Shown here: positions 1 to 64,000 of the stretch, in pieces
How positions within the stretch are numbered: position 1 is the stretch's first letter
How the letters are laid out: every line of letters starts with the position of its first letter
Assembly (NCBI GenBank): GCA_902777835.1
Contig: CACYVC010000003.1
Location: forward strand, 40,452-104,451
Reading direction: 5' to 3'
DNA length: 64,000 nt
Origin: an uncultured Bacteroidales bacterium
GTDB taxonomy: Bacteria > Bacteroidota > Bacteroidia > Bacteroidales > Muribaculaceae
Notes under the pieces: model-generated
Databases searched by the model: none
What the model was told of the DNA's origin: nothing
Seen by the model: only the letters and a program-made list of their open reading frames with translations
Translations under genes and position numbers: made by a program

Positions 1-885
1 GAGGGAAAAGACGTCACCGACCTTGAAGATGAGATCAGAGGACTACGCGAGACACTCAAAGCGAAACCCGTGTTGCTCACCATAACCACCAATAGCGGCT
101 CGGCAGAAATCACCGACTCGCTGTTCATAAAAGCAGAATCACCAATAGGAAATATCGACCCTGGCGGCGTGCATCTCGAAGTAATGAACCCCGACAGCAC
201 CTGGCAGGCTGTGCAACTTCCTACCATGGTGCCAAGCAACCAATGGGACATCTATCGATATGTGGCACCCATGACGCTTAAACCTAATAGCGACTACCGC
301 CTCACAATCGACTCACTCGCTGTGACATCGATTTACGGCATCGCCTGCGACACCATTCGCGCCAACTTCAAAGTGAAAGGCGAGGAAGAATATGCCAACC
401 TGCACGTCAACTGCCTAGGTTTTGAGGGCAAAGCTTTCGCTCAGCTGCTCAACAAGCAAGGATCTGTAGTAAGGACTGTTGATGTGCTTGGAAATTATGC
501 CGACTTCTATGACGTGCCACCCGAATCCTACTACGTGATGATGGTTCTTGATGCCAACGGCAACGGACGATGGGATACAGGCAACTACAGCCAGCATCTG
601 CAGCCTGAGGACGTGTTTTATTACCACAACCCTGTCAAACTCAAGAAATTCAGCGACATGACCCTCACATGGAACATCTACGACACGCCCGTCGATAAGC
701 AGAAGCCTGAGGAGATACGCAAATATCACCCCGAGGACCGCGACACCAAGCTGAAGAAAGAAGAAAAGAAAACTAACAACGGAGAAGAGGAAGAAGACGA
801 CGAGTTTAACAGCAACGGATTCATGAACAACAACTCCTACAGCGGTGACAAATACCGCGACACAAAACGTGGAGTGATGAAATAG
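1..885 (+). CDS. Ig-like domain surface protein, C-terminal part (5' end outside window)
   Basis: The frame is open from base 1 to a TAG at 883-885, so only the last 294 codons are seen; the GTG at base 70 is an internal valine rather than a likely start. The visible part is beta-rich: an Ig-like stretch resembling bacterial SbsA/Big_5 repeats (around LLTITTNSG and LFIKAESPIGNID), then a transthyretin-like stretch with GKAFAQLLN and LDANGNGRWDTG. The last 50 residues are rich in Lys, Glu, Asp and Asn and look disordered. Family assignment rests on general resemblance. Likely an envelope protein. The next gene (secDF) has its own promoter, so the two are probably separate transcripts. Confidence 0.6.
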   Translation, partial: EGKDVTDLEDEIRGLRETLKAKPVLLTITTNSGSAEITDSLFIKAESPIGNIDPGGVHLEVMNPDSTWQAVQLPTMVPSNQWDIYRYVAPMTLKPNSDYRLTIDSLAVTSIYGIACDTIRANFKVKGEEEYANLHVNCLGFEGKAFAQLLNKQGSVVRTVDVLGNYADFYDVPPESYYVMMVLDANGNGRWDTGNYSQHLQPEDVFYYHNPVKLKKFSDMTLTWNIYDTPVDKQKPEEIRKYHPEDRDTKLKKEEKKTNNGEEEEDDEFNSNGFMNNNSYSGDKYRDTKRGVMK

Positions 886-973
886 AGCCTGCGCACTATT
901 TCAAAACCACGACTGAAAAACCAAAAAATCTAAACAAGTGGTAAAAAAATTTTTCCAAGTTAATAATTTGTTG

Positions 974-981
974 TATATTTG
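974..981 (+). promoter_or_regulatory. Promoter -7 box for secDF
   Basis: TATATTTG matches the Bacteroidota -7 consensus TAnnTTTG and puts the transcript start near 988, about 98 bases before the secDF ATG. No clear -33 box was seen. Confidence 0.6.
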
Positions 982-1000
982 CAGGCTGAAACTAAAAAAT

Positions 1001-1037
1001 GTGCTTTTTTCATGCCATTTCGACATGTAAAAAGCAC
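1001..1037 (+). promoter_or_regulatory. Hairpin in the secDF 5' leader
   Basis: Arms 1001-1014 and 1024-1037 (GTGCTTTTTT-CATG against CATGTAAAAAGCAC) pair with a nine-base loop between the promoter and the secDF start. There is no U tract after it, so it is not a terminator. It could affect mRNA stability or respond to export status; the role is unknown. Confidence 0.45.
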
Positions 1038-1085
1038 TGATAGCCATTGAATTAAATAAACAAACATAATTAATAATTTTTTGAA

Positions 1086-3965
1086 ATGCAAACTAAAGGT
1101 TTTATTTTAACTATTGCTACTGCTTTAGTGTTGATATGCATTTTTTACCTGTCCTTCTCATTTGTTGCCAACAAATATGAGAATCAGGCCGTCGCAGCTG
1201 CCATGCAGGCCAACGGCGGTGTGAAAGACGAGGGCAGCCAAAAGTATAAAGATGCCTACAACAACTTCATTAGCAAAATCGAGAAACAAAAAGTGTGGCT
1301 CGGATACGACTACAAGCAAGTGCGCGAGAAGCAATTAGGCTTGGGTCTTGACTTGAAGGGTGGTATGAACGTAACCCTCGAGATTAGAGTCCCCAATGTA
1401 CTTAAATCACTTGCTGGTATCAAGAAAGATGGTCAAGACAAGAACTTCGACAAGGCACTCAAAGAAGTCAACGAAGAGAGCGACAATTTCGTTGCAGAGT
1501 TCTGTGAGAAGTATAATGCCACTGGCAGCAACGTCAAGAACCTCTTTGCCAAGAGAGTACAAAAGATTAAAGATAACCCACAAGCTACCGATAAAGATGT
1601 GCAGAAATACATCGAGGAAGAAGTTGATAAGATTATCGACAACTCTTACAAGGTACTGCGCACCCGTATCGACCGTTTTGGTGTGATCGCACCAAACATT
1701 CAACAGCTGGCTAAGAAGGGTCGCATTTTGCTTGAGCTCCCAGGTATCAAAGATCCTGACCGTGTAATCGGCCTGCTCAAGAAAGCTGCAAACCTCGAGT
1801 TCTATGCCACATATAAGTATAGTGCTATTGCACCAAGCCTCAATGAGCTGAGCAACAAATATGCGTCTAGCGCAGCTGCCGACTCTACCGTAGGCAAAAA
1901 GAACCTTATGACTATGTTCGGTGGCGCCAGCTCAGAATGGTGCAATGTAGGCTATGTGCTTGCTTCCGACACCGCAGCAGTAAACAAAATCATCAACAGT
2001 GAGCTTGCAAGCCAAATCTTGCCAGCCGACCTCAAATTGTGCTGGTCGGTAAAACCCGAAAAGGTTAAGGAAGGCGAACCCGAGAGATTCACTCTCGTAG
2101 CACTCAAGACCGACAACGAAGGCAACCCAGCTCTTACTGGTGAGGTTGTGACTAGCGCATCAACTTCCTATGAGAACCTCAAAGGTAGCACCGTAAGCAT
2201 GACTATGAATGACGAGGGTGCAAAACGTTGGGCACGTGTCACTGCCGACAACATTGGTCAACCAGTAGCCATCGTTCTTGATGACCAAGTTTATTCTGCC
2301 CCACGAGTTAACCAAGAGATTACTGGTGGACGCAGCGAGATCACTGGTGACTTCACACCAGAAGAGGCTACCGACCTTTCTAACGTACTCGAGAGTGGTA
2401 AGATGGACGCTCAGCCCGAGGTTATCAGCCAGCGAGTGATTGGTCCTTCACTTGGTCAAGAGTCTATCAACAAGGGTCTCACCTCGTTTATCGTGGCTCT
2501 CGTGCTGCTGATGATATTCATGGTATGCGTCTATGGCATCAAGGCTGGTACTATCGCCAACTTGGGTCTTATCTTCAACCTCTTCTTCACTGCCGGTATC
2601 CTTGCATCATTCCAGACCGTGCTCACCCTGCCAGGTATCGCCGGTATCGTGCTGGCACTTGGTATGGCGGTTGATGCCAACGTGCTTATCTTCGAGCGCA
2701 TCAAGGAAGAGCTTCGCGCCGGTAAGGGCCTCAAGGCTGCTGTTTCCGACGGTTATGGCAACGCCTTCTCGGCAATCTTCGACTCTAACTTGACCACCAT
2801 CATCACCATGATCATCTTGGCGTTCCTCGGAACAGGTGCTATCAAGGGTTTTGCCATTACTACTATCGTGGGTATCTGCTGCTCATTCTTCACCGCAGTA
2901 TATCTCACCCGCATTATCCTGGAGTGGTTCATCAATAAGGGTTGGTATGCTAACATCAGCTTCTCTACCCCATGGACACGCCACTTGATGGAGAACACAA
3001 ACTTCGACTTCATGGGCAAGCGCAAGTTGAGCACCACCATCGTGGGCATCATCATCCTTGCCGTTATTGCTATGTTCTTCATTCCTGGACGCGGTCTGAA
3101 CCGTGGTATTGACTTCTCGGGTGGTCGCAACTACATCGTGCAATTTGACCAGCCTGTGAACGTTGAGACTCTCAAGGACCAGATTAAAGACAAATTCCCA
3201 CAGTCGAGTACTTCTATTATCACTATCAACAACGATAGAACCGTGCGTGTTTCTACCAACTTCAAGAATGGTGAAGGAAACGACACCAAGGCTGTTGATA
3301 ATGAAATCGAGAAAGTCCTCTACGAAAGCTTCAAGGATTCGTTCAAGAGCAAAATCACTGACAAAGACTTCAGCACCGCCAACGACGCAACTGGTATCAT
3401 CGATATCGAGCACGTAGGTCCTTCTATCGCTAAGGACATGACTCGCTCGGCTATCTGGGCTGTATTCTTCGCTCTTATCGCTATGGCACTCTACATCCTG
3501 CTCCGTTTCCGCAACGTGGCATTCTCGGTAGGCGCCCTCGCAGCTGTAGCATTCACCGCATTCCTCGTGATTGGTGTTTACACCTTGCACGGACTGCTGC
3601 CATTTGCTATGGAGATTGACCAGACGTTCATCGCTGCCATCCTTACCGTGATTGGTTATCAGGTGAACGATACCGTGGTTGTATTCGACCGCGTGCGTGA
3701 GTATCGCAAACTATATCCAAAGCAAGAGCTGAACCTCACCTTCAACAAGGCGTTGAACAGCACTCTTGCTCGTACGATGATGACCTCAATAACCACATTG
3801 CTGGTATTGCTCGTTATCTTCTTCCTGGGTGGTGACTCTATCCGCAGCTTCATCTTCGCTATGATTCTCGGTGTGATCATCGGTACTTGCTCATCACTCT
3901 TCATTGCATCGCCAGTGGCTTATGCAATTACCAAAGCCCTTGGCAACCGCAAGGCTTCTAAATAA
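1086..3965 (+). CDS. secDF: Protein translocase subunit SecDF (fused)
   Basis: 959 residues, the usual length for the fused SecD-SecF protein of Bacteroidota. It sits in the inner membrane and helps the Sec machinery pull proteins outward using the proton gradient. An N-terminal membrane segment (about 5-28) is followed by LGLGLDLKGGMNVTLE, the SecD P1 signature; the SecD transmembrane block carries GMAVDANVLIFERIKEE, and the SecF half carries RGIDFSGG and GYQVNDTVVVFDRVRE. Both halves are complete. It has its own promoter and terminator, so it is monocistronic. Confidence 0.97.
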   Translation: MQTKGFILTIATALVLICIFYLSFSFVANKYENQAVAAAMQANGGVKDEGSQKYKDAYNNFISKIEKQKVWLGYDYKQVREKQLGLGLDLKGGMNVTLEIRVPNVLKSLAGIKKDGQDKNFDKALKEVNEESDNFVAEFCEKYNATGSNVKNLFAKRVQKIKDNPQATDKDVQKYIEEEVDKIIDNSYKVLRTRIDRFGVIAPNIQQLAKKGRILLELPGIKDPDRVIGLLKKAANLEFYATYKYSAIAPSLNELSNKYASSAAADSTVGKKNLMTMFGGASSEWCNVGYVLASDTAAVNKIINSELASQILPADLKLCWSVKPEKVKEGEPERFTLVALKTDNEGNPALTGEVVTSASTSYENLKGSTVSMTMNDEGAKRWARVTADNIGQPVAIVLDDQVYSAPRVNQEITGGRSEITGDFTPEEATDLSNVLESGKMDAQPEVISQRVIGPSLGQESINKGLTSFIVALVLLMIFMVCVYGIKAGTIANLGLIFNLFFTAGILASFQTVLTLPGIAGIVLALGMAVDANVLIFERIKEELRAGKGLKAAVSDGYGNAFSAIFDSNLTTIITMIILAFLGTGAIKGFAITTIVGICCSFFTAVYLTRIILEWFINKGWYANISFSTPWTRHLMENTNFDFMGKRKLSTTIVGIIILAVIAMFFIPGRGLNRGIDFSGGRNYIVQFDQPVNVETLKDQIKDKFPQSSTSIITINNDRTVRVSTNFKNGEGNDTKAVDNEIEKVLYESFKDSFKSKITDKDFSTANDATGIIDIEHVGPSIAKDMTRSAIWAVFFALIAMALYILLRFRNVAFSVGALAAVAFTAFLVIGVYTLHGLLPFAMEIDQTFIAAILTVIGYQVNDTVVVFDRVREYRKLYPKQELNLTFNKALNSTLARTMMTSITTLLVLLVIFFLGGDSIRSFIFAMILGVIIGTCSSLFIASPVAYAITKALGNRKASK

Positions 3966-3986
3966 TAAAACTTCTATATAACCGTG

Positions 3987-4027
3987 AAAAGCCTGGCATC
4001 ACTACGATGACCAGGCTTTTCTTTTTT
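3987..4027 (+). terminator. Rho-independent terminator after secDF
   Basis: Ten-base stem AAAAGCCTGG (3987-3996) with CCAGGCTTTT (4011-4020), followed by a T-rich run. Confidence 0.85.
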
Positions 4028-4080
4028 GTGCGTTGTGGATAAGGGACGGGTATTACTACCTATGCACCACACTAAACAAA

Positions 4081-4114
4081 GAAATCCCACAAGCAGTCTT
4101 GCTTGCGGGATTTC
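4081..4114 (-). terminator. Terminator after tRNA-Phe
   Basis: A 15-base stem with one wobble pair (arms 4081-4095 and 4100-4114), then a T-rich run on the minus strand, directly downstream of tRNA-Phe. Confidence 0.75.
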
Positions 4115-4120
4115 TTATCG

Positions 4121-4193
4121 TGGTACCTCCAGGATTCGAACCGGGGACACATGGATTTTCAGTCCATTGCTCTACCACCTGAGCTAAGGCACC
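4121..4193 (-). tRNA. tRNA-Phe (anticodon GAA)
   Basis: 73-nt cloverleaf on the minus strand: acceptor stem GGTGCCT/AGGTACC, D arm TAGCTCAGGTGGTAGAGC, anticodon loop CTGAAAA (GAA), T loop GGTTCGAATCC, discriminator A. CCA is not encoded. Confidence 0.95.
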
Positions 4194-4341
4194 ATCGTGG
4201 TTTTGCGATTTGCGACTGCAAATTTACGGCAAGTTTTTGACATGACCAAACTTTTTGAGCAAAAAAATCAAATTATATTCTAAAAACGCACAAAAATGGA
4301 AAAAAACGGATATAAGTCAGCTCTATATAAGAAAATATCTG

Positions 4342-4349
4342 TACCTTCG
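4342..4349 (+). promoter_or_regulatory. Promoter -7 box for the DUF2851 gene
   Basis: TACCTTCG, one mismatch from TAnnTTTG. It predicts a transcript start near 4356, downstream of the longer reading-frame start (TTG 4255) and upstream of ATG 4387, so it decides the start in favour of 4387. Confidence 0.55.
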
Positions 4350-4386
4350 CAAGTTGTTTTGCACAAAAACAGCGAGCGGCAAGACT

Positions 4387-5667
4387 ATGGAACAGCTGAT
4401 GCAATACATATGGCAACACCGACTGTGGCGCGCCGATGATATGGTCACCAACGATGGTCGCCATGTGAGAATCCTCGACCCAGGGTTACTTAACACCGAT
4501 GCTGGTCCCGACTTCTTCAACGCAAAAGTGGAGATTGACGGACAGAAGTGGGTGGGCAACATCGAGATCCATGTGCGTGCCAGCGACTGGAAACGTCACG
4601 GCCACGACAGCGACAGCGCCTACGACAGCGTAATACTGCATGTGGTGGATAAAGATGACGCGCCAGTCTATCGCACCAATGGTGAGCGCATCCCACAACT
4701 AGTGCTGCAAGTGTCGCCACTGTTCAACATGAGCTACGACCAGCTCATGAACAGCCACCAGGAGCTGCCGTGTGCCGCCACCATTGCCACAGTGCCGCAG
4801 CTTACTATCACAGAATGGATAGAGAGATTGGCGTTTGAGCGGTTGCACAACAAGGTGGAACGAGTGCGCGACATCCTCGAGCTCTATCACGGCAGTTGGG
4901 AGGATGTATGCTATGTCACTGTAGCAAGGAACCTGGGTTTTGGCATCAACAACGAGGCCTTTGAACGACTAGCGCGACGCACACCGCTGCGACTGATGCA
5001 CAAGCACAGCGACTCGCTGCTGCAAGTCGAGGCGCTGCTCTTTGGGCAGGCAGGGTTACTTGACCCATCGGTAACTGGCACCGACGACTACTACCGCCAC
5101 CTGTGCTCGGAGTATGCCTTTCTCGCTAATAAATTCTCGCTCCGCCCCATGGAGAGCGAGGCGTGGAAGATGTTCCGCATCAGGCCACAAAACTTCCCCT
5201 ACCGCCGCATAGCGATGCTGGCACACTACATAGAGGGAGGCTTCAACCTGATGAACAAAATCCTCGAAGCTGACGGAGAGAAAGAGCTGCGCAAACTCTT
5301 TCAGGTGGAGCTTACAGGCTACTGGAGCAACCATTTCTCCTTTGGCAAGCCCAACGAGCGCCCCACCCTAGCACTGAGCGATAAATCAATAGATATTGTG
5401 CTCATCAACACCGTGGCGCCGCTCTACTACGCCTATGGCGAGATTACAGGCAACTACGCCCTCACCGACAAGGCAATAAGTTTGCTCGAGAGTCTTAAAC
5501 CTGAGAGCAATTCGATAGTCAAAACATTTGTGGCGGCAGGCATCGAGTGCGACAGCGCACTAACCTCGCAGGCTCTCATTGAGCTCCGACGCAGCTACTG
5601 CTACGCCCGCAAATGCATCTACTGCAAGATTGGGCATAGACTGCTGAGTGAGAGCGCACATCGATAA
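4387..5667 (+). CDS. DUF2851 family protein
   Basis: 426 residues, close to the usual length of this Bacteroidota family of unknown function. Seen: the N-terminal MEQLMQYIWQHRLWR, the central GPDFFNAKVEIDGQKWVGNIEIHV, and the C-terminal Cys cluster CYARKCIYCKIG that closes family members and could bind metal. The frame runs 44 codons further upstream, but that extension is AT-rich and crosses a promoter box. No signal peptide, so probably cytoplasmic. The following PCMD-like gene is 48 bases downstream and likely cotranscribed. Confidence 0.8.
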   Translation: MEQLMQYIWQHRLWRADDMVTNDGRHVRILDPGLLNTDAGPDFFNAKVEIDGQKWVGNIEIHVRASDWKRHGHDSDSAYDSVILHVVDKDDAPVYRTNGERIPQLVLQVSPLFNMSYDQLMNSHQELPCAATIATVPQLTITEWIERLAFERLHNKVERVRDILELYHGSWEDVCYVTVARNLGFGINNEAFERLARRTPLRLMHKHSDSLLQVEALLFGQAGLLDPSVTGTDDYYRHLCSEYAFLANKFSLRPMESEAWKMFRIRPQNFPYRRIAMLAHYIEGGFNLMNKILEADGEKELRKLFQVELTGYWSNHFSFGKPNERPTLALSDKSIDIVLINTVAPLYYAYGEITGNYALTDKAISLLESLKPESNSIVKTFVAAGIECDSALTSQALIELRRSYCYARKCIYCKIGHRLLSESAHR

Positions 5668-5715
5668 CACATTAACAAACAATTAATAACTACTATTTTT
5701 AAAACTCACAAAAAC

Positions 5716-6669
5716 ATGAGAAAACTTCTATTGATGGCAACTATGGCTTGCTTGGGACTGATGAATGCCCACGCCGAAACTGTAGTGCCTCTATCTTATG
5801 GCAATTTTGACCAATGGATTACCCGTCACATTAAGGAGTCGGGAGTCATAGGCGGTCAAGAAAAAAAGGTTTTTGAGATTGGACCAAAACAAAACATCAA
5901 TGGTGCTAAAGCCTATAACAACATGGGAGGCTCGCCATGGGCAACAAGCAACGTCTTTGCCAAGGTGATGGGTATTGTAAAAACCAGTAACGCCGTATTC
6001 CCCGACGTACACGGAAACGGATTCTGCGCTAAACTCACAACAATGATCGAGCACTGCAAGGCAGTGGGAGTCATCAACATTGACGTGCTGGTTTCAGGAT
6101 CTATATTCATGGGACAAATGATTGAGCCTGTGAGCAGCACCAAGAACCCTTACAGCAAGATGAATATGGGTGTGCCGTTCACCAAGAGACCTAAGTTCCT
6201 GCAATTTGACTACAAGGTAAATGTACCTTCGGGACAAAGAATTTATTGCCCTGGTTTCGGCAGCAAAAAGAACCTGCCAGGTCAAGACTACGCCGAGGTA
6301 TTCATCCTCTTGCAACGACGCTGGGAAGACAGCAATGGCAACCTCCACGCAGCACGCGTAGGCACTGGACGTCAGCGCTTTGGCAAGACAGTGAGCAACT
6401 GGGTGAACAAGCACCGCATCCCCATCTGGTATGGTGACATCACCAAGCACGCAGGATACCAGTCCTACATGGGACTCATTCCAAAGGACAAGAACTACTA
6501 TGCCAAGAACAGCAAAGGCAAGTTGGTGCCTGTGATTGAGGAGAAATGGGATGATCCCAACGCCACTCCCACCCACATCGTCGTGATGGCATCCTCGGGC
6601 TGCGGCACTGCCTACACTGGCACTCCCGGCATGGCCCTGTGGATTGACAACATCTCGCTCGTTTACTAA
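5716..6669 (+). CDS. Secreted PCMD-like protein
   Basis: 317 residues with a signal peptide (MRKLLLMATMACLGLMNAHA, cut near 21). The body resembles the Bacteroidota 'putative carbohydrate metabolism' (PCMD) fold: KRPKFLQFDYKV, DYAEVFILLQRRW, and the end THIVVMASSGCG with ALWIDNISLVY, a beta-sandwich ending shared by glycan-binding lipoproteins. There is no lipobox Cys, so probably periplasmic or exported. It has its own terminator 30 bases on. The fold call is moderate; substrate unknown. Confidence 0.6.
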   Translation: MRKLLLMATMACLGLMNAHAETVVPLSYGNFDQWITRHIKESGVIGGQEKKVFEIGPKQNINGAKAYNNMGGSPWATSNVFAKVMGIVKTSNAVFPDVHGNGFCAKLTTMIEHCKAVGVINIDVLVSGSIFMGQMIEPVSSTKNPYSKMNMGVPFTKRPKFLQFDYKVNVPSGQRIYCPGFGSKKNLPGQDYAEVFILLQRRWEDSNGNLHAARVGTGRQRFGKTVSNWVNKHRIPIWYGDITKHAGYQSYMGLIPKDKNYYAKNSKGKLVPVIEEKWDDPNATPTHIVVMASSGCGTAYTGTPGMALWIDNISLVY

Positions 6670-6699
6670 TCGGCAACGCCGAAAAATAGAGAATAATGA

Positions 6700-6731
6700 G
6701 ACAGGTTGGCGTGAGTGCCAACCTGTCTTTT
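6700..6731 (+). terminator. Terminator after the PCMD-like gene
   Basis: Stem GACAGGTTGGC (6700-6710) with GCCAACCTGTC (6717-6727) and a TTTTG tail. Confidence 0.85.
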
Positions 6732-6849
6732 GTCATAAATAACACAAAACTTCGGACGATATAGCACTTGTGGGAGTTGTTCACATATTACACCGTAAAA
6801 GCAGTGTAAGAAAATTATATTTTTCTACCAACCTTTAAAGAAAAAGCCG

Positions 6850-6857
6850 TAACTTTG
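6850..6857 (+). promoter_or_regulatory. Promoter -7 box for mutS
   Basis: TAACTTTG, an exact TAnnTTTG match, 21 bases before the mutS ATG, giving a very short leader. Confidence 0.6.
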
Positions 6858-6878
6858 TAGTCACAAATAAAAAGCACT

Positions 6879-9497
6879 ATGGCAAAGGAAGTGGGTCAGA
6901 CCCCGATGATGAAACAGTTCTACGAGATGAAGGCGAAGCATCCTGATGCTCTGCTGCTCTATCGTGTGGGCGACTTTTATGAGACTTACGGCAACGACGC
7001 TATCGTGGCCAGCGAAATCTTAGGCATCACCCTCACGAGGCGCTCAAATGGCACTGGTGGCAAGAACCTGGAGATGGCAGGCTTTCCGCACCATGCCCTC
7101 GACACCTATCTGCCCAAGCTAGTGCGCGCCGGCAAACGTGTCGCCATCTGCGACCAGCTCGAAGACCCTAAGCTCACCAAGAAACTTGTGAAGCGCGGCA
7201 TCACCGAGCTCGTGACCCCTGGCGTAGTGATGGGCAACACCCTTCTCGACCGCAAGGAGAACAACTTCCTCGCTGCTGTGCACTTTGGCAAGAAAGCAAC
7301 TGGCGTGGCGTTCCTCGACATCAGCACAGGCGAGTTTCTCGCTGCCGAAGGTTCGGTCGATTATGTTGACAAACTGCTCAGCAATTTTGCTCCAAAAGAG
7401 GTGCTAATAGAACGTAGCAACCGCACACGTTTCCAGCAATCGGCATCATCAAAATACCTCACCTTTGAGATGGAGGACTGGATTTTCACCGAGGAATCGG
7501 CTACCGACCGCCTGCTCAAGCACTTCGAGACCAAGAACTTGAAAGGTTTTGGTATCCAAAACATGACGTGCGCCATAGTCGCTTCTGGTGCTATACTCCA
7601 CTACTTAGACCTGACTCAGCACACCCAAATCAAGCACATCACCTCGCTCTCGCGCATCGAGGCCGAGCGATATGTGAGGCTCGACAAGTTCACGGTGCGC
7701 AATCTCGAACTAATAGCTCCGATGGCCGACGACGGAAAGAGCCTGCTCAGCGTCATCGACAACACAATATCTCCAATGGGCGCACGCCTGCTTCACCGCT
7801 GGATGATGTTCCCGCTCAAGGACGTGAAAGCCATCAACCGCCGCCTCGACGTGGTGGAGCATTTCTTCAAAGACACCGAAGGACGAGAAGTGATCAAGGA
7901 GCAGCTTGAGGTAATTGGCGACATTGAACGACTGGTGTCAAAAGTCGCCGTAGCTCGCATTTCACCACGTGAACTGGTACAACTAAAGTGCGCTCTGCAA
8001 GCCATTGGACCCATAAAGCACATGTGTGAGCAGAGCAACAGCGAGGTGCTTTACAGCTTTGGCGAACAACTCAACCCCTGCCCACTTATCAGCGACCGCA
8101 TAGAGCGCGAGCTCAACCCCGACGCGCCTAGCCAGGTGAACCGCGGCAACGTGATACGCAACGGTGTGAGCGACGAACTCGACGAGTTGCGCAACATATC
8201 CTCAAGCAGCAAAGACTACTTGATGCAGCTGCAACAACGTGAGAGTGAGCGCACAGGCATACCAAGTTTGAAGATTGCATATAACAATGTGTTTGGTTAC
8301 TATATCGAGGTGCGCAACACCCACAAGGACAAGGTGCCCGAGGAATGGATTCGCAAGCAGACTCTGGTAAGCGCCGAACGATATATCACTCCTGAACTCA
8401 AAGAACTGGAAGAGAAAATCCTCGGGGCCGAGGAGAAAATTCTCACCATCGAAAACCAGCTTTTCAACGAGCTGGTGGTTGCCGTGAGCGACTATATTCC
8501 TGCCATCCAGAATGATTCAGCACTGATAGCGCAGCTCGACTGCCTGCTATCGTTCACACGTGTAGCCCTTGAGAACCGATACAACCGCCCCATTGTCGAT
8601 GATTCCCTAGACATCGACATCACCGAGGGCCGCCACCCAGTAATCGAGAAACAACTGCCTGTGGGAGAGGTGTATGTGCCTAACAGCATACAACTCAGCA
8701 ACGATGAGCAGCAGGTGATGATTATCACTGGTCCAAACATGGCTGGTAAGTCGGCACTGCTGCGCCAGACTGCCCTTATTGTGCTCATGGCACAGATTGG
8801 CTCATTTGTCCCTGCCGAGGCAGCCCGCATAGGCATTGTCGATAAGATTTTCACACGCGTGGGCGCTAGCGACAACATCTCGCTCGGAGAATCAACCTTC
8901 ATGGTTGAGATGACCGAAGCATCGTCAATCCTCAACAACCTGAGCGAACGAAGCCTCATACTCTTCGACGAGTTGGGACGCGGCACAAGCACCTACGACG
9001 GCATCTCAATAGCCTGGTCAATAGTGGAATACATCCACGAAACACAAGCTCGCCCCAAAACGCTATTTGCCACACACTATCACGAGCTCAACGAGATGGA
9101 GAAGACCTTCAAGCGCGTGAAGAACTACAACGTGAGTGTGCGCGAGATGAACGGCAAGGTGGTGTTCCTGCGCAAACTCGAACGTGGCGGCAGCGAGCAC
9201 AGCTTCGGTATTCACGTGGCGAAACTCGCCGGTATGCCCAAGACCATCGTGCACCGCGCCGATGAGGTACTTAAACGCCTGGAGCAGAATAGCAACAACG
9301 ACTCACTGAGTAAAGACCTTGACGATGTCGCCAACAACCGCAACGGCATGCAGCTGTCGTTCTTCCAGCTCGACGATCCCGTCCTTAGCCAAGTGCGTGA
9401 CGAAATCCTCAACACCGACATTAACAACCTCACCCCAATGGAAGCTCTAAACAAGCTAAACGACATCAAGGGCATCATCACGGGTAAAAAATCGTGA
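6879..9497 (+). CDS. mutS: DNA mismatch repair protein MutS
   Basis: 872 residues, full length. MutS recognises mismatches and recruits MutL. Seen: the mismatch-reading domain with DFYETYG (the Phe-x-Glu that wedges at the mismatch, residues about 31-35), the core and lever domains, Walker A GPNMAGKS with the following [18 protein letters not shown], Walker [15 protein letters not shown], and the ATHYHEL switch. The C-terminal region (about 790-872) matches the dimer/helix-turn-helix end. The stop codon lies inside a 7-bp-period array that fills the gap to the next gene. Confidence 0.97.
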
Positions 9498-9582
9498 ATC
9501 AAAGGTCGAGGATCGGAGATCGGGGCTCACAACTCTGAACAATAAACTATGAGCTATGAACTCTTAACTATGAACTAATAAC
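9492..9582. repeat. Heptamer array (13 imperfect 7-bp units) between mutS and the histidine phosphatase gene
   Basis: Read in steps of seven from 9492, units go from TCGTGAA through TCGGAGA to TATGAAC, TCTTAAC, TATGAAC. The array spans the mutS stop (9495-9497) and ends three bases before the next ATG. It has two word classes: GC-rich (TCGGAGA type) then AT-rich (TATGAAC type). The related array at 10885 lies on the other side of the gene in inverted sense. Confidence 0.75.
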
Positions 9583-9585
9583 AAC

Positions 9586-10887
9586 ATGCGCAAAGTCTTT
9601 ATATTTTTTATAATGTGTGTCGCCACAATGGTGGCGATAGCACAGCCTGAACTCGCACAGCAGCAACTGGCAGCAAACCACAATCGTAGCGCCAGCAACC
9701 ATTATGCTTATCCATATCCTAGTGAGTCACTGCCCAAGCTCACACCAGCACCCGATGGCTATACTCCATTCTTCATCAATCACTATGGTCGCCACGGCAG
9801 TCGATGGCTCACCAAGCAGAGCAGCTATGATAACCCAGTTGAGGCTCTCGAGACATTTAAGAAAGAAGGCAATTTGACTAAGCAGGGAGAGATTCTCCTT
9901 AACAATCTGCGCAAAGTTGCTATCGAGGCCAAGGGACGAGTAGGTGACCTTAGCGACATTGGCGCAGAACAGCATCAGGGCATAGCTCAGCGAATGTGCG
10001 ACAACTTTCCCGAGGTGTTTGACGGCGACGCAACTATCGACGCGCGCTCTACGGTGTGGATTCGCTGCATACTCTCGATGGGCAATGAGACCCAAATCTT
10101 TAAGTCCTACAACCCTGAACTCAAGATATTTACCGATGCCAGCTACCATGACATGTACTACACGGGATGGGGCTACGGCGAGGACACTCTTGCCAATCCA
10201 CAACGCAAGGCCATTCGTCACATCAGCGACAGTATTTTTAATGTGAGCATCAACGCCTCGCGTTTCATGAGCCAGATTGTAAGGAACCCCTCGGCAATCA
10301 GCGGAAAGTTCAAGAGCGCAAAATTTATGGAGGCCGTATTTGACATCGCAGGTAGCCTGCAGAACCATCACGCTTTCGACGGCATGAACCTGTTCCAATA
10401 CTTCACCGATGAGGAAATTTTTGAACTGTGGAGAGTGAAAAACATATATTGGTACCTACAATGGGCAAACTCACCACAGGGCGGCAATCGCATGCCATTT
10501 ATTGAGAGGGCGCTGTTAACCAATATGATAGAGACTGCCGACAATGCTATCGCTCAGGGCAAAAGAGGCGCAACATTGCGTTTTGGTCACGAGACTTGCG
10601 TGCTGCCTCTAGCATGCCTGCTGGAGCTCGACAACGTGAATTACTCGTGCAACGACCTCAACACCCTGCACGAGACTTGGCGCAACTACGAGATTTTCCC
10701 AATGGGATGCAACATCCAGATGGTGTTCTACCGCAACATCAGCAACGACATACTCGTGAAAGTGTTGCTCAACGAGCACGAAGCCACCCTGCCCTTCCAC
10801 ACCGACATCTTCCCTTACTACCGCTGGAACGATATCAAGCCCTACTATCAGCAGAAACTGAAAACCATCATCAACTGGCCGAAATAG
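9586..10887 (+). CDS. Secreted histidine-type phosphatase (MINPP/phytase-like)
   Basis: 433 residues with a signal peptide (MRKVFIFFIMCVATMVAIAQ). It belongs to the histidine acid phosphatase clan: the nucleophile motif NHYGRHGSRW (RHG at 69-71) is intact. The proton-donor motif, usually HD or HAE, reads RFGHETC with His335-Glu336. The family removes phosphate from inositol phosphates or other phosphomonoesters in the periplasm. Arrays of 7-bp units flank the gene on both sides in opposite sense. Exact substrate cannot be read from sequence. Confidence 0.8.
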   Translation: MRKVFIFFIMCVATMVAIAQPELAQQQLAANHNRSASNHYAYPYPSESLPKLTPAPDGYTPFFINHYGRHGSRWLTKQSSYDNPVEALETFKKEGNLTKQGEILLNNLRKVAIEAKGRVGDLSDIGAEQHQGIAQRMCDNFPEVFDGDATIDARSTVWIRCILSMGNETQIFKSYNPELKIFTDASYHDMYYTGWGYGEDTLANPQRKAIRHISDSIFNVSINASRFMSQIVRNPSAISGKFKSAKFMEAVFDIAGSLQNHHAFDGMNLFQYFTDEEIFELWRVKNIYWYLQWANSPQGGNRMPFIERALLTNMIETADNAIAQGKRGATLRFGHETCVLPLACLLELDNVNYSCNDLNTLHETWRNYEIFPMGCNIQMVFYRNISNDILVKVLLNEHEATLPFHTDIFPYYRWNDIKPYYQQKLKTIINWPK

Positions 10888-10982
10888 TTCACAGTAAAGA
10901 GTCATGAGTTAAGAGTGGAGAATAGAGAGTTTACGTTCCCGATTCACGACCTCCAATCCCCAACCTCAATCCTCAAGAATCC
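10885..10982. repeat. Heptamer array (about 14 units) after the histidine phosphatase gene
   Basis: Begins at the TAG stop: TAGTTCA, CAGTAAA, GAGTCAT, GAGTTAA and so on, then a second class AATCCCC, AACCTCA, ATCCTCA. The AT-rich class is nearest the gene and the GC-rich class outside, the mirror image of the array at 9492. Confidence 0.65.
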
Positions 10983-10998
10983 TATACTAAAAAAATCA

Positions 10999-11024
10999 AA
11001 AAACTGACATTTTTTCAGTTTTTT
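10999..11024. terminator. Hairpin terminator before the acyltransferase promoter
   Basis: AAAAAACTGA pairs with TCAGTTTTTT; the A and T runs make it usable in either direction. It most likely ends the histidine phosphatase transcript. Confidence 0.6.
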
Positions 11025-11028
11025 GCTG

Positions 11029-11036
11029 TATCTTTG
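11029..11036 (+). promoter_or_regulatory. Promoter -7 box for the acyltransferase-secG operon
   Basis: TATCTTTG, exact TAnnTTTG, 63 bases before the acyltransferase ATG. Confidence 0.6.
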
Positions 11037-11098
11037 TAACCGCTAATGGCGACAAGGAATGCAAACACACACCTATCGCCTTAAAAATCAGACAAATA

Positions 11099-11971
11099 AT
11101 GAAAAACAACGACAAAACACAAGATATACAAGAGCAACAGCCCATTAAGCCCACAGTGCTCGATTATAATGGCGTGTGCAAGTTGGCTCCGTTCTTTCAG
11201 GGGAAGGAGAAACTGGTCAATAGGCTTTTTCACTGGTTAGCAATTGATAAGACCAACGATTTCCACAAGCGCTACATGCACCTCCCAGGCCCCGATTTCA
11301 CACACATGATGTTTGAGGAGGAGCTCAAAGCACCTGTTACCATAAGAAACGAACATATCCTCGACAACTTGCCCGACGGGCCATTCATTACTGTGTCGAA
11401 CCATCCCTACGGAGCACTCGACGGCATGTCGCTCATCGACATTGTGGGACACCACCGCCCCGACTTCAAGGTGATGGTGAACATGATACTAAATAACATT
11501 GGCGCCTTGCGGCCCAATTTCATCGCTGTTGACGCTCTCGCTAGCAACGACCCCGCCAAGCGTGCCGTGTCGGTAAAAGGCATCACCGACGCCATGCGTC
11601 ACGTCAAGCAAGGACATCCACTAGGTTTCTTCCCTGCTGGCGCAGTGTCAAAACTCACATGGGGATTTCGCATTCAGGACCGCGACTGGCAACCATCGGT
11701 GATACGCATCATCCAGAAACTAAAAGTGCCAGTAGTTCCCATTTACTTCCACGGCCACAACAGCTGGGTATTCACCGCTTTAGGCATGATTGACTGGCGC
11801 TTGCGCACCCTACGCCTCCCCACCGAGGTGTTCAACAAGAAGGGCTATGACTTCCGCGTTTCGGTGGGCGAGATTATCACTCCCGAAGAGCAGGCAAAAT
11901 ATGCCACACCCGAAGAATTAGGAACATTTTTGAAACAACAAACCTACAACTTAAAGAAATGGCAAAAATAA
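11099..11971 (+). CDS. Lysophospholipid acyltransferase family protein (PlsC-like)
   Basis: 290 residues. An acyltransferase core is visible: NHPYGALDG (the His...Asp motif, with five residues between as in the COG3176/hemolysin-like branch), then FFPAGAVSK and VPVVPIYFHGHNS. Members transfer fatty acyl chains to glycerol- or amino-acid-based lipids at the inner membrane. In Bacteroides a related enzyme O-acylates glycine lipids, which is one possible role here, but no N-acyltransferase partner is adjacent. The 3' end overlaps the next gene by 13 bases, so the two are translationally linked. Confidence 0.75.
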   Translation: MKNNDKTQDIQEQQPIKPTVLDYNGVCKLAPFFQGKEKLVNRLFHWLAIDKTNDFHKRYMHLPGPDFTHMMFEEELKAPVTIRNEHILDNLPDGPFITVSNHPYGALDGMSLIDIVGHHRPDFKVMVNMILNNIGALRPNFIAVDALASNDPAKRAVSVKGITDAMRHVKQGHPLGFFPAGAVSKLTWGFRIQDRDWQPSVIRIIQKLKVPVVPIYFHGHNSWVFTALGMIDWRLRTLRLPTEVFNKKGYDFRVSVGEIITPEEQAKYATPEELGTFLKQQTYNLKKWQK

Positions 11972-13275
11972 CCGACAAAGACATCCGCACCGTGATGCAG
12001 CGCTACGGCATCATTGGCTCAGCGCCGGCATTAATAAACGCCGTGAAGCGAGCGCTCATCATTGCACCCATCGACATATCGGTACTCATCAATGGCGAGA
12101 ACGGCACTGGTAAAGAGTTCTTTCCCAAGATAATACACGACAACAGTCCACGCAAGCACAAGAAATACATTGCCGTGAACTGCGGCGCTATTCCTGCTGG
12201 CACAATTTCGAGCGAACTCTTTGGACACGAAAAAGGATCGTTCACCAATGCCGAGAAGGAACATGCCGGTTACTTTGAGGTAGCCAATAATGGCACCATC
12301 TTCCTCGATGAGGTCGCCGACCTCACGCTCGATGCGCAAGCACGACTGCTGCGTGTACTCGAGTCGGGAGAATACTTGCGCGTTGGTTCTTCGGAGGTTC
12401 GCAAGACCAACGTGCGTGTGGTGGCTGCCACCAACAAAGATCTGCTGCAGATGGTAAATGAGGGCAAGTTTCGTGAGGACCTGTTCTACCGCATCGCAGC
12501 CATACGAATCGAGGTGCCACCCTTGCGCGAGCGCGGTGAGGACATCAAGATGCTTGCCACTAAGTTCAGCTACGACTATGCCGAGCAGCACAACCGTCCA
12601 CCATTGATGTTTGACGAGAGTGCCTACCGCCAACTAATGTCGTTCAGATGGAGCGGCAATGTGCGTGAGTTGCAGAGTTTGGTAAGGGAGATGTCATCGT
12701 TTGAGAGCGGCATCGTCACTGGCGACGTGGTGAAGAAATACCTCAACCAGAAGAACCACAGCGGCAACCTGCCAGTGGTCTATGACAAGGCGCAGCACGA
12801 CTACACTCAAGAACGCGAGCTCATCTTCAAACTCATCATGCAGATGCAGAGCGAGTTGAAAGAACTTAAGGACGCCCTTGCCAACGCCAATATTGCCGCT
12901 AAGCAGCAAGGCAGCAAGCTACATCTGAGTTCCAATATCAACGACCTGCAGCGGCAGAGTTCGCAACTGGCATCTACCCATCAAAACGATGACGACATGG
13001 TGTGGCAAAACGTCGCTGAGGATTACGACATCGACAACACGACACGCGGCCAGCAGCCACGCCACTCATTCAGCGATATCAAGGCGACTGCCATCGATGT
13101 GGAAGAGGACAAAATTAAAACCCTCGAAGACACCGAAAGAGAAGTGATTATCAACGCTATAGAGCGCAATCACGGTCGCCGTCGCCAGACAGCAGAGGAA
13201 CTTGGCATCAGTGAGCGCACCCTCTACCGCAAGATTAAAGAATATGGTCTCGAATACCGCAACAACCGCAAGTAA
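11959..13275 (+). CDS. Sigma-54-dependent transcriptional activator
   Basis: 438 residues: AAA+ domain from about residue 20 with Walker A GENGTGKE (46-53), Walker B TIFLDEVADL and the arginine-finger region FYRIAAIRIEVPPLRERGEDI, then a linker (about 270-385) and a C-terminal Fis-type helix-turn-helix (RRQTAEELGISERTLYRKI). There is no N-terminal receiver domain. The loop that contacts sigma-54, normally GAFTGA, reads GSFTNA (93-98). It heads the conserved Bacteroidales order activator - lptE - helical-repeat gene - secG. Confidence 0.88.
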   Translation: MAKITDKDIRTVMQRYGIIGSAPALINAVKRALIIAPIDISVLINGENGTGKEFFPKIIHDNSPRKHKKYIAVNCGAIPAGTISSELFGHEKGSFTNAEKEHAGYFEVANNGTIFLDEVADLTLDAQARLLRVLESGEYLRVGSSEVRKTNVRVVAATNKDLLQMVNEGKFREDLFYRIAAIRIEVPPLRERGEDIKMLATKFSYDYAEQHNRPPLMFDESAYRQLMSFRWSGNVRELQSLVREMSSFESGIVTGDVVKKYLNQKNHSGNLPVVYDKAQHDYTQERELIFKLIMQMQSELKELKDALANANIAAKQQGSKLHLSSNINDLQRQSSQLASTHQNDDDMVWQNVAEDYDIDNTTRGQQPRHSFSDIKATAIDVEEDKIKTLEDTEREVIINAIERNHGRRRQTAEELGISERTLYRKIKEYGLEYRNNRK

Positions 13276-13279
13276 CACT

Positions 13280-13792
13280 ATGCGCACCACAAGTAAAATA
13301 CTAATCTCGTTATTGGCAATACTGATTACGCAGTCGTGCATCAGTTATAAGTTCAACGGTGCGGCACTCGACTACAACAAGTACAAGACTGTGTCGTTTG
13401 GCAACATTCCCATCCGTGCCGCGCTAGTTTACCCACCTCTGCAACAGTTGTTTCAAAACAAACTGCAAGATGTGGTGACACAGCAGACACGCCTCAACCA
13501 GGTTGACAACCCCAACAGCGATCTGCGATTTGAAGGCGAAATCACCAACTACAGCCTTTCACCACAGGCCGTGGGAGAAAATGCTTATGCCACTCGCACA
13601 CGACTCACCATCAGCGTGAGAATCAAGTATATCGACAACGTTAACGATGCACTGAGCAACGATGTCACCGTCTCGGCCTACCGAGACTTCGACAGCAACC
13701 AGCTGCTCATCGACGTGCAAGACCAGCTATGCGAAGAGATTAGCGCCGAACTAGTAGATCTCATCTTCAACCAAACGGTAGGAAACTGGTAA
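13280..13792 (+). CDS. lptE: LptE-like LPS assembly lipoprotein
   Basis: 170 residues. Lipoprotein signal with lipobox ITQSC (Cys near 21). LptE plugs the LptD barrel and helps place lipopolysaccharide in the outer membrane. The body (YKFNGAALDYNKYKTVSFGNIPIRAALVYP, then FEGEITNYSLSPQAVGENAYATRTRLTISVRIKY) fits Bacteroidota LptE. The ATG at 13280 follows the activator stop by four bases; a longer frame starting at 13202 would overlap that gene and lose the signal peptide. Confidence 0.85.
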   Translation: MRTTSKILISLLAILITQSCISYKFNGAALDYNKYKTVSFGNIPIRAALVYPPLQQLFQNKLQDVVTQQTRLNQVDNPNSDLRFEGEITNYSLSPQAVGENAYATRTRLTISVRIKYIDNVNDALSNDVTVSAYRDFDSNQLLIDVQDQLCEEISAELVDLIFNQTVGNW

Positions 13793-13807
13793 TTACTTAA
13801 TGCACAA

Positions 13808-13843
13808 TCTAGAACCTCTAGATAATCTAGAACCTCTAGAAAA
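13808..13843. repeat. Nonamer array, four 9-bp units
   Basis: TCTAGAACC, TCTAGATAA, TCTAGAACC, TCTAGAAAA. It sits between lptE and the next gene, just upstream of its start. Confidence 0.8.
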
Positions 13844-13852
13844 TATTAAATA

Positions 13853-14599
13853 TTGGAATTATTTAACGACATAGAGAAGATTCTGAGTGAGGGCAAGACA
13901 CCTGAGCAGCAGTGGATTGACGAGATGTCTCGCCAATATCCTTATTTCACATTGCCATTGCTCTTGCATCTCAAGCACGGCAGCGATGACGAAGCCATGC
14001 AGCGCCTCGCAGTAATGAGTCCCGACCGCAAGGACCTCGCCATAGTAGTGGGTAAAGCCCCCGCCGCCTTTGCACACTTCTACCCCACCGAAGAAGCTTC
14101 GCAACCTGACGACGAGGAAGCCATCGACATCTTTCTCAACACATTTGCTGGCGGCAGCAATCAAAAGGAGGTTGACGCCTTGAGCAACGCCATCTTCAAC
14201 CCCACCCCCGACTATGCCGACATCCTTGCTGCGCAACATGGTGACGACACCACTGGCAGCACCGACAAGGAAGATGAACTCATCGACAGCTTTATCGCTC
14301 ACTCGCGCCAGCAGGAGCAGGAGGCAATCGCCAGCAACCCACAAGCAGAGCACCACATTGAGCAGGAAGAGGTAGAACAAGTGGCTCACGACTCAGTGGA
14401 CGAATCTACTCAAAATGATAGCTCTATGCTCAGCGAAAGTCTGGCTAAAATGTACATCGCACGTCATAAATATTCTAAAGCGCTTGAAATTATTGAGAGC
14501 ATAAATTTGAATTTTCCAGAAAAAAGTATTTACTTTGCAGACCAAATTCGGTTTTTGCGCAAAATTGTGCTTAACGAAAACATTAAAAATAAACTATAA
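13853..14599 (+). CDS. Conserved helical-repeat protein upstream of secG
   Basis: 248 residues from a TTG start; an in-frame stop lies two codons upstream and the next Met (residue 24) would remove conserved-looking sequence (ELFNDIEKILSEGKTPEQQWIDEM). It is acidic and hydrophilic with no signal peptide. The C-terminal 60 residues (SLAKMYIARHKYSKALEIIESINLNFPEKSIYFADQIRFLRKI) look like a tetratricopeptide-type helical hairpin. Homologs occupy the same place before secG in other Bacteroidales; function unknown. Confidence 0.75.
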   Translation: MELFNDIEKILSEGKTPEQQWIDEMSRQYPYFTLPLLLHLKHGSDDEAMQRLAVMSPDRKDLAIVVGKAPAAFAHFYPTEEASQPDDEEAIDIFLNTFAGGSNQKEVDALSNAIFNPTPDYADILAAQHGDDTTGSTDKEDELIDSFIAHSRQQEQEAIASNPQAEHHIEQEEVEQVAHDSVDESTQNDSSMLSESLAKMYIARHKYSKALEIIESINLNFPEKSIYFADQIRFLRKIVLNENIKNKL

Positions 14600-14611
14600 C
14601 TATTTGATAAA

Positions 14612-14983
14612 ATGACAATTACAATTTTTATTCTTATCTTTTTAGCATCAATTCTGCTCATTGGTGTTGTACTCATTCAGAAGTCAAAAGGTGGCGGTTT
14701 GGCCGCTAGCGCTAGCAATTATAACCAATTTATGGGTGTACGCAAGACTACCGACTTTGTCGAGAAAGCTACTTGGGGACTTGCAATCTTCATCTGCGTG
14801 CTCAGCATCGCTAGTGCATTTATCGCTAACCGCACTTTAAACACTCAAGGTGACAACAATAACGTGTCTAAAGAATTAAAAGACATGAACTTCACCGACA
14901 AGCCTCAAAATGAGAGCGCACCTAACGCATTCCCAACTGGTGCTCCTGCACAGCAAGGTGCTCCCGCTCAAGGTGCAAAATAA
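14612..14983 (+). CDS. secG: Preprotein translocase subunit SecG
   Basis: 123 residues, two membrane helices (about 2-22 and 50-70) separated by QKSKGGGLAASASNYNQFMGVRKTTDFVEKATW, the SecG signature loop. It supports SecYE during export. The Asn/Gln/Pro/Ala-rich tail (about 80-123) is typical of Bacteroidota SecG. Last gene of the acyltransferase operon; a terminator follows. Confidence 0.93.
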   Translation: MTITIFILIFLASILLIGVVLIQKSKGGGLAASASNYNQFMGVRKTTDFVEKATWGLAIFICVLSIASAFIANRTLNTQGDNNNVSKELKDMNFTDKPQNESAPNAFPTGAPAQQGAPAQGAK

Positions 14984-15009
14984 CAATTGGTGCAAAAGTA
15001 AAAAACGTG

Positions 15010-15053
15010 TGTCATCAAAGGGGAATTCACATCTCTTTTGATGACATTTTTTT
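15010..15053 (+). terminator. Terminator after secG
   Basis: TGTCATCAAA pairs with TTTGATGACA (through 15046) and runs into TTTTTTT. Confidence 0.85.
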
Positions 15054-15082
15054 ACTCAAGAAAGTTTATATCCCGACAAACT

Positions 15083-16000
15083 GTGCCACAGGTAAACATC
15101 GACATCCTCAAGAAGCGATTTGACGCCTATCTGCGCATCGAGAAAGGCCTGTCGCAAAACACCGCAGCAAGCTACTGCCGCGATGTGGAGCACTTGTTGC
15201 AGTTTGCCAGCGACAACGGCAAGAGTGCCAGCGACATAACACGCCACGACCTTGAACTTTTCTTGGGTACACTCCACGATCTAGGCATCGCGCCACGCTC
15301 CCAGGCTCGCATCATCTCAGGCATCAAAAGCTTCTACAAATTCCTCAAGATGGAAGGCGTCATCGATGTCAACCCCACCCAGCTGCTCCCTGCGCCACGC
15401 TTAGGGCGTCACCTACCCGAGGTGCTCACAATCGACGAAATCGACAGCATGATAGCTTGCATCGACCTCTCCAAGCCACAGGGGCAGCGCAACCGCGCCA
15501 TCATCGAGGTGCTATATGGATGCGGGCTGCGAGTATCAGAACTGGTGGAACTGCGCATGTCTCAAATCTTTGAGCAAGAAGAATATATCACAGTCATCGG
15601 CAAAGGCGACAAGCAGCGACTTGTGCCCATCTCGCAGGAGGCTCTAGAGCAGATTAATCTCTATCTGGAGCAGACGCGCAGCAACCAAGTGGCTAAACGT
15701 GGTTGTGAGGACATCCTCTTCCTCAACCGACGCGGCAACCGACTCACTCGCGTGATGATTTTCTATATCGTTAAGGAACTGTGTGAGTTGGCAGGCATAC
15801 GCAAAACGGTGAGTCCCCACACTTTGCGACACTCTTTTGCCACACACCTGCTCGAGGGAGGCGCCAATCTGCGCGCCATCCAGCAGATGCTCGGCCACGA
15901 AAGCATCGAGACCACCGAAATCTACCTGCACATCGACCGCTCCACCCTACGCCAAGAAATCCTCACCCACCACCCACGCAATAAAATGCATAATTCATAA
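15083..16000 (+). CDS. xerD: Tyrosine recombinase XerD
   Basis: 305 residues from GTG 15083; an ATG at 15041 in the same frame lies inside the secG terminator and would add a poorly fitting N-terminus, so the GTG is preferred. XerD resolves chromosome dimers at dif. Seen: the N-terminal core-binding domain (ILKKRFDAYLRIEKGLSQNTAASY) and catalytic residues GCGLRVSEL (Arg), GKGDKQR (Lys), HTLRHSFATHLL (His-x-x-Arg), LGHESIETTEIYLHI (His and Tyr). The last residues (KMHNS) and the stop are written by heptamer-like repeat sequence. XerC is the alternative name. Confidence 0.88.
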   Translation: MPQVNIDILKKRFDAYLRIEKGLSQNTAASYCRDVEHLLQFASDNGKSASDITRHDLELFLGTLHDLGIAPRSQARIISGIKSFYKFLKMEGVIDVNPTQLLPAPRLGRHLPEVLTIDEIDSMIACIDLSKPQGQRNRAIIEVLYGCGLRVSELVELRMSQIFEQEEYITVIGKGDKQRLVPISQEALEQINLYLEQTRSNQVAKRGCEDILFLNRRGNRLTRVMIFYIVKELCELAGIRKTVSPHTLRHSFATHLLEGGANLRAIQQMLGHESIETTEIYLHIDRSTLRQEILTHHPRNKMHNS

Positions 16001-16005
16001 TACAC
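15985..16005. repeat. Short heptamer run across the xerD stop codon
   Basis: ATGCATA, ATTCATA, ATACACA. The TAA stop of xerD lies within the second and third units. It uses words similar to the array at 30562. Confidence 0.45.
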
Positions 16006-16016
16006 AATCGCTCTCT

Positions 16017-16077
16017 AATTTTCACTCCGCAAGAGTGGAAAAAACACAGAGAAACATGTGCTGCGCACATGAAGCAT
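16017..16077. repeat. Two-hairpin intergenic element, copy 1
   Basis: Hairpin TTCACTC-CGCAA-GAGTGGA followed by hairpin CATGTGC-TGC-GCACATG and GAAGCAT. A second copy is at 21643-21718, with the first hairpin inverted. Confidence 0.6.
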
Positions 16078-16088
16078 CTAACGAAAAA

Positions 16089-16123
16089 ACTATGAACTCT
16101 TAACTATAAACTATGAACTATAA
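16089..16123. repeat. Heptamer array (five units) containing the rluA-family start codon
   Basis: ACTATGA, ACTCTTA, ACTATAA, ACTATGA, ACTATAA. The ATG in the fourth unit is the start of the next gene; an earlier in-frame ATG in the first unit is closed by a TAA after three codons. Confidence 0.75.
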
Positions 16124-17024
16124 AAAATCTCCTCGCCGTGGACCGGCGACCGATAATGTGGCAAAACTCACCATCAAAGAAGACGGCACGCTACTCACTG
16201 CCGCAGCTGCTTTGCTGCCCGACCACAAGCCCACCAAACTCAAGTCCATGCTGCGCCACAACCAGTTGGCAATCAACGGGGTGCCATCCACACAATTTGA
16301 CCTCCCAGTTAACGCTGGCGACCAGTTGTGGGTCAACTTCGACCGCTCCTTCCAGGTCTTCAACCACCCCCGCATCAAGCTCGTGTATGAAGACAACGAC
16401 ATCATAGTAGTCGATAAAGGCTACGGCGTGCTGTCCACAGCTGCCGGCAAGCCCAGCGACGACACGGTTTATAATATTGTAAAGAAATATGCCCGCGGAT
16501 TCAGCGACAAGGCCAACGTGTATGTAGTGCACCGCCTCGACCGCGACACCTCAGGACTGATGCTGCTCACACGCACCAAGCAGGCTCGCGACAAACTCAT
16601 CAGCAACTGGAACAATATGGTCCTCGACCGCAAGTACATCGCCATCGTTGAGGGCAAGGTGGAGCAGAAAGAAGGCACCGTCAAGAGTTTCCTCGCCGAG
16701 AACCCCGACACTTTTGGGATGTACTCTACCGACGATAAGAAGCTAGGCCGACTCGCCGTCACTCGCTACCGCGTCATCAAGCAGGGCAGTCGCTTCGCTA
16801 TGGTGGAGATGGAGATAAAAACTGGACGTAAAAACCAGATCAGGGTGCACATGCACGACTTGGGCAACCCTGTGAGCGGCGACCGCAAATATGGCGGCCA
16901 TCCCAGTCCCATCAACCGTATTGCTCTTCACGCCACTACCCTCACTATCGTGCACCCCACCACAGGCAAAGCCGTCACCTTTACATCCCCAGCGCCCGAG
17001 AATTTCAACACGATGATAAAATAA
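16113..17024 (+). CDS. RluA-family RNA pseudouridine synthase
   Basis: 303 residues. N-terminal S4 RNA-binding segment (LKSMLRHNQLAINGVP with DLPVNAGDQLWV), then the catalytic domain with VHRLDRDTSGLMLLT, in which the Asp of HRLD is the nucleophile, and RKYIAIVEGKV and GRKNQIRVHMHDLG. It converts specific uridines in rRNA or tRNA to pseudouridine; RluD/RluC-type specificity cannot be assigned here. The first residues (MNYKK) come from the repeat array upstream. Confidence 0.9.
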   Translation: MNYKKSPRRGPATDNVAKLTIKEDGTLLTAAAALLPDHKPTKLKSMLRHNQLAINGVPSTQFDLPVNAGDQLWVNFDRSFQVFNHPRIKLVYEDNDIIVVDKGYGVLSTAAGKPSDDTVYNIVKKYARGFSDKANVYVVHRLDRDTSGLMLLTRTKQARDKLISNWNNMVLDRKYIAIVEGKVEQKEGTVKSFLAENPDTFGMYSTDDKKLGRLAVTRYRVIKQGSRFAMVEMEIKTGRKNQIRVHMHDLGNPVSGDRKYGGHPSPINRIALHATTLTIVHPTTGKAVTFTSPAPENFNTMIK

Positions 17025-17184
17025 AAATGAAGAATATAGAAACAAAAAAGTAAAAATCTCATGTGTATTAAGTAAGCGCCTAGTTGACAATTCAAAAGGA
17101 TAATTACTTGTGCATTGTTTACAAGTATCCTTATCATATTTAAAGGCGTTTAATAAAAAAAATTCATTTTTTCTTTCATTTTTA

Positions 17185-17216
17185 CTTGTTTGTTTGAATT
17201 TTTTTTCCTTAATTTG
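17185..17216 (+). promoter_or_regulatory. Promoter of secreted paralog 1
   Basis: -7 box TTAATTTG (17209-17216), one base from TAnnTTTG, with CTTG about 20 bases upstream. The leader is about 100 bases, as for the two paralogs. Confidence 0.45.
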
Positions 17217-17271
17217 CACAATCTTTCTAGTGAAGCGATAATTTTACGCCCACTAATAAACGACAGAACGA

Positions 17272-17288
17272 CGTGACTAATAAATAAT
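17272..17288 (+). promoter_or_regulatory. Conserved leader box, copy 1
   Basis: CGTGACTAATAAATAAT, 32 bases before the start of paralog 1. The same 17 bases occur at 19957 before paralog 3, and a 15/17 match at 18458 before paralog 2. Confidence 0.6.
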
Positions 17289-17320
17289 AATTAAACTTTA
17301 ACCAAAAAAATCATTTTAAA

Positions 17321-18124
17321 ATGAAGAAAATTTTCACTCTTTTTGCAGCTGCTTTGGTAGGCGTATGTGCTTTCGCACAAATGCCAGAGACTTGCCCATC
17401 AGAGCTTAGCCTCAAACTTCTCGATGGTAGCGATCCCGCTAAGGCAACAGTAGAAGTTATGGTTGTTAACTCTAGCTTGAACCTTAATGGTTTCAACACT
17501 GAGCTTGGTAAGCTTAATGCTAACGGAGAAGATTATGCAGCTGTTGCTTGGAAGAGAGCACAAGGCGCTAACTGGTTTACTGGTAAAGGTTATGCTAATG
17601 TAATTTTGGCTCGCCTTGTTGAGAATCCTGACTTTGACTGGGTTACCGATGCTGATCTTGAGGAGATGCTGAGTGACATGGCCGACATTAAGAGCAACAA
17701 GAAAGTAACTGAAGAAGGCGATCGTCTCGTTATTATTGAGCTTCTCTCAACCAACGATGTTCGTTTCTTCCCCGTTCTTGAGGAACCAACAGCTGTTGGC
17801 TATTTCGCAGTTGACATGTCAGCTCTCGTAGATGCAAAAGATGCTGAGCCCGTTACCTTCGCTGCTCCAGCTATTCCTTCTCGCTACTCGTTCTCTTACA
17901 CCGGTGGTGTAGAGGGTACTCGCGCTTGGACTCCCGACGCTCCTATTGAGTATGCTTTGACTGTAGAGGATGGTCAAGTTGTTGAGCCAACTATAAGTGC
18001 TATCAACACTATCAGCACCGACAAGGCTGTTGACAACCGTATCTTCGACCTCCAGGGCCGCGAGCTCCAGAGCGTTCCCGAGCACGGAATCTACATCCAG
18101 AACGGCAAGAAGTATGTTAAGTAA
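17321..18124 (+). CDS. Secreted paralog 1: beta-sandwich (possibly cohesin-like) domain with sorting tail
   Basis: 267 residues. Signal peptide MKKIFTLFAAALVGVCAFA; one domain (about 25-215) with LNLNGFNTELGK, WKRAQGANW, VIIELLSTNDVRFFP and SFSYTGGVEGTRAW; then a linker and a C-terminal tail VDNRIFDLQGRELQS...GIYIQNGKKYVK that resembles type IX secretion sorting tails. The core pattern (hydrophobic strand, GFN, an LxxxN strand, then V-DMSAL) resembles cohesin-type sandwiches, but that is my inference. Its 3' 100 bases and terminator are almost the same as in the two paralogs. Confidence 0.7.
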   Translation: MKKIFTLFAAALVGVCAFAQMPETCPSELSLKLLDGSDPAKATVEVMVVNSSLNLNGFNTELGKLNANGEDYAAVAWKRAQGANWFTGKGYANVILARLVENPDFDWVTDADLEEMLSDMADIKSNKKVTEEGDRLVIIELLSTNDVRFFPVLEEPTAVGYFAVDMSALVDAKDAEPVTFAAPAIPSRYSFSYTGGVEGTRAWTPDAPIEYALTVEDGQVVEPTISAINTISTDKAVDNRIFDLQGRELQSVPEHGIYIQNGKKYVK

Positions 18125-18146
18125 TTAACTACTTATGCAAAAAACT

Positions 18147-18175
18147 AAAAACCACCCAAGATGGGTGGTTTTTTT
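18147..18175 (+). terminator. Terminator after paralog 1
   Basis: ACCACCC-AAGAT-GGGTGGT with flanking A and T runs; the same stem follows paralogs 2 and 3. Confidence 0.9.
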
Positions 18176-18358
18176 GTTTAACAGGGGTGCCAAAATGGAA
18201 TTAACACATCATATCAGGTGCAATGACTCATAATCATTATTATTTTAAAATATCAATTTTGACTTACCTTATATTTTGGGGGACCTGAACTAGGGCCCAT
18301 GAATTGTGAACCACGAACTATTAAAAAATCACTTTTTTCGTGTTTTTTTAAAAAAAAG

Positions 18359-18390
18359 TTTGGTCATTAGGAAAACTTTTACTTATTTTG
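18359..18390 (+). promoter_or_regulatory. Promoter of secreted paralog 2
   Basis: TTTG (18359-18362), 20-base spacer, TTATTTTG (18383-18390). Confidence 0.5.
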
Positions 18391-18457
18391 CATTGAATTC
18401 TATGCATAGTTGTCATCCGAGAGCTTTAAATGGAACAAATTGTTATAAATTGAAAGA

Positions 18458-18474
18458 CGTGACTTATAAATATT
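18458..18474 (+). promoter_or_regulatory. Conserved leader box, copy 2
   Basis: CGTGACTTATAAATATT, 15 of 17 bases as in copies 1 and 3, 32 bases before the paralog 2 start. Confidence 0.55.
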
Positions 18475-18506
18475 AATTGAATTTTTAACATTAAAATCGA
18501 TTTGAC

Positions 18507-19295
18507 ATGAAGAAAATTTTTACTCTTTTTGTAGCAGGTTTGCTAGGTTTAGGTGCTTTTGCTCAGCCATGCCCATCAAAGATGAAATTGGAACTTAAAG
18601 ATGCCGCTGATCCTGCAAATGTAACTTTTGAGTTTGTTCTCGCTGAGAACGCAAGCGAGTACCTCAATGGCTGGAATGTGGAATTCACAAAGCCTGAGGG
18701 TGCAACCTGGAAGAGAGCTCAAGGTGCCAACTGGGTAACCGCTAAGGGTTATGCTGCTTACATTCTGGAGCGCCTCAACTTGGACGGCCAAACTGCTGCT
18801 GACTTTACTAATGATGAGTTAGAGGATATGCTCAGTGACTTCCTCGACAACAAGAGCAATGCTAAGAACAATGGTGCAACTCTTATGTTCATCCAGGTTC
18901 TTACTACTAACGAATGCCGTTACTACCCAACCCATGCCGGTGCTGTAGCTATGGGTAAAGTTGACATCTCTGCACTTCCTGATGGAGAATATGAGTTCAA
19001 GACTTTGGTAGATGCTGAAGGCGCACCTCTTGCCTCTGGTAGCTCGTTCTCTTACACAGGTGGTCCAGAGGTTCCTGCAGGCGTACACCCTGAGGAAGGC
19101 AACTGGATTATGGACGAACCAGTTTCTATGATTCTTAAGAAAGTGGGCGATTCTATCACCCAAATTACTGGCATCACCACCATCGCTGTTGACAAGCCAG
19201 TTGACAACCGCATCTTCGACCTCCAGGGCCGCGAGCTCCAGAGCGTTCCCGAGCACGGAATCTACATCCAGAACGGCAAGAAGTATGTTAAGTAA
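18507..19295 (+). CDS. Secreted paralog 2: beta-sandwich (possibly cohesin-like) domain with sorting tail
   Basis: 262 residues, same plan as paralog 1: signal peptide MKKIFTLFVAGLLGLGAFA, domain with LNGWNVEFTKPEGATWKRAQGANW, LMFIQVLTTNECRYYP and VDISALPDGEYEF, then SFSYTGG, and the identical tail from VDNRIFDLQGRELQS to KKYVK. The module is closer to paralog 3 than to paralog 1 (shared WVTAKGYA, AADFTNDELEDML). It has its own promoter and terminator. Confidence 0.7.
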   Translation: MKKIFTLFVAGLLGLGAFAQPCPSKMKLELKDAADPANVTFEFVLAENASEYLNGWNVEFTKPEGATWKRAQGANWVTAKGYAAYILERLNLDGQTAADFTNDELEDMLSDFLDNKSNAKNNGATLMFIQVLTTNECRYYPTHAGAVAMGKVDISALPDGEYEFKTLVDAEGAPLASGSSFSYTGGPEVPAGVHPEEGNWIMDEPVSMILKKVGDSITQITGITTIAVDKPVDNRIFDLQGRELQSVPEHGIYIQNGKKYVK

Positions 19296-19315
19296 TTAAC
19301 TACTAACGCAAAAAA

Positions 19316-19348
19316 ACAAAACCACCCATCCCAATGGGTGGTTTTTTT
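19316..19348 (+). terminator. Terminator after paralog 2
   Basis: ACCACCCA (19321-19328) pairs with TGGGTGGT (19335-19342), then TTTTTT. Confidence 0.9.
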
Positions 19349-19662
19349 ATGCCACTGATGTAATGTAGGGACAACACGTGCGTTATCCGAAAAAAACGAC
19401 AGGAAACGGACAAGGCACACAAAGCAACTTGAGCCACACCAAGACGCAGCGAAAAACCTAATACTAAGAACGAATAACTAAAAACAAAAGAGGTATGTAT
19501 AATTTAAACTAAAGTACTTATTATTATGAATAAAGCAAAATAATAATTTTATCATTGGTAACCGATAAAAAACACGACAACCCTTGTAATTTACTGATAA
19601 TTAGTCAGCAACGTCATTTTAGCTCTTGATGGGCTTGGTTTTTTATTTTCGTTGTATTCTTC

Positions 19663-19805
19663 AGCTCCCCCTCTAAAACAGAGGGGGGCAAGGGGGAGTA
19701 TGACTGAGTCAATGTGTTGTTTTTCAAACTGTTTTCATACCCCTCAGTCACTTCGTGACAGCTCCCCTATCTTAATGGAGCAGCTATCTCCACTTTTCCA
19801 GGACA
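19663..19805. repeat. Structured intergenic element with GC-rich hairpins
   Basis: CCCCTCT-AAAAC-AGAGGGG followed by CAAGGGGGAG; then GTCACTTCGTGAC and an AGCTCC...GGAGCAGCT hairpin. Base composition is unlike its AT-rich surroundings. From memory, similar text recurs in Bacteroidales intergenic regions and gives spurious short ORFs (APPLKQRGARG); that recurrence was not checked. Confidence 0.5.
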
Positions 19806-19869
19806 CTAATTATAATTTTATAATAAAATATAATCAACTATTTTTTACATCTTTTTTTCTTTAAAATAG

Positions 19870-19900
19870 TTTGGAAATAAAAAAAATTTTACTATTTTTG
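19870..19900 (+). promoter_or_regulatory. Promoter of secreted paralog 3
   Basis: TTTG (19870-19873), 19-base spacer, TATTTTTG (19893-19900), an exact Bacteroidota match. It predicts a leader of about 100 bases. Confidence 0.7.
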
Positions 19901-19956
19901 TATTGTTTTCTATTCAATGCATAATTGTATTGATTCAGCACTATCAATTTGAGTGG

Positions 19957-19973
19957 CGTGACTAATAAATAAT
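19957..19973 (+). promoter_or_regulatory. Conserved leader box, copy 3
   Basis: CGTGACTAATAAATAAT, identical to copy 1, 33 bases before the start. Confidence 0.6.
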
Positions 19974-20006
19974 TATTTATCTAATTAACATCTAAATCAT
20001 TTTAAA

Positions 20007-21554
20007 ATGAAAAAATTATTTACACTTTTTGCAGCTGCATTGGTAGGTCTTGCTGCTTTTGCACAGGAACCATGCCCAACTAAGATGGAAATGCAGCTTC
20101 AGGATGCATCAGATCCTGCAAATGTATTCTTTGAGTTTGTTATCACTCAGAACAACAGCTTGAACCTCAATGGTTTCAACATGGAGATCACTAAGCCTGA
20201 TGGTGTAACCTGGAAGAGAGCTCAAGGCGCCAACTGGGTAACCGCTAAGGGTTATGCTTCTTACATCTTAGAGCGCATCAACATCGACGGCGCAACTGCT
20301 GCTGACTTCACTAATGATGAGTTAGAGGATATGCTTGGCGACTTCCTCGACAACAAGAGCAATGTAAAGAACGGTAGCGCAAGTGATCCAGGTTCAACTC
20401 TTGCTTTCATCCAGATTCTTTCTACCAATGAATGCCGCTTCTATCCTGACCATGCCGGCGCTGTAGGCAAGGCAAAAGTTGACATGTCAGCCCTTGCTGA
20501 TGGCGAGTATGAGTTCAGAGCAGAGGCTACTCCACCGACTTGCTCGTTCTCTTACACTGGTGGCCCAGAGGGTACTCGCGCTTGGACTAGTGACGAGCCA
20601 GTTGTTATGACTCTTAAGAAAGAGGGTGATGTTATTACTCAGATTACTGAAACTCCTCCTGAACCAGTAGTTGAGTACGAAGCATTCTATGTAACTGGTA
20701 CCTTCAACGAGTGGAGCCAGGATGTTGCTAACATGACTGAGCTCGTTAGTAACGAGGATGGTACTCAATTCTCTGGTGAGCTCGATCTTACCGATGGCGC
20801 TGAGTTCAAGGTTGTTTCTCCTCTTGAGGATGGCTTGAAGTGGTTCGGTGGTGCCGACGAGAACCAGATTGGATACTTCGAAATCAACGATGACATGCTC
20901 AACCAACCAATTGAGCTAGTTGACGGTTCTAACTTCAAAGTTGTTGGTGATGGCAAATACACCATCACAATTATGCAAGCCACCACTCCTGACGGCAAAG
21001 CACTTGCTGAGCCTCTCGTTATGACTGTTACGAAGGAAGAAACTCCAGAACCACCTGTTGTAGAGTACAGCGAGTTCTATGTAGTAGGTACATTCAATGA
21101 ATGGAGCCAGGAAGATGGTATGGTTCAGCTCGAAGGAAATGAAGAAGGCACTCAGTACATTGGCCAAGTACAGCTTGTGGATGGTGCCGAGTTTAAGGTT
21201 ATCGCTCCTGTTGAGGATGGCTGGAAGTGGTTCGGTGGTGCTGACGAGAACCAGGTTGGATACTTCGAGATCAACGATGGCGTGCTCAACCAACCAATAG
21301 AGCTCGTTGACGGTTCTAACTTCAAGGTTGTTGGTGACGGCAAGTACACCATCACAGTTATGCAACCCACCACTCCTGATGGCAAAGCGCTTGCTGAGCC
21401 TCTCGTAATGACAGTTTCGAAGGAAACTACTGGCATCGACTCTATCGCTATCGATAATGTTGACAACCGCATCTTCGATCTCCAGGGCCGCGAGCTCAAG
21501 AGCGTTCCCGAGCACGGAATCTACATCCAGAACGGCAAGAAGTATGTTAAGTAA
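20007..21554 (+). CDS. Secreted paralog 3: same domain plus two tandem carbohydrate-binding-like modules and sorting tail
   Basis: 515 residues. Signal peptide MKKLFTLFAAALVGLAAFA; shared domain (about 22-210); then two near-identical modules (about 225-345 and 350-470), each starting FYV-GTFNEWSQ and holding KWFGGADENQ, GYFEIN, NQPIELVDGSNFKVVGDGKYTIT; then the common tail. FxxxGTFNEW is reminiscent of starch-binding modules of the SusE/SusF or CBM20/48 type. The module repeat is strong at DNA level too (for example 20830-21020 against 21210-21400), so the duplication is recent or homogenised. Sugar specificity unknown. Confidence 0.7.
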   Translation: MKKLFTLFAAALVGLAAFAQEPCPTKMEMQLQDASDPANVFFEFVITQNNSLNLNGFNMEITKPDGVTWKRAQGANWVTAKGYASYILERINIDGATAADFTNDELEDMLGDFLDNKSNVKNGSASDPGSTLAFIQILSTNECRFYPDHAGAVGKAKVDMSALADGEYEFRAEATPPTCSFSYTGGPEGTRAWTSDEPVVMTLKKEGDVITQITETPPEPVVEYEAFYVTGTFNEWSQDVANMTELVSNEDGTQFSGELDLTDGAEFKVVSPLEDGLKWFGGADENQIGYFEINDDMLNQPIELVDGSNFKVVGDGKYTITIMQATTPDGKALAEPLVMTVTKEETPEPPVVEYSEFYVVGTFNEWSQEDGMVQLEGNEEGTQYIGQVQLVDGAEFKVIAPVEDGWKWFGGADENQVGYFEINDGVLNQPIELVDGSNFKVVGDGKYTITVMQPTTPDGKALAEPLVMTVSKETTGIDSIAIDNVDNRIFDLQGRELKSVPEHGIYIQNGKKYVK

Positions 21555-21576
21555 TTAACTGCTAATGCAAAAAACT

Positions 21577-21605
21577 AAAACCACCCATTTTTGGGTGGTT
21601 TTTTT
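21577..21605 (+). terminator. Terminator after paralog 3
   Basis: AAAACCACCC and GGGTGGTTTT around a T-rich loop, with a T tail. Confidence 0.9.
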
Positions 21606-21642
21606 GTGTCTGTACATTGCAAAAACAACTGCCCTGCGAAAC

Positions 21643-21718
21643 TTTTTCCACTCTTGCAGAGTGAAAATTAACAACGACTCCAGAGCTTATATTTCCATGT
21701 GCAAAGCACATATAGCAT
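21643..21718. repeat. Two-hairpin intergenic element, copy 2
   Basis: TTTTTCCACTC-TTGCA-GAGTGAAAA, then CATGTGC-AAA-GCACAT with TAGCAT. The first hairpin is the reverse complement of the one at 16017 with one mismatch over 27 bases. Confidence 0.6.
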
Positions 21719-21726
21719 AATCATAG

Positions 21727-22422
21727 TTATTCAAAGAACAGTTGTTCTTCCCAAGTGTGGTAGGCGTCGTCGCCTTTCAGGGTGGTGATATACTCCTTAT
21801 AGGTGATAAAGCGCGCTCCAAGGCTCTCAAGGTGTGGGGTGTGTATCTGGCAGTCAATGAGCGTGTCACCGTGCTCCTGCATCTGCCGCGCTAGGGCGAT
21901 AAGCGCCAACTTGCTGGTGTTTGGCTCATGCGAGAACATGCTCTCACCCACAAAGCCTGAGCCACTGGTCACGCCATAGAGGCCGCCCACGAGTTCGTCA
22001 CCGCGCCACACCTCCACGCTGCGAGCACGTCCCAGCTGGTGGAGTTTGGTATAGGCCGCGATTATGTCATCGCCGAGCCATGCCCCCTCCTGATCTATGC
22101 GATTATCTACTGTGCTGCACCCTCTAATCACCTGGTCGAAGGCAGTGTTGAAAGTCACACGGTATTGATGCTTGTTCATCAAAGTGCGCATCGAGTGACT
22201 CACATGGATCTCATCAGGAAAAATCACGAAACGCCGCTTGGGGCAGAACCACTGAATCTGTTTATACTTAAAGGCATACCACGGAAAGAAGCCGTGCTCA
22301 TAGGCAAGCAGCAGCCGCTCCAAACTGAGGTCTCCCCCTATGGCAACCATCCCATAAGGGTCGTTAAAAATAGGCATCTCAGGATGCGGAAACCATATAT
22401 TATCATCGAGCTCAAAAACCAC
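21727..22422 (-). CDS. aat: Leucyl/phenylalanyl-tRNA-protein transferase
   Basis: 231 residues, full length. Aat adds Leu or Phe from charged tRNA to proteins with N-terminal Arg or Lys, making them N-degrons for ClpS-ClpA-ClpP. Seen: WFPHPEMP, GMVAIGGDLSLERLLLAYEHGFFPWY, WFCPKRRFVIFP, EGAWLGDDIIAAY, VGGLYGVTSGSGFVGESMFS, LIDCQIHTPHLESLGA. It is downstream of clpA (148-base gap) and clpS on the same strand, so the pathway is encoded together. Confidence 0.96.
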   Translation of the reverse strand: MVFELDDNIWFPHPEMPIFNDPYGMVAIGGDLSLERLLLAYEHGFFPWYAFKYKQIQWFCPKRRFVIFPDEIHVSHSMRTLMNKHQYRVTFNTAFDQVIRGCSTVDNRIDQEGAWLGDDIIAAYTKLHQLGRARSVEVWRGDELVGGLYGVTSGSGFVGESMFSHEPNTSKLALIALARQMQEHGDTLIDCQIHTPHLESLGARFITYKEYITTLKGDDAYHTWEEQLFFE

Positions 22423-22427
22423 AAAAA

Positions 22428-22469
22428 ATAAGTGTTAAGTAATAAGTGTTAAGTAGTAAATGTAAGCAG
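22428..22469. repeat. Heptamer array (six units) between clpA and aat
   Basis: ATAAGTG, TTAAGTA, ATAAGTG, TTAAGTA, GTAAATG, TAAGCAG, continuing in degraded form to about 22499. It lies just upstream of the aat start. Confidence 0.7.
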
Positions 22470-22569
22470 TGAAAAATAAGTGGTAAGTTGTTAGTGAAAG
22501 GGGGCGACAATTGTCTTCAACAAAACTGTCTCTAGCGCAAATAATACTTGTCCAACTTGTCTTAAAAAT

Positions 22570-24945
22570 CTATGCAAGGACTATATTGCCGTCACTAAGG
22601 GCTATGTGGGCTGTGCCGCCGCGTTTTAGCTTGCCGAAGAGGATTTCGCGCATAAGCCGTGTCTTAAGCTCACGGTGCAACACGCGGTCGAGCTCGCGTG
22701 CACCATACTCGGCAGTAAAACCTTCCTTGAGCAACAAAGCCCTTGCCTCTCGATCCACTTTGAGCGTCACCTTCTTGGGAGTGAGCTTCTCTTGCAGCTC
22801 GCGCAGTCGCTTGTCGAGAATCATTCCCGCCATTGTCTCATCCATATCGTTGAACACGACGATGCTTGAGAGGCGGTTTATAAACTCGGGCTTAAACGTC
22901 TTCTTCACCTGTTTGAGCATGTCGCCGCCACGGCTGCCACGGCTATCAAAGCCCACACTCTGGCCCGCATGTTGCGCGCCAGCGTTGCTAGTCATGATGA
23001 GCACCACGTTGCGGAAGTCGGCATGGCGTCCCTTGTTGTCGGTGAGGCGCGCATAGTCCATCACTTGCAGCAATATATTGTATATATCCTCATGAGCCTT
23101 CTCTATCTCGTCGAGCAGCAGCACGCAGTTAGGCGTCTTGCGAATGGCATCGGTAAGTAGTCCGCCGTCTTCATAGCCCACATATCCGGCAGGCGAACCG
23201 ATGAGTTTGGCTACGGTGTGCTTCTCGGTGTATTCGCTCATGTCGAAGCGTACCAGTTCCACTCCCAGTTCCTTTGCCAGAACGCGCGCCACCTCGGTCT
23301 TGCCCACGCCAGTGGGTCCCACAAAGAGCAACGATGCCAGTGGCTTGCCGTCGTCGATAAGCCCCGCCTTGGAGAGCTGAACAGCCTCCACCACCTCTCG
23401 CACTGCCTGATCTTGACCGTAAATCACGCTCTTGATGCGCTTCTCAAGGGTCTTGAGCTGTGCATTATTGTCTTCTTTCATAGCGGTGGCGTTGATTTTC
23501 ATCACCTTGAGGAGCACGTCGTCGATAAGCGCCTTATCCACCACCTGACTTTTCTTGGCTGTGGGGTGTATGTGGCGATATGCACCCGCCTCGTCGATGA
23601 GGTCGATGGCCTTGTCGGGCAAGAAGCGCCCCATGATGTGCTTGGCACTAGCCCTCACAGCATAGTCGATAGCCACAGGAGCGTAGGTAACATGATGATA
23701 GCTCTCATAGCCCTTCTTCAGACCATTGATAATCTCGATGGTCTCATCTACCGATGGCTCAAGGATGTCAATCTGCTGGAAGCGGCGCACAATGCCCTTG
23801 CTGCGCGAGAGTTGGCGGTTAAACTCCTCGTAGGTGGTAGAACCTATGAAGCGCAGCTTGCCTTGCTCAAGATAGGGTTTGAGCATGTTGGAGGCGTCCA
23901 TCGCGCTGTCGCCCGTGGCACCAGCCCCAACTATGCTGTGAATCTCGTCGATATAGACAATGGCGTTGTCGAGACTCGACAAGTGGTCCATCGTCTGCTT
24001 TATGCGTTTCTCAAAGTCGCCGCGGTATTGCGTACCAGCAAGCATCGCCGCCATGTCAATTTGATATATTTTAAAACCCTTGAGAGTATCGGGGACGTTG
24101 CCGTCTTCAATGCGCTGAGCCAAGCCATAGATTAGCGCCGTCTTACCCACACCAGGCTCACCCACGTGCAACGGGTTGTTCTTGTCCTTGCGGCACAGCA
24201 CATGGATAGTGCGCTCCAGTTCAGCCTCTCGCCCAATGAGTGGATTATGCTCCTTTAGGTGATCGTTGATGCAGGTGACAAAGTCACCCACGTTGACTTT
24301 TTGCGACTCTGGAGCCTCTGGATAACCAAATATGTCATCACCATATTCATCGCCATCAATCAATTCGTCATCGCTCGACGATTCATCTCTAAACGAATCG
24401 CGATGAGACTTACTGTCAAGACCCATATAATCAATAGGAGTCAAGCTTTTTTTGGATTTTTTTAATTGCAGGTCCTTCCCCTTAATAGGGAATTTTTCGG
24501 TATATTCCTCAACTTTTGAGATGATGACTTGCAAAAAATCGCTGTCTAAGCTAGCATAGTGATTGAGAATGTTGGCAGCCAATGAATCTTTCAAACTCAT
24601 AGCAGCCCGCAACACATGGGTCACCTCAAGTTCTGGAGCCGATGATGCCTGCATGATGTTCATAGCACCCAAAATCAATGCCTGCAACTGTTCTGACGGG
24701 TCAAGCACATAATCCTCATTGCCAGGAACACGTCCTTGTTGCCTGATGTGACTGTCAAGAACCCCCACAACATACTCCACATCAATCGACATCTCACGAA
24801 GTGCATCATCCACAGAGTTGAGAGTGACAATAGCACATACCAGATGCTCTGGGGTCAAAAAGGGGTTGCGATACTCTAATGCCTTATCGACAGCAGTGCG
24901 CATCGCCACTTGAAGCTGAAAACTATTTATAATTTCTTTTGACAT
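22570..24945 (-). CDS. clpA: ATP-dependent Clp protease ATP-binding subunit ClpA
   Basis: 791 residues. Two ClpN repeats (1-150), an acidic linker (about 170-205), first AAA+ with [13 protein letters not shown] and [12 protein letters not shown], second AAA+ with [15 protein letters not shown] and [14 protein letters not shown], and a C-terminal D2-small domain. A VGF tripeptide after [10 protein letters not shown] fits the IGL/IGF loop that docks to ClpP, so this is an unfoldase for ClpP rather than a disaggregase. The ClpB-type middle coiled coil is absent. With clpS upstream it should handle N-degron substrates. Confidence 0.95.
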
Positions 24946-25042
24946 AACATTTTATTTTTTCAAAACATTCCAAAGGAGAGGTCCTCTACACCACGGCTCA
25001 GCCGTAGTCCGCCCACTAAAAATAACAGCAAATTAACAAAAA

Positions 25043-25147
25043 ACTCAGAACTATGAACTGTGAACTATGAACTGTGAACTATGAACTGTGAACTGTGAAC
25101 TATGAACTATGAACTATGAACTGTGAACTATAAACTGTAAACTATTC
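25043..25147. repeat. Heptamer array, 15 units of ACTRTGA
   Basis: Fifteen exact 7-base steps; most units are ACTATGA or ACTGTGA, with ACTCAGA at one end and ACTATAA, ACTGTAA, ACTATTC at the clpS end. The last unit overlaps the clpS stop codon (25142-25144). This is the cleanest array in the window. Confidence 0.92.
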
Positions 25148-25444
25148 CGGCTCGTAAGTGATGCGCAGCGGATAGCCTGCTTCACGAGCCATGGATGTGG
25201 CTTTTTTTGTCATCGACACTGCCATGTCGTAGCTATAAAGCCCCACCACGCCTTTCCCAGTCTCATGCACGGCAAGCATAATGGCCGTAGCCTCACTCTG
25301 AGACTTGAAAAACACCTCGATAAGCACCTTCACAACAAATTCCATCGTTGTGAAGTCATCGTTATGAAATATCACCCTGTAGTGCTTAGGAAATTTGGTG
25401 AATATCCTCTCCCGCTCTCTAACCGAGCCCTGTTGTTTTGCCAT
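25142..25444 (-). CDS. clpS: ATP-dependent Clp protease adaptor ClpS
   Basis: 100 residues. ClpS binds N-degron proteins and hands them to ClpA. Seen: the substrate pocket FHNDDFTTMEFVVKVL (Asn-Asp-Asp), LAVHETGKGVVGLYSYDMA (His of the pocket), and the C-terminal PLRITYEPE. The N-terminus (MAKQQGSVRERERIFTKFPKHYRV) is the flexible arm that enters ClpA. Gene order clpS-clpA-aat; the gap to clpA is filled mainly by a heptamer array. Confidence 0.95.
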   Translation of the reverse strand: MAKQQGSVRERERIFTKFPKHYRVIFHNDDFTTMEFVVKVLIEVFFKSQSEATAIMLAVHETGKGVVGLYSYDMAVSMTKKATSMAREAGYPLRITYEPE

Positions 25445-25474
25445 TTTATTTTTTACTTAAGCGTTTCAATATTG

Positions 25475-25482
25475 CAAAGTTA
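25475..25482 (-). promoter_or_regulatory. Promoter -7 box for the clpS-clpA-aat run
   Basis: TAACTTTG on the minus strand, 31 bases before the clpS ATG; exact match to TAnnTTTG. Confidence 0.65.
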
Positions 25483-25536
25483 GTAATAAACGAGCAAAAT
25501 ATGTGCCAAAATAACCACTATTATCAAATTATTTCT

Positions 25537-25544
25537 TACCTTTG
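25537..25544 (+). promoter_or_regulatory. Promoter -7 box for tRNA-Arg
   Basis: TACCTTTG, 47 bases before the tRNA 5' end. Confidence 0.6.
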
Positions 25545-25590
25545 CACCGCAAAATGCTGCAACACTATTGCAACGCATAATTTTGCGGCT

Positions 25591-25662
25591 GCTCTGATAG
25601 TTCAACGGATAGAACGTGGGTTTCCTAAACCTAAAATCTGGGTTCGATTCCCAGTCGGAGTA
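25591..25662 (+). tRNA. tRNA-Arg (anticodon CCT)
   Basis: 72-nt cloverleaf: acceptor GCTCTGA/TCGGAGT, D arm GTTC/GAAC, anticodon loop TTCCTAA (CCT), T arm CTGGG-TTCGATT-CCCAG, discriminator A. CCA is not encoded. Confidence 0.94.
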
Positions 25663-25670
25663 CAAAGGCA

Positions 25671-25706
25671 AAAAGTGCCCCAAGAAAATCTTGGAGCACT
25701 TTTGTT
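25671..25706. terminator. Bidirectional terminator between tRNA-Arg and the metallophosphoesterase gene
   Basis: AAAAGTGC-CCCAAG pairs with CTTGG-AGCACTTTT; A and T runs on either side serve the tRNA (plus) and the envelope operon (minus). Confidence 0.85.
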
Positions 25707-25736
25707 ATTTTCGGAAATTACTGCCTTGTCTCTAGA

Positions 25737-26777
25737 TTAATTCTTTGGTGCCACATAGTTCATGTGAACTTTCTCAAGGCTAATGTTATCATCCTTGTCA
25801 ATTCTCACGCGCACGAGATAGTCGCCTGGGTTGGGACTGTTGCGCTCGCTCATTGAGTCGAGGGTCAGGAAGTAAACCCCATTAAACACCTGCTCATCCC
25901 ACTTGTGCACATGTCCGCAGAACACAATCGACGCATTCCACTTGTCAAACTGCTTGAGCAGGAAGTAGGCCTCCTCACGGGGGAAGGTTGAGGCAAACTG
26001 CATGTTCTGTGGCAGGAAGATGTTGGTGTGACCAAAGATGAATGTGTGGCGATAATTCGAACTATAATCTCCATCAAGCACACCTTGCTCAATAAGGTCA
26101 ACCTGGAGTTTTCCCATTGTGCCGCTGGCCGTGTCAAGGAAAATGAAATGGTCGAATATTGGGTCATCATCCTCGTCCTTTCCAACAAATACATCAAACT
26201 CATAGAACGATGAGCCAAAGATATTGCTCCACAGAGCCCAGCCGTTATGAGTGAGATCATGATTGCCCACCACTGGAAAGAATGGGAACAAGATCTCTTC
26301 ATAATTCTTAGGAATGGGATCTTTGGCACCCTTGCGGTAGAACTCTCTTGTATCTTCATCAAACTCGTAATACTTATCCACATATTTTGCTTTGGCGTCA
26401 TTAATGCAATTTTGAAGATTGATGTAGTAATCGGGTTTAGTATCGGCGATGTCGCCCAAGTGGCATATCAACAGGTCATTATTGTCAAGACCTATCTGGA
26501 ACATCTCGTTCATGCGTCCCAAGTCGGTGGTGACGTGACTGTCGGCTCCAACGAGAAACGAATATCCATTCTCGGTAAAATCTTCCAGATCGTAGTCGAA
26601 CTTCTGCTCAAAATTGTTCTCTTGAAAATATTTGTAAGACATCTCCACACGGTCCTCAACAGCAGTATTACCCATGAGCACGCCCTGGGGACTGACTTTC
26701 TCGCACGAGGTGTTGAGCATTGCTACAGCAGCCAATGCTGCGATAAATATATATTTTGTTTTCATTGTCGTTACCAT
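25737..26777 (-). CDS. Calcineurin-like metallophosphoesterase lipoprotein
   Basis: 346 residues. Lipoprotein signal with lipobox LNTSC. The two-metal phosphoesterase set is complete: GADSHV, HLGDIADT, VVGNHDLTHN, FGHTN, CGHVHKW. It hydrolyses phosphate esters at the cell envelope; substrate unknown. The start ATG overlaps the stop of the upstream barrel gene (ATGGTAA), so translation is coupled; an internal Met at residue 5 is an alternative. Last gene of a five-gene run. Confidence 0.88.
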   Translation of the reverse strand: MVTTMKTKYIFIAALAAVAMLNTSCEKVSPQGVLMGNTAVEDRVEMSYKYFQENNFEQKFDYDLEDFTENGYSFLVGADSHVTTDLGRMNEMFQIGLDNNDLLICHLGDIADTKPDYYINLQNCINDAKAKYVDKYYEFDEDTREFYRKGAKDPIPKNYEEILFPFFPVVGNHDLTHNGWALWSNIFGSSFYEFDVFVGKDEDDDPIFDHFIFLDTASGTMGKLQVDLIEQGVLDGDYSSNYRHTFIFGHTNIFLPQNMQFASTFPREEAYFLLKQFDKWNASIVFCGHVHKWDEQVFNGVYFLTLDSMSERNSPNPGDYLVRVRIDKDDNISLEKVHMNYVAPKN

Positions 26778-27499
26778 TTATATTTTAAACCTACTTTTAC
26801 TGAACCCTCATATTTACTTGCCAACTGGCTCATAGAACCTGCCGGACGAATGTTGAACTCTCCAAAGAGATTCCAACGCTGCTTAATTCGAGCGTACCAA
26901 CGGACACCCCAGTTGATATTCCAGTTCTCATAGTAGAAATCATCGTAGTTGCGGAAGAAGAGTCCCAAGTTCCAAGGGTTGTTGCGGTGACGGATGTTCA
27001 CACCGAAACCAAATGTGAGCAGTGGTGTCTCGGTATAGCCCCATCCTACGCCCCACATGTGGCTGTGATAGTGCACAAACGTTTCACCAAGTCGCAAATC
27101 GACATAGGCGCTCTCCCAAGTTGCCGAGATGTTATAGGCCATCTCATGAAATCCGAATTTGTGATATCGGCTATACATGATTTTTCCATCAAAGGAGATA
27201 TTTCCCCATTTAATGGGCAAACGATATCCTCCTTGCACGTCGATTGAGAAATGTTGTTTTCCAAACTGCATTTGGGCATCGCCGCCCACATGCCAGCGTG
27301 GAGTTAAGTGACGCGTGTAGGAAACCGCAAGGCCTCCAAATTTATCGGTGACAACGTTGTTGCCTCCCATCACATAGCCCGACATTTCGTTCTTGTGCTC
27401 GCCGTCAAATGTCTTATAAGGGATGTAGCTGTTGGTTTGCTGAGCAAATCCCGAGACAAATGCTGTGGCCAAAAATGCTAATGTAATAATTTTTTTCAT
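26771..27499 (-). CDS. Outer membrane beta-barrel protein
   Basis: 242 residues with signal peptide MKKIITLAFLATAFVSGFAQ. Alternating aromatic and polar strands throughout (GGLAVSYTRHL, WHVGGDAQMQFG, YNISATWESAYVDLRLGETF, LTFGFGVNI), ending SVKVGLKYKW with the aromatic C-terminal residue expected for BAM recognition. About ten strands. No specific family recognised. Overlaps the metallophosphoesterase gene by seven bases. Confidence 0.7.
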   Translation of the reverse strand: MKKIITLAFLATAFVSGFAQQTNSYIPYKTFDGEHKNEMSGYVMGGNNVVTDKFGGLAVSYTRHLTPRWHVGGDAQMQFGKQHFSIDVQGGYRLPIKWGNISFDGKIMYSRYHKFGFHEMAYNISATWESAYVDLRLGETFVHYHSHMWGVGWGYTETPLLTFGFGVNIRHRNNPWNLGLFFRNYDDFYYENWNINWGVRWYARIKQRWNLFGEFNIRPAGSMSQLASKYEGSVKVGLKYKW

Positions 27500-27521
27500 A
27501 TATCATTAATTTATAATTTGT

Positions 27522-29276
27522 TTAAAACGAAACACATAGTGCTCCACCCAGCACCCATTGGTGCAGATTTTTCCTCACACTCGACTCTACCGGCTTGGTA
27601 ATGTCCCAGTTAAAGAATACATTCATTTCCTCTACGGTATCGGGCGACAGTCCTTGCATCACCCCGAAGGGGTTATAGGAGGCAGTGAAGGTCTTGCGGC
27701 TGAAGTCATAGTCGCAGAACACACGCCACGAGAAGGAGTTTTTGTGAGCATAGGTAAGAGAAATGCCGGTGCCAAATTTAAATGAATTGGTAGCCGATAC
27801 ATTGATATAGTCCCAAGTGTAATCAGTAATACTCTCACTCAACGTGAACATTGGCGCGTCGTCATCATCAATCCACTCATCATTGAAAAGCAGCTGATTG
27901 CCCGAATAGTTGGCTTTGATTTCGATATCATCCATTATGCTGCGGCCAAAAAGAAGCTTAGAACCCAGCGCAAAACGCGACGAGAATGGCAAACTGAAAT
28001 ACACACCTGCATCGGCAGCAAACTCGTTAATGTGGTCGCTCTCGATAGTCAAAGATATTTTCTGGATTGAATTCTCAAGCAATGGATCGTTAAGAAACTC
28101 CTGGACACCCTGCTCCTCGCTTAAAGCAAAGGCGCTCCACCCATTGATAGGAGTGGCTTTCACACGCAGACGACCGCCAACACCAATGTAGGGATTGAAG
28201 AAATAGGCGCCTTCAACACCTACTGCCGTAGCCGAACGGAATTTGAGCTGCAACGGTTGGTTGCTACCGATAGGTTCGCCATCAGAAAGCTCGCTTGGAA
28301 TGTCGAAATCAAACGCAGGCAGCGACAAGTTCTTGTTGCCCAAGCCTATACCCATAGAGATAGCGAAGAACGACGGATTGGCGCGCAGGTCGGGATATAT
28401 ACTCATGTCACCTCGCTGCAATCCTCGTTGCTTGAACAGCAGGTCCATCAGGCCGTAGCCCAGTTCCACCGACAAGATGCCGATGCCGGCACCCGATAAC
28501 ACGTCGCTAATCCAGTGACGGTTGTTGAGCACACGCATCACACCGGTTGCGGTGGCAAGAGTGTAGGCCCCTACCGAGTACCACGGCGAACGTGTCAATC
28601 CATATTCCTTGTGAAGAATAGTGGCAGCGAGAAATGCTGTGGCGGTGTGTCCACTGGGCCATGAGTTGCGTGTGGAACCGTCGGGGCGCATCTCGCTAGA
28701 GGTGTATTTTATGCCGTTAACCAAGCCCGCCATTATGGCTGCCGATGCTGCCGACGAGGCCCAGAACCTAGGCCAGTCGCTGCGGCTCTCCACACCACCT
28801 ATCTTCATGCCTATGGTCAGAGCCAACGGCAGATATTGCGTGTAATTGTCGATCTCGCTGTGGAAATTATACTTGATGAGTCGAATCTTGGTGTTAGGGT
28901 TGTTATAGTCTTGCCTGAAAGCCGTCTTCTCGGCCTTAGCGATAAGGCCTGCAGCAAAGACAGGAATTCCCACCCACGTCTGGTCATCAAGAAACTTGTA
29001 GGGTTTCACGTCAGGGTTGGTGCGACTTTTGATGAAGTTGAAGTCGGGTGCCTTGGGTGGCTCATAGGGTTTCAACTCAGGTGCCACGAGAGGTGACTCT
29101 GGCATCACAAGAGGTGTCTCGCTAGCCAATGCTATAGGCGCATCGTTGGCAGCCACATCGCTCTCCATTAAAAGCGCCGCAGTATCAGTAACGAGAGCAT
29201 CAACGCCCTTCGCCACAGCTTGTTGAGACCCCATAACACTGGCAAGTGCCAGCATTGTCAGCAATATTTTTCTCAT
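27522..29276 (-). CDS. PAP2-family phosphatase fused to an outer membrane barrel-like domain
   Basis: 584 residues: signal peptide MRKILLTMLALASVMGSQQAVA, a PAP2 domain (about 90-275) with all three motifs - KYTSSEMRP, PSGH, and RVLNNRHWISD (Arg-x5-His-x3-Asp) - then a beta-rich domain (about 300-584) with repeated short strands ending LGGALCVSF. PAP2 enzymes of the envelope remove phosphate from lipid A or undecaprenyl diphosphate. The barrel-like half suggests an outer-membrane location. Part of the envelope operon. Confidence 0.82.
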   Translation of the reverse strand: MRKILLTMLALASVMGSQQAVAKGVDALVTDTAALLMESDVAANDAPIALASETPLVMPESPLVAPELKPYEPPKAPDFNFIKSRTNPDVKPYKFLDDQTWVGIPVFAAGLIAKAEKTAFRQDYNNPNTKIRLIKYNFHSEIDNYTQYLPLALTIGMKIGGVESRSDWPRFWASSAASAAIMAGLVNGIKYTSSEMRPDGSTRNSWPSGHTATAFLAATILHKEYGLTRSPWYSVGAYTLATATGVMRVLNNRHWISDVLSGAGIGILSVELGYGLMDLLFKQRGLQRGDMSIYPDLRANPSFFAISMGIGLGNKNLSLPAFDFDIPSELSDGEPIGSNQPLQLKFRSATAVGVEGAYFFNPYIGVGGRLRVKATPINGWSAFALSEEQGVQEFLNDPLLENSIQKISLTIESDHINEFAADAGVYFSLPFSSRFALGSKLLFGRSIMDDIEIKANYSGNQLLFNDEWIDDDDAPMFTLSESITDYTWDYINVSATNSFKFGTGISLTYAHKNSFSWRVFCDYDFSRKTFTASYNPFGVMQGLSPDTVEEMNVFFNWDITKPVESSVRKNLHQWVLGGALCVSF

Positions 29277-29283
29277 TAAAGTT

Positions 29284-29724
29284 TTACTCTATAATTGTAT
29301 TTTCATTAGTGAAATGTAACTCAGTTCTGTCGTTGAGCATAATGGTTACATCACCGTTCTTTTTCTCGCGTCCCATAAACAGCACCACACGGCCAGGATA
29401 GTTCTTGCTCAAGTACATCTGAATCATGCCATTCACCATTTTCATTGGCACCTTGCTGCTGCGACAATCAACAACCATCCAGTGACCGTCTTTGTCAAAT
29501 TCGAGTGTAGCACCATTGTCAAGCAAAACGCTAGTGCGGTTTTTCATGTCTTTTGACTTATTCTTCTCGGCTTTCACCACACTATTCTCTGGAAAATAGG
29601 ATTTTACCGTCCTCTGCGCAAGGTCAGGAACTTTATTAAATGGTATCTCAACAATTTTATCATCGGCGACAGCAACTCCTGCCACCAGCATAACTGCTAT
29701 TAATGCCAAAAATATTTTTCTCAT
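29284..29724 (-). CDS. PepSY-like periplasmic protein
   Basis: 146 residues with signal peptide MRKIFLALIAVMLVAGVAVA. The body fits the PepSY-like (PF11396) family: IPFNKVPDLAQRTVKSYFP, then VLLDNGATLEFDKDGHWMVVDC, and a second half ending in TELHFTNENTIIE. Such proteins occur in Bacteroidota envelope clusters, with no firmly known role. The stop is seven bases before the PAP2 fusion start. Confidence 0.78.
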   Translation of the reverse strand: MRKIFLALIAVMLVAGVAVADDKIVEIPFNKVPDLAQRTVKSYFPENSVVKAEKNKSKDMKNRTSVLLDNGATLEFDKDGHWMVVDCRSSKVPMKMVNGMIQMYLSKNYPGRVVLFMGREKKNGDVTIMLNDRTELHFTNENTIIE

Positions 29725-29755
29725 AATATTGTGTTTTTAAAGGGTTAAAAAATCA

Positions 29756-30373
29756 TCATTCAGGATTTGCCACATCCTTTGTGGCACTGCCATCGGTAGG
29801 TGCCTGGCCATCAACAACAGGCTCAGCTTTGGCTTCAGGAGCATGTGCAGCATTGTAGCGAGCGTTGAGTCCCTCGGCTACCTCGTCGGTAACATCCCAC
29901 TTGGGGTTGATAAACATGGCGGCCTCTTTGCGCAACACGGCATCAAGGTCGTTCTTTATAGCGTAATCAGCAAGGAAGAGGTCTATTTCGTTGGCAAGTC
30001 TCATTTGCTCGGTGTTGAGCTGCGCCTCCATAGTCTTTTGCATAGCCTCCATGTCCTTCTGAGCTTTATCTTGCATCTGCTCAAGCTTCTTCTGATCGGC
30101 CTCAAAAGCCTTTTGAGTCTTATACAAGTTTTTCTGATACTTATTCTGCACCTGGTTATAGAATGTCTCTATCTCCTTGCGCTTCTTCTGCTCAGCTTGC
30201 TGAAACTCGTTCTTGAGTTTATTTTGCAACTGCACATACTGCTGCGCCACCACATATTGCTGGTATAGTCTATCCTCATCTATATACCTAATAGTAAAGG
30301 GTTTTGTGGCAACATCTTGTGCTGCCAAGCTCATTGCAACCATCGCAAATGCTATCAAAAATAACTTTTTCAT
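29756..30373 (-). CDS. OmpH/Skp-like periplasmic chaperone
   Basis: 205 residues from the ATG at 30373, giving signal peptide MKKLFLIAFAMVAMSLAAQ; a longer frame from 30433 would bury it. IRYIDEDRLYQQY opens the OmpH/Skp domain, followed by a long charged coiled coil (about 45-120) and FLADYAIKNDLDAVLRKEAAMFINPKWDVTDEV. A Pro/Ala-rich tail is added. Skp proteins hold unfolded barrel proteins in the periplasm, which fits its place as first gene of an operon that encodes barrels. Confidence 0.85.
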   Translation of the reverse strand: MKKLFLIAFAMVAMSLAAQDVATKPFTIRYIDEDRLYQQYVVAQQYVQLQNKLKNEFQQAEQKKRKEIETFYNQVQNKYQKNLYKTQKAFEADQKKLEQMQDKAQKDMEAMQKTMEAQLNTEQMRLANEIDLFLADYAIKNDLDAVLRKEAAMFINPKWDVTDEVAEGLNARYNAAHAPEAKAEPVVDGQAPTDGSATKDVANPE

Positions 30374-30561
30374 TTCAAATTTTGTTCGTTTAGTATTACC
30401 AATTATAGTGAATGCTCTCATAAAAGTGTGCAAATTTCCATAAAAAAATTGAAAATTGCAAGAACCGACTGAAATTTATGACACATATTATGAGTAGTAA
30501 AACTCATACACAGCTACTTGGGTTTCCTGAATTCTGCATTAAACAAAGCTCTGCCCAATTC

Positions 30562-30589
30562 TGCATCATGCATTGTGCATTATGCATTG
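30562..30589. repeat. Heptamer array (four units of TGCATNR)
   Basis: TGCATCA, TGCATTG, TGCATTA, TGCATTG, placed immediately after the U32 peptidase stop codon (minus strand). Confidence 0.7.
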
Positions 30590-30590
30590 A

Positions 30591-31904
30591 TCAAACTGGT
30601 TTCCAAAGGAATAGCTTGTCGCTGGGGCGTATCTTCTCATCGGTCTTAATAGAGAATCGCTCGCCTTTGACAGTCTTCTCAACCGGCTTAAGGTCAACGC
30701 GTATCTCCTCTACTGTCATGGGCAGCGCACCAGTGGTGGGACCTGTAATAATTATCTCGTCGCCCACATGAAGCTCGCCAGCCTCCATCAGGAACTCGGC
30801 GACGCCAATTTTGGAGAAATAGCGCACACCCTTGGCAGCATACACCTTGACATGTGTGGCGCTGGAGCCATACTTCGAAGTCCACTCTCCTAACCTCTGT
30901 CCCAAGTAGTAGCCATCCCAGAATCCGCGGTTAAAAACACGCGCTAGCCTCTCGTTCCATTGCTCGATGCGCTCCTCGCAGTAGGTACCATCAACGATGG
31001 CGTTTAGAGCCTCGTTGTAGCAGCGTGCCACAGTGCGCACATATTCTGGACCTCGCGCCCTGCCCTCAATCTTGAAAACACGCACTCCTGCGTTCACCAT
31101 CTTATTGAGGAAATGGATGGTCTTTAGGTCTTTAGGCGACATTATGTATTTGTTGTCGATGGTGAGTTCGTCGCCCGTGTCGCGGTCGGTGACCACATAG
31201 CTGCGACGGCAAATCTGGCGACATGCGCCTCGGTTGGCACTAGAGTTGGCCTCGTGCAGACTCATGTAGCACTTGCCGCTCACCGCCATGCACAAAGCGC
31301 CATGGCAGAACATCTCGAGGCGCACCGGCTCGCCATGCGGACCGCGCACGTCGCTAGCGGTAATAGTCTCGTGGATGCGAGCCACCTGGTCGAGGTTGAG
31401 TTCGCGGGCGAGCACCATCACATCGGCATATTGCGCATAGTAGCGCACCGCCTCGCTGTTGCTCACATTCACCTGGGTGGAAATGTGCACTTCTACCCCA
31501 ATACTGCGAGCATAGAGAATGGTCGCCATATCGCTAGCGATGATGGCACTGATATGGGCATCGCGCGCCGCATCCACTATGCGGTGCATATAGTCGATGT
31601 CCTCGTCATAGATGATAGTGTTTACTGTGAGATAAGTTTTGATGCCACGCTCAGCGCACCACTGCGCTATAGTGTGCAGGTCGTCGATAGAGAAGTTCAC
31701 GCTCGACTTAGAGCGCATATTCAAATTCTCAATGCCAAAATAAATAGCATCGGCACCACCCTGCTGCGCCGCCACCAGCGATTCCCACGACCCCACAGGG
31801 GCCATTAATTCAAAAGCGCTTCTTTCGTTTATCGTTATTCGTTTATCGTTTATCGAAGTCGTTGTTGAGATTTTAGGCACTTCAATCTCCTTTTTTGTAT
31901 CCAT
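30591..31904 (-). CDS. U32 family peptidase
   Basis: 437 residues. Seen: ELMAPVGSWESLVAAQQGGADAIYFG, the Cys cluster MFCHGALCMAVSGKCYMS with GACRQICRRSY, and KIEGRARGPEYVRTV. U32 proteins related to E. coli TrhP work in prephenate-dependent tRNA 5-hydroxyuridine formation; others degrade collagen. The first 33 residues are atypical: residues 16-27 are encoded by a 34-bp inverted repeat (31824-31857) made of 7-bp units, and the start codon lies inside the framed insert. Family members usually begin near ELMAPVGS, so this N-terminus may be recent. Confidence 0.85.
   Translation of the reverse strand: MDTKKEIEVPKISTTTSINDKRITINERSAFELMAPVGSWESLVAAQQGGADAIYFGIENLNMRSKSSVNFSIDDLHTIAQWCAERGIKTYLTVNTIIYDEDIDYMHRIVDAARDAHISAIIASDMATILYARSIGVEVHISTQVNVSNSEAVRYYAQYADVMVLARELNLDQVARIHETITASDVRGPHGEPVRLEMFCHGALCMAVSGKCYMSLHEANSSANRGACRQICRRSYVVTDRDTGDELTIDNKYIMSPKDLKTIHFLNKMVNAGVRVFKIEGRARGPEYVRTVARCYNEALNAIVDGTYCEERIEQWNERLARVFNRGFWDGYYLGQRLGEWTSKYGSSATHVKVYAAKGVRYFSKIGVAEFLMEAGELHVGDEIIITGPTTGALPMTVEEIRVDLKPVEKTVKGERFSIKTDEKIRPSDKLFLWKPV
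31824..31857. repeat. 34-bp inverted repeat, inner-left arm of the four-helix-bundle cassette
   Basis: Built of CGTTTAT units (TTCG at one end, CGAA at the other). Its reverse complement matches 32473-32506 at 32 of 34 bases. It lies inside the 5' part of the U32 peptidase gene. Confidence 0.85.
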
Positions 31905-31946
31905 TTTTATTATTTCGCTTTAAAATTGATAATAAGGATTAAATAT

Positions 31947-32330
31947 CTAAGTTAATTTGTTTATCATTGAGCGACGATATCCACTCAACATCATACCAAT
32001 GCGAACTCCCATTGTCTTAAAACGAGAGAAATCATCTTCATTAATATATTCCAGTCTTTTCCCTATATTTAGCTGACATATAACTTCAGCCAAAGAACCC
32101 ATTGCTATTTCATTGAAATGTAACTTCTCCTTTATTGAAGTTCTTCCTGTTCCTTCTGCAATATTTGAAGGAATAGATATTGCTGCTCTTTTGATTTGAG
32201 AAGTCAAGGCATACTTTTCATTCTCTGGAAATTGTTTAAGTAACTTATATACCTCAGTAACAAAATCCATAGACAAGTTCCACATCTCAAGTTGTTCAAA
32301 AGAAAATAGAGCAAAATCCATAATCAACAA
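31947..32330 (-). CDS. Four-helix bundle protein (23S rRNA intervening-sequence type)
   Basis: 127 residues. Recognised by LKQFPENEKYALTSQIKRAAISIPSNIAEGTGR and the helical pattern before and after. This family occurs in intervening sequences of 23S rRNA in some bacteria, as the accessory protein of diversity-generating retroelements, and as stand-alone genes of unknown role. Base composition is more AT-rich than the neighbours. The gene is alone inside a 683-base segment framed by 34-bp inverted repeats. No reverse transcriptase or transposase is in the window. An internal Met at residue 4 is an alternative start. Confidence 0.85.
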   Translation of the reverse strand: MLIMDFALFSFEQLEMWNLSMDFVTEVYKLLKQFPENEKYALTSQIKRAAISIPSNIAEGTGRTSIKEKLHFNEIAMGSLAEVICQLNIGKRLEYINEDDFSRFKTMGVRIGMMLSGYRRSMINKLT

Positions 32331-32472
32331 TATATCAAACTGATTTATAGAAATATGCGAAAGTATCCTTTTCAGAATGCTCTCGCTTTAGAGTAATAAA
32401 ATCAAACTTAACATAAGAAATACTATTATATCTCTATGTTATTGATTGTGATACGCCTGATTAATCACTGTT

Positions 32473-32506
32473 TTCGATAAACGATAAACGACAAACGATA
32501 AACGAA
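32473..32506. repeat. 34-bp inverted repeat, right arm of the four-helix-bundle cassette
   Basis: Units CGATAAA, CGATAAA, CGACAAA, CGATAAA between TT and CGAA ends. It lies two bases from the stop of the endonuclease gene. Confidence 0.85.
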
Positions 32507-32508
32507 TA

Positions 32509-33636
32509 TCATTCTGCCTCCTTCACCAGGAATATCTCCGTTGGGAAGTGGTCGCTGTAGCCGTTGAGGAAGACGCCGCTGCTATAGGTGCGGAGGGGGT
32601 AGCCCTTGCGGTCGCCTTCTTGAGTCTTCAGGAAGTCGCGGTTGAGAGCTTCGGCACGCAAGAATGTGAGGCGTGGCTTGTCCTTGCTATTTCTATATCT
32701 AGTGAAATATCCACTGCACATAATCTGGTCGAAGAGGTTCCACTGACCTTTATAAGCTAATGTTCCCACACCCTTGGCAAGCACATTCCAGAAGGGGTTG
32801 AACATCTCGCCAGGACCATTCACGTCTTCAATATTGCGCTTTCCGCCTACCGACTCGGCACATGCCTTGTCCATTGGGTCGTCGTTGAGGTCACCCATAA
32901 AGATGATGCCAATGTTGTCGCCATGCACATTCACCAGTGAGTCAATAGTGCGGCGGCACATGTAGCCCGCAGCCTCACGCTTGGGACTCGATGCCTCCTG
33001 GCCACCAAGTCGCGAAGGCCAGTGGTTAACCATCACAGCAACTGTGTCGCCAGCAAGCAAGCCAACCACACAAATCTGGTCACGGGTGCGGAAGTTCTCG
33101 TTCCATTCATATTCCAGTTTGCGAGCAGGATCGGCAGCAGCTGCGGCACGCTCAAAGTCCTCCTCGCTCAAGCGCTGGTTTGTAACGTTAAGTACACGGA
33201 AATAGCGTGGATTATACAGCACTCCCACATCCACGCCACGACGGTCGGGACTATCGTGGTAAGGAGCTATCTGAAGTCGCCAATTACGTATTTGTGGGTC
33301 TCTAACGAGATCTTGCAGCACTGTTACATTCTCAATCTCACTCACACCGATGATAGCTGGCCCATAAGGAGTGTTATCGGTCTTCATCTGGGAAATAGCA
33401 TAAGCCATTCTATCTATTTTCATCCAATACTTGCGGCCATCCCACTGACGAGCGCCGTTAGGCGAGAACTCCAAGTCGTAGGTGCCATTAGAGTTGATGG
33501 TGTCAAACAAGTTCTCGAGGTTGTAAAACATTACGCCATACACTTTGTAACGCTTTTCTTGCTGCACATTGTCTTGTGCATTCATCGCTGGTAATAAAAC
33601 CATTGCCACCAATGCGGCGAATAATAACTTCTTCAT
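32509..33636 (-). CDS. Secreted endonuclease/exonuclease/phosphatase family protein
   Basis: 375 residues from ATG 33636, which gives signal peptide MKKLLFAALVAMVLLPAMNAQ; a longer frame from 33669 has a hydrophilic start. Seen: VMFYNLENLFD, PAIIGVSEIEN, RRGVDVGVLYN, VMVNHWPSRLGG, IIFMGDLNDDP, and the final GYSDHFPTEIFL, the usual metal and catalytic Asp/His/Asn set. Likely an exported DNase/RNase or sugar-phosphate phosphatase. It is divergent from a second secreted nuclease at 33889. Confidence 0.88.
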   Translation of the reverse strand: MKKLLFAALVAMVLLPAMNAQDNVQQEKRYKVYGVMFYNLENLFDTINSNGTYDLEFSPNGARQWDGRKYWMKIDRMAYAISQMKTDNTPYGPAIIGVSEIENVTVLQDLVRDPQIRNWRLQIAPYHDSPDRRGVDVGVLYNPRYFRVLNVTNQRLSEEDFERAAAAADPARKLEYEWNENFRTRDQICVVGLLAGDTVAVMVNHWPSRLGGQEASSPKREAAGYMCRRTIDSLVNVHGDNIGIIFMGDLNDDPMDKACAESVGGKRNIEDVNGPGEMFNPFWNVLAKGVGTLAYKGQWNLFDQIMCSGYFTRYRNSKDKPRLTFLRAEALNRDFLKTQEGDRKGYPLRTYSSGVFLNGYSDHFPTEIFLVKEAE

Positions 33637-33685
33637 AGATTTATCTGTTTTATGTTTATATTTCGGCAAATTATCAATTAATTTC

Positions 33686-33693
33686 CAAAAATA
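33686..33693 (-). promoter_or_regulatory. Promoter -7 box for the EEP nuclease gene
   Basis: TATTTTTG on the minus strand, 50 bases before the chosen start. Confidence 0.5.
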
Positions 33694-33806
33694 CTAATTT
33701 TTCTTGAAACAACACCCTTTTTAGATGAAAAAAGTAAAAAAAAAGAAAGTTGTAAGAGAATAAATAAAATACAAAAATGCAATTAATTGAAGTTTGTGAT
33801 GCCAAA

Positions 33807-33838
33807 TTTGGTCATTATCAGAAAAAATAGTAACTTGC
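33807..33838 (+). promoter_or_regulatory. Promoter for the dockerin-bearing nuclease
   Basis: TTTG (33807-33810), 20-base spacer, TAACTTGC (33831-33838), one base from the -7 consensus. It lies inside the longer reading frame, so the start is ATG 33889. Confidence 0.5.
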
Positions 33839-33888
33839 ACAACTTTTCAGAATACAAAATTGACATTAACATCAAAAACTTTATAACT

Positions 33889-35988
33889 ATGGTAAAACGA
33901 ATTTATTTACTCTCAATGATGATGTGCCTCGCTCTAGGCGCCATGGCTGCGACCGAGACCAGAACCGCAACCTTCGACTTCAGTTCGCCTGAGGCACTAA
34001 CACAACTGGGACTGCCCACGCCCACTAGCAGTAATCCCACCTATCTTCAGAACAATATCACAGTGGGCGATATCACATTTGTCCCTGGCAGTAGTGCACC
34101 ACGCTCAACATTCTATCAGAATCAATACACTTTCTACACTACTAGCGGCAACACATTCTCGTTCCAAGCAGGCAGTGGAGCGACCATCAAGCGTGTCGAT
34201 TTCGACGGTTTCTACACCCAGCAGCGCTTTACAGCATCTCCTGCCGGTTTCGACTCAGGTAACTCCTATTGGAGCGGCTCTACCAGCAAGGTAACCTTTA
34301 CGGGCACTGGCGGCAACTCCTTGTTCTCGATGACTGTGACCTACGAGGTGGAAGTGTCAAACTATAACCCTTGTGACGTGAACCGCGACGGAGAAGTGAC
34401 AGTGGCGGATATTACTGCCTTGTATAACAATCTGCTCAACAACGACATGACCTTCTTTGACTCATGCGACGTTAACGGCGACGGCGAAATCACCAGCGCT
34501 GACATTACCATGATTTACAACTACCTACTCTCGGGCGCACAACCACCCACAGTGCCCATGCCCACCTTCAGCCATCCCTCGGGCACGGTGTTTAACACAC
34601 CAACTGAAGTGACGGTTACAGGTCCTGCCAATAGTCGAGTATATATCACTACCGATGGCAGCACTCCAAGCACTACACACTATCATGACAACGCATATGG
34701 CTCAATCACTGTGATGGTAGGCTTCAATATGACCCTCAAGGCTATTGCCGTAGTCGATGGTCAGTCAAGTGCCGTGGCAACAGCGGAGTATTCACTTGTT
34801 GAAGTGCCAGGCCCCACCTTCAACCCACCTTCAGGAACAGTGTTCCAAGGCTCTGGTTCGGTGACAATCACTGGCCCTTACGGCAGTATGATTTACTTCA
34901 CACTCGACGGAACGACTCCCACCACAAGCCACTATTACACTCACGGAAACTCGCCCTACACTATCGAGGAACTCGAAGTTGGAACTACAACCATCAAGGC
35001 TATAGCTGTCCTTAACGGAGTGGCAAGTCCAGTGATGACAGCCGTTTACACCGTGGAAGAAGTTACTAACAACAATATCAATGCCAACTGGCAAGAGACG
35101 GCCTTCAATATCCCCGAATCTGGCATTAAACCCACCACTTCTAGTGCCACTTACAACCAGGCTTGGCGCATTGAATACCCACACATCAACACAAGCTCTA
35201 ACTATATGGTTGTGGTACATGCTACAAACCCCTTAGGCATTTCGATGTCGCTGGAGCTTGACAAGAGCCAGCGTGCCAACCATTGGACATGCTACACCAT
35301 GCACAGTGGTCTTCCCAACAACAACGTGGGCCGTGTGACCAGCACTTTCCACCCCGACGAATGCGTTCCTACTGCCTATCAAGTAGCTCACAACGAGTAC
35401 ACAACAGGCAAATATACCACTAGCTGCACCAACCTTGACGGCAGCAACATGACCCTCTTTGCCCGCGGCCATATCTGCGCGTCGGAAGATCGCCAGACTA
35501 CTGAGGACCAGAATTATGACACATTCACCACCAGCAACATCCATCCACAGTATCAAGCCCACAATGCTGGCCTGTGGCAACGCATGGAGAGCAAGGTTCA
35601 GAACTGGGGTTACAACAACAACTTCCGCGATACACTCTACATCTGTAAGGGCGCCACAATTGGCAACGTAGTTCTCAACGGCACAACCACTTCTGGCACA
35701 ATTCCTAAATCGGAGGTATCAAACTTGTTTGGTGTTAACATCACTGGCACCCTCACCATTCCTCGCTACTGGTATATGGCAGTATTGCGACTGAAAAACG
35801 GTCAATACCAGGCAATGGCCTATTGGACCGAGCAAATCAATAGTTCGTGCAGTTCAACCACCTTGCAAAGCTGCATGATAACCATCGACGAGTTGGAGCA
35901 GAGGACAGGAATTGACTTCTTCTGCAACCTGCCCGACGACATTGAGGAACAAGTGGAAGCTACGCTCAACACCAGCATCTGGCAGTAG
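33889..35988 (+). CDS. Secreted DNA/RNA non-specific endonuclease with dockerin and two chitobiase-type domains
   Basis: 699 residues: signal peptide MVKRIYLLSMMMCLALGAMAA; beta-rich N-terminal domain (about 25-155); a complete type I dockerin (about 162-216) with two Ca-binding repeats, CDVNRDGEVTVADI and CDVNGDGEITSADI; two CHB_HEX_C-type domains (about 223-301 and 303-391) each with FSHPSGTVF or FNPPSGTVF and DGSTP/DGTTP; then the Endonuclease_NS domain (406-690) with ARGHICASEDR (catalytic His near 528) and TTSNIHPQYQAHNAGLWQRME. The usual DRGH reads ARGH. A dockerin in mid-protein is unusual. Confidence 0.88.
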   Translation: MVKRIYLLSMMMCLALGAMAATETRTATFDFSSPEALTQLGLPTPTSSNPTYLQNNITVGDITFVPGSSAPRSTFYQNQYTFYTTSGNTFSFQAGSGATIKRVDFDGFYTQQRFTASPAGFDSGNSYWSGSTSKVTFTGTGGNSLFSMTVTYEVEVSNYNPCDVNRDGEVTVADITALYNNLLNNDMTFFDSCDVNGDGEITSADITMIYNYLLSGAQPPTVPMPTFSHPSGTVFNTPTEVTVTGPANSRVYITTDGSTPSTTHYHDNAYGSITVMVGFNMTLKAIAVVDGQSSAVATAEYSLVEVPGPTFNPPSGTVFQGSGSVTITGPYGSMIYFTLDGTTPTTSHYYTHGNSPYTIEELEVGTTTIKAIAVLNGVASPVMTAVYTVEEVTNNNINANWQETAFNIPESGIKPTTSSATYNQAWRIEYPHINTSSNYMVVVHATNPLGISMSLELDKSQRANHWTCYTMHSGLPNNNVGRVTSTFHPDECVPTAYQVAHNEYTTGKYTTSCTNLDGSNMTLFARGHICASEDRQTTEDQNYDTFTTSNIHPQYQAHNAGLWQRMESKVQNWGYNNNFRDTLYICKGATIGNVVLNGTTTSGTIPKSEVSNLFGVNITGTLTIPRYWYMAVLRLKNGQYQAMAYWTEQINSSCSSTTLQSCMITIDELEQRTGIDFFCNLPDDIEEQVEATLNTSIWQ

Positions 35989-36019
35989 CTAACAAAAGAT
36001 ATTAAAATTAATAAATTTC

Positions 36020-36056
36020 AAAGTGCGAAGTGCATTGATGCTTCGCACTTTTTTTC
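36020..36056 (+). terminator. Terminator after the NS nuclease
   Basis: AAAGTGCGAAG pairs with CTTCGCACTTT around a ten-base loop; then TTTTT. Confidence 0.9.
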
Positions 36057-36247
36057 GTCATTATTATTTACTATATAACAAAAATTAAAATTTATATAAA
36101 TGCACATTTAATATAAAGTTTTCCAAAAAAATTTTTATCATACTGAATATCAAATATTTGATTTTTCTGCAAAACCAAAAAGTTTTCCAAAATGAAAATT
36201 TGTTGATAATTTTTTAAAAAAAATTTTGCCATTTATATAACCTTTTG

Positions 36248-36255
36248 TAGTTTTG
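36248..36255 (+). promoter_or_regulatory. Promoter -7 box for nrdD
   Basis: TAGTTTTG, exact TAnnTTTG; leader of about 109 bases before ATG 36371. Confidence 0.65.
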
Positions 36256-36280
36256 CAGTGCAATTAAAAAGAGACTATTA

Positions 36281-36304
36281 AAGCCCGAGAAATTGGGCTT
36301 TTTT
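36281..36304 (+). promoter_or_regulatory. Terminator-like hairpin inside the nrdD leader
   Basis: AAGCCCGA-GAAA-TTGGGCTT (eight pairs including one G-U, GNRA tetraloop) followed by TTTT. It is a complete intrinsic terminator between the nrdD promoter and start codon, so attenuation or a very short RNA is possible. No alternative antiterminator pairing was worked out. Confidence 0.65.
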
Positions 36305-36370
36305 ATACGCATCGACTATTGCATATTAACTTATACCTTATTTATATTATACACCTCTCTAATAGAATAT

Positions 36371-38578
36371 ATGATACAGACAGTAGTAAAACGTGACGGA
36401 CGAGTTGTTGGATACAACGAAGAAAAAATCAAGGCAGCAATACGCAAGGCCATGCTGGCGACCGAAGCGGGCGACGATGAGGCTCTGATTCAGCGCATCG
36501 CCGACCACATTGGCGCACGCGGCAAGGAGCAAATGAGCGTGGAAGGCATCCAAGATATGGTGGAGTTCGAATTGATGAAGAGCCCACGCAAGGAAGTGGC
36601 AAAGTGCTACATCAACTATCGCCACAAACGCAGTGTAGCCCGCAAGGCTAAAACCCGCGACATGTTCCTTGAAATCATCAATGCCAAGCACAACGATATC
36701 ACTCGCGAGAATGCCAACATGAACGCCGAGTCGCCCGCTGGAATGATGATGAAATTTGCCAGCGAGACAACAAAGCCATTCGTTGACGACTATCTGCTTA
36801 GCGACGAGGCCCGCGAAGCTGTTCAGTCTAACTTTCTACACATCCACGACAAGGACTACTACCCTACCAAGAGTCTAACTTGCGTGCAGCACCCGCTTGA
36901 CAAAATATTGAATGGCGGTTTCTGGGCAGGTCATGGCGAGTCTCGCCCAGCAAAGCGCATTGAGACTGCCAGCGTGCTGGCATGCATCTCGATGGAGACC
37001 GCTCAAAACGAGATGCACGGCGGACAAGCAATTCCCGCCTTCGACTTCTATCTGGCACCCTTCGTTCGCAAAGCCTTCATCGAGGAGATTAAAATTCTTG
37101 AGGACATCAACGGTGAAGACTACAAAGACATGTATGAGCAGAAAATTGACGATTACATCATCCGCCCTCTAGATGGTCTCAAGGGCCGCGAGCGTGCTCT
37201 GCAACACGCCATCAACCGCACCGCCAACCGCGTGCACCAGTCGATGGAGGCGTTCATCCACAATATGAACACCATCCACAGTCGTGGAGGCAACCAGGTG
37301 GTGTTCAGCTCCATCAACTATGGTACCGACACCAGCGCCGAAGGCCGCTGCATCATCCGCGAACTGCTTCACTCCACATGGGAAGGCGTGGGTAACGGTT
37401 CTACCGCCATCTTCCCCATCCAAATTTGGAAAAAGAAAAGCGGTGTAAGCTATCTGCCAGAAGACCCCAACTACGACCTCTACAAACTTGCATGCAAAGT
37501 CACTGCCCGCCGCTTCTTCCCCAACTTCGTGAACCTTGACGCAACCTACAACTACCATGAGAAGTGGGACATCAACGACCCCGAGCGCTACAAATATGAG
37601 GTAGCTACAATGGGATGCCGCACTCGCGTGTTTGAGAACCGCTTTGGCCCTAAAACGAGTATTGGCCGCGGCAACATCTCATTCTCTACTATCAACATCG
37701 TGCGCCTTGCTATCGAGTGTATGAAAATTGAAGACCAGCAGGAGCGCATCAAGGAGTTCTTCCACAAGCTCGACAACGTGCTCGACATCACTGCACGCCA
37801 GCTCGACGACCGCTTCAACTTCCAGAAGACCGCTATGGCTAAGCAGTTCCCGCTGCTGATGACACAACTGTGGAATGGTTGCGAGAACCTTAAGCCCAAC
37901 GAGACCATCGAGAGCGTAATCAACCAGGGCACTCTGGGCATTGGTTTCATTGGCCTTGCCGAGTGCCTTATCGCCCTCACAGGCAAGCACCATGGCGAGA
38001 GCAAGGAGAGTCAAGAACTCGGCTTGAAGATTATTGGTCACATGCGTGAGCGCATCAACGAGTTCTGCCAGCAGTACAAGCACAACTACAGCGTGCTCGC
38101 CACACCAGCCGAGGGTCTTGCAGGCAAGTTCACACGTCGCGACCGCAAAGACTTCGGTGAAATTCCAGGTGTCACCGACAAGATTTACTACACCAACAGT
38201 AACCATGTGCCTGTTTATTACAAGTGCAGCCCCAAGCACAAAGCCGAAGTTGAGGCGCCCTATCATGCACTCACTGGCGGCGGCCACATCTTCTATGTGG
38301 AGATTGACGGCGACGCCACCCACAACCCACAGGCAATCATGGACATCGTGGACCTGATGCACAAGTACAACATCGGGTACGGGTCGGTGAACCACAACCG
38401 CAACCGCTGCATGGACTGCGGCTACGAGGATGCCAGCGAGGATCTGCATGAGTGTCCAGAGTGTCACGGACACAACATCGACAAGCTGCAGCGCATCACG
38501 GGATACCTTGTGGGAACTACCGACCGATGGAACAGCGGCAAGCTGGCCGAACTCCACGACCGCGTGGTACATAAGTAG
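36371..38578 (+). CDS. nrdD: Anaerobic ribonucleoside-triphosphate reductase
   Basis: 735 residues from ATG 36371; a longer frame from 36293 crosses the leader terminator. Makes dNTPs without oxygen using a glycyl radical. Seen: N-terminal ATP-cone (VVKRDGRVVGYNEEKIKAAIRKAM), LTCVQHPLDKILNGGF, HGGQAIPAFDFYLAPFVRKAF, then the zinc site CMDCG...CPECH and the radical region RITGYLVGT. nrdG follows 71 bases on. Regulation may act through the leader hairpin. Confidence 0.96.
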   Translation: MIQTVVKRDGRVVGYNEEKIKAAIRKAMLATEAGDDEALIQRIADHIGARGKEQMSVEGIQDMVEFELMKSPRKEVAKCYINYRHKRSVARKAKTRDMFLEIINAKHNDITRENANMNAESPAGMMMKFASETTKPFVDDYLLSDEAREAVQSNFLHIHDKDYYPTKSLTCVQHPLDKILNGGFWAGHGESRPAKRIETASVLACISMETAQNEMHGGQAIPAFDFYLAPFVRKAFIEEIKILEDINGEDYKDMYEQKIDDYIIRPLDGLKGRERALQHAINRTANRVHQSMEAFIHNMNTIHSRGGNQVVFSSINYGTDTSAEGRCIIRELLHSTWEGVGNGSTAIFPIQIWKKKSGVSYLPEDPNYDLYKLACKVTARRFFPNFVNLDATYNYHEKWDINDPERYKYEVATMGCRTRVFENRFGPKTSIGRGNISFSTINIVRLAIECMKIEDQQERIKEFFHKLDNVLDITARQLDDRFNFQKTAMAKQFPLLMTQLWNGCENLKPNETIESVINQGTLGIGFIGLAECLIALTGKHHGESKESQELGLKIIGHMRERINEFCQQYKHNYSVLATPAEGLAGKFTRRDRKDFGEIPGVTDKIYYTNSNHVPVYYKCSPKHKAEVEAPYHALTGGGHIFYVEIDGDATHNPQAIMDIVDLMHKYNIGYGSVNHNRNRCMDCGYEDASEDLHECPECHGHNIDKLQRITGYLVGTTDRWNSGKLAELHDRVVHK

Positions 38579-38617
38579 TTCATAGTTATGAGTTATGAGT
38601 TCATAGTTATGAGTTTT
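38576..38617. repeat. Heptamer array (six units) after nrdD
   Basis: Starts at the TAG stop of nrdD: TAGTTCA, TAGTTAT, GAGTTAT, GAGTTCA, TAGTTAT, GAGTTTT. It uses the same words as the array after 10885 and the reverse complement of that at 25043. Confidence 0.8.
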
Positions 38618-38649
38618 AGCTATTACTAGTTATTCCTATTCTGTCACTT

Positions 38650-39141
38650 ATGGACAAGTTGCGTGTTTTACATATTGTGGAAGGCACAAGCGTGGATGGA
38701 CCAGGCTTGCGCACTTCCATTTACCTTGCCGGATGCCGCCATCACTGCCCTGGATGCCATAACCCAGAGTCGTGGAACATGGGCGGCGGTGAGGAGCGAT
38801 CGCTAGACGAACTGATGGAGGTCATCGCCTACAACGAGGCTCCTGTCACGTTCTCTGGTGGCGACCCGCTAGCACAGCCCGAGCCACTTGCCCACCTTAT
38901 CAACCGCATCAAGAATGAGTTAGGCTACAACGTGTGGTGCTACACTGGCTACACCTGGGAGCAGGTGAAGCAGCAACCAAAACTCATGGAAGCCGTAAAG
39001 CAACTCGATGTGCTAGTTGATAGTCCCTTTGTGCAGGCTCAGCGCGACACTCATCTGCGCTTCCGTGGAAGCGGCAACCAACGCTTAATTGACGTGAAGG
39101 CCACCCTTTCCAAGGGAGAGATAGTAAAGTGGAAAGACTAG
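38650..39141 (+). CDS. nrdG: Anaerobic ribonucleotide reductase-activating protein
   Basis: 163 residues. Radical SAM activase that makes the glycyl radical on NrdD. Seen: IVEGTSVDGPGLRTSIYLAGCRHHCPGCHNPESW with the CxxxCxxC iron-sulfur motif, then VTFSGGDPLAQPEP and the C-terminal DSPFVQAQRD and RFRGSGNQRLIDV. Full length; paired with nrdD. Confidence 0.96.
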   Translation: MDKLRVLHIVEGTSVDGPGLRTSIYLAGCRHHCPGCHNPESWNMGGGEERSLDELMEVIAYNEAPVTFSGGDPLAQPEPLAHLINRIKNELGYNVWCYTGYTWEQVKQQPKLMEAVKQLDVLVDSPFVQAQRDTHLRFRGSGNQRLIDVKATLSKGEIVKWKD

Positions 39142-39175
39142 CATCCAAGATTGAATAGGAGTTATCACAGGTCAC

Positions 39176-39212
39176 ACAAAAACCCCTCTGCCATCGAGGC
39201 AGAGGGGTTTTG
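39176..39212. terminator. Bidirectional terminator between nrdG and the DUF5689 gene
   Basis: AACCCCTCTGCC pairs with GGCAGAGGGGTT around ATCGA, with A and T runs on both sides; serves the convergent genes. Confidence 0.92.
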
Positions 39213-39240
39213 TATAGAATATTAATCAAAAAATACTAGA

Positions 39241-41517
39241 TTAATTTGGTTCCCACATGATGTTCCAGATTGCGACGCGGTCTTTGTTGCTTGTGCTGTT
39301 AGACACACCATCGGACCGGATTTCAATCATCACATCGCAGTTGATATTAAGCTCTTGACTGAAGTCATAGGCCGTGAGCTTGACAGCATCAGGCTTATTG
39401 ATTCTTATCGTCTTACCTGGCATCTCAATAGGATCGCCTGAAGTCATGTCCCAGAAATTAACAGTGAATGATACACCTGGATCGGTGAGCACATAGCCAT
39501 AGCTGAACGACAGTGTCTTGATTCCACCCTTAATAACTGGAGAGTAAAGAGCTCCCATTGGGCGACCTTGAGGACTATCCAATTTACCATTCAGGTGAAC
39601 TGCGTAAGCCCAATTGTCACTACCGTCGGCCTTCTTGCCAATCATAGAATAGATGGGAGCTGCATCGGTAGGACCGCCCTTGAGCAGGCCAGCATTATAA
39701 GCCACCCACCCCTTGGTAGAGTGCAACTCGCCAAAAGAGGTCTGTGAGGTTGGAGTTCCATCGTTCATAGTCTCGAAGTCGTCGATGGTCTGAAGCAATG
39801 CCTTGCCGCCAAACTTGAAGTTGTCGAGCTGCCAAGTGGTATAGTTGGCCTGTTGCTCTGATGTGTAACGGAATCCAATGCAATAGGTTCCATCAAACTC
39901 GCTCAAGTCAATTATTCCAGAGCCGACGAAATCTGATTGATCACCAACGGCTGCGGTAGCAAGTACTGCATCGAGTTTTATGAGCTCGGCAGTTGTTGGG
40001 TCATTAGTGGACATGAGGTAAACCTCAACGTTGTCGGTGCCACGATAATAGCGAACTTTGGTTTGGAAGCTCAACTCTTTTCTGCCAGCGTTCTTGATGT
40101 CGAGTGCTGGTGAAATGAGCCAAGTATCAAATGGAGGTTGAGTGCCTTTGTATCCGGTAACTGCTACGTATCCATTGTTATCAAATGTATCCATATACCA
40201 GTCTTTGTCGCCTTTAACCCTTGTCAGTTTCCATCCTTCAGGTATAGCGCCACCCTCAAATGGTTCAATAAGTTCAGTAACGCCACCAGTCATGATTGAA
40301 AGCTTATACTCATCGACTGAACCGCTGTTGTCGGTGATACCTGCCATACCCATAAAGGTGGCGAGAGTACCCTTAACCCAGATTTGAGTTCCAAGAAGCT
40401 CGGGGAAGTCTCTCAAGCTAGCGTCACGACGGAAGCTCGAGCCTTGTGGCAGAGCTACGGCGATACACTTGCTGTAGTCACGAATGTCAGCACTAGGAGC
40501 AATAATGAGAGTATTGTCGAGGGTGGTAGGAGCTTCCCACTCGATGTCTTCACTATCCCAAACCTCGGTAATGCCAGGAGCAACAGCGCCCACAATGTAG
40601 CCAGTTACCCAGCCTTTCTTGCCTGTGTTCTGGAGCTCGATAGCCTCAGTCACTGTCCATGGATCACTTGCGTAACCCTTAGTGTCGTTGTCGAAGCCCA
40701 TGCAGTCGTTAGTGTCGCGCAGATAAAGTCCCCATTTGTCGCTACCGGTCATGTAAAGGATACCTTGCACGTCGCCCTTGCCCAGAGGCAGTGGGTCGCC
40801 ACGGAAGTTGGCATAATTGCTGTTGTTAACACCCAGCACATTGCCTTCTTCGTCCTTGATGTTGCGGGTTGTTGACGAACCGCTCTCGCTATATGGTAGC
40901 TCACCGTCGGCACCTTCCCACTCCACATCGCGGATAACCACAAATTGACCCTGATATTTGAGCTGAGTCTCGGCGTCGCTGTGTCCTACCACATCGCCAA
41001 TCTCCACCTCTACAGGCTCAATTTTATCAAGATTGGGAAGGCCTTCGAGCTCGGCGTGCTCCTTGAATTGATCGAGGGTCATACGGCCAGCCTCCCACAC
41101 ACTTTGTGCGGCATACCACTCGGGTTTGCCAATGAGGTACTCACCATTGTACTTACCAATCCAGAAGTCCTTCATGCTGATTACGATTTCCTGACCTACA
41201 CGGTAGGTGTTGCAGATGCTGTTAGCATCGATAGAGATACCCAGACCTCCAGTCTCGTCCTGGATGTAGAGGTGCTTGTAGATGTTGCCCTCCTCATCGC
41301 TACTGGTCACCCATCCGTGGATGTAGGTCTCATCCTTGCAGGTGTCGATAAAGTTGCGACCGTCCTGCCAGTATTTAGCCTTGAATTCGGCTATTGTCAT
41401 GTTGGCTTGATGCTGGGCGTGAGGCACCACCATAGGTGGCGTGTCGAAATCTTCGTTACATCCCACAGCCACGAGCAAAAGCAACAATGCATTTAGGAAT
41501 AAATTAAAACGTTTCAT
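39241..41517 (-). CDS. DUF5689 surface lipoprotein
   Basis: 758 residues. Lipobox VAVGC (Cys near 20). N-terminal half has the DUF5689 pattern (TIAEFKAKYWQDG, YIHGWVTSSDEEGNIYKHLYIQDETGGLGISID, NDCMGFD); a DUF6359-like OB-type segment follows (TVTEAIELQNTGKKGWVTGYIVG); then two jelly-roll 'choice-of-anchor' domains (DTWLISPALDI and the C-terminal half). It lies directly downstream of a TonB receptor, so it is likely the surface partner that hands a ligand to it. Domain names are from memory of the families; ligand unknown. Confidence 0.82.
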   Translation of the reverse strand: MKRFNLFLNALLLLLVAVGCNEDFDTPPMVVPHAQHQANMTIAEFKAKYWQDGRNFIDTCKDETYIHGWVTSSDEEGNIYKHLYIQDETGGLGISIDANSICNTYRVGQEIVISMKDFWIGKYNGEYLIGKPEWYAAQSVWEAGRMTLDQFKEHAELEGLPNLDKIEPVEVEIGDVVGHSDAETQLKYQGQFVVIRDVEWEGADGELPYSESGSSTTRNIKDEEGNVLGVNNSNYANFRGDPLPLGKGDVQGILYMTGSDKWGLYLRDTNDCMGFDNDTKGYASDPWTVTEAIELQNTGKKGWVTGYIVGAVAPGITEVWDSEDIEWEAPTTLDNTLIIAPSADIRDYSKCIAVALPQGSSFRRDASLRDFPELLGTQIWVKGTLATFMGMAGITDNSGSVDEYKLSIMTGGVTELIEPFEGGAIPEGWKLTRVKGDKDWYMDTFDNNGYVAVTGYKGTQPPFDTWLISPALDIKNAGRKELSFQTKVRYYRGTDNVEVYLMSTNDPTTAELIKLDAVLATAAVGDQSDFVGSGIIDLSEFDGTYCIGFRYTSEQQANYTTWQLDNFKFGGKALLQTIDDFETMNDGTPTSQTSFGELHSTKGWVAYNAGLLKGGPTDAAPIYSMIGKKADGSDNWAYAVHLNGKLDSPQGRPMGALYSPVIKGGIKTLSFSYGYVLTDPGVSFTVNFWDMTSGDPIEMPGKTIRINKPDAVKLTAYDFSQELNINCDVMIEIRSDGVSNSTSNKDRVAIWNIMWEPN

Positions 41518-41565
41518 AGTGTATATCTTATTTTTGATTATTTCAATTATTATAAATGTGTGTCA

Positions 41566-44316
41566 TTAGAATCTCACTCCCACGTTAAAGTACAGGCGGA
41601 AACCTTGTGCGTAGTAGTACTTATTGGGGAATTTGGCTGTGGTGTAGTTCTTGTAGTCGAAACGACCTTGCTGATAACCACCAGTCTGGATGTTGGTGTT
41701 GTTGAGCAGGTTGTTGAGACTCAAGTTGAGGTTGAGCGACGATGAGCGGGTGAGGTAAATCACCTTGCCGATACTCATGTTGATAATCAATGCCTCGTTA
41801 AGTTTCTCCTGCTTGCCAATGTCCTGCATCATCTGGATGAGTTCCTGCTCGCTGTTAGCCACAGTATAAAGCTCAGGGAGCACCTCGTGGCGAATTGGCG
41901 AGAGGTCAACATAAGAGCGATTCATCCACACTCCGTTGATTTCGAAGAACCACATGTTAGGAGCGCTCCAGTTAATGCCAATGCTATAGGCCTCTTGAGG
42001 AGTGCCGCTCACGTAATAGTTCTTGAGGTAAACGGTCTGGGTCACATCAGCCACCGAACCGTTCTCAAAACTACGAGTTCCGAGAGGACGATTCTTATAC
42101 TGATAACGAGCAATTGTTGCTGCGGCATTAAGGGTGAGCGATGGAGTAATCTTGTAGGCAGCGCCTATTTCCACACCCTTGTGCTCCTTCTGCACACCTG
42201 TGAGCGCATAGTTCACGAAGGTGCTGTTGTAGTCGTCATAGAACGAAGTTCTTTCGGTCATATCCCAGAACTCGGTCCAGAAACCGGTAATCGAGCCCAT
42301 AAAGCGGCGGTAGTTCCACACATAACCTATGTCGCCCGAGAGAATGCGCGCGCTCTTTAAGTCGGTAATCACGTCATCCTTGATGCGTGGCGAGATGTAG
42401 GCATTGTAGTATTCTGGAGCGCGGGTGCCGTAGTAGGCGTGCGCCTGGATGTTGTTGCGGCCATCAATTTTGTAGATGATACCAGCCTTGAAGGCATAAT
42501 TGATGAAGTTGTGGCTCTCGCCCTTGCCCAGAGAGTTCTCGGGAGCACGTCCGTTGCGCATCTTACCGTCGCGCTGGAAAGTGGTTGCACTCACCTGTGC
42601 GCCATAGTTGATGTCAAACTTGTTGAGATTTACCACGTTCTGCAACCACAGGCGTCCTGTGATTGAGTTGATATTGTAGTCATAACCGAAGCGGTCACCC
42701 TTATAGATGCGGCGGTTGGGGTTATCTACATCATTTTGCAGGATATCAGCATCGCCAGGGAAGTCGCGCTCTGCAAACTGGTCCACGTCGAGCCAGTAAC
42801 GTCCACCAAGCAAGTCTTTCATAGTCTTGTAGTAAGACGAGCGGCTATAGTTGGCGCTCACGCCACCTTGCAAGGTCAGCACCGGTGTGATGCGCATGTT
42901 GAGGTTGCTGCTGAGCATCCAGTTAAACTGATTACTGTGACGTTTCTCTACAACATAAGTTGAGCCCTTTTCCTCACCGCCTTGATCAAATTGATAGTTG
43001 TTGAGGTAGTTGACCTGATACATCTCGGTCCAGTTGAGCTGACGCTTCTCCTCCATAGTGAGCCACTCCCACTCAAAGAGGTCGGCAGTCTCAGGACTTG
43101 TAGTGCGGTAGTAAGAAGGCAGATAACGGTAGTAGTCGGGACGTGGGTCACGAGCGTTATACCAGTTCAAAGCGCTTGAGGCGTAGAACGACTTGTGAAA
43201 CGCCAAGCCTGTAATAAGCGAGGTTCCTGTCTTAGGTGTCCACACCCAGCTCAGGATAGCTGTTGGGTCAAAAGAGTCAACGACCTTAGCGTTGCGCTTC
43301 TTACCCTCTTGCCAACCCCAGTTCACATTGTAGAGATTGTTACCTGCAAGGTCGTAGGCCTCGTCGAAGGTTGCAGCGTTGCTGGCGCGCTTAGTAGGTG
43401 CACCAAACACGGTGAGCGATACCGAGTGTTGAGAGTTAAGCACTTTCTCCAGCGACAAGAAAGCACCCCAGCTATTGTAGAACGAGCCTGGGATGATGCC
43501 CTCACCAGCATAGCGTGCTATGGCGCTAAGAGTCATAGCCCAGCCGTGCTTATTGAGACCTGTGCTATAGGTAATCATTCCACGCCAGCGGTAGTTGCTG
43601 TTGGTGTAAGCCACACTTCCTCTGAAACCAGGAGCATAGTCCTTGGCATTAGTGAAAATGTTAGTGGCGCCACCAATATCACCAAAGCCAAAACTTACAG
43701 GCTCGGTAGCATATCCCACACTGCGGCTCTTGAAGGCTTGGTTCATACCGCCAATCATCGAGTAGTTGAACCTGCCACGCGCGGCATCATTGAAGTTGAT
43801 ACCGTTGATGTAGGTCTGGCTGTACTCGTTGTTGTAACCACGAATGCGGAAGCGCATCGTGCTGAAGTTGTAGTTGGTAGCCTTGTAGTAGGGGTTGTCG
43901 GTGGCTCCAGTGAGAGCCCCCACTTGCTGTGCATTACCTTCCTCGTCCTCGAGCATCGACTCGGTGAGAACAATATCGGCATTCTCCTCTTCCCTATCGG
44001 CAGATGCTGCCGAAGTGGGATCAATGACGATAATTCCTAGGTCGTCTATGCCATTGAGTAGTTCCACATTTCTGAACAGATCGCGATATCCGTAGCAGAA
44101 TATCAACATCCTGTCCGTTCCTGGCTTGGCATCGGTGATGATAAAGTCGCCATTAGGCCCTGTGATGGCACTGGAGCCCGCCTCATCGAGCACTACAGTG
44201 GCACCTACAACGGGCGCATGTGTCCTTGAATCGATCACCGTGCCTCGAAGCCCTGTCTGAGCCGCAACAGAGAGGCTCAAAAAGAGCGTTAGAAGCAATG
44301 TTAGTTTTAGTCTCAT
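41566..44316 (-). CDS. TonB-dependent outer membrane receptor
   Basis: 916 residues. Signal peptide MRLKLTLLLTLFLSLSVAA; N-terminal carboxypeptidase-regulatory-like domain (GLRGTVIDSRTHAPVVGATVVLDEAG); plug (about 110-240) with FRIRGYNNEYSQTYINGINFNDAARG; barrel to the C-terminal YNVGVRF-like end (LYFNVGVRF). Imports a ligand bound at the surface using TonB energy. Pairs with the DUF5689 lipoprotein 48 bases downstream. It has a -7 box at 44420. Confidence 0.92.
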   Translation of the reverse strand: MRLKLTLLLTLFLSLSVAAQTGLRGTVIDSRTHAPVVGATVVLDEAGSSAITGPNGDFIITDAKPGTDRMLIFCYGYRDLFRNVELLNGIDDLGIIVIDPTSAASADREEENADIVLTESMLEDEEGNAQQVGALTGATDNPYYKATNYNFSTMRFRIRGYNNEYSQTYINGINFNDAARGRFNYSMIGGMNQAFKSRSVGYATEPVSFGFGDIGGATNIFTNAKDYAPGFRGSVAYTNSNYRWRGMITYSTGLNKHGWAMTLSAIARYAGEGIIPGSFYNSWGAFLSLEKVLNSQHSVSLTVFGAPTKRASNAATFDEAYDLAGNNLYNVNWGWQEGKKRNAKVVDSFDPTAILSWVWTPKTGTSLITGLAFHKSFYASSALNWYNARDPRPDYYRYLPSYYRTTSPETADLFEWEWLTMEEKRQLNWTEMYQVNYLNNYQFDQGGEEKGSTYVVEKRHSNQFNWMLSSNLNMRITPVLTLQGGVSANYSRSSYYKTMKDLLGGRYWLDVDQFAERDFPGDADILQNDVDNPNRRIYKGDRFGYDYNINSITGRLWLQNVVNLNKFDINYGAQVSATTFQRDGKMRNGRAPENSLGKGESHNFINYAFKAGIIYKIDGRNNIQAHAYYGTRAPEYYNAYISPRIKDDVITDLKSARILSGDIGYVWNYRRFMGSITGFWTEFWDMTERTSFYDDYNSTFVNYALTGVQKEHKGVEIGAAYKITPSLTLNAAATIARYQYKNRPLGTRSFENGSVADVTQTVYLKNYYVSGTPQEAYSIGINWSAPNMWFFEINGVWMNRSYVDLSPIRHEVLPELYTVANSEQELIQMMQDIGKQEKLNEALIINMSIGKVIYLTRSSSLNLNLSLNNLLNNTNIQTGGYQQGRFDYKNYTTAKFPNKYYYAQGFRLYFNVGVRF

Positions 44317-44419
44317 AAAAAGTATTTTAATTAATGATGTTTATGTTTCAGTTTAACACGCTTAACCTAAAAAAAGTTAATTAGACAAAGCATTTATAGC
44401 ACATTCGGCATTAAGTTTT

Positions 44420-44427
44420 CAAAGATA
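44420..44427 (-). promoter_or_regulatory. Promoter -7 box for the TonB receptor operon
   Basis: TATCTTTG on the minus strand, exact match, giving a leader of about 95 bases. Confidence 0.6.
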
Positions 44428-44616
44428 CAACTTTTTTAGAGATTAAAGCATAAAAATAGAAATATTTTTATTGCTCCGACGAAACTTTTTGAAACAAACG
44501 GCGATTTGAGCAATCTCACTTTTTCCAAATTATGCGGCAATCAAACAGGGATTTTCTTGCTGGAATAAGACAACGTTTCTAAGTAGAGGAGATTCCCCCA
44601 TCTCACAAAATATAGA

Positions 44617-44652
44617 AAAGCGGTTGGGTCACCTAATTGTAAACCAACCGCT
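44617..44652 (-). terminator. Terminator after the 44683 lipoprotein gene
   Basis: AGCGGTTGG pairs with CCAACCGCT and runs into TTTT on the minus strand. The stem is nearly the same as that at 54348. Confidence 0.8.
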
Positions 44653-44682
44653 ATAGCTCTTAAAAGACGATAACTAAAAGTG

Positions 44683-45120
44683 TTACTCAATTATCGGCTT
44701 GCTACTCTCTTTCTTAAATCGTGCGAGTTCTTCTTTGGTATCTGTCTTATACCAAATCATTTCGGATTTCTTTATTTGTACATCATACTCACCATACACT
44801 TTGCTTTTTCCGTCTCGCACCTTGCCAGTATATATGTTCATGTGTCCAGTTTCGCCAACTCTATAATTGAGATCAGTTATCTTCCATCCCTCATCGGGCC
44901 AGTTAGAAACATACTCTTCAATCCGACCGGAATAAGAGGTTTCGGGATAAAAAGTGTAATACACTATGTCAACATCCATTATTTGAATGTTGCGAACTTT
45001 TGACCAAGTTCCCTCAAGTTTTCTTGAGTCAAAACTCTTGACATCATCTTCACCGCATGATGTTATGGCGAGAAGTGTGATTGATAAAAAGATGAAACTA
45101 AGACACTTAAACTTTTTCAT
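44683..45120 (-). CDS. Hypothetical lipoprotein
   Basis: 145 residues; signal and lipobox (LLAITSC, Cys near 21). After it: RKLEGTWSKVRN at about 33, then short strands with aromatic residues (YTFYPETSYSG, WKITDLNYRVG) and a charged end. The LEGTW opening resembles lipocalin-like Bacteroidota lipoproteins, but the match is weak. Its -7 box (TACATTTG on minus, 45169-45176) and terminator suggest a single-gene unit. Confidence 0.7.
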   Translation of the reverse strand: MKKFKCLSFIFLSITLLAITSCGEDDVKSFDSRKLEGTWSKVRNIQIMDVDIVYYTFYPETSYSGRIEEYVSNWPDEGWKITDLNYRVGETGHMNIYTGKVRDGKSKVYGEYDVQIKKSEMIWYKTDTKEELARFKKESSKPIIE

Positions 45121-45230
45121 TGTTAAAATGTTTATTTGTGCTATAATTTACTTCTAATATTTAGAACGCAAATGTAGCAATAAAGTTGAAACAAACATCA
45201 CATATTTAACTATTATTATATTCAGTAGGA

Positions 45231-45329
45231 CTATTTTCTCTTGGATTTCGGACTTTTATTGTTCATCAGCCTTTGGTAGTCGTCTTGGGCTTGCTTGACA
45301 CCGAGATTACGGGTAGTGATGACAATTGT
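45231..45329 (-). pseudogene. Possible C-terminal remnant of an unidentified gene
   Basis: On the minus strand an open stretch of 32 codons runs from after a TGA to a TAG: NLGVKQAQDDYQRLMNN, then KSPKSKRK. It has protein-like amino acid content and a basic end, but no start codon or upstream body. It may be a decayed tail of an older gene. Confidence 0.3.
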
Positions 45330-45418
45330 TCACTTGTTATACTTTTGTCAATAATGTTAATTGTAAACCAATCGCTTTAAAGCATTTATATGTTACCTAA
45401 TCAAAGAAACATCAGCAA

Positions 45419-46273
45419 TCACTTTATCGACTTCTTGCCTTGTTCTATCACTATGCCGTGATACTCATTGGTAACGGGTTGTCCCTGCAGGTTGTAGGTG
45501 CGCGATGACTTAGAAGCCTTGTCAACAGCAATTGCACTCACACCCGACTGGCCTTGCGTTTTCTCAATGTATTCGGCTTGCGCCTTCTTCATCTGAGCGA
45601 TGAAGGCCTCACTACCTTGAAGAGCGCAGAAACCTATGCTCGCGGCTGCGCGGCTGTTGTCCACATCGCTCTGCCAGTGAGCTCCCACAATCACGCGGCT
45701 ATCGCAGTATTCCCAGCCTCGCCTATAAATTGCATCGGCACACTGTGGGGCGATTTGTGCCAGCAGCAGAGAGATGCCCCATCCACGCAGGCTATGTCCA
45801 CTAGGATAGCTTCCCTCACCTGCAAGTTCGGCCTCCTCATTTGAGGGCATTGAATCTTCATAGCGCTCAAATGGGCGCTGACGCTTGTAGAATTCCTTGG
45901 TTTCTTTGCGCATAGGGTCGGTGGTTGCAAGGCTGGTTTCCAGCAGTGTCCAAATTTCAGGAGTGTTGGCCTCTGTAATCTCCAGACCGAAAGCGTCTTG
46001 CCACAGCGCATATAGCTTGGCGTGGTCATTCCACTCGGCATCGGCTATTGCTTGAGCCACGCGTTCGGGATCCTGACGCTGAATCTTGCCCCAACCATAA
46101 CGCACTACATCATTGGCAAACTCCGGGCTATCGAAAGCCGGTGGCGGGGGCATGATGTTGATAAGTTTGGGAAGTTGGTCTAACTGAAAATAAGGTTGCA
46201 CAGCATTGTCCTGTGCATTGATTGCCATCGCGACCATCACGATAGCAATCACCATCAAACTTGTTTTTTTCAT
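45419..46273 (-). CDS. Secreted class A-type acid phosphatase (PAP2 superfamily) with sorting tail
   Basis: 284 residues. Signal peptide MKKTSLMVIAIVMVAMAINAQ. Full PAP2 motif set: KEFYKRQRP, GSYPSGHSLRG, SRVIVGAHWQSD, as in class A bacterial acid phosphatases. The C-terminal 40 residues (SSRTYNLQGQPV...GIVIEQGKKSIK) resemble the sorting tail on the paralogs at 17321-21554. So probably an exported phosphomonoesterase. Its promoter and first codons are duplicated at 54194. Confidence 0.87.
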   Translation of the reverse strand: MKKTSLMVIAIVMVAMAINAQDNAVQPYFQLDQLPKLINIMPPPPAFDSPEFANDVVRYGWGKIQRQDPERVAQAIADAEWNDHAKLYALWQDAFGLEITEANTPEIWTLLETSLATTDPMRKETKEFYKRQRPFERYEDSMPSNEEAELAGEGSYPSGHSLRGWGISLLLAQIAPQCADAIYRRGWEYCDSRVIVGAHWQSDVDNSRAAASIGFCALQGSEAFIAQMKKAQAEYIEKTQGQSGVSAIAVDKASKSSRTYNLQGQPVTNEYHGIVIEQGKKSIK

Positions 46274-46319
46274 TTTGTTGTTATTTTAAAAATTTGGGTT
46301 AGTCTTTCCTTTGATACTG

Positions 46320-46327
46320 CAAAATTA
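46320..46327 (-). promoter_or_regulatory. Promoter -7 box for the acid phosphatase gene
   Basis: TAATTTTG on the minus strand, 46 bases before the start; copied at 54267-54274. Confidence 0.65.
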
Positions 46328-46514
46328 TAGAAAAAAAACAAAACCATGCAAAACAAAAAATTATCAATTAACCCAAATCGGTCATTAGGATTTGTCATAA
46401 CAGAATTTTGTTGAACAGATTGTAACAATGTCATTGAAAACATAGCGGGCTATGGCTAAATGACATTGGCAATAAGAAGCCAACAAAAAACTGTTATGGC
46501 ATAAATAGACCGCC

Positions 46515-46555
46515 ACAAAAAAGCGATTGGTTACACAAAGGTAATCAATCGCTTT
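46515..46555 (-). terminator. Terminator after the tandem lipoprotein genes
   Basis: AAAGCGATTG...TTAC and its complement around a six-base loop; T run on the minus strand. Confidence 0.85.
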
Positions 46556-46573
46556 AATTTAAGGTGTTAGATA

Positions 46574-47059
46574 TTATTCGTTGCCCACGTATTTCACTGT
46601 CTTTTGTCCCGAACGAATCTCATACTCACCTGCAGCCACCATCTTGATTGTCATGCTGAAGTGGCATTTGTAGGTGTCCTTATTGGTCTGGTCGAGTTTT
46701 TTCTGAACAGCGTCAAGCGCTCTTGACATTTCGGTGAAGCGCTGTTCGGCAACAGCATTTTGCTCCTTAATCTTTTGGTCCTTCTCGTCGGCCTTGAAGG
46801 AGATTTCCCAAACCTGTGGTTTGATGATTTCTTTCACCTCTTTATAGATTCCCTCGTAGAACTTGAATTCTGGGGTGTCATCATTGCCGGCAGCATAACC
46901 TCCAACGAAGGTGCCGTCTTGGACGGTGAAATCGCCCATCACGACGAATTTCTGCGTCATAGTGTTGCCGCCAGGTTCGTCACCGCCGCAAGCAGTTAGT
47001 ACCAAAGATGCGCTCATGCACACGAGCATGGACAACGCGATAAGAATACTTTTTTTCAT
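46574..47059 (-). CDS. Hypothetical lipoprotein, tandem copy B
   Basis: 161 residues, lipobox VLTAC (Cys near 24). Paralogous to copy A immediately upstream: shared EIIKPQVW-ISFKA, KIKEQN-AEQ-F, K-DKCHF/CNF-TI-MVA-GE and ending VKYVGNE/LKYQGNE. No named family recognised. Lies after a C10 peptidase; small proteins next to C10 peptidases are in some Bacteroides their inhibitors, so an inhibitor role is possible but not shown. Confidence 0.75.
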   Translation of the reverse strand: MKKSILIALSMLVCMSASLVLTACGGDEPGGNTMTQKFVVMGDFTVQDGTFVGGYAAGNDDTPEFKFYEGIYKEVKEIIKPQVWEISFKADEKDQKIKEQNAVAEQRFTEMSRALDAVQKKLDQTNKDTYKCHFSMTIKMVAAGEYEIRSGQKTVKYVGNE

Positions 47060-47093
47060 GTTTTGATGTTTTAGTATTCGTTATGGGTTGTGA

Positions 47094-47594
47094 TTACTCG
47101 TTGCCCTGATATTTCAATGTCATTTCTCCCTTACGAATATCTCCCTCGCCTGTGGCCACCATCTGGATGGTAATGTCGAAGTTGCATTTGTATTCGTCCT
47201 TGTTGACATTGTTGAGCTTGGTTTGAACAGCTTTAAGCGCATTAAACATAGCACTGAACTTCTGTTCGGCGATGTTGTTCTGCTCCTTAATCTTTTCGCT
47301 CTTTTCGCTGGCCTTGAAGGAGATCGTCCACACTTGTGGCTTGATGATTTCTTTCACCTCATCATAGATAGCCTTGTAGAGCGCGAATTCTTTTGTGTTG
47401 GGATCATTAAGGCCAGCTTCGCCATTAGCGTAGTTGCCGCTTTGGCTGGTGATCTCGCCTTTCACGACGAATTCCTGCGTCATGGTGATGTCCTTGATGG
47501 GGTCGTCATCATTACCGCCGCAAGCTGTTAATACCAAAGAGAAAGCGCTCATGCATACGAGCATAGATAGTGCAATTAAAAATTTTTTTTTCAT
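47094..47594 (-). CDS. Hypothetical lipoprotein, tandem copy A
   Basis: 166 residues, signal peptide and lipobox VLTAC (Cys near 25), then GGNDDDP, FVVKGEITSQSG, the shared core EIIKPQVWTISFKASEK and the end KGEMTLKYQGNE. Clear paralog of the 46574 gene, 34 bases upstream of it. It is 45 bases from the C10 peptidase stop, so likely cotranscribed with the peptidase. Confidence 0.75.
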   Translation of the reverse strand: MKKKFLIALSMLVCMSAFSLVLTACGGNDDDPIKDITMTQEFVVKGEITSQSGNYANGEAGLNDPNTKEFALYKAIYDEVKEIIKPQVWTISFKASEKSEKIKEQNNIAEQKFSAMFNALKAVQTKLNNVNKDEYKCNFDITIQMVATGEGDIRKGEMTLKYQGNE

Positions 47595-47639
47595 GCTTTT
47601 TGTTTGTGATTGTTATTAAAATAATTATTGATTTGTTGC

Positions 47640-50600
47640 TTAGCGTTTAATCACCTTTTTGCCGTTGTGAATATATAATCCAGGGGCAACAGGCTCATTG
47701 GGCAATCGACGTCCGTCAATAGTGTACCATGATGGGTCGGCATTGTCGGAGTTGACAGTGATTTCATCAATGCCTGTGTTGGTTCCTGGGTCGGGATCGG
47801 TGGGCATAGTGAGAATGTATTCTGTCGGGTATTCGTATAAGGGGTGTACGGTAGATGTCGCGTGCGCCAAGAGTGATGCTGCAGTCGTCAAGTAGGATCG
47901 GAAGGGGGGTGCCACAGCGTGCTGTGTGCGCACAAACTTGTTGCCTTGTTGCTCATACACGTTGTCGAGTTCATGATGCCAGGGCTTGCTGCTCAAAGAG
48001 ATAAAATCACTTATGCGGCTATCGGTCCACCTGAATTGTTCAGTCCATGATTTATTTAGTGTGAACTTGAACGTGTGCCCTACCATTGAAGGGTAAATGA
48101 AATAGAAGATTGCGATATTATTCCATTGTAAGTGGCTTATTGAAGGATCTAAGAAATTTTTAAACAGTACGATTGTATTTGGTTCAGCCACCCCATACAC
48201 TGAATAGGGGAAGAGGCGATTAGTCCAATCTTCACCAGTGGTAAGGTCGGTGATGCTCACCATATCGTCGTACACCATCCACAATACGGTCCATGTGTTA
48301 ACTTCTTCTTCGGTGAAAGTGCGGTAATAATTTAGATTACCCTCCTCCAAAATCATCAAATCATTGATAAGGAAGAAGTTGTGCCCATCGTAAATGTTGA
48401 CATCCTTGAAGCTGCGCCCCTCGTTGTCTAACACAATATTGTTGTCCAGACCACTGACGTTGGTTGGGGAGTCGACATAGTAAACGGTATTGGGGTTGCT
48501 GTTGGGCACCACTTCGGTAATATTAGAACCGATTGTGTAGAGTGCGTCATATCCTTCAGGCATCGTTACTTTGTTGCCCATAGGCAGAGTTAAGGTCTCG
48601 CCGTTGGGGGAAACAGCCACTGGTCCATCAACAATGTCGAAGTCGCCGAGTGTGGTGAAAATAGTGTTTAACAAGCGGTCGTTGTACCCCAGTTTGATTC
48701 GTACGCGATTGACGTTGGTAGGTATTTGTACCAAAACCTTCATGGTTGCTGTGCCTCCGATAGGGACCGACATACTACCTGGGGGTGTAACATAACTGCC
48801 GTAGACTTGAAATTCATTGTTGGGATTCACAACACTTACGACCAAGCTACTATAGAAAGGCTCAGTCCCCACATTAACCGATGAGATTTTGCCTGAAATG
48901 ATGTGAGCAGTCACTTTCATGTTTTCCATATCGATATTGGTGAGTGACACGTCGTAGTTTTCAAAGCGCGCATCGGTCTCCTCGCCTTCGCCATACACAC
49001 GGTGCATCAGCATGGGATCGGTATAGACGCGGTAAGGCCTGGTGGCGTCGAAATGATTATCGTTCTTCAGTCGGAATTCCACTTGTTGCGTTTCGCCAGC
49101 AGGAATAGCTGCACATTCTGTACATCTGAGGGCATTGTCTGACACCAAATACAAGAGGCCGTTAAATTCATCGGCAATATTCTTGACATCAAATGTGATG
49201 CGGGTTATCTTACCATCAACGATAGTGGGTTGTGGGTTGCTAAGTTCGAGGTCCTTGACCGGGAATGGTTGCAGGGTGATGTTGTCACCGTTCACTACCA
49301 TTTGGATATAGATATTGTCGTTGCCTTCGCATGGGTAGAGTCGGCCGGGAATGCTTTCGTGGGCATAGTAGCTTACCCACCGGTAGGTGCCGTTTGGAAG
49401 GTTGTTGGGAATGGGGACCATATAATTGAAGCAGCCATAGTCGGGGGCGATGGTGTTGAGAACCTTATCATCATATACATTGGGTTGGTATACTACTTCA
49501 CCTTGTGAGTCGATTAGCAGGGGCTTTGTTCCGGTGGCATCGTAAACTTTATAATATACTGTTTGCAAATGCATGGGAGGAAAGTTGCCGTTGGCGTCGC
49601 GCGTGATATTGGATTCGCTGAGCAGCAACTGTTGTGCAATCTGCACAAAGCCCGGATTTGGATCGGTAGAACCCTCGACAGGAGGCTGAATGCCAATTAC
49701 GGCGTCTTGATGTATCGACCAGCGATTGTTAGCACCGCCACCGCCAGTGCCAGTGCCTTCAGAGTCAAGAATCGAAAGTACAAAATATCCATCGCAATCA
49801 CCGTTCCATCCCCAGTTGATGTAATATTTTCCATTGCCGTCGTAGCCGTGGCACACAAAACTGTGGCCCGATCCCCATGAGGTCATGGCATTAAAAATTA
49901 TGGGGCGATTGTTGGCGAGTTCGTTATACATCTTCTCGTCCCACTGGTTGATTGTATAGTCGTCGCGGAACAAATAACGAATGCCCTTATCGTATTTGAA
50001 ACAGCCAACAAGCGCAGGCCTGATGTAACGGCTGTAGGTTCCCGACTGGTCTGGTTTATATTTCATGTCGACCGACGCGCCAGCAACTTGCATGAGATGC
50101 GCCACCGACGTTACCTGCGACTCGGGGTACTGACCGTCGCTGCTATAAGTGAGCTGCATGTTGTCCCAATCGAAAGCGGTGGGTTGAATGATGGCATTCT
50201 CGGGTGTGATATACCTCGGCGTGCTGTCTTGTGGCCACTTGTGGTAATACATCACCTGCGACATTGACGTGGCGATGCAACCTGTGGGACAATTATTGGG
50301 CGTGAGGTGGTTGTAGGGCCAATCTTGACCCCATTTGGTTTGCATCAGGGGCTGCACAGGGTCGTGGGTAGGCGCCTGCTTTGGCTTGATGTTATGCTCT
50401 TGCATATATGCGATTTGCTCGGCATAGCTTGCGAGCATGGTCTGCATGGCTGCAGGGATGGTAGCGGCATCGAGCGAGCCATTGAGAGAATAGGCGAGCA
50501 CATCGTTGATGCGGTCATCGCCAGCAACAATTACATATCCTCCACCTTGAGCGTTGAAGGCATAGACAAGGTCGTTGCCTGCATTGACCGACTCGGATGT

Positions 50601-50774
50601 AGGTCTCCACGAAGCGCGGTCCATTGTGCGAACTGCCCCACTTCCTTTCTTTTGTGTCATGAAAGCCATCGCCTTTGCCTTGGCCTGTTGCGGCGTCAGT
50701 GGCGCGGCTTGCGACGTGATTGTAAGAGCTAATGCTCCTAAAATCAGAATAAGTGTGAATTTAAGTTTTCTCAT
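47640..50774 (-). CDS. C10 family (streptopain-like) cysteine peptidase with sorting tail
   Basis: 1044 residues. Signal peptide (1-23); propeptide (about 24-140) with YVIVAGDDRINDVLAYS; catalytic domain with PTGCIATSMSQVMYYHKWP (Cys166) and GSGHSFVCHGYDG (His304) followed by YYINWGWNGDCDGYF; then about 650 residues of beta-sandwich repeats; C-terminal tail SWYTIDGRRLPNE...GLYIHNGKKVIKR of the type IX-like kind. A secreted, self-activated protease. Two small lipoprotein genes follow it. Confidence 0.93.
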   Translation of the reverse strand: MRKLKFTLILILGALALTITSQAAPLTPQQAKAKAMAFMTQKKGSGAVRTMDRASWRPTSESVNAGNDLVYAFNAQGGGYVIVAGDDRINDVLAYSLNGSLDAATIPAAMQTMLASYAEQIAYMQEHNIKPKQAPTHDPVQPLMQTKWGQDWPYNHLTPNNCPTGCIATSMSQVMYYHKWPQDSTPRYITPENAIIQPTAFDWDNMQLTYSSDGQYPESQVTSVAHLMQVAGASVDMKYKPDQSGTYSRYIRPALVGCFKYDKGIRYLFRDDYTINQWDEKMYNELANNRPIIFNAMTSWGSGHSFVCHGYDGNGKYYINWGWNGDCDGYFVLSILDSEGTGTGGGGANNRWSIHQDAVIGIQPPVEGSTDPNPGFVQIAQQLLLSESNITRDANGNFPPMHLQTVYYKVYDATGTKPLLIDSQGEVVYQPNVYDDKVLNTIAPDYGCFNYMVPIPNNLPNGTYRWVSYYAHESIPGRLYPCEGNDNIYIQMVVNGDNITLQPFPVKDLELSNPQPTIVDGKITRITFDVKNIADEFNGLLYLVSDNALRCTECAAIPAGETQQVEFRLKNDNHFDATRPYRVYTDPMLMHRVYGEGEETDARFENYDVSLTNIDMENMKVTAHIISGKISSVNVGTEPFYSSLVVSVVNPNNEFQVYGSYVTPPGSMSVPIGGTATMKVLVQIPTNVNRVRIKLGYNDRLLNTIFTTLGDFDIVDGPVAVSPNGETLTLPMGNKVTMPEGYDALYTIGSNITEVVPNSNPNTVYYVDSPTNVSGLDNNIVLDNEGRSFKDVNIYDGHNFFLINDLMILEEGNLNYYRTFTEEEVNTWTVLWMVYDDMVSITDLTTGEDWTNRLFPYSVYGVAEPNTIVLFKNFLDPSISHLQWNNIAIFYFIYPSMVGHTFKFTLNKSWTEQFRWTDSRISDFISLSSKPWHHELDNVYEQQGNKFVRTQHAVAPPFRSYLTTAASLLAHATSTVHPLYEYPTEYILTMPTDPDPGTNTGIDEITVNSDNADPSWYTIDGRRLPNEPVAPGLYIHNGKKVIKR

Positions 50775-50898
50775 TTTTTATGTTTATTACAATTTTATGC
50801 TAATAGTTTTGGTTGTCAAATTGATTGACAAATAGTGTCCACTCATGCACCCAAGAGCACTATGTCGTTGGATGCACCGTCACTGTTTGGGTTTTGAA

Positions 50899-51039
50899 GA
50901 GGGTGTGTCAAAACTCAGATTTAAATATAAACAACTGAATTATCTGAATTTTCTTATTTCTCAATGTCTTGACTGATAAGTTTCTGAAAATTTGCAAATT
51001 ATCAGATTAATCAGTTGTTTTTATTTTTTACACACCCTC
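50899..51039. repeat. MITE-like inverted-repeat element
   Basis: Ends are perfect: GAGGGTGTGT at left and ACACACCCTC at right. Inside, AAACAACTGA-TTATCTGA and its diverged complement make a long imperfect hairpin. 141 bases, non-coding, no clear target duplication. No transposase gene in the window has these ends. Confidence 0.7.
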
Positions 51040-51081
51040 GTCTTTAGTTTTGTCAGTGGCTTGACTGCGACGTCACATCAT

Positions 51082-51615
51082 TTAGAAGGTGATGTTGTTA
51101 GTAGTGACGTTTGCGCCATTAGCAGCAATTTCGTAGCCGTAGATCATACTGCCAGACTTTCTGGATATATAGTCGGCAAGCTTATCGGTTTTCACACCGT
51201 AGCCTCCAACAATCGTTAAGGGCTGATCGGCTCCAGCAAGGTCTTTGCCGTCGATGGTGAGATATTGATAAAGGTTGGCAACGACATCATACTTATCCTT
51301 TGTCAGCTGGATACCTTCCTTCAACTTGAAATTGCATTTCGCACCGACAACTGCGGGCAGTTTGTTGACAGTCACCTTTTTGCTCCAGTTTTGGGAAGTG
51401 ACAGTTTCAGTAACGGTTTTGCCATCACCATCCTTGTAGACCATGGTCACGTCGCAGATGTCAAGTAGATCTCCCTCAAATTTGACAGAGACATTATAGA
51501 CTACTGATTTTGGATTTTGGGGTTGGGGTTCGTCCTTTTTGTCATCGTCTCCACAACTTGTCAGGGTGAGGGTGGCCATGAGGACCATCACACTCAAATA
51601 GAAAAATTTCTTCAT
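51082..51615 (-). CDS. Hypothetical lipoprotein
   Basis: 177 residues, lipobox TLTSC (Cys near 21), then a D/K-rich linker (GDDDKKDEPQPQ). The body has a plain beta-sandwich pattern (VVYNVSVKFEGDLLDICDVTMVYKDGDGKT, then SQNWSKKVTVNKLPAVVGAKCNFKLKEG). No named family recognised. It lies between the membrane-anchored regulator gene pair and the C10 peptidase on the same strand. Confidence 0.7.
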   Translation of the reverse strand: MKKFFYLSVMVLMATLTLTSCGDDDKKDEPQPQNPKSVVYNVSVKFEGDLLDICDVTMVYKDGDGKTVTETVTSQNWSKKVTVNKLPAVVGAKCNFKLKEGIQLTKDKYDVVANLYQYLTIDGKDLAGADQPLTIVGGYGVKTDKLADYISRKSGSMIYGYEIAANGANVTTNNITF

Positions 51616-51677
51616 TTTGTAAAAAGTTTAAATATTAATAAATAAAAAATGTTTCTGTTTCAATTCCGTTGCAGGAA

Positions 51678-52457
51678 TCACCTGCATGGGATTTTCTTAA
51701 AATTCCAATATTTGCCAGGCATCTTGAGTTCAAACTCGCTGTCCTCAAGTGACAGGGCAGGGAAGATGAGAGCAAAACGCAGCTTTTGATAAGGTTGCTC
51801 AATCAGGGCGCGAGAGGGCTTGACGCCAACGTTTTGGACCTGAACAATATTCAACTTGCCACTTTTCTTTCCCTTGATGTGAGTGTCGGAGGGGACGCTG
51901 ACATAGATAGCCTTAGCTTCATCGTTCTCATATTCAAATTCTACGCGAGTCTCGGTGTTGGAGCAGCACACGCGCAAAATCTTGATGTTGCCGGCATTTT
52001 TGTCAGCCTTGTAGATTGGGTTCTCTCTCACTAAGCGGTAGCTCGAATAGTCGGCTAAAGTCACTTTGTCGTTGTTGAGGACACTGGGGCCATCGTCGGT
52101 GCGACCGGCAGGGCCATACAGACTGTTGATTTTGCGGGTAATGTTATGCTGGTCAGCATAGCCATAATCCCAATTCAGCACGGCTGCCTCCTCATACTTA
52201 GTAAGGGCATCAGCAAATTTGCCTTCTTCCTCCAGCCTGCGGGCCTCATCCATAACAGCGTTGAAAGTAGGTAGGTACTTAGCCTTCTCGCGTTCCTGGA
52301 TTTCAGCCTTCTGCTTGCGTTCCTGTGAGCTCAAGATTGAGTTTAAGCCACTAAGCACATCATTGGCTAGGCGGTCTGTTTGGGTGTACTGCGCACTCAT
52401 TGTGAGTCCCATCGTAACGAGCACAACCAATGTCATGAAGAATCTTGCTTTTTTCAT
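51678..52457 (-). CDS. Secreted helical/beta hypothetical protein
   Basis: 259 residues from ATG 52457 with signal peptide MKKARFFMTLVVLVTMGLTMSAQ. Then a charged helical stretch (SSQERKQKAEIQEREKAKYLPTFNAVMDEARRLEEEGKFADALTKYEEA, TPR-like) and a beta-rich C-terminal half (NIKILRVCCSNTETRVEFEY, YVSVPSDTHIKGKKSG). A start at 52493 overlaps the regulator stop as ATGA and cannot be excluded. Probably made together with the regulator. Confidence 0.65.
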   Translation of the reverse strand: MKKARFFMTLVVLVTMGLTMSAQYTQTDRLANDVLSGLNSILSSQERKQKAEIQEREKAKYLPTFNAVMDEARRLEEEGKFADALTKYEEAAVLNWDYGYADQHNITRKINSLYGPAGRTDDGPSVLNNDKVTLADYSSYRLVRENPIYKADKNAGNIKILRVCCSNTETRVEFEYENDEAKAIYVSVPSDTHIKGKKSGKLNIVQVQNVGVKPSRALIEQPYQKLRFALIFPALSLEDSEFELKMPGKYWNFKKIPCR

Positions 52458-52489
52458 TTTTTTCAATTGTATTAAATGGTTATTGTTGT

Positions 52490-53170
52490 TCATATTATTG
52501 ATGTTATCTTGGTTTCGCGATATTGGCTTGGAGCGATGCCAAAATGCTTACGGAATATGGTTCGGAATGTGGTTGCAGCGCCAAATCCCGCCTCACTGGC
52601 CACCGCTTCAATCTTCCAGTTGGGCTGCTCGACAAGGAGATGGCAGGCTGTGTTCAGGCGCTTGGTGGTGAGATATTCAGCTAAAGTGTTGTCATCGGTG
52701 CGGGTCTTGAGTGCTTGCAATATGCGTCGCTGAGTGAGCCCTAATGCCGTGGCAATGTCTTTAAGCTTAATTTCCGGGTTGGTGTGCAGGCCAATTTCAT
52801 CGATACGGCGGTCAATCCAGGACATGAGTTGCTCGTCGGTCATTCGCTCGGTTTGCGACACTTGGTTTATATCATTTTTCAATGCCTGTGCCGAGTCTTC
52901 GACCGCATCGTGTGTGCCTTCGTCAGTGCGCAATTGTGCCAAATTGAGTTTCTCCTGGATAATGCTCAGTTCGTGTTCTATCTCGTCACGCTTTTGTTGC
53001 ACATTTTTGTTTTGCAATTTCTCATCATGCATTTCTTCCATCAGGTGTGTGTTGTGCTTGATGAGCCTGCGTATGACAAAGAATGCCAGCAATAATGTGA
53101 CAATGAATGCCACAAAAATTATTAATAGCACTATAGTGACGTTCTGTAGAACTGTACTGTCGATTGGCAT
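52490..53170 (-). CDS. Membrane-anchored AraC-type helix-turn-helix regulator
   Basis: 226 residues from ATG 53170. A longer frame from 53278 crosses the promoter box, so is not used. One membrane helix (about 12-35, IVLLIIFVAFIVTLLLAFFVI), a charged coiled coil (about 40-75), and a C-terminal AraC-type DNA-binding domain with IATALGLTQRRILQALK and VASEAGFGAATTFRTIFRKHFGIAPSQYRE. Anchoring to the inner membrane with only about ten residues outside suggests it senses little in the periplasm. Immediately upstream of the 51678 gene, with ATGA overlap possible. Confidence 0.82.
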   Translation of the reverse strand: MPIDSTVLQNVTIVLLIIFVAFIVTLLLAFFVIRRLIKHNTHLMEEMHDEKLQNKNVQQKRDEIEHELSIIQEKLNLAQLRTDEGTHDAVEDSAQALKNDINQVSQTERMTDEQLMSWIDRRIDEIGLHTNPEIKLKDIATALGLTQRRILQALKTRTDDNTLAEYLTTKRLNTACHLLVEQPNWKIEAVASEAGFGAATTFRTIFRKHFGIAPSQYRETKITSII

Positions 53171-53212
53171 AGAAGTTTTGTTACTATTGTAGCTTTTACC
53201 TAATTTAGTTTG

Positions 53213-53220
53213 CAAAGTTA
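53213..53220 (-). promoter_or_regulatory. Promoter -7 box for the membrane-anchored regulator
   Basis: TAACTTTG on the minus strand, exact match, 42 bases before ATG 53170 and inside the longer frame, so it decides the start. Confidence 0.65.
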
Positions 53221-53367
53221 TATAATTATTATTACCTACCACTATAAATAAGAAAAAATACACTTTTGCACCGACCAAATTGGCTTCAAAACGACCAAAT
53301 TGCCAATTTTGCTATCTTATTAGGCATTTGAATGAGGCGAAAAGCAGCAGATATGAATAATTTTTGT

Positions 53368-53375
53368 AATTTTGT
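53368..53375 (+). promoter_or_regulatory. Promoter -7 box for the 53462 membrane protein
   Basis: TAATTTTG, exact match. Confidence 0.5.
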
Positions 53376-53461
53376 AAATAAAATATCTTCTTGTTTGTTT
53401 AGTCCTGTGATGAGGAGATATTTTCATAAAAACAACAATTTTGAAAAATACAGGTACTATC

Positions 53462-54079
53462 ATGATTGAAAAAGATAAAGAAACTATAGACATTGATTAT
53501 GTCAAAAAACAGAATAGAGAGGTCAATTCTTTAGACAGTGGCCTAAAGCGCCTGACTATTGAAATTGGCTTTATCATTATGGTGATATCGGCAATTTGCA
53601 CCTTAAGCAGTGTTGGTGATGTGATGAGGGGAAGTCTGGCAGGCACCATTTGTCTTGCGCTTATCAATACCGTTGGCATGGTGATTCTCTACTATGCCAT
53701 GATGCGAGGCATGAAGCCGCTGTATCATCCGCTCAAGTGGATGTGGATAATACTGATAGCGCTAAACCTGCTGGGGTTTGTCACGACATTTCTGATACTT
53801 ATCGACGAGTCACTTGTTATTGTCGATCTTGTGATGGCGGCATTGCTGCTGATGGCCTATCTGCCAATGGGCGTACTGCTCATTGTGTGGTATGACGGCA
53901 AATTAGGAAGACTGGGAATGTGGATGATGGCGCGCATCATAATAGTCACACTGTTGCCCATCGCATGGTTCCTGTTATTGGGCGAGATGGGCGAGCGCCT
54001 GCTGCTCCTGCTTGACATCATTGTGCTAGCAGTGGAGCTAATATATGCCTATATGCTGCGCGACATCCTTGTTGGTTGA
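53462..54079 (+). CDS. Hypothetical inner membrane protein
   Basis: 205 residues from ATG 53462 (a TTG at 53441 in the same frame is less likely). Cytoplasmic N-terminus with IEKDKETIDIDYVKKQNREVNS, then six predicted membrane helices (for example IEIGFIIMVISAICTL, WMWIILIALNLLGFVTTFLIL, IIIVTLLPIAWFLLL). No named family recognised. Monocistronic: promoter upstream, minus-strand debris downstream. Confidence 0.65.
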   Translation: MIEKDKETIDIDYVKKQNREVNSLDSGLKRLTIEIGFIIMVISAICTLSSVGDVMRGSLAGTICLALINTVGMVILYYAMMRGMKPLYHPLKWMWIILIALNLLGFVTTFLILIDESLVIVDLVMAALLLMAYLPMGVLLIVWYDGKLGRLGMWMMARIIIVTLLPIAWFLLLGEMGERLLLLLDIIVLAVELIYAYMLRDILVG

Positions 54080-54193
54080 GAGATTTAGAGTATAAAAAGA
54101 GATAAGACCTGTCGGCCACAGATGTCGGATGAATAGAAATTACTCGTCACAATTGCCCATGACTGATTGGCGTGTCTCATTGCGGAAAACAGG

Positions 54194-54315
54194 AATCACC
54201 ATCAAACTTGATTTTTTCATTTTGTTGTTTTTTAAAAAATTTGGGTTAGTCTTTCCTTTGATACTGCAAAATTATAGAAAAAAACAAAACCACGCAAAAC
54301 AAAAAAATATTTATC
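54194..54315 (-). pseudogene. Duplicate of the acid phosphatase promoter and first nine codons
   Basis: About 120 bases nearly identical to 46247-46370, including the -7 box, leader and MKKSSLMVI. After the ninth codon homology stops and the frame ends early. It looks like a partial duplication rather than a gene. Confidence 0.75.
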
Positions 54316-54347
54316 AAGCGAGTTTTTTGATGCCAACATTGACCATA

Positions 54348-54386
54348 AGAAAAGCGGTTGAGACACTTTTCATATCTCAACCGCTT
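54348..54386 (-). terminator. Terminator after the sorting-tail fragment
   Basis: AAGCGGTTGAGA pairs with TCTCAACCGCTT, T run on the minus strand. Stem similar to 44617. Confidence 0.75.
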
Positions 54387-54444
54387 ATGGGGTGTCAAAA
54401 AGACCTATTTGATCTATCAGCAGCAATGGGCTGCACGATTAGTC

Positions 54445-54738
54445 TTATTTCACAATCACCTTCTTACCATTATCGATGTAGATGCCTTGCTCTGGCTTGT
54501 GGTTGAGTGGGCGACCTAACAGATCGAAGTAGCGGTGAGTTCCGTCGGCCTCAATTGTTTGTATGATAGGCTCAACGCCAGAAATGTCGGGCGACGGAGT
54601 TGGGATATCTGGATTGTAAAGGATGTTAAACGCATCGGGCACATTGCCATCGCTCACAGTGCCAGCACCGGCGTTGTTAAACAGGGTGCGGTATTGTTTT
54701 GGACCTGTAGCAATAGGAGCAAGAGCAGGTGCGACGGC
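54445..54738 (-). pseudogene. C-terminal fragment of a secreted protein with sorting tail
   Basis: On the minus strand the frame runs from after an in-frame TAA to the end of a type IX-like tail (YFDLLGRPLNHK...GIYIDNGKKVIVK). Upstream of the TAA the same frame continues with NWLSALRADP, so the gene is cut and no signal peptide or start exists. A proline-rich linker (YNPDIPTPSPDISG) precedes the tail, as in intact cargo proteins. Confidence 0.7.
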
Positions 54739-54836
54739 TTAAGGGTCTGCACGAAGTGCACTAAGCCAGTTTTTTTGAGATGGAAACACAAACGCTGAAC
54801 ATCAACTTTTATTGATATTCAGCATTTTGAATTTTG

Positions 54837-54909
54837 AGCGGTAAACGGGGCTCGAACCCGCGACCCTCAGCTTGGGAAGCTGATGCTCTACCAACTGAGC
54901 TACTACCGC
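54837..54909 (-). tRNA. tRNA-Gly (anticodon CCC)
   Basis: 73-nt cloverleaf on the minus strand: acceptor GCGGTAG/TTACCGC, D arm AGCTCAGTTGGTAGAGC, anticodon loop TTCCCAA (CCC), T loop GGTTCGAGCC, discriminator T. CCA is not encoded. Confidence 0.94.
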
Positions 54910-54938
54910 AAACTTATTTTCAGGTCGTATCTTTTGTA

Positions 54939-55316
54939 CTATTCGGCCTTTTGGATGCTAATCACGCTGTCACCGTTCTCATTTTCAACGTAGGTGACTG
55001 TAATCTTGTTGTTTTCGTCTAAGTCCCAGTTATACATATCGCCAGGAGCATAGTTGTCACTATTATAGTTAAACTCTTTATTCTCACCATCTTCGGTCTC
55101 TACGATGACCATGTTTTGAGAGCCATCAATGACAGTGCCAGTGACGGTAATCTCACCCACTCCATCGTCCTGTTGTGACTTGAGTTGCTGTGGCTTAACG
55201 ATAGTGGTGTCGATGGTGTCGCTTGGTTTCTCCTCGCTTTTACACCCCGTGAATGTTCCGCTCAAGAGAGCCGAGAACACGAGCAGTGATACCAATGATA
55301 ATAAAAACTTCCTCAT
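54939..55316 (-). CDS. Small hypothetical lipoprotein
   Basis: 125 residues from ATG 55316, which gives signal peptide MRKFLLSLVSLLVFSALLSG and lipobox FTGC; a frame from 55433 runs through the promoter. The body is a short OB-like beta pattern: GEITVTGTVIDGSQNMVIVETEDGENKEFNYNS, then DMYNWDLDENNKITVTYVENENGDSVIS. No known family. -7 box TACTTTTG (minus, 55337-55344). Next to tRNA-Gly. Confidence 0.75.
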   Translation of the reverse strand: MRKFLLSLVSLLVFSALLSGTFTGCKSEEKPSDTIDTTIVKPQQLKSQQDDGVGEITVTGTVIDGSQNMVIVETEDGENKEFNYNSDNYAPGDMYNWDLDENNKITVTYVENENGDSVISIQKAE

Positions 55317-55450
55317 TTCGTCATTTTTTGTGCCTGCAAAAGTAGGTGTTTTTAGCGAGAAAGCAAAGAAAATGGTAGGAAAAAGAATAGTAAGAACAGA
55401 AAAATGATAAAAAAATTGCGAATTTTTACACAATTCTCACATTTATTTAC

Positions 55451-55458
55451 TACATTTG
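55451..55458 (+). promoter_or_regulatory. Promoter -7 box for the DUF4923 gene
   Basis: TACATTTG, exact match; a longer frame begins just after it, but the lipoprotein start at 55522 fits better. Confidence 0.6.
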
Positions 55459-55521
55459 CAAATTAACACAAAAAGTGTAATAAAAACTCCTATAATTATA
55501 AACTTTAAAACAGAACAGATT

Positions 55522-56235
55522 ATGGTAAAAAAGACAATTTATTCACTCGCTTTATCGGCAATGCTGCTTCTCAGCAGTTGCGGCAACGGTGGTTTGCTTG
55601 GCAACCTTCTTGGCCTAGGCACACAAACTACTAACAACACTGGCAGCGTGCTGGGCAGTGTGCTTGGCAGCGTGCTCGGTGGTATGGCTGGCTCTGGCGG
55701 CGGACTGCTTGGCGGCATGCTCTTGACTGATAACAGTTCTACCAACTTGACCGACATGGTGGTTGGCAACGCAAACATCAGCAAGAATGACCTGGTGGGA
55801 ACCTGGATATATGCACAACCAGGCTGTGCTTTCACCAGCCAAAGTACGCTTGTTAACGCTGGTGGTGCAACAGCTGCCAACCAAGTTAAGCAGAAACTGA
55901 GTTCCACCTTCAAGAGTTTAGGCTTTGCCAGCAACAACACAGGCTTTGCTTTTGACCAAAACGGCAACTTCGAGGGTGTGTTAAAGGGTGCATCATTTAA
56001 TGGCACCTACACTTATGACCCCAGCAGCGGCAAGCTCAACTTGAAGACCTCAGGTGGTACAATTCCTATGTATTTGACACGCGATGGCAACGGCATGGCA
56101 ATGACCATGGACTCTAAAGTGTTGATCGGTGTGCTTCAAGCACTCAATGCAACTGGAGGTAATAGCATCATCAATTCCTTGGCAACCCAATACAACGGCT
56201 TGCGCATGGGATTTGACCTGGCTAAATACAAATAA
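55522..56235 (+). CDS. DUF4923-type lipoprotein
   Basis: 237 residues from ATG 55522; signal peptide with lipobox LLSSC, then a Gly/Leu-rich repeat stretch (GLLGNLLGLG, GSVLGSVLGSVLGG). After that: ISKNDLVGTWIYAQPGCAFTSQ, the lipocalin-like strand start of DUF4923, and FDQNGNFEG, TYDPSSGKL. Function unknown. Its stop codon begins a heptamer array. Confidence 0.8.
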   Translation: MVKKTIYSLALSAMLLLSSCGNGGLLGNLLGLGTQTTNNTGSVLGSVLGSVLGGMAGSGGGLLGGMLLTDNSSTNLTDMVVGNANISKNDLVGTWIYAQPGCAFTSQSTLVNAGGATAANQVKQKLSSTFKSLGFASNNTGFAFDQNGNFEGVLKGASFNGTYTYDPSSGKLNLKTSGGTIPMYLTRDGNGMAMTMDSKVLIGVLQALNATGGNSIINSLATQYNGLRMGFDLAKYK

Positions 56236-56274
56236 AGTTTAGTGGTTAGTGGTTAGAGTTAAGTGGTTAGTGGT
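56233..56274. repeat. Heptamer array (six units) after the DUF4923 gene
   Basis: Starts at the TAA stop: TAAAGTT, TAGTGGT, TAGTGGT, TAGAGTT, AAGTGGT, TAGTGGT. Confidence 0.85.
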
Positions 56275-56312
56275 TTCCACTCTCATCACTTTATTCTGCC
56301 AGAAATTTTAGT

Positions 56313-56354
56313 AAAAAAATGAGCAGGGCATTTTGTTGTCCTGCTCACTTTTTT
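56313..56354. terminator. Bidirectional terminator between DUF4923 and Sel1 genes
   Basis: GAGCAGG and CCTGCTC stem with A and T runs outside. Confidence 0.8.
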
Positions 56355-56367
56355 GTGCCTTGACGGG

Positions 56368-57093
56368 TTACTTCCTTAGCTCTTGAAGGGCTTTTTGGGC
56401 ATCTTCATCGCCTTGCGCTGCGGCTTTGCCCAGCCACTCGGCGGCTTTGTTTTTGTCTTTCTTCACGCCCTGTCCATCTCTGTAAGAGATGCCGAGGTTG
56501 TATTGAGCAACCACGTCGCCCTGCTCAGCAGCTTTCTTATACAACTCTACTGCTTTCTTCTGATTTTTCTTCACGCCCTTGCCCTCGTCATAGCAGATTG
56601 CCAGGCAGCGCTGACCCACGGCATTGCCTTGGTTGGCAGCTTTCTCAAACCAAGCGAAAGCCTTCTTGTAATCTTGCGTCATGCCTTCGCCATTAAAATA
56701 GCAGCTACCTAAACCACACTGCGCCAGAGCATCGCCTTGCGCGGCAGCTCTCTCATACCAGAACGCAGCCAACTCATAGTTTCGTGGCACGATAACGCCC
56801 TCGTCATAGATGTCGGCTAAGTTGTACTGTGCTATCACATTTCCTTTTTCGGCAGCCTTCTGATACCAATACACGGCTTGGTTTCCGTCTTGAGGGGCTC
56901 CCTCGCCATTCTGGTAACAAACGGCGAGAGCCAGCTGCGAGAACACGTCGCCTTGCTGAGCTCCAACAAAATACTCTCTTGCTTTTCCTGAGAGTGTTGA
57001 GGGAATATTGCTCATCTGCGCTTCAACGCTGGTGGTGAAAAGCATCACCAGCGCCAAGCATGCAACAATTTGAGATAATACTGATTTCTTCAT
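56368..57093 (-). CDS. Secreted Sel1-like repeat protein
   Basis: 241 residues. Signal peptide MKKSVLSQIVACLALVMLFTTSVEA, then five Sel1-type helical repeats of about 36 residues (AQYNLADIYDEGVIV, AQCGLGSCYFNGEGM, GQRCLAICYDEGKGV, AQYNLGISYRDGQGV), ending EDAQKALQELRK. Such repeats bind protein partners. -7 box TATCTTTG (minus, 57142-57149). Confidence 0.85.
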   Translation of the reverse strand: MKKSVLSQIVACLALVMLFTTSVEAQMSNIPSTLSGKAREYFVGAQQGDVFSQLALAVCYQNGEGAPQDGNQAVYWYQKAAEKGNVIAQYNLADIYDEGVIVPRNYELAAFWYERAAAQGDALAQCGLGSCYFNGEGMTQDYKKAFAWFEKAANQGNAVGQRCLAICYDEGKGVKKNQKKAVELYKKAAEQGDVVAQYNLGISYRDGQGVKKDKNKAAEWLGKAAAQGDEDAQKALQELRK

Positions 57094-57361
57094 AATGTAT
57101 TGGTTTTAATGTTATTATTTCTTCTCTTTTATTCTACCTCGCAAAGATAAGAAGTTTTTTTCATCTTAGCAAATCGTCATCTTAAAATGTATAAAACTCA
57201 CTCTTTTATGGAGTTTCAGAAAAAATTGGCACATATTTTGTAATATGTCCCGTTAAACTTCGACACCTCATGGTCATCTAATAGTTCGAATTGATAAAAA
57301 CAAAAAATTCTATACATATATTTTTAATTTTTGTTTCACTTAAAAAAATGTTTTAGGCACT

Positions 57362-58303
57362 ATGGAATTTTTTATTATTAAGAATGATGAACAACAAGGT
57401 CCCTTCACCATTGATCAACTGCGTGAGATGGCGATAGATGCCAACACTCCCGTGTGGCACAACGGCCTTGACGACTGGACCTCAGCCGCCAATATCGATG
57501 AGCTGAGAGACCTCCTGAAATATTCTCCTTCTCACAACTATAACGAGGATGAGATAATTGAAGAGCCAGCCAGCGTTGCTACACCACCACAGTGGAATAG
57601 CCGCATGGCAAAGGTTGCCGAGAATGTAGCGCCTCCCGCCACCAAACCCAAGAAGCGTCGCACTGGACTGTGGGTGACACTGGGAGTGGTCGCCGCACTT
57701 GCTATAATTCTCACAATTACCAACCCCAAGACCGAAGACCACAGCCGCGAGATCACCAACGTGTCGCGCGATTGGGTTACCGAGACCGTCGATAACTTCA
57801 ACATGAACAACCTGCTTGGAGGAGTCGTGAAAACCGCATCTACTTGGCTCATTCGCAGCGCTGTCGATGAATATGTTAAAGTAGATAACTATGTACTGTT
57901 CTCCATTGGCTACATCGACACTGGAGCCGAGAAGACGCGAGTATCGTTTGGCATTCTTGGCAATGTGTTCACCTTCAACAAAGACCAACTCGGCGATAAA
58001 ATCAATGAAATAATTTCTAAGTATGTGCAAGATGCGATAGACTTAAGTGATTTCTTATCGTTTGATGGCGACAATATAAGCGACGCTTTGGTTAATGGCA
58101 TTGTTGACATGATAGGCGACAACATGTTTGGTGACCGCAACCACGGTGCGGCTACTCCCAGCGAGGGCAGCAATGCCGACAATAACTCAGGCTCATCATT
58201 GAACCTTCCCATAAACGACGATTTTCTTAGAGAAGGTGCTAAGGCCATAATCAGAGAAGGTGCCGATTACCTGATGGACCAAGTGGATGATATAGGTCGC
58301 TAA
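57362..58303 (+). CDS. GYF_2 domain membrane protein with DUF4359-like domain
   Basis: 313 residues. N-terminal GYF_2/DUF4339 domain (1-52: QQGPFTIDQLREMAID, TPVWHNGLDDWTSA), acidic linker, one membrane helix (101-120), then a domain (about 133-205) with VDNYVLFSIGYIDTGAEKTRVSFGILGNVFTF that resembles DUF4359. The C-terminal 100 residues are acidic and helical. GYF_2 domains recognise proline-containing partners and are common in Bacteroidota membrane proteins. Terminator follows. Confidence 0.75.
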   Translation: MEFFIIKNDEQQGPFTIDQLREMAIDANTPVWHNGLDDWTSAANIDELRDLLKYSPSHNYNEDEIIEEPASVATPPQWNSRMAKVAENVAPPATKPKKRRTGLWVTLGVVAALAIILTITNPKTEDHSREITNVSRDWVTETVDNFNMNNLLGGVVKTASTWLIRSAVDEYVKVDNYVLFSIGYIDTGAEKTRVSFGILGNVFTFNKDQLGDKINEIISKYVQDAIDLSDFLSFDGDNISDALVNGIVDMIGDNMFGDRNHGAATPSEGSNADNNSGSSLNLPINDDFLREGAKAIIREGADYLMDQVDDIGR

Positions 58304-58320
58304 TAATCACATCACATTAA

Positions 58321-58357
58321 AAAAATGGTTTGGCAATTAAATGCCAAGCCATTTTTT
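58321..58357. terminator. Bidirectional terminator
   Basis: AAATGGTTTGGCA pairs with TGCCAAGCCATTT; serves both converging genes. Confidence 0.85.
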
Positions 58358-58367
58358 GTTATCTAAC

Positions 58368-58811
58368 TCAAATCTCGTCGTGGGCAAAGGCGAGCAGCAG
58401 TTTCGACTTGTAGCGCCGCCATTCTAAGTAAAAGATGCTGCTGCCATATTGAGTGCCTCGAGGATCAATCTCTCCATAGAAGCGCATCATCACGAAGTTG
58501 GCCAGCAGTGCCACCAGAGTGTCGTGAAGTGCCTCATCCATTGATGCCGATTGCTTGTGCCTGAACTCGAAAGTCATCATGATGTTTTGCGCCTCAATGT
58601 TGGGATTGTAGTTATCGAAGGTAAGATAGCCCATTACGCGCTGACGTATGTCGGCATATCCCTCCTTGAGTTTGAGCAGCAGCATGCGGCGGTTATCAGG
58701 AGTGAGCACGCGCATGCCCTCGTTGTAGGCGGCATGCCAGGCGCTTTGAGCATACACATAGTTGAGAACTTCGTCAAAATCGATGTAGATGGTGATTACG
58801 TTGTTTTTCAT
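58368..58811 (-). CDS. Small conserved hypothetical protein
   Basis: 147 residues, no signal peptide. It opens KNNVITIYIDFDEVLNYVYAQSAWHAAYNEG and has a central beta-helix pattern (FEFRHKQSASMDEALHDTLVALLANFVMMRFYG). No known family. Lies 34 bases downstream of the 58846 gene and likely is cotranscribed with it. Confidence 0.65.
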   Translation of the reverse strand: MKNNVITIYIDFDEVLNYVYAQSAWHAAYNEGMRVLTPDNRRMLLLKLKEGYADIRQRVMGYLTFDNYNPNIEAQNIMMTFEFRHKQSASMDEALHDTLVALLANFVMMRFYGEIDPRGTQYGSSIFYLEWRRYKSKLLLAFAHDEI

Positions 58812-58845
58812 GGTTTAATTGGGTTAGTATCAATGAAGTCGGTGG

Positions 58846-59295
58846 TTAAGCTGCCCTTCCGTAGGGGCGGCGGCAGTTCATCTTGCTCAGCTCGCGCTTG
58901 ATGATGGCCCAGGCGTGCTCCTCGGCGAGGAAGAAGCGTGAGGCACGGCACTGCTCAAGCACAATCTCCACCGCTTGAGCAATCGAGAACCTGCACTCAC
59001 ACACCAGTTCCCTCACCCTAGCGGTGATTTCGAGCCACATGTCACGGATGCATGTGCTCTTGAAGGAAATGGCTCCTTCGTCACGCAGCAACTGCGCCAC
59101 CACGATATAGGCACGGTCAAACCCCACATGATAGCGCGGACTGCCACTTGCCAGCGCCATGGTTAACGCCACGCGGCGCATGTTCTTCACTCTGCAGGCC
59201 TTTAGGCTGTCGTAAATCTCGCAATAGAGCTCGGTCAATTCCCTGTCGCGCTCGGCACGACGCTGAGCACTCTCGCTTTGGTTCAGATAATTCAT
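58846..59295 (-). CDS. Small conserved hypothetical protein with two similar helical halves
   Basis: 149 residues from ATG 59295; a frame from 59424 crosses the promoter box (TATCTTTG, minus, 59348-59355). Two similar halves are visible: SGSPRYHVGFDRAYIVVAQLL and the later CRASRFFLAEEHAWAIIKREL. From memory, small proteins with this paired pattern recur in Bacteroidales; function unknown. Cotranscribed with the 58368 gene. Confidence 0.7.
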   Translation of the reverse strand: MNYLNQSESAQRRAERDRELTELYCEIYDSLKACRVKNMRRVALTMALASGSPRYHVGFDRAYIVVAQLLRDEGAISFKSTCIRDMWLEITARVRELVCECRFSIAQAVEIVLEQCRASRFFLAEEHAWAIIKRELSKMNCRRPYGRAA

Positions 59296-59468
59296 AATGT
59301 TATTTGTTAGATTAAAGGTTAGTAATTCACTTTTTGCATTCACGATGCAAAGATAATATATCAAAATGGTAAAATGCAAATATTTTAAGGTTAATTTACA
59401 ACTTTTTTCTCCAAGATATAGCAAAAATGGGATTGTCCTCTTTTTTCGATTTATCTGCTATTCACTTA

Positions 59469-59508
59469 TAAAAAGCGGCATCCACGAGCAAAAAAGCTCA
59501 TGGATGCC
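59469..59508 (-). terminator. Terminator after the CoA transferase gene
   Basis: GGCATCCA-TGAGC pairs with GCTCG-TGGATGCC; T run on the minus strand. Confidence 0.85.
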
Positions 59509-59542
59509 ACATTTATTGCAAAGGTAATATTACCTTATCCTT

Positions 59543-61036
59543 TTATTTTACAGAGAAATCGGCATTACGCATGTCGCCTGTGCGTGCCAGAGCAGCATGG
59601 AATGCAAGTGCAACCTCGTTGTTCTGCATTACGTGTCCCATCTTGCAAACCTTGAGGTACTCGCGCAGCAATGGGCGATAGATGGGGTGAGCAGCCTTCT
59701 CGATAATCTCCTCGGCAGCCTGGATAGGATCCTTGAAGCGCAGGTCGGCTACACCTTGGTCGGTGACGATGATGTCAACGCTATGGATGGTGTGGTCGAT
59801 GTGGGTACACATTGGCACGATAGTAGAGATGCAGTCGTCCTTCTTGATAGATGGGCACATGAAAATTGAGGTGTAGGCGTTGCGAGTGAAGTCGCCACTA
59901 CCACCAATACCGTTCATCAAGCGTGTGCCGCTCACGTGCGACGAGTTGATGTTACCAAAGATATCGGCCTCGAGGGCTGTGTTCATTGAGAGAACACCCA
60001 GACGGCGAATAACCTCGGGGTTATTGCTTATCTCGCAGGGGCGCATGAGCACCTTGTCGTGCAGTTTGTCGATGTTGGCAAAGAATTCAGCCATGGTATC
60101 GTAGGCAAGGGTGAGTGAGCAGGTGCTCACAAACTTGCAGTGACCATGCAGCAACAACTTAACGAAGGTGTCTTGCATTACCTCAGTATAAACCTCAAAT
60201 GGTGGAATCTCGTCGCTCTCCTCAAGACTGTCGAGCACAGCGTTGGCGATGTTGCCCACACCGCTCTGCAATGGCAGGAACGACTTAGGAATGCGACCAT
60301 TCTTCATCTCATCGATGAGGAATTGCACCACGTTGTGGCCAATCTTGCGAGTGGTATCGTCAACGGGAGTGAAGGCGTCGGCCTTGCCAAGCTGGAACGA
60401 GGTCTTTACCACGCCCACAACCTTCTTGGGGTCAACGTGTGCTGTGGGTGAGCCAGCGCGATCGTGAGGAGTGTAGATGGGTATCTCGCGACGGTTGGGA
60501 GGATCAAGAGGAATGTAGATGTCATGCAAGCCACGGATGCTCTCGGGGAGCTGGTCGTTGAGCTCAATGATGACTTTCTCGGCGCACATGAGCCAAGTGG
60601 GAGTGCAGCCCACCGATGTGCCAAGCACGATTTCGCCGTCGTCGCTGATGCTCTGTGCCTCAACAATGGCAACATCCATCTTGCCGTAGTAGTTGTAGCG
60701 GAACTCCTGCGAGAGCTCGCTCAAGTGGCGGTCGTTGTAGTGGATAGCACCGCTGTTGATGGCCTTGCGCAGGTCGGGGTGCGACTGGTAAGGTGAGCGG
60801 TAGTTGATAGCCTCGGCGCGGGTGAGCTCGCCATCGATGAAATCGTTGGTCGATGCGCCACTGAAGATGTTGATTTTAAACTCACGGCCTGCCTCGTGCT
60901 CACGGCGAGCCTTGGCGGCGATGCAAGGTGCTACTGCCTTGGGGCAGCCTGGGGCGGTAAATCCTGATACGCCCACGTTGTCACCATTCTTGACAAATTC
61001 GGCAGCCTCTTCGGCTGTAATAATAGGGTAAATCAT
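59543..61036 (-). CDS. Acetyl-CoA hydrolase/transferase family (succinate CoA transferase-like)
   Basis: 497 residues, full length. Family signature: VGVSGFTAPGCPKAV, IFSGASTNDFIDG, NGIGGSGDFTRNAYTSIFMCPS and VTDQGVADLRFK. Members swap CoA between acetate, succinate or propionate, the step that couples succinate/propionate metabolism to acetate in Bacteroidales. Which acids are used cannot be read from sequence. It has its own promoter (TAACTTTG, minus, 61089-61096) and terminator. Confidence 0.93.
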   Translation of the reverse strand: MIYPIITAEEAAEFVKNGDNVGVSGFTAPGCPKAVAPCIAAKARREHEAGREFKINIFSGASTNDFIDGELTRAEAINYRSPYQSHPDLRKAINSGAIHYNDRHLSELSQEFRYNYYGKMDVAIVEAQSISDDGEIVLGTSVGCTPTWLMCAEKVIIELNDQLPESIRGLHDIYIPLDPPNRREIPIYTPHDRAGSPTAHVDPKKVVGVVKTSFQLGKADAFTPVDDTTRKIGHNVVQFLIDEMKNGRIPKSFLPLQSGVGNIANAVLDSLEESDEIPPFEVYTEVMQDTFVKLLLHGHCKFVSTCSLTLAYDTMAEFFANIDKLHDKVLMRPCEISNNPEVIRRLGVLSMNTALEADIFGNINSSHVSGTRLMNGIGGSGDFTRNAYTSIFMCPSIKKDDCISTIVPMCTHIDHTIHSVDIIVTDQGVADLRFKDPIQAAEEIIEKAAHPIYRPLLREYLKVCKMGHVMQNNEVALAFHAALARTGDMRNADFSVK

Positions 61037-61088
61037 TTTACTTCTTGATTTTATGTTGTTTTTTTGATGTGTGTTCTAAAAAACCGTG

Positions 61089-61096
61089 CAAAGTTA
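61089..61096 (-). promoter_or_regulatory. Promoter -7 box for the CoA transferase gene
   Basis: TAACTTTG on the minus strand, exact match. Confidence 0.6.
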
Positions 61097-61113
61097 CATA
61101 TTATTTTTTAAAA

Positions 61114-61149
61114 GAAACAAAGGAAACAAAGGAAATAAAAGAGATAAAG
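61114..61149. repeat. Nonamer array, four 9-bp units
   Basis: GAAACAAAG, GAAACAAAG, GAAATAAAA, GAGATAAAG, upstream of the CoA transferase promoter. Confidence 0.75.
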
Positions 61150-61162
61150 CTGTTATTGGAAA

Positions 61163-61198
61163 TAAAAACCTGCACGCTCGTGATGTCGTGCAGGTTTT
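61163..61198 (-). terminator. Terminator of the dockerin C10 peptidase
   Basis: AAAACCTGCACG pairs with CGTGCAGGTTTT; it begins at the stop codon of the peptidase gene on the minus strand. Confidence 0.85.
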
Positions 61199-63638
61199 AT
61201 TGTCTTAATAGGTCGTTCGTTATATTCGTTAGTTCTCCAATAGCACACCATAGACCGCCAGTTTGGTCGCCGTTGACGATGTGGCTGGTGTCGTTGTTAA
61301 GCAGACAGTCATATAGTGCCGTCACATCAGCGGCTGTCACCGTGCCGTCACCGTTCACATCGCCAGGGATAACCCCCAATATCTCGTAAGTAGCAGTTTG
61401 AAGTGCCAATTTTTCTTCATCGAGACTATAATAATAGAATTTCACAAGATACTTCCCCTTCGACAAGTTGGGGAAGTCAAACACCTGAGTTATCGAAGAA
61501 GTTGTCAGAGGATCTGAACCAGGTATCTCAATGACCCTCTGTATTTCACCTGCAGCAACATTGCCTAATAGCGTCTTCTTGTATAGTCTTGCAAAGAAAT
61601 AATCGTGATAAACACCTATTATTCTGTTTGTTATTGAAGCATTTAACGTGAGTTTGTTGCCTGCAACTTGATTGTTGGCATTAGCAGCAGGCACACCGCA
61701 GTGAACCAATAGACTGGCCTCCGTTAAAGGCTCCACATTCACCGAGCCGGTGCAATACACTTCATTGCCATCTCGGTCGCCTGTCACAATTAAATTATTA
61801 GTTCCTGAACTTGTCGGGGTGTAGCTTATCGACACGTATCCACTGGAGCCACTGCTGAGGTTGATGGAATTTGCTCCCACAAGCTCATTGTTTGCCCGAA
61901 GATAAAAGAAGATATTATCGGCAAGGCTGTTATTTTTCACTTTCACCAATACTGTTAGGGGGCGATGGACTTTCTTCAATGAGCTGTAAGCATTGATATT
62001 TGCCAAAACACCGTCGGTAGTCTCTTCAGCATTGCTAATGGACTTGTTAACAGGCGTCAGAGTCAAGGTATTGCCGTTGATAACCGCTTTGATATAATCA
62101 AGCCCTGAGAAATGGCAGGGCAGCCATTGATTGCTGCCGCTCTCGCGACATATTGGGCGCAAGTAGTAGGTGCCATTACCTAAGCTTTTGCCAAATCCCA
62201 AAGTCGTTGTGATTGTCCCAGTAGATTCGTTATTTCCTAGAGTATAAGTATCGGGAATATTATAGACTTGAATCTGGGTAAAGCCTGACGAGTTATACAC
62301 GCCCCAACTCAAGTTATAGGTTCTTGAAACATGATTATCATCATTATAGTATTTCGAACTAACAGTGATGGCAAAAGAATTGGAACTGCTGCTACGGGTG
62401 TAAGTGGTGCTCCCTACTTGAACTTCATAGCATGCAGCGACCGAGTTTCTCTCACTTGTTGATATCGTATTGGGTTCCAGGCCAATAATAATATAATTCC
62501 CAATCATGTAACCATTATTGCCTACAGCGCTGCCTATGCCGCCACCTTTGGGATTTAGTGCTGTAAGCAGGAAATAGCCGTCATCACTGCCTCTCCAGCC
62601 CCAGTTGAAATGGTAATAGCCATTACCGTCATAGCCATCACACACAAAAGAGTGTCCACCTCTATGCTTCTTTCCTCCATATATAATTGGATGGTTGGCT
62701 CGCAGTTCTGTCAAGATAAAGTTCTCCCACTGTGAATAGGAGTAATCTATACGAAACAGTTTGCGGGCCCTTGGGCTGTAGCGGAAGTAATCGACATAAA
62801 CCTCACTAGAAGGAACTGCAGACGATGACGACACCCCATACTTCATTTTCACCGCCTGGCCGCAATAACGCATCAGCCATGCCACGGCGTTGTTGGAATT
62901 ATCTGTTTCTGAGGTCTCACTACTGGAATAGTAGTCTTTCATAATATTCCAGTTGAATGTGGTTGTAGAAAGGGCTGGATAAGTTGTTCCATGCATATCA
63001 TAAGCCGTATCACTTGATTGTTTATAACCTGGAATCGTTTGGCTTGTAGACGATGGCCACTTGTGGTAATACATGATTTGTGCCATTGCCGTTGCCACGC
63101 ATCCTGTCACGCAATAATGAAGAACAGAACCTCCAAAAAGTGGGCACTGCAAGTTGAATGGTAAGCTTTGGTCCCACTTGGATGTAAGCATGGGTGACAC
63201 CGCGCTGCCGGCTTTGGGATGGACTTCGCTTTGGCTCCTGTCGATAGTTATCATGCCCTCATCGAGCATCGCTATCTCCTCGACATACTGGTCGAGCCAC
63301 GCCTGCATGTTCTCGGGCACATTCTCAGGGTCGAAGTTGCCCCTGTCGCTATAGCCCAGCACCTGCTCGGTGCGGTCGTCGCCGCTCACGATGACAAAGC
63401 CCCGGTCCTTTGCGGCGTTGAACACATAATAGGCAGCCTCTTGCTGCGACGCGCTAGCCTTGCTGCGAGGTGCCCTCAACGGCTGTGACGCGGCAACCGT
63501 TCCCATTCCACGCTGTGCCATAAACCGCGAAGCGATGCTCTGCGCCTCGTTCACACTCACCTGCTCGGCATGAACCTCGACGCTCACGCTGACGACAACG
63601 CATACAATCAAAAAGAAAAGGAGTCTAAACTTATTCAT
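61197..63638 (-). CDS. C10 family cysteine peptidase with dockerin module (second repeat broken)
   Basis: 813 residues. Signal peptide (1-24), propeptide with FVIVSGDDRTEQVLGYS, catalytic VTGCVATAMAQIMYYHKWP (Cys180) and GGHSFVCDGYDG (His329), long beta-sandwich region, then a dockerin from about 759: GDVNGDGTVTAADVTALYDCLLNND, then VNGDQTGG followed by an unrelated end LWCAIGELTNITNDLLRQ. In the next reading frame the bases read LAVYGVLLEN and stop (61229-61261), the expected end of a second dockerin repeat, so a small deletion with frameshift is likely. -7 box TAAATTTG (minus, 63674-63681). Confidence 0.9.
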   Translation of the reverse strand: MNKFRLLFFLIVCVVVSVSVEVHAEQVSVNEAQSIASRFMAQRGMGTVAASQPLRAPRSKASASQQEAAYYVFNAAKDRGFVIVSGDDRTEQVLGYSDRGNFDPENVPENMQAWLDQYVEEIAMLDEGMITIDRSQSEVHPKAGSAVSPMLTSKWDQSLPFNLQCPLFGGSVLHYCVTGCVATAMAQIMYYHKWPSSTSQTIPGYKQSSDTAYDMHGTTYPALSTTTFNWNIMKDYYSSSETSETDNSNNAVAWLMRYCGQAVKMKYGVSSSSAVPSSEVYVDYFRYSPRARKLFRIDYSYSQWENFILTELRANHPIIYGGKKHRGGHSFVCDGYDGNGYYHFNWGWRGSDDGYFLLTALNPKGGGIGSAVGNNGYMIGNYIIIGLEPNTISTSERNSVAACYEVQVGSTTYTRSSSSNSFAITVSSKYYNDDNHVSRTYNLSWGVYNSSGFTQIQVYNIPDTYTLGNNESTGTITTTLGFGKSLGNGTYYLRPICRESGSNQWLPCHFSGLDYIKAVINGNTLTLTPVNKSISNAEETTDGVLANINAYSSLKKVHRPLTVLVKVKNNSLADNIFFYLRANNELVGANSINLSSGSSGYVSISYTPTSSGTNNLIVTGDRDGNEVYCTGSVNVEPLTEASLLVHCGVPAANANNQVAGNKLTLNASITNRIIGVYHDYFFARLYKKTLLGNVAAGEIQRVIEIPGSDPLTTSSITQVFDFPNLSKGKYLVKFYYYSLDEEKLALQTATYEILGVIPGDVNGDGTVTAADVTALYDCLLNNDTSHIVNGDQTGGLWCAIGELTNITNDLLRQ

Positions 63639-63704
63639 ACATTTATGTTTTAGGTCAATTTATGTTTAGCTTACAAATTTATGACAATCTTATCAATAAA
63701 ACAA

Positions 63705-63743
63705 GAGAATCGCAAGAAAATGGATGTTTTTCTTGCGATTCTC
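63705..63743 (-). terminator. Terminator after the frr fragment
   Basis: GAGAATCGCAAGAAAA and its complement flank a short loop; T run on the minus strand. Confidence 0.8.
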
Positions 63744-63766
63744 TTAAAAAATAAGAACTATCTGCT

Positions 63767-63907
63767 CTATACCGTAAGAATTTCTTTCTCCTTGGCGGCA
63801 AACACCTTGTCGATTTTCTTCAAGAACTTGTCGTGGAGTTTCTGCACTTTCTCCTCGCCATCTTTCTGGGAATCCTCAGGCATTCCGTCTTTCACTGCTT
63901 TCTTTAG
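63767..63907 (-). pseudogene. frr: 3' end of ribosome recycling factor gene (frr), 5' part missing or replaced
   Basis: On the minus strand, 46 codons read [24 protein letters not shown] and on to [10 protein letters not shown], the conserved end of bacterial RRF. Upstream the frame stays open to the window edge, but the residues ([18 protein letters not shown]) do not fit RRF (which has SIRNARRDA-type sequence there); instead there is a promoter reading away. Either a remnant at an insertion junction or an assembly join. Confidence 0.6.
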
Positions 63908-63970
63908 TTGCCGATAATCTCGGCAATAACTTTTCTCGGTGTTTTTGTTTGGAGTAAGGCAAATATTTGG

Positions 63971-63978
63971 TACCTTTG
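63971..63978 (+). promoter_or_regulatory. Promoter -7 box pointing out of the window
   Basis: TACCTTTG, exact match, for a gene starting beyond 64000. Confidence 0.5.
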
Positions 63979-64000
63979 CTCCGAGGTTAATTGAACATAC

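Follow-up and report, generated by a model that had tools for sequence, protein, structure and literature searches.

The nearest known system to the locus described here is the intervening sequence (IVS) of 23S rRNA genes, and the TAACTGA heptamer arrays come second. In the Coxiella IVS, two to three tandem GACAGAT heptamers lie upstream of the S23p ORF, by an RNase III site, and this S23p is described as decaying; no function is known for S23 proteins according to PMC4990558. TAACTGA heptamer arrays occur in Beggiatoaceae, Cyanobacteria and Bacteroidetes, heptamers are cited as more abundant than any other 5-11-nt long repeat class, X. campestris ATCC 33913 is named among the richest heptamer genomes, and the heptamer arrays of scattered bacterial genomes are without an accepted cause, as given in PMC4679880; its main text contains neither S23 nor 'four helix'. 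Heptamer arrays, and heptamers beside one IVS S23 gene, are already in print. In the full-text literature, with subscription journals and preprints outside its scope, we found no general link between S23 genes and heptamers, so that the absence of such a link is weakly supported. In REP/RAYT systems and MITEs, inverted copies of a repeat lie on both sides of a gene, and the repeat is also dispersed without this gene. Avd/bAvd is an accessory protein of diversity-generating retroelements. The locus reported below has counterparts, built from different 7-letter units, around S23 genes of many bacteria, and this suggests that S23 and the scattered repeats are parts of one genetic element.

The window analysed here is a 64-kb stretch of a Muribaculaceae genome, in which an AT-rich cassette lies at 31824-32506. 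Its two arms (31824-31857, adjoining a U32 gene, and 32473-32506, adjoining an Exo_endo_phos_3 gene; neither is assigned a strand) are 34-nt inverted repeats that match at 32 of 34 positions, are 94% complementary and lie 615 nt apart. TRF, which was used to call the arrays of the window and compared with which our custom period-scan script was cruder, showed that both arms consist of TCGTTTA heptamers in tandem. The 17-mer TCGTTTATCGTTTATCG has six matches in the window at up to three mismatches, every one within the two arms, and 100 shuffles gave a mean of 0.07 and a largest value of 1, which rules out a chance origin of the arms. GC content of the cassette interior (31858-32472, minus strand) is 0.306, rank 3 of 1268 sliding windows; U32 has 0.542, the gene upstream 0.499 and the window as a whole 0.472. 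Between the arms, the sole gene-like ORF is a PF05635 gene (S23, 23S_rRNA_IVP), and neither a Y1 transposase gene nor a reverse transcriptase ORF was found. The U32 gene (30591-31904) and the upstream Exo_endo_phos_3 gene (32509-33669), beside whose stop codon one arm begins, are also on the minus strand. RNA folding of 31811-32520 (minus strand) predicts that the arms pair with each other, with 32 bases of one arm involved. The cassette is thus like a 23S IVS in having an S23-family gene between complementary terminal arms, with RNA pairing predicted, but it lies in a spacer between protein genes and not in 23S rRNA. Because an rRNA scan of the whole window found none, and none of 20 S23 loci scanned lay within rRNA, the cassette is not a 23S IVS. 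It also differs from the Coxiella IVS in that the whole arms are arrays and copies of the unit are scattered across the genome. Plasmid records searched with 30500-34000 gave no match.

The S23 ORF (31947-32330, minus strand) has 127 codons from a TTG start, and its first ATG is codon 4, at 32321. In a profile search it matched PF05635 with 124.8 bits (E 2.1e-36; curated cut-off 33.8). Its closest solved chain is 2gsc (XCC0516, E 1.3e-21), which comes from X. campestris. The similarity to the Avd-type (bAvd) profile PF22296 is weak, at 24.4 bits and below the cut-off of 40, and the cassette differs from Avd systems in having no reverse transcriptase ORF. The inverted arms, the AT-rich gene for a four-helix bundle and its place in the S23/IVS family, all of which had been claimed in a first-pass annotation of this DNA, were confirmed; the relation to Avd claimed there found no support in the form given. 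Between the own genome (G000) and a relative (G001), dN and dS are 0.068 and 0.631 for S23, and 0.017 and 0.846 for U32. The window S23 is under purifying selection and the protein is kept, whereas the Coxiella S23p is described as decaying in PMC4990558. Six PF05635 matches were found in the own genome, four of them above the cut-off, and these four copies have inverted flank scores of 28 (window), 25, 19 and 15, with four different units. The next score among the 52 ORFs of the window is 13. Apart from this, PMC3936711 reports that cas loci contain 18 S23-family genes, frequently together with Cas4 or Cas6.

The U32 reading frame opens within the cassette and runs through the arm, which encodes U32 residues 16-27. 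A search for U32 in 41 genomes gave a match in 39, and 30 loci were examined. The exo gene was upstream of U32 in four of the 30 loci, and S23 lay between the two genes in three of these four (G000, G001 and G011). The search of related genomes for U32 without the insert, which the first-pass annotation had suggested, revealed such a case: G010, of the same genus, has the same U32 and exo neighbours (92% and 90% identical, respectively) without S23. Thus S23 is present or absent at this site among close species. The N-terminus of G010 U32 is unrelated upstream of FELMAPVG, whereas G000, G001 and G011 read through the arm (by reading). Because the N-terminus of U32 is unrelated in the relative that lacks S23, the start of U32 is supplied by the cassette, as had been claimed; in the window copy, the translation start of a conserved gene has thus passed to a repeat array. 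The read-through of G011 carries an in-frame duplication. In comparing G010 with the S23-bearing spacers, we recognised no clean insertion junction and no target-site duplication; the G010 spacer holds 9-bp TCTAGA repeats and is therefore not a pristine empty site, and the absence of S23 in G010 may be a loss. The proposal that an IVS-like or mobile cassette had landed at the 5' end of U32 consequently stands in part: the cassette is found in G000, G001 and G011 and is absent from G010, but it is not a 23S IVS, and no clean junction or duplication was recognised. At L152, the spacer between S23 and U32 has a stretch of about 60 bp, heptamer array included, that is duplicated in tandem and in frame and makes the U32 N-terminus longer. 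TCTAGA-containing tandem 9-bp (18-bp) repeats are also present at 13806-13844 of the window and in the spacer upstream of U32 in L153, as a separate repeat class. A mini inverted-heptamer hairpin lies upstream of U32 in G007 (L161, by eye).

Framing by inverted arrays was found at S23 loci of many hosts. A contig scan gave 581 S23 relatives, of which the best 80, from many bacterial phyla as judged by record title and with several metagenome bins among them, were kept; 78 of these were scored, and L048 and L087 were left out as their flanks were too short. The inverted flank score was at least 14 in 51 of the 78 loci and at least 18 in 34, compared with 6 and 0 of 624 in a mismatched control, in which a left flank was scored against the right flanks of other loci. 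In the remaining 27 loci the arm score was below 14, and in direct orientation scores of at least 14 and at least 18 were seen in 14 and 10 of the 78 loci, respectively; both results count against the gene and the repeats being one element. Some direct cases (L059, L080, L110 and L113) are plain same-direction arrays, and therefore inversion is usual, not universal. Among the loci scoring at least 14, with the four own copies included, the arm period is mostly 7 or 14, and 8 and 9 are also found. A second set, not picked by likeness to the window gene, consisted of the 28 highest-ranking PF05635 loci from a sample of Bacteroidales genomes; 15 of the 28 scored at least 15, compared with 1 of 56 controls. 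In a comparison with ORFs at 250-bp flanks, in which 64 of the 80 loci of the first set were taken, 26 of the 28 loci of the second set were whole (L186 and L202 were cut and left out), and 17 of them scored at least 14 and 12 at least 16. The control of 810 ORFs, from pieces of 11 S23-bearing genomes, contained ten with at least 14 and five with at least 16, and rules out that any gene in a repeat-rich spacer is framed. It replaced an earlier control of 358 windows of the same loci (seven with at least 14), because many of those windows were coding. The five highest control ORFs were a PF05635 gene with heptamer arms, a Y1_Tnp gene, a RAYT-like ORF (by eye; without a Pfam match), a sortilin-domain ORF and an ORF like part of a transposase; the four other than PF05635 had no heptamer arms. 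In summary, S23 genes of several phyla are framed by arrays of units of about 7 bp, usually inverted and with units that differ by locus, and this looks new. A Y1_Tnp gene (L236, 15778-16224) and a RAYT-like ORF without a Pfam match (L243, 16324-16947), in S23-rich genomes, lie between non-heptamer inverted repeats.

Besides framing S23 genes, the units tested are dispersed in their host genomes. A 17-mer of TCGTTTA, at up to two mismatches, has 195 matches in the own assembly (2.89 Mb, 52 contigs), compared with 1 for the reversed pattern, which rules out that the arms are private to the cassette. TAAGTGT, the unit of another own S23 copy (L004), has 321 matches, compared with 20 for the reversed pattern. 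We tested six S23-locus units against 14 genomes as 17-mers on both strands with up to two mismatches. Each unit had 166-919 matches in its own genome, and five were commonest there. GTTTACA had 919 matches in its own genome, G041, 220 in G049, 46 in G000, 31 in G051 and 0-7 in the others. AGACCTT had 235 in its own G043, 27 in G051 and 0-1 elsewhere; TAGATGC had 392 in its own G044, 12 in G049, 5 in G050, 1 in G051 and 0 in the others. Outside their own genome, G000, TCGTTTA had 0-2 matches and TAAGTGT had 55 in G050 and 0-6 in the others. GTAGTCA, with 166 matches in its own G042, was slightly commoner in G050 (186), as a variant unit, a result that speaks against the element; it had 20 in G045, 7 in G048 and 0-3 in the others. 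Among the matches listed, the large values outside the own genomes were mostly variant units, namely GTTTTCA and GTTTAAA in G049 and GTAGGCA in G050. The reversed patterns gave 0-7 matches in the own genomes, except for the 20 of TAAGTGT, and up to 156 elsewhere (TAAGTGT in G052).

The dispersed arrays differ in form. In 33 stretches around listed TCGTTTA matches they are mostly in a single orientation and not hairpins, which again counts against the element, and they often lie beside arrays of other heptamers; L127 and L149 have close facing pairs. Gene-less mini-hairpins of an S23-locus unit were seen in two genomes, G043 and G041: 16 sites chosen for facing arrays (11 in G043 and five in G041) have long predicted stems and short closing loops. 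Among the matches listed for G043, all 11 close pairs (<200 bp) face inward, and so does the pair around its S23 locus, about 0.5 kb apart. TRF also revealed arrays of several other units in the window, none of them assigned a strand: a gene-less AATAAGTGTTAAGT array at 22427-22463, the unit of which frames the S23 copy L004, and a gene-less GAACTAT array of 14 copies at 25048-25145, for which no S23 partner was identified. The first-pass annotation had suggested a search for other copies of the arms and had held that, if they occur at many sites without the gene, they are ordinary heptamer arrays. Inverted arrays do occur at S23 loci of many hosts, with other units, and arms do occur at many gene-less sites, as literally worded there. 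It does not follow that they are ordinary, because S23 is framed far more often than controls and the six units are dispersed in their own genomes. Tandem 7-bp arrays at many intergenic sites, which define the intergenic heptamer-array class (STRR/long SSR), are found here, and like the TAACTGA arrays they are scattered over phyla; here, in contrast, the units lie around S23 genes and follow their occurrence, often in inverted form, and vary by locus. The inverted repeats around a gene, dispersed elsewhere without it, resemble REP/RAYT systems and MITEs, but the gene is S23 and not a tyrosine transposase, and the repeat consists of tandem units that vary in sequence but have an almost constant period. 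Other window arrays, of AACTATG, ATTATGC and TTAGTGG types, lie at 9531-9577, 16087-16124, 30558-30589 and 56236-56275, and no S23 partner was identified for them.

The arrays have a common polarity. Among 72 left arms with a score of at least 14, pooled from all sets and read inward on the coding strand, AG exceeds CT in 66, is less frequent in two and equal in four. The window arm, which has neither AG nor CT, is one of the four equal cases; its lack of AG polarity is a point against the element. Of the 80 loci, 66 were given for a count of placement, and in the 62 with usable neighbours (four were left out) S23 runs in the same direction as both neighbours in 56, compared with 64 of 97 control triples (Fisher p 5.5e-4). 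Five Prevotella-type loci (L037, L038, L039, L055 and L078) have the same neighbours by eye and different units, with octamers on both sides of S23 in L039; arm matches are 23-40 within a locus or near kin and otherwise 7-16. Since the five loci share neighbours, their S23 looks inherited and not mobile. Template-switch correction of imperfect palindromes can make arms change in concert, and the concerted change of these arms could arise in this way without S23. In four other Prevotella-type loci (L043, L047, L050 and L057), S23 is at apparently one site in common with different heptamer units (by eye), and these look like old insertions with array turnover.

Array numbers were also compared between genomes with and without S23. 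PF05635 matches were found in 84 of 119 Bacteroidales genomes, and we compared pieces of 11 genomes with 4-14 S23 copies with pieces of 11 genomes with none, picked for few contigs. Arrays of period 7 or 14 numbered 36 in 1102 kb and 4 in 1146 kb, respectively (Mann-Whitney p 0.0012, kinship ignored), about nine times commoner in the sampled S23-bearing Bacteroidales; these are raw array calls, some of them coding or low-complexity, and include S23 loci in the pieces. Such arrays were present in nine of 11 S23-bearing genomes, the other two showing none in the sample, and in three of 11 S23-free genomes. Arrays of period 8 numbered 18 and 1, and periods 7, 8 and 14 combined gave p 1.6e-4 (kinship ignored). 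Arrays of other periods were also about twice as frequent in the S23-bearing genomes (45 and 24), which counts against the element. In G125, the octamer found at the S23 locus (L198) recurs in only one of the listed period-8 arrays.

We put at roughly 55% the probability that S23 and heptamer arms form an intergenic, IVS-like and REP/MITE-like repeat system in which S23 acts on the repeat hairpin, as judged from sequence. The element would consist of a tandem heptamer array, an S23 gene and the same array inverted, placed in sense between co-directional genes. In its transcript the arrays would pair with each other, with the S23 frame in the loop between them, similar to the 23S rRNA IVS. The S23 protein, a solved relative of which is a ring of five four-helix bundles, would bind to the stem that the paired heptamers form in its own hairpin, of RNA or DNA, and assist in copying the hairpin or in placing it in new intergenic positions. 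We infer from this arrangement that units may move and that an RNA intermediate may be involved. Gene-less arrays and mini-hairpins of the same unit would be its non-autonomous relatives, in the same relation as REPs to RAYTs. A wider reading is tentative and falls somewhat short of an even chance: S23 proteins could be the missing agents behind scattered heptamer and octamer arrays, a transposase-free repeat-maker in which the protein sets period and polarity and not sequence, and rRNA IVSs could be copies that landed in 23S genes.

It is also conceivable that polymerase slippage or another host process makes the arrays, and that S23 lands in them or survives beside them. Many arrays are without S23, template-switch correction could give concerted arms, and slippage has been proposed for bacterial heptamers (Mrazek 2007, as cited in PMC4679880). 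We consider this unlikely, as S23 is the sole heptamer-framed gene among the five of 810 control ORFs with at least 16, arrays are rare in the sampled S23-free genomes, and unit polarity is common to several phyla. The hairpins might instead be domesticated, that is, operon-internal stems cut by RNase III, with S23 as a regulator expressed from them. Arms against stop codons and near start codons, S23 in sense with both neighbours, purifying selection on the window S23, Prevotella loci that retain the site while the unit changes, and the translational role suggested for TAACTGA repeats (PMC4679880) agree with this. Arbitrary unit sequences with quick turnover, hundreds of matches of the tested units per genome, and presence or absence among close species make it improbable. 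A third possibility, that Y1/RAYT-type transposases mobilise a DNA hairpin element in trans and S23 is its cargo, seems quite unlikely: such enzymes usually act on hairpins, and in two of the S23-rich genomes sampled palindromic repeats frame a Y1_Tnp gene and a RAYT-like ORF, but those repeats are not heptamer arrays, and the sense placement of S23 in gene runs suits RNA better than DNA. If S23 and the arrays do form one repeat system, the link would join two puzzles, the function of S23 and the cause of heptamer arrays, and make both testable. On the sequences compared, the present data tie the S23 genes of 23S IVSs to TAACTGA-type heptamer arrays.

Several features were observed at the edges of the arrays. 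Two inverted TAAGTGT arrays enclose what by eye is an RdgB/Ham1-like gene in L127 (about 1393-2200); array framing is thus not exclusive to S23, which counts against the element. The mini-hairpins of G041 and its S23 locus L051 have in common a GATTA-like inner junction beside the array, and related junctions are seen at Prevotella S23 loci with other units (all by eye). A GAAGACAGTG...ACAATCT-like stretch follows TCGTTTA arrays at L117, L121, L131, L138, L139 and L147, and is possibly an element end in common. The inner edge of the window arm (32440-32475), CGAAAACAGTGA...ATCACAATC, is similar to this stretch.
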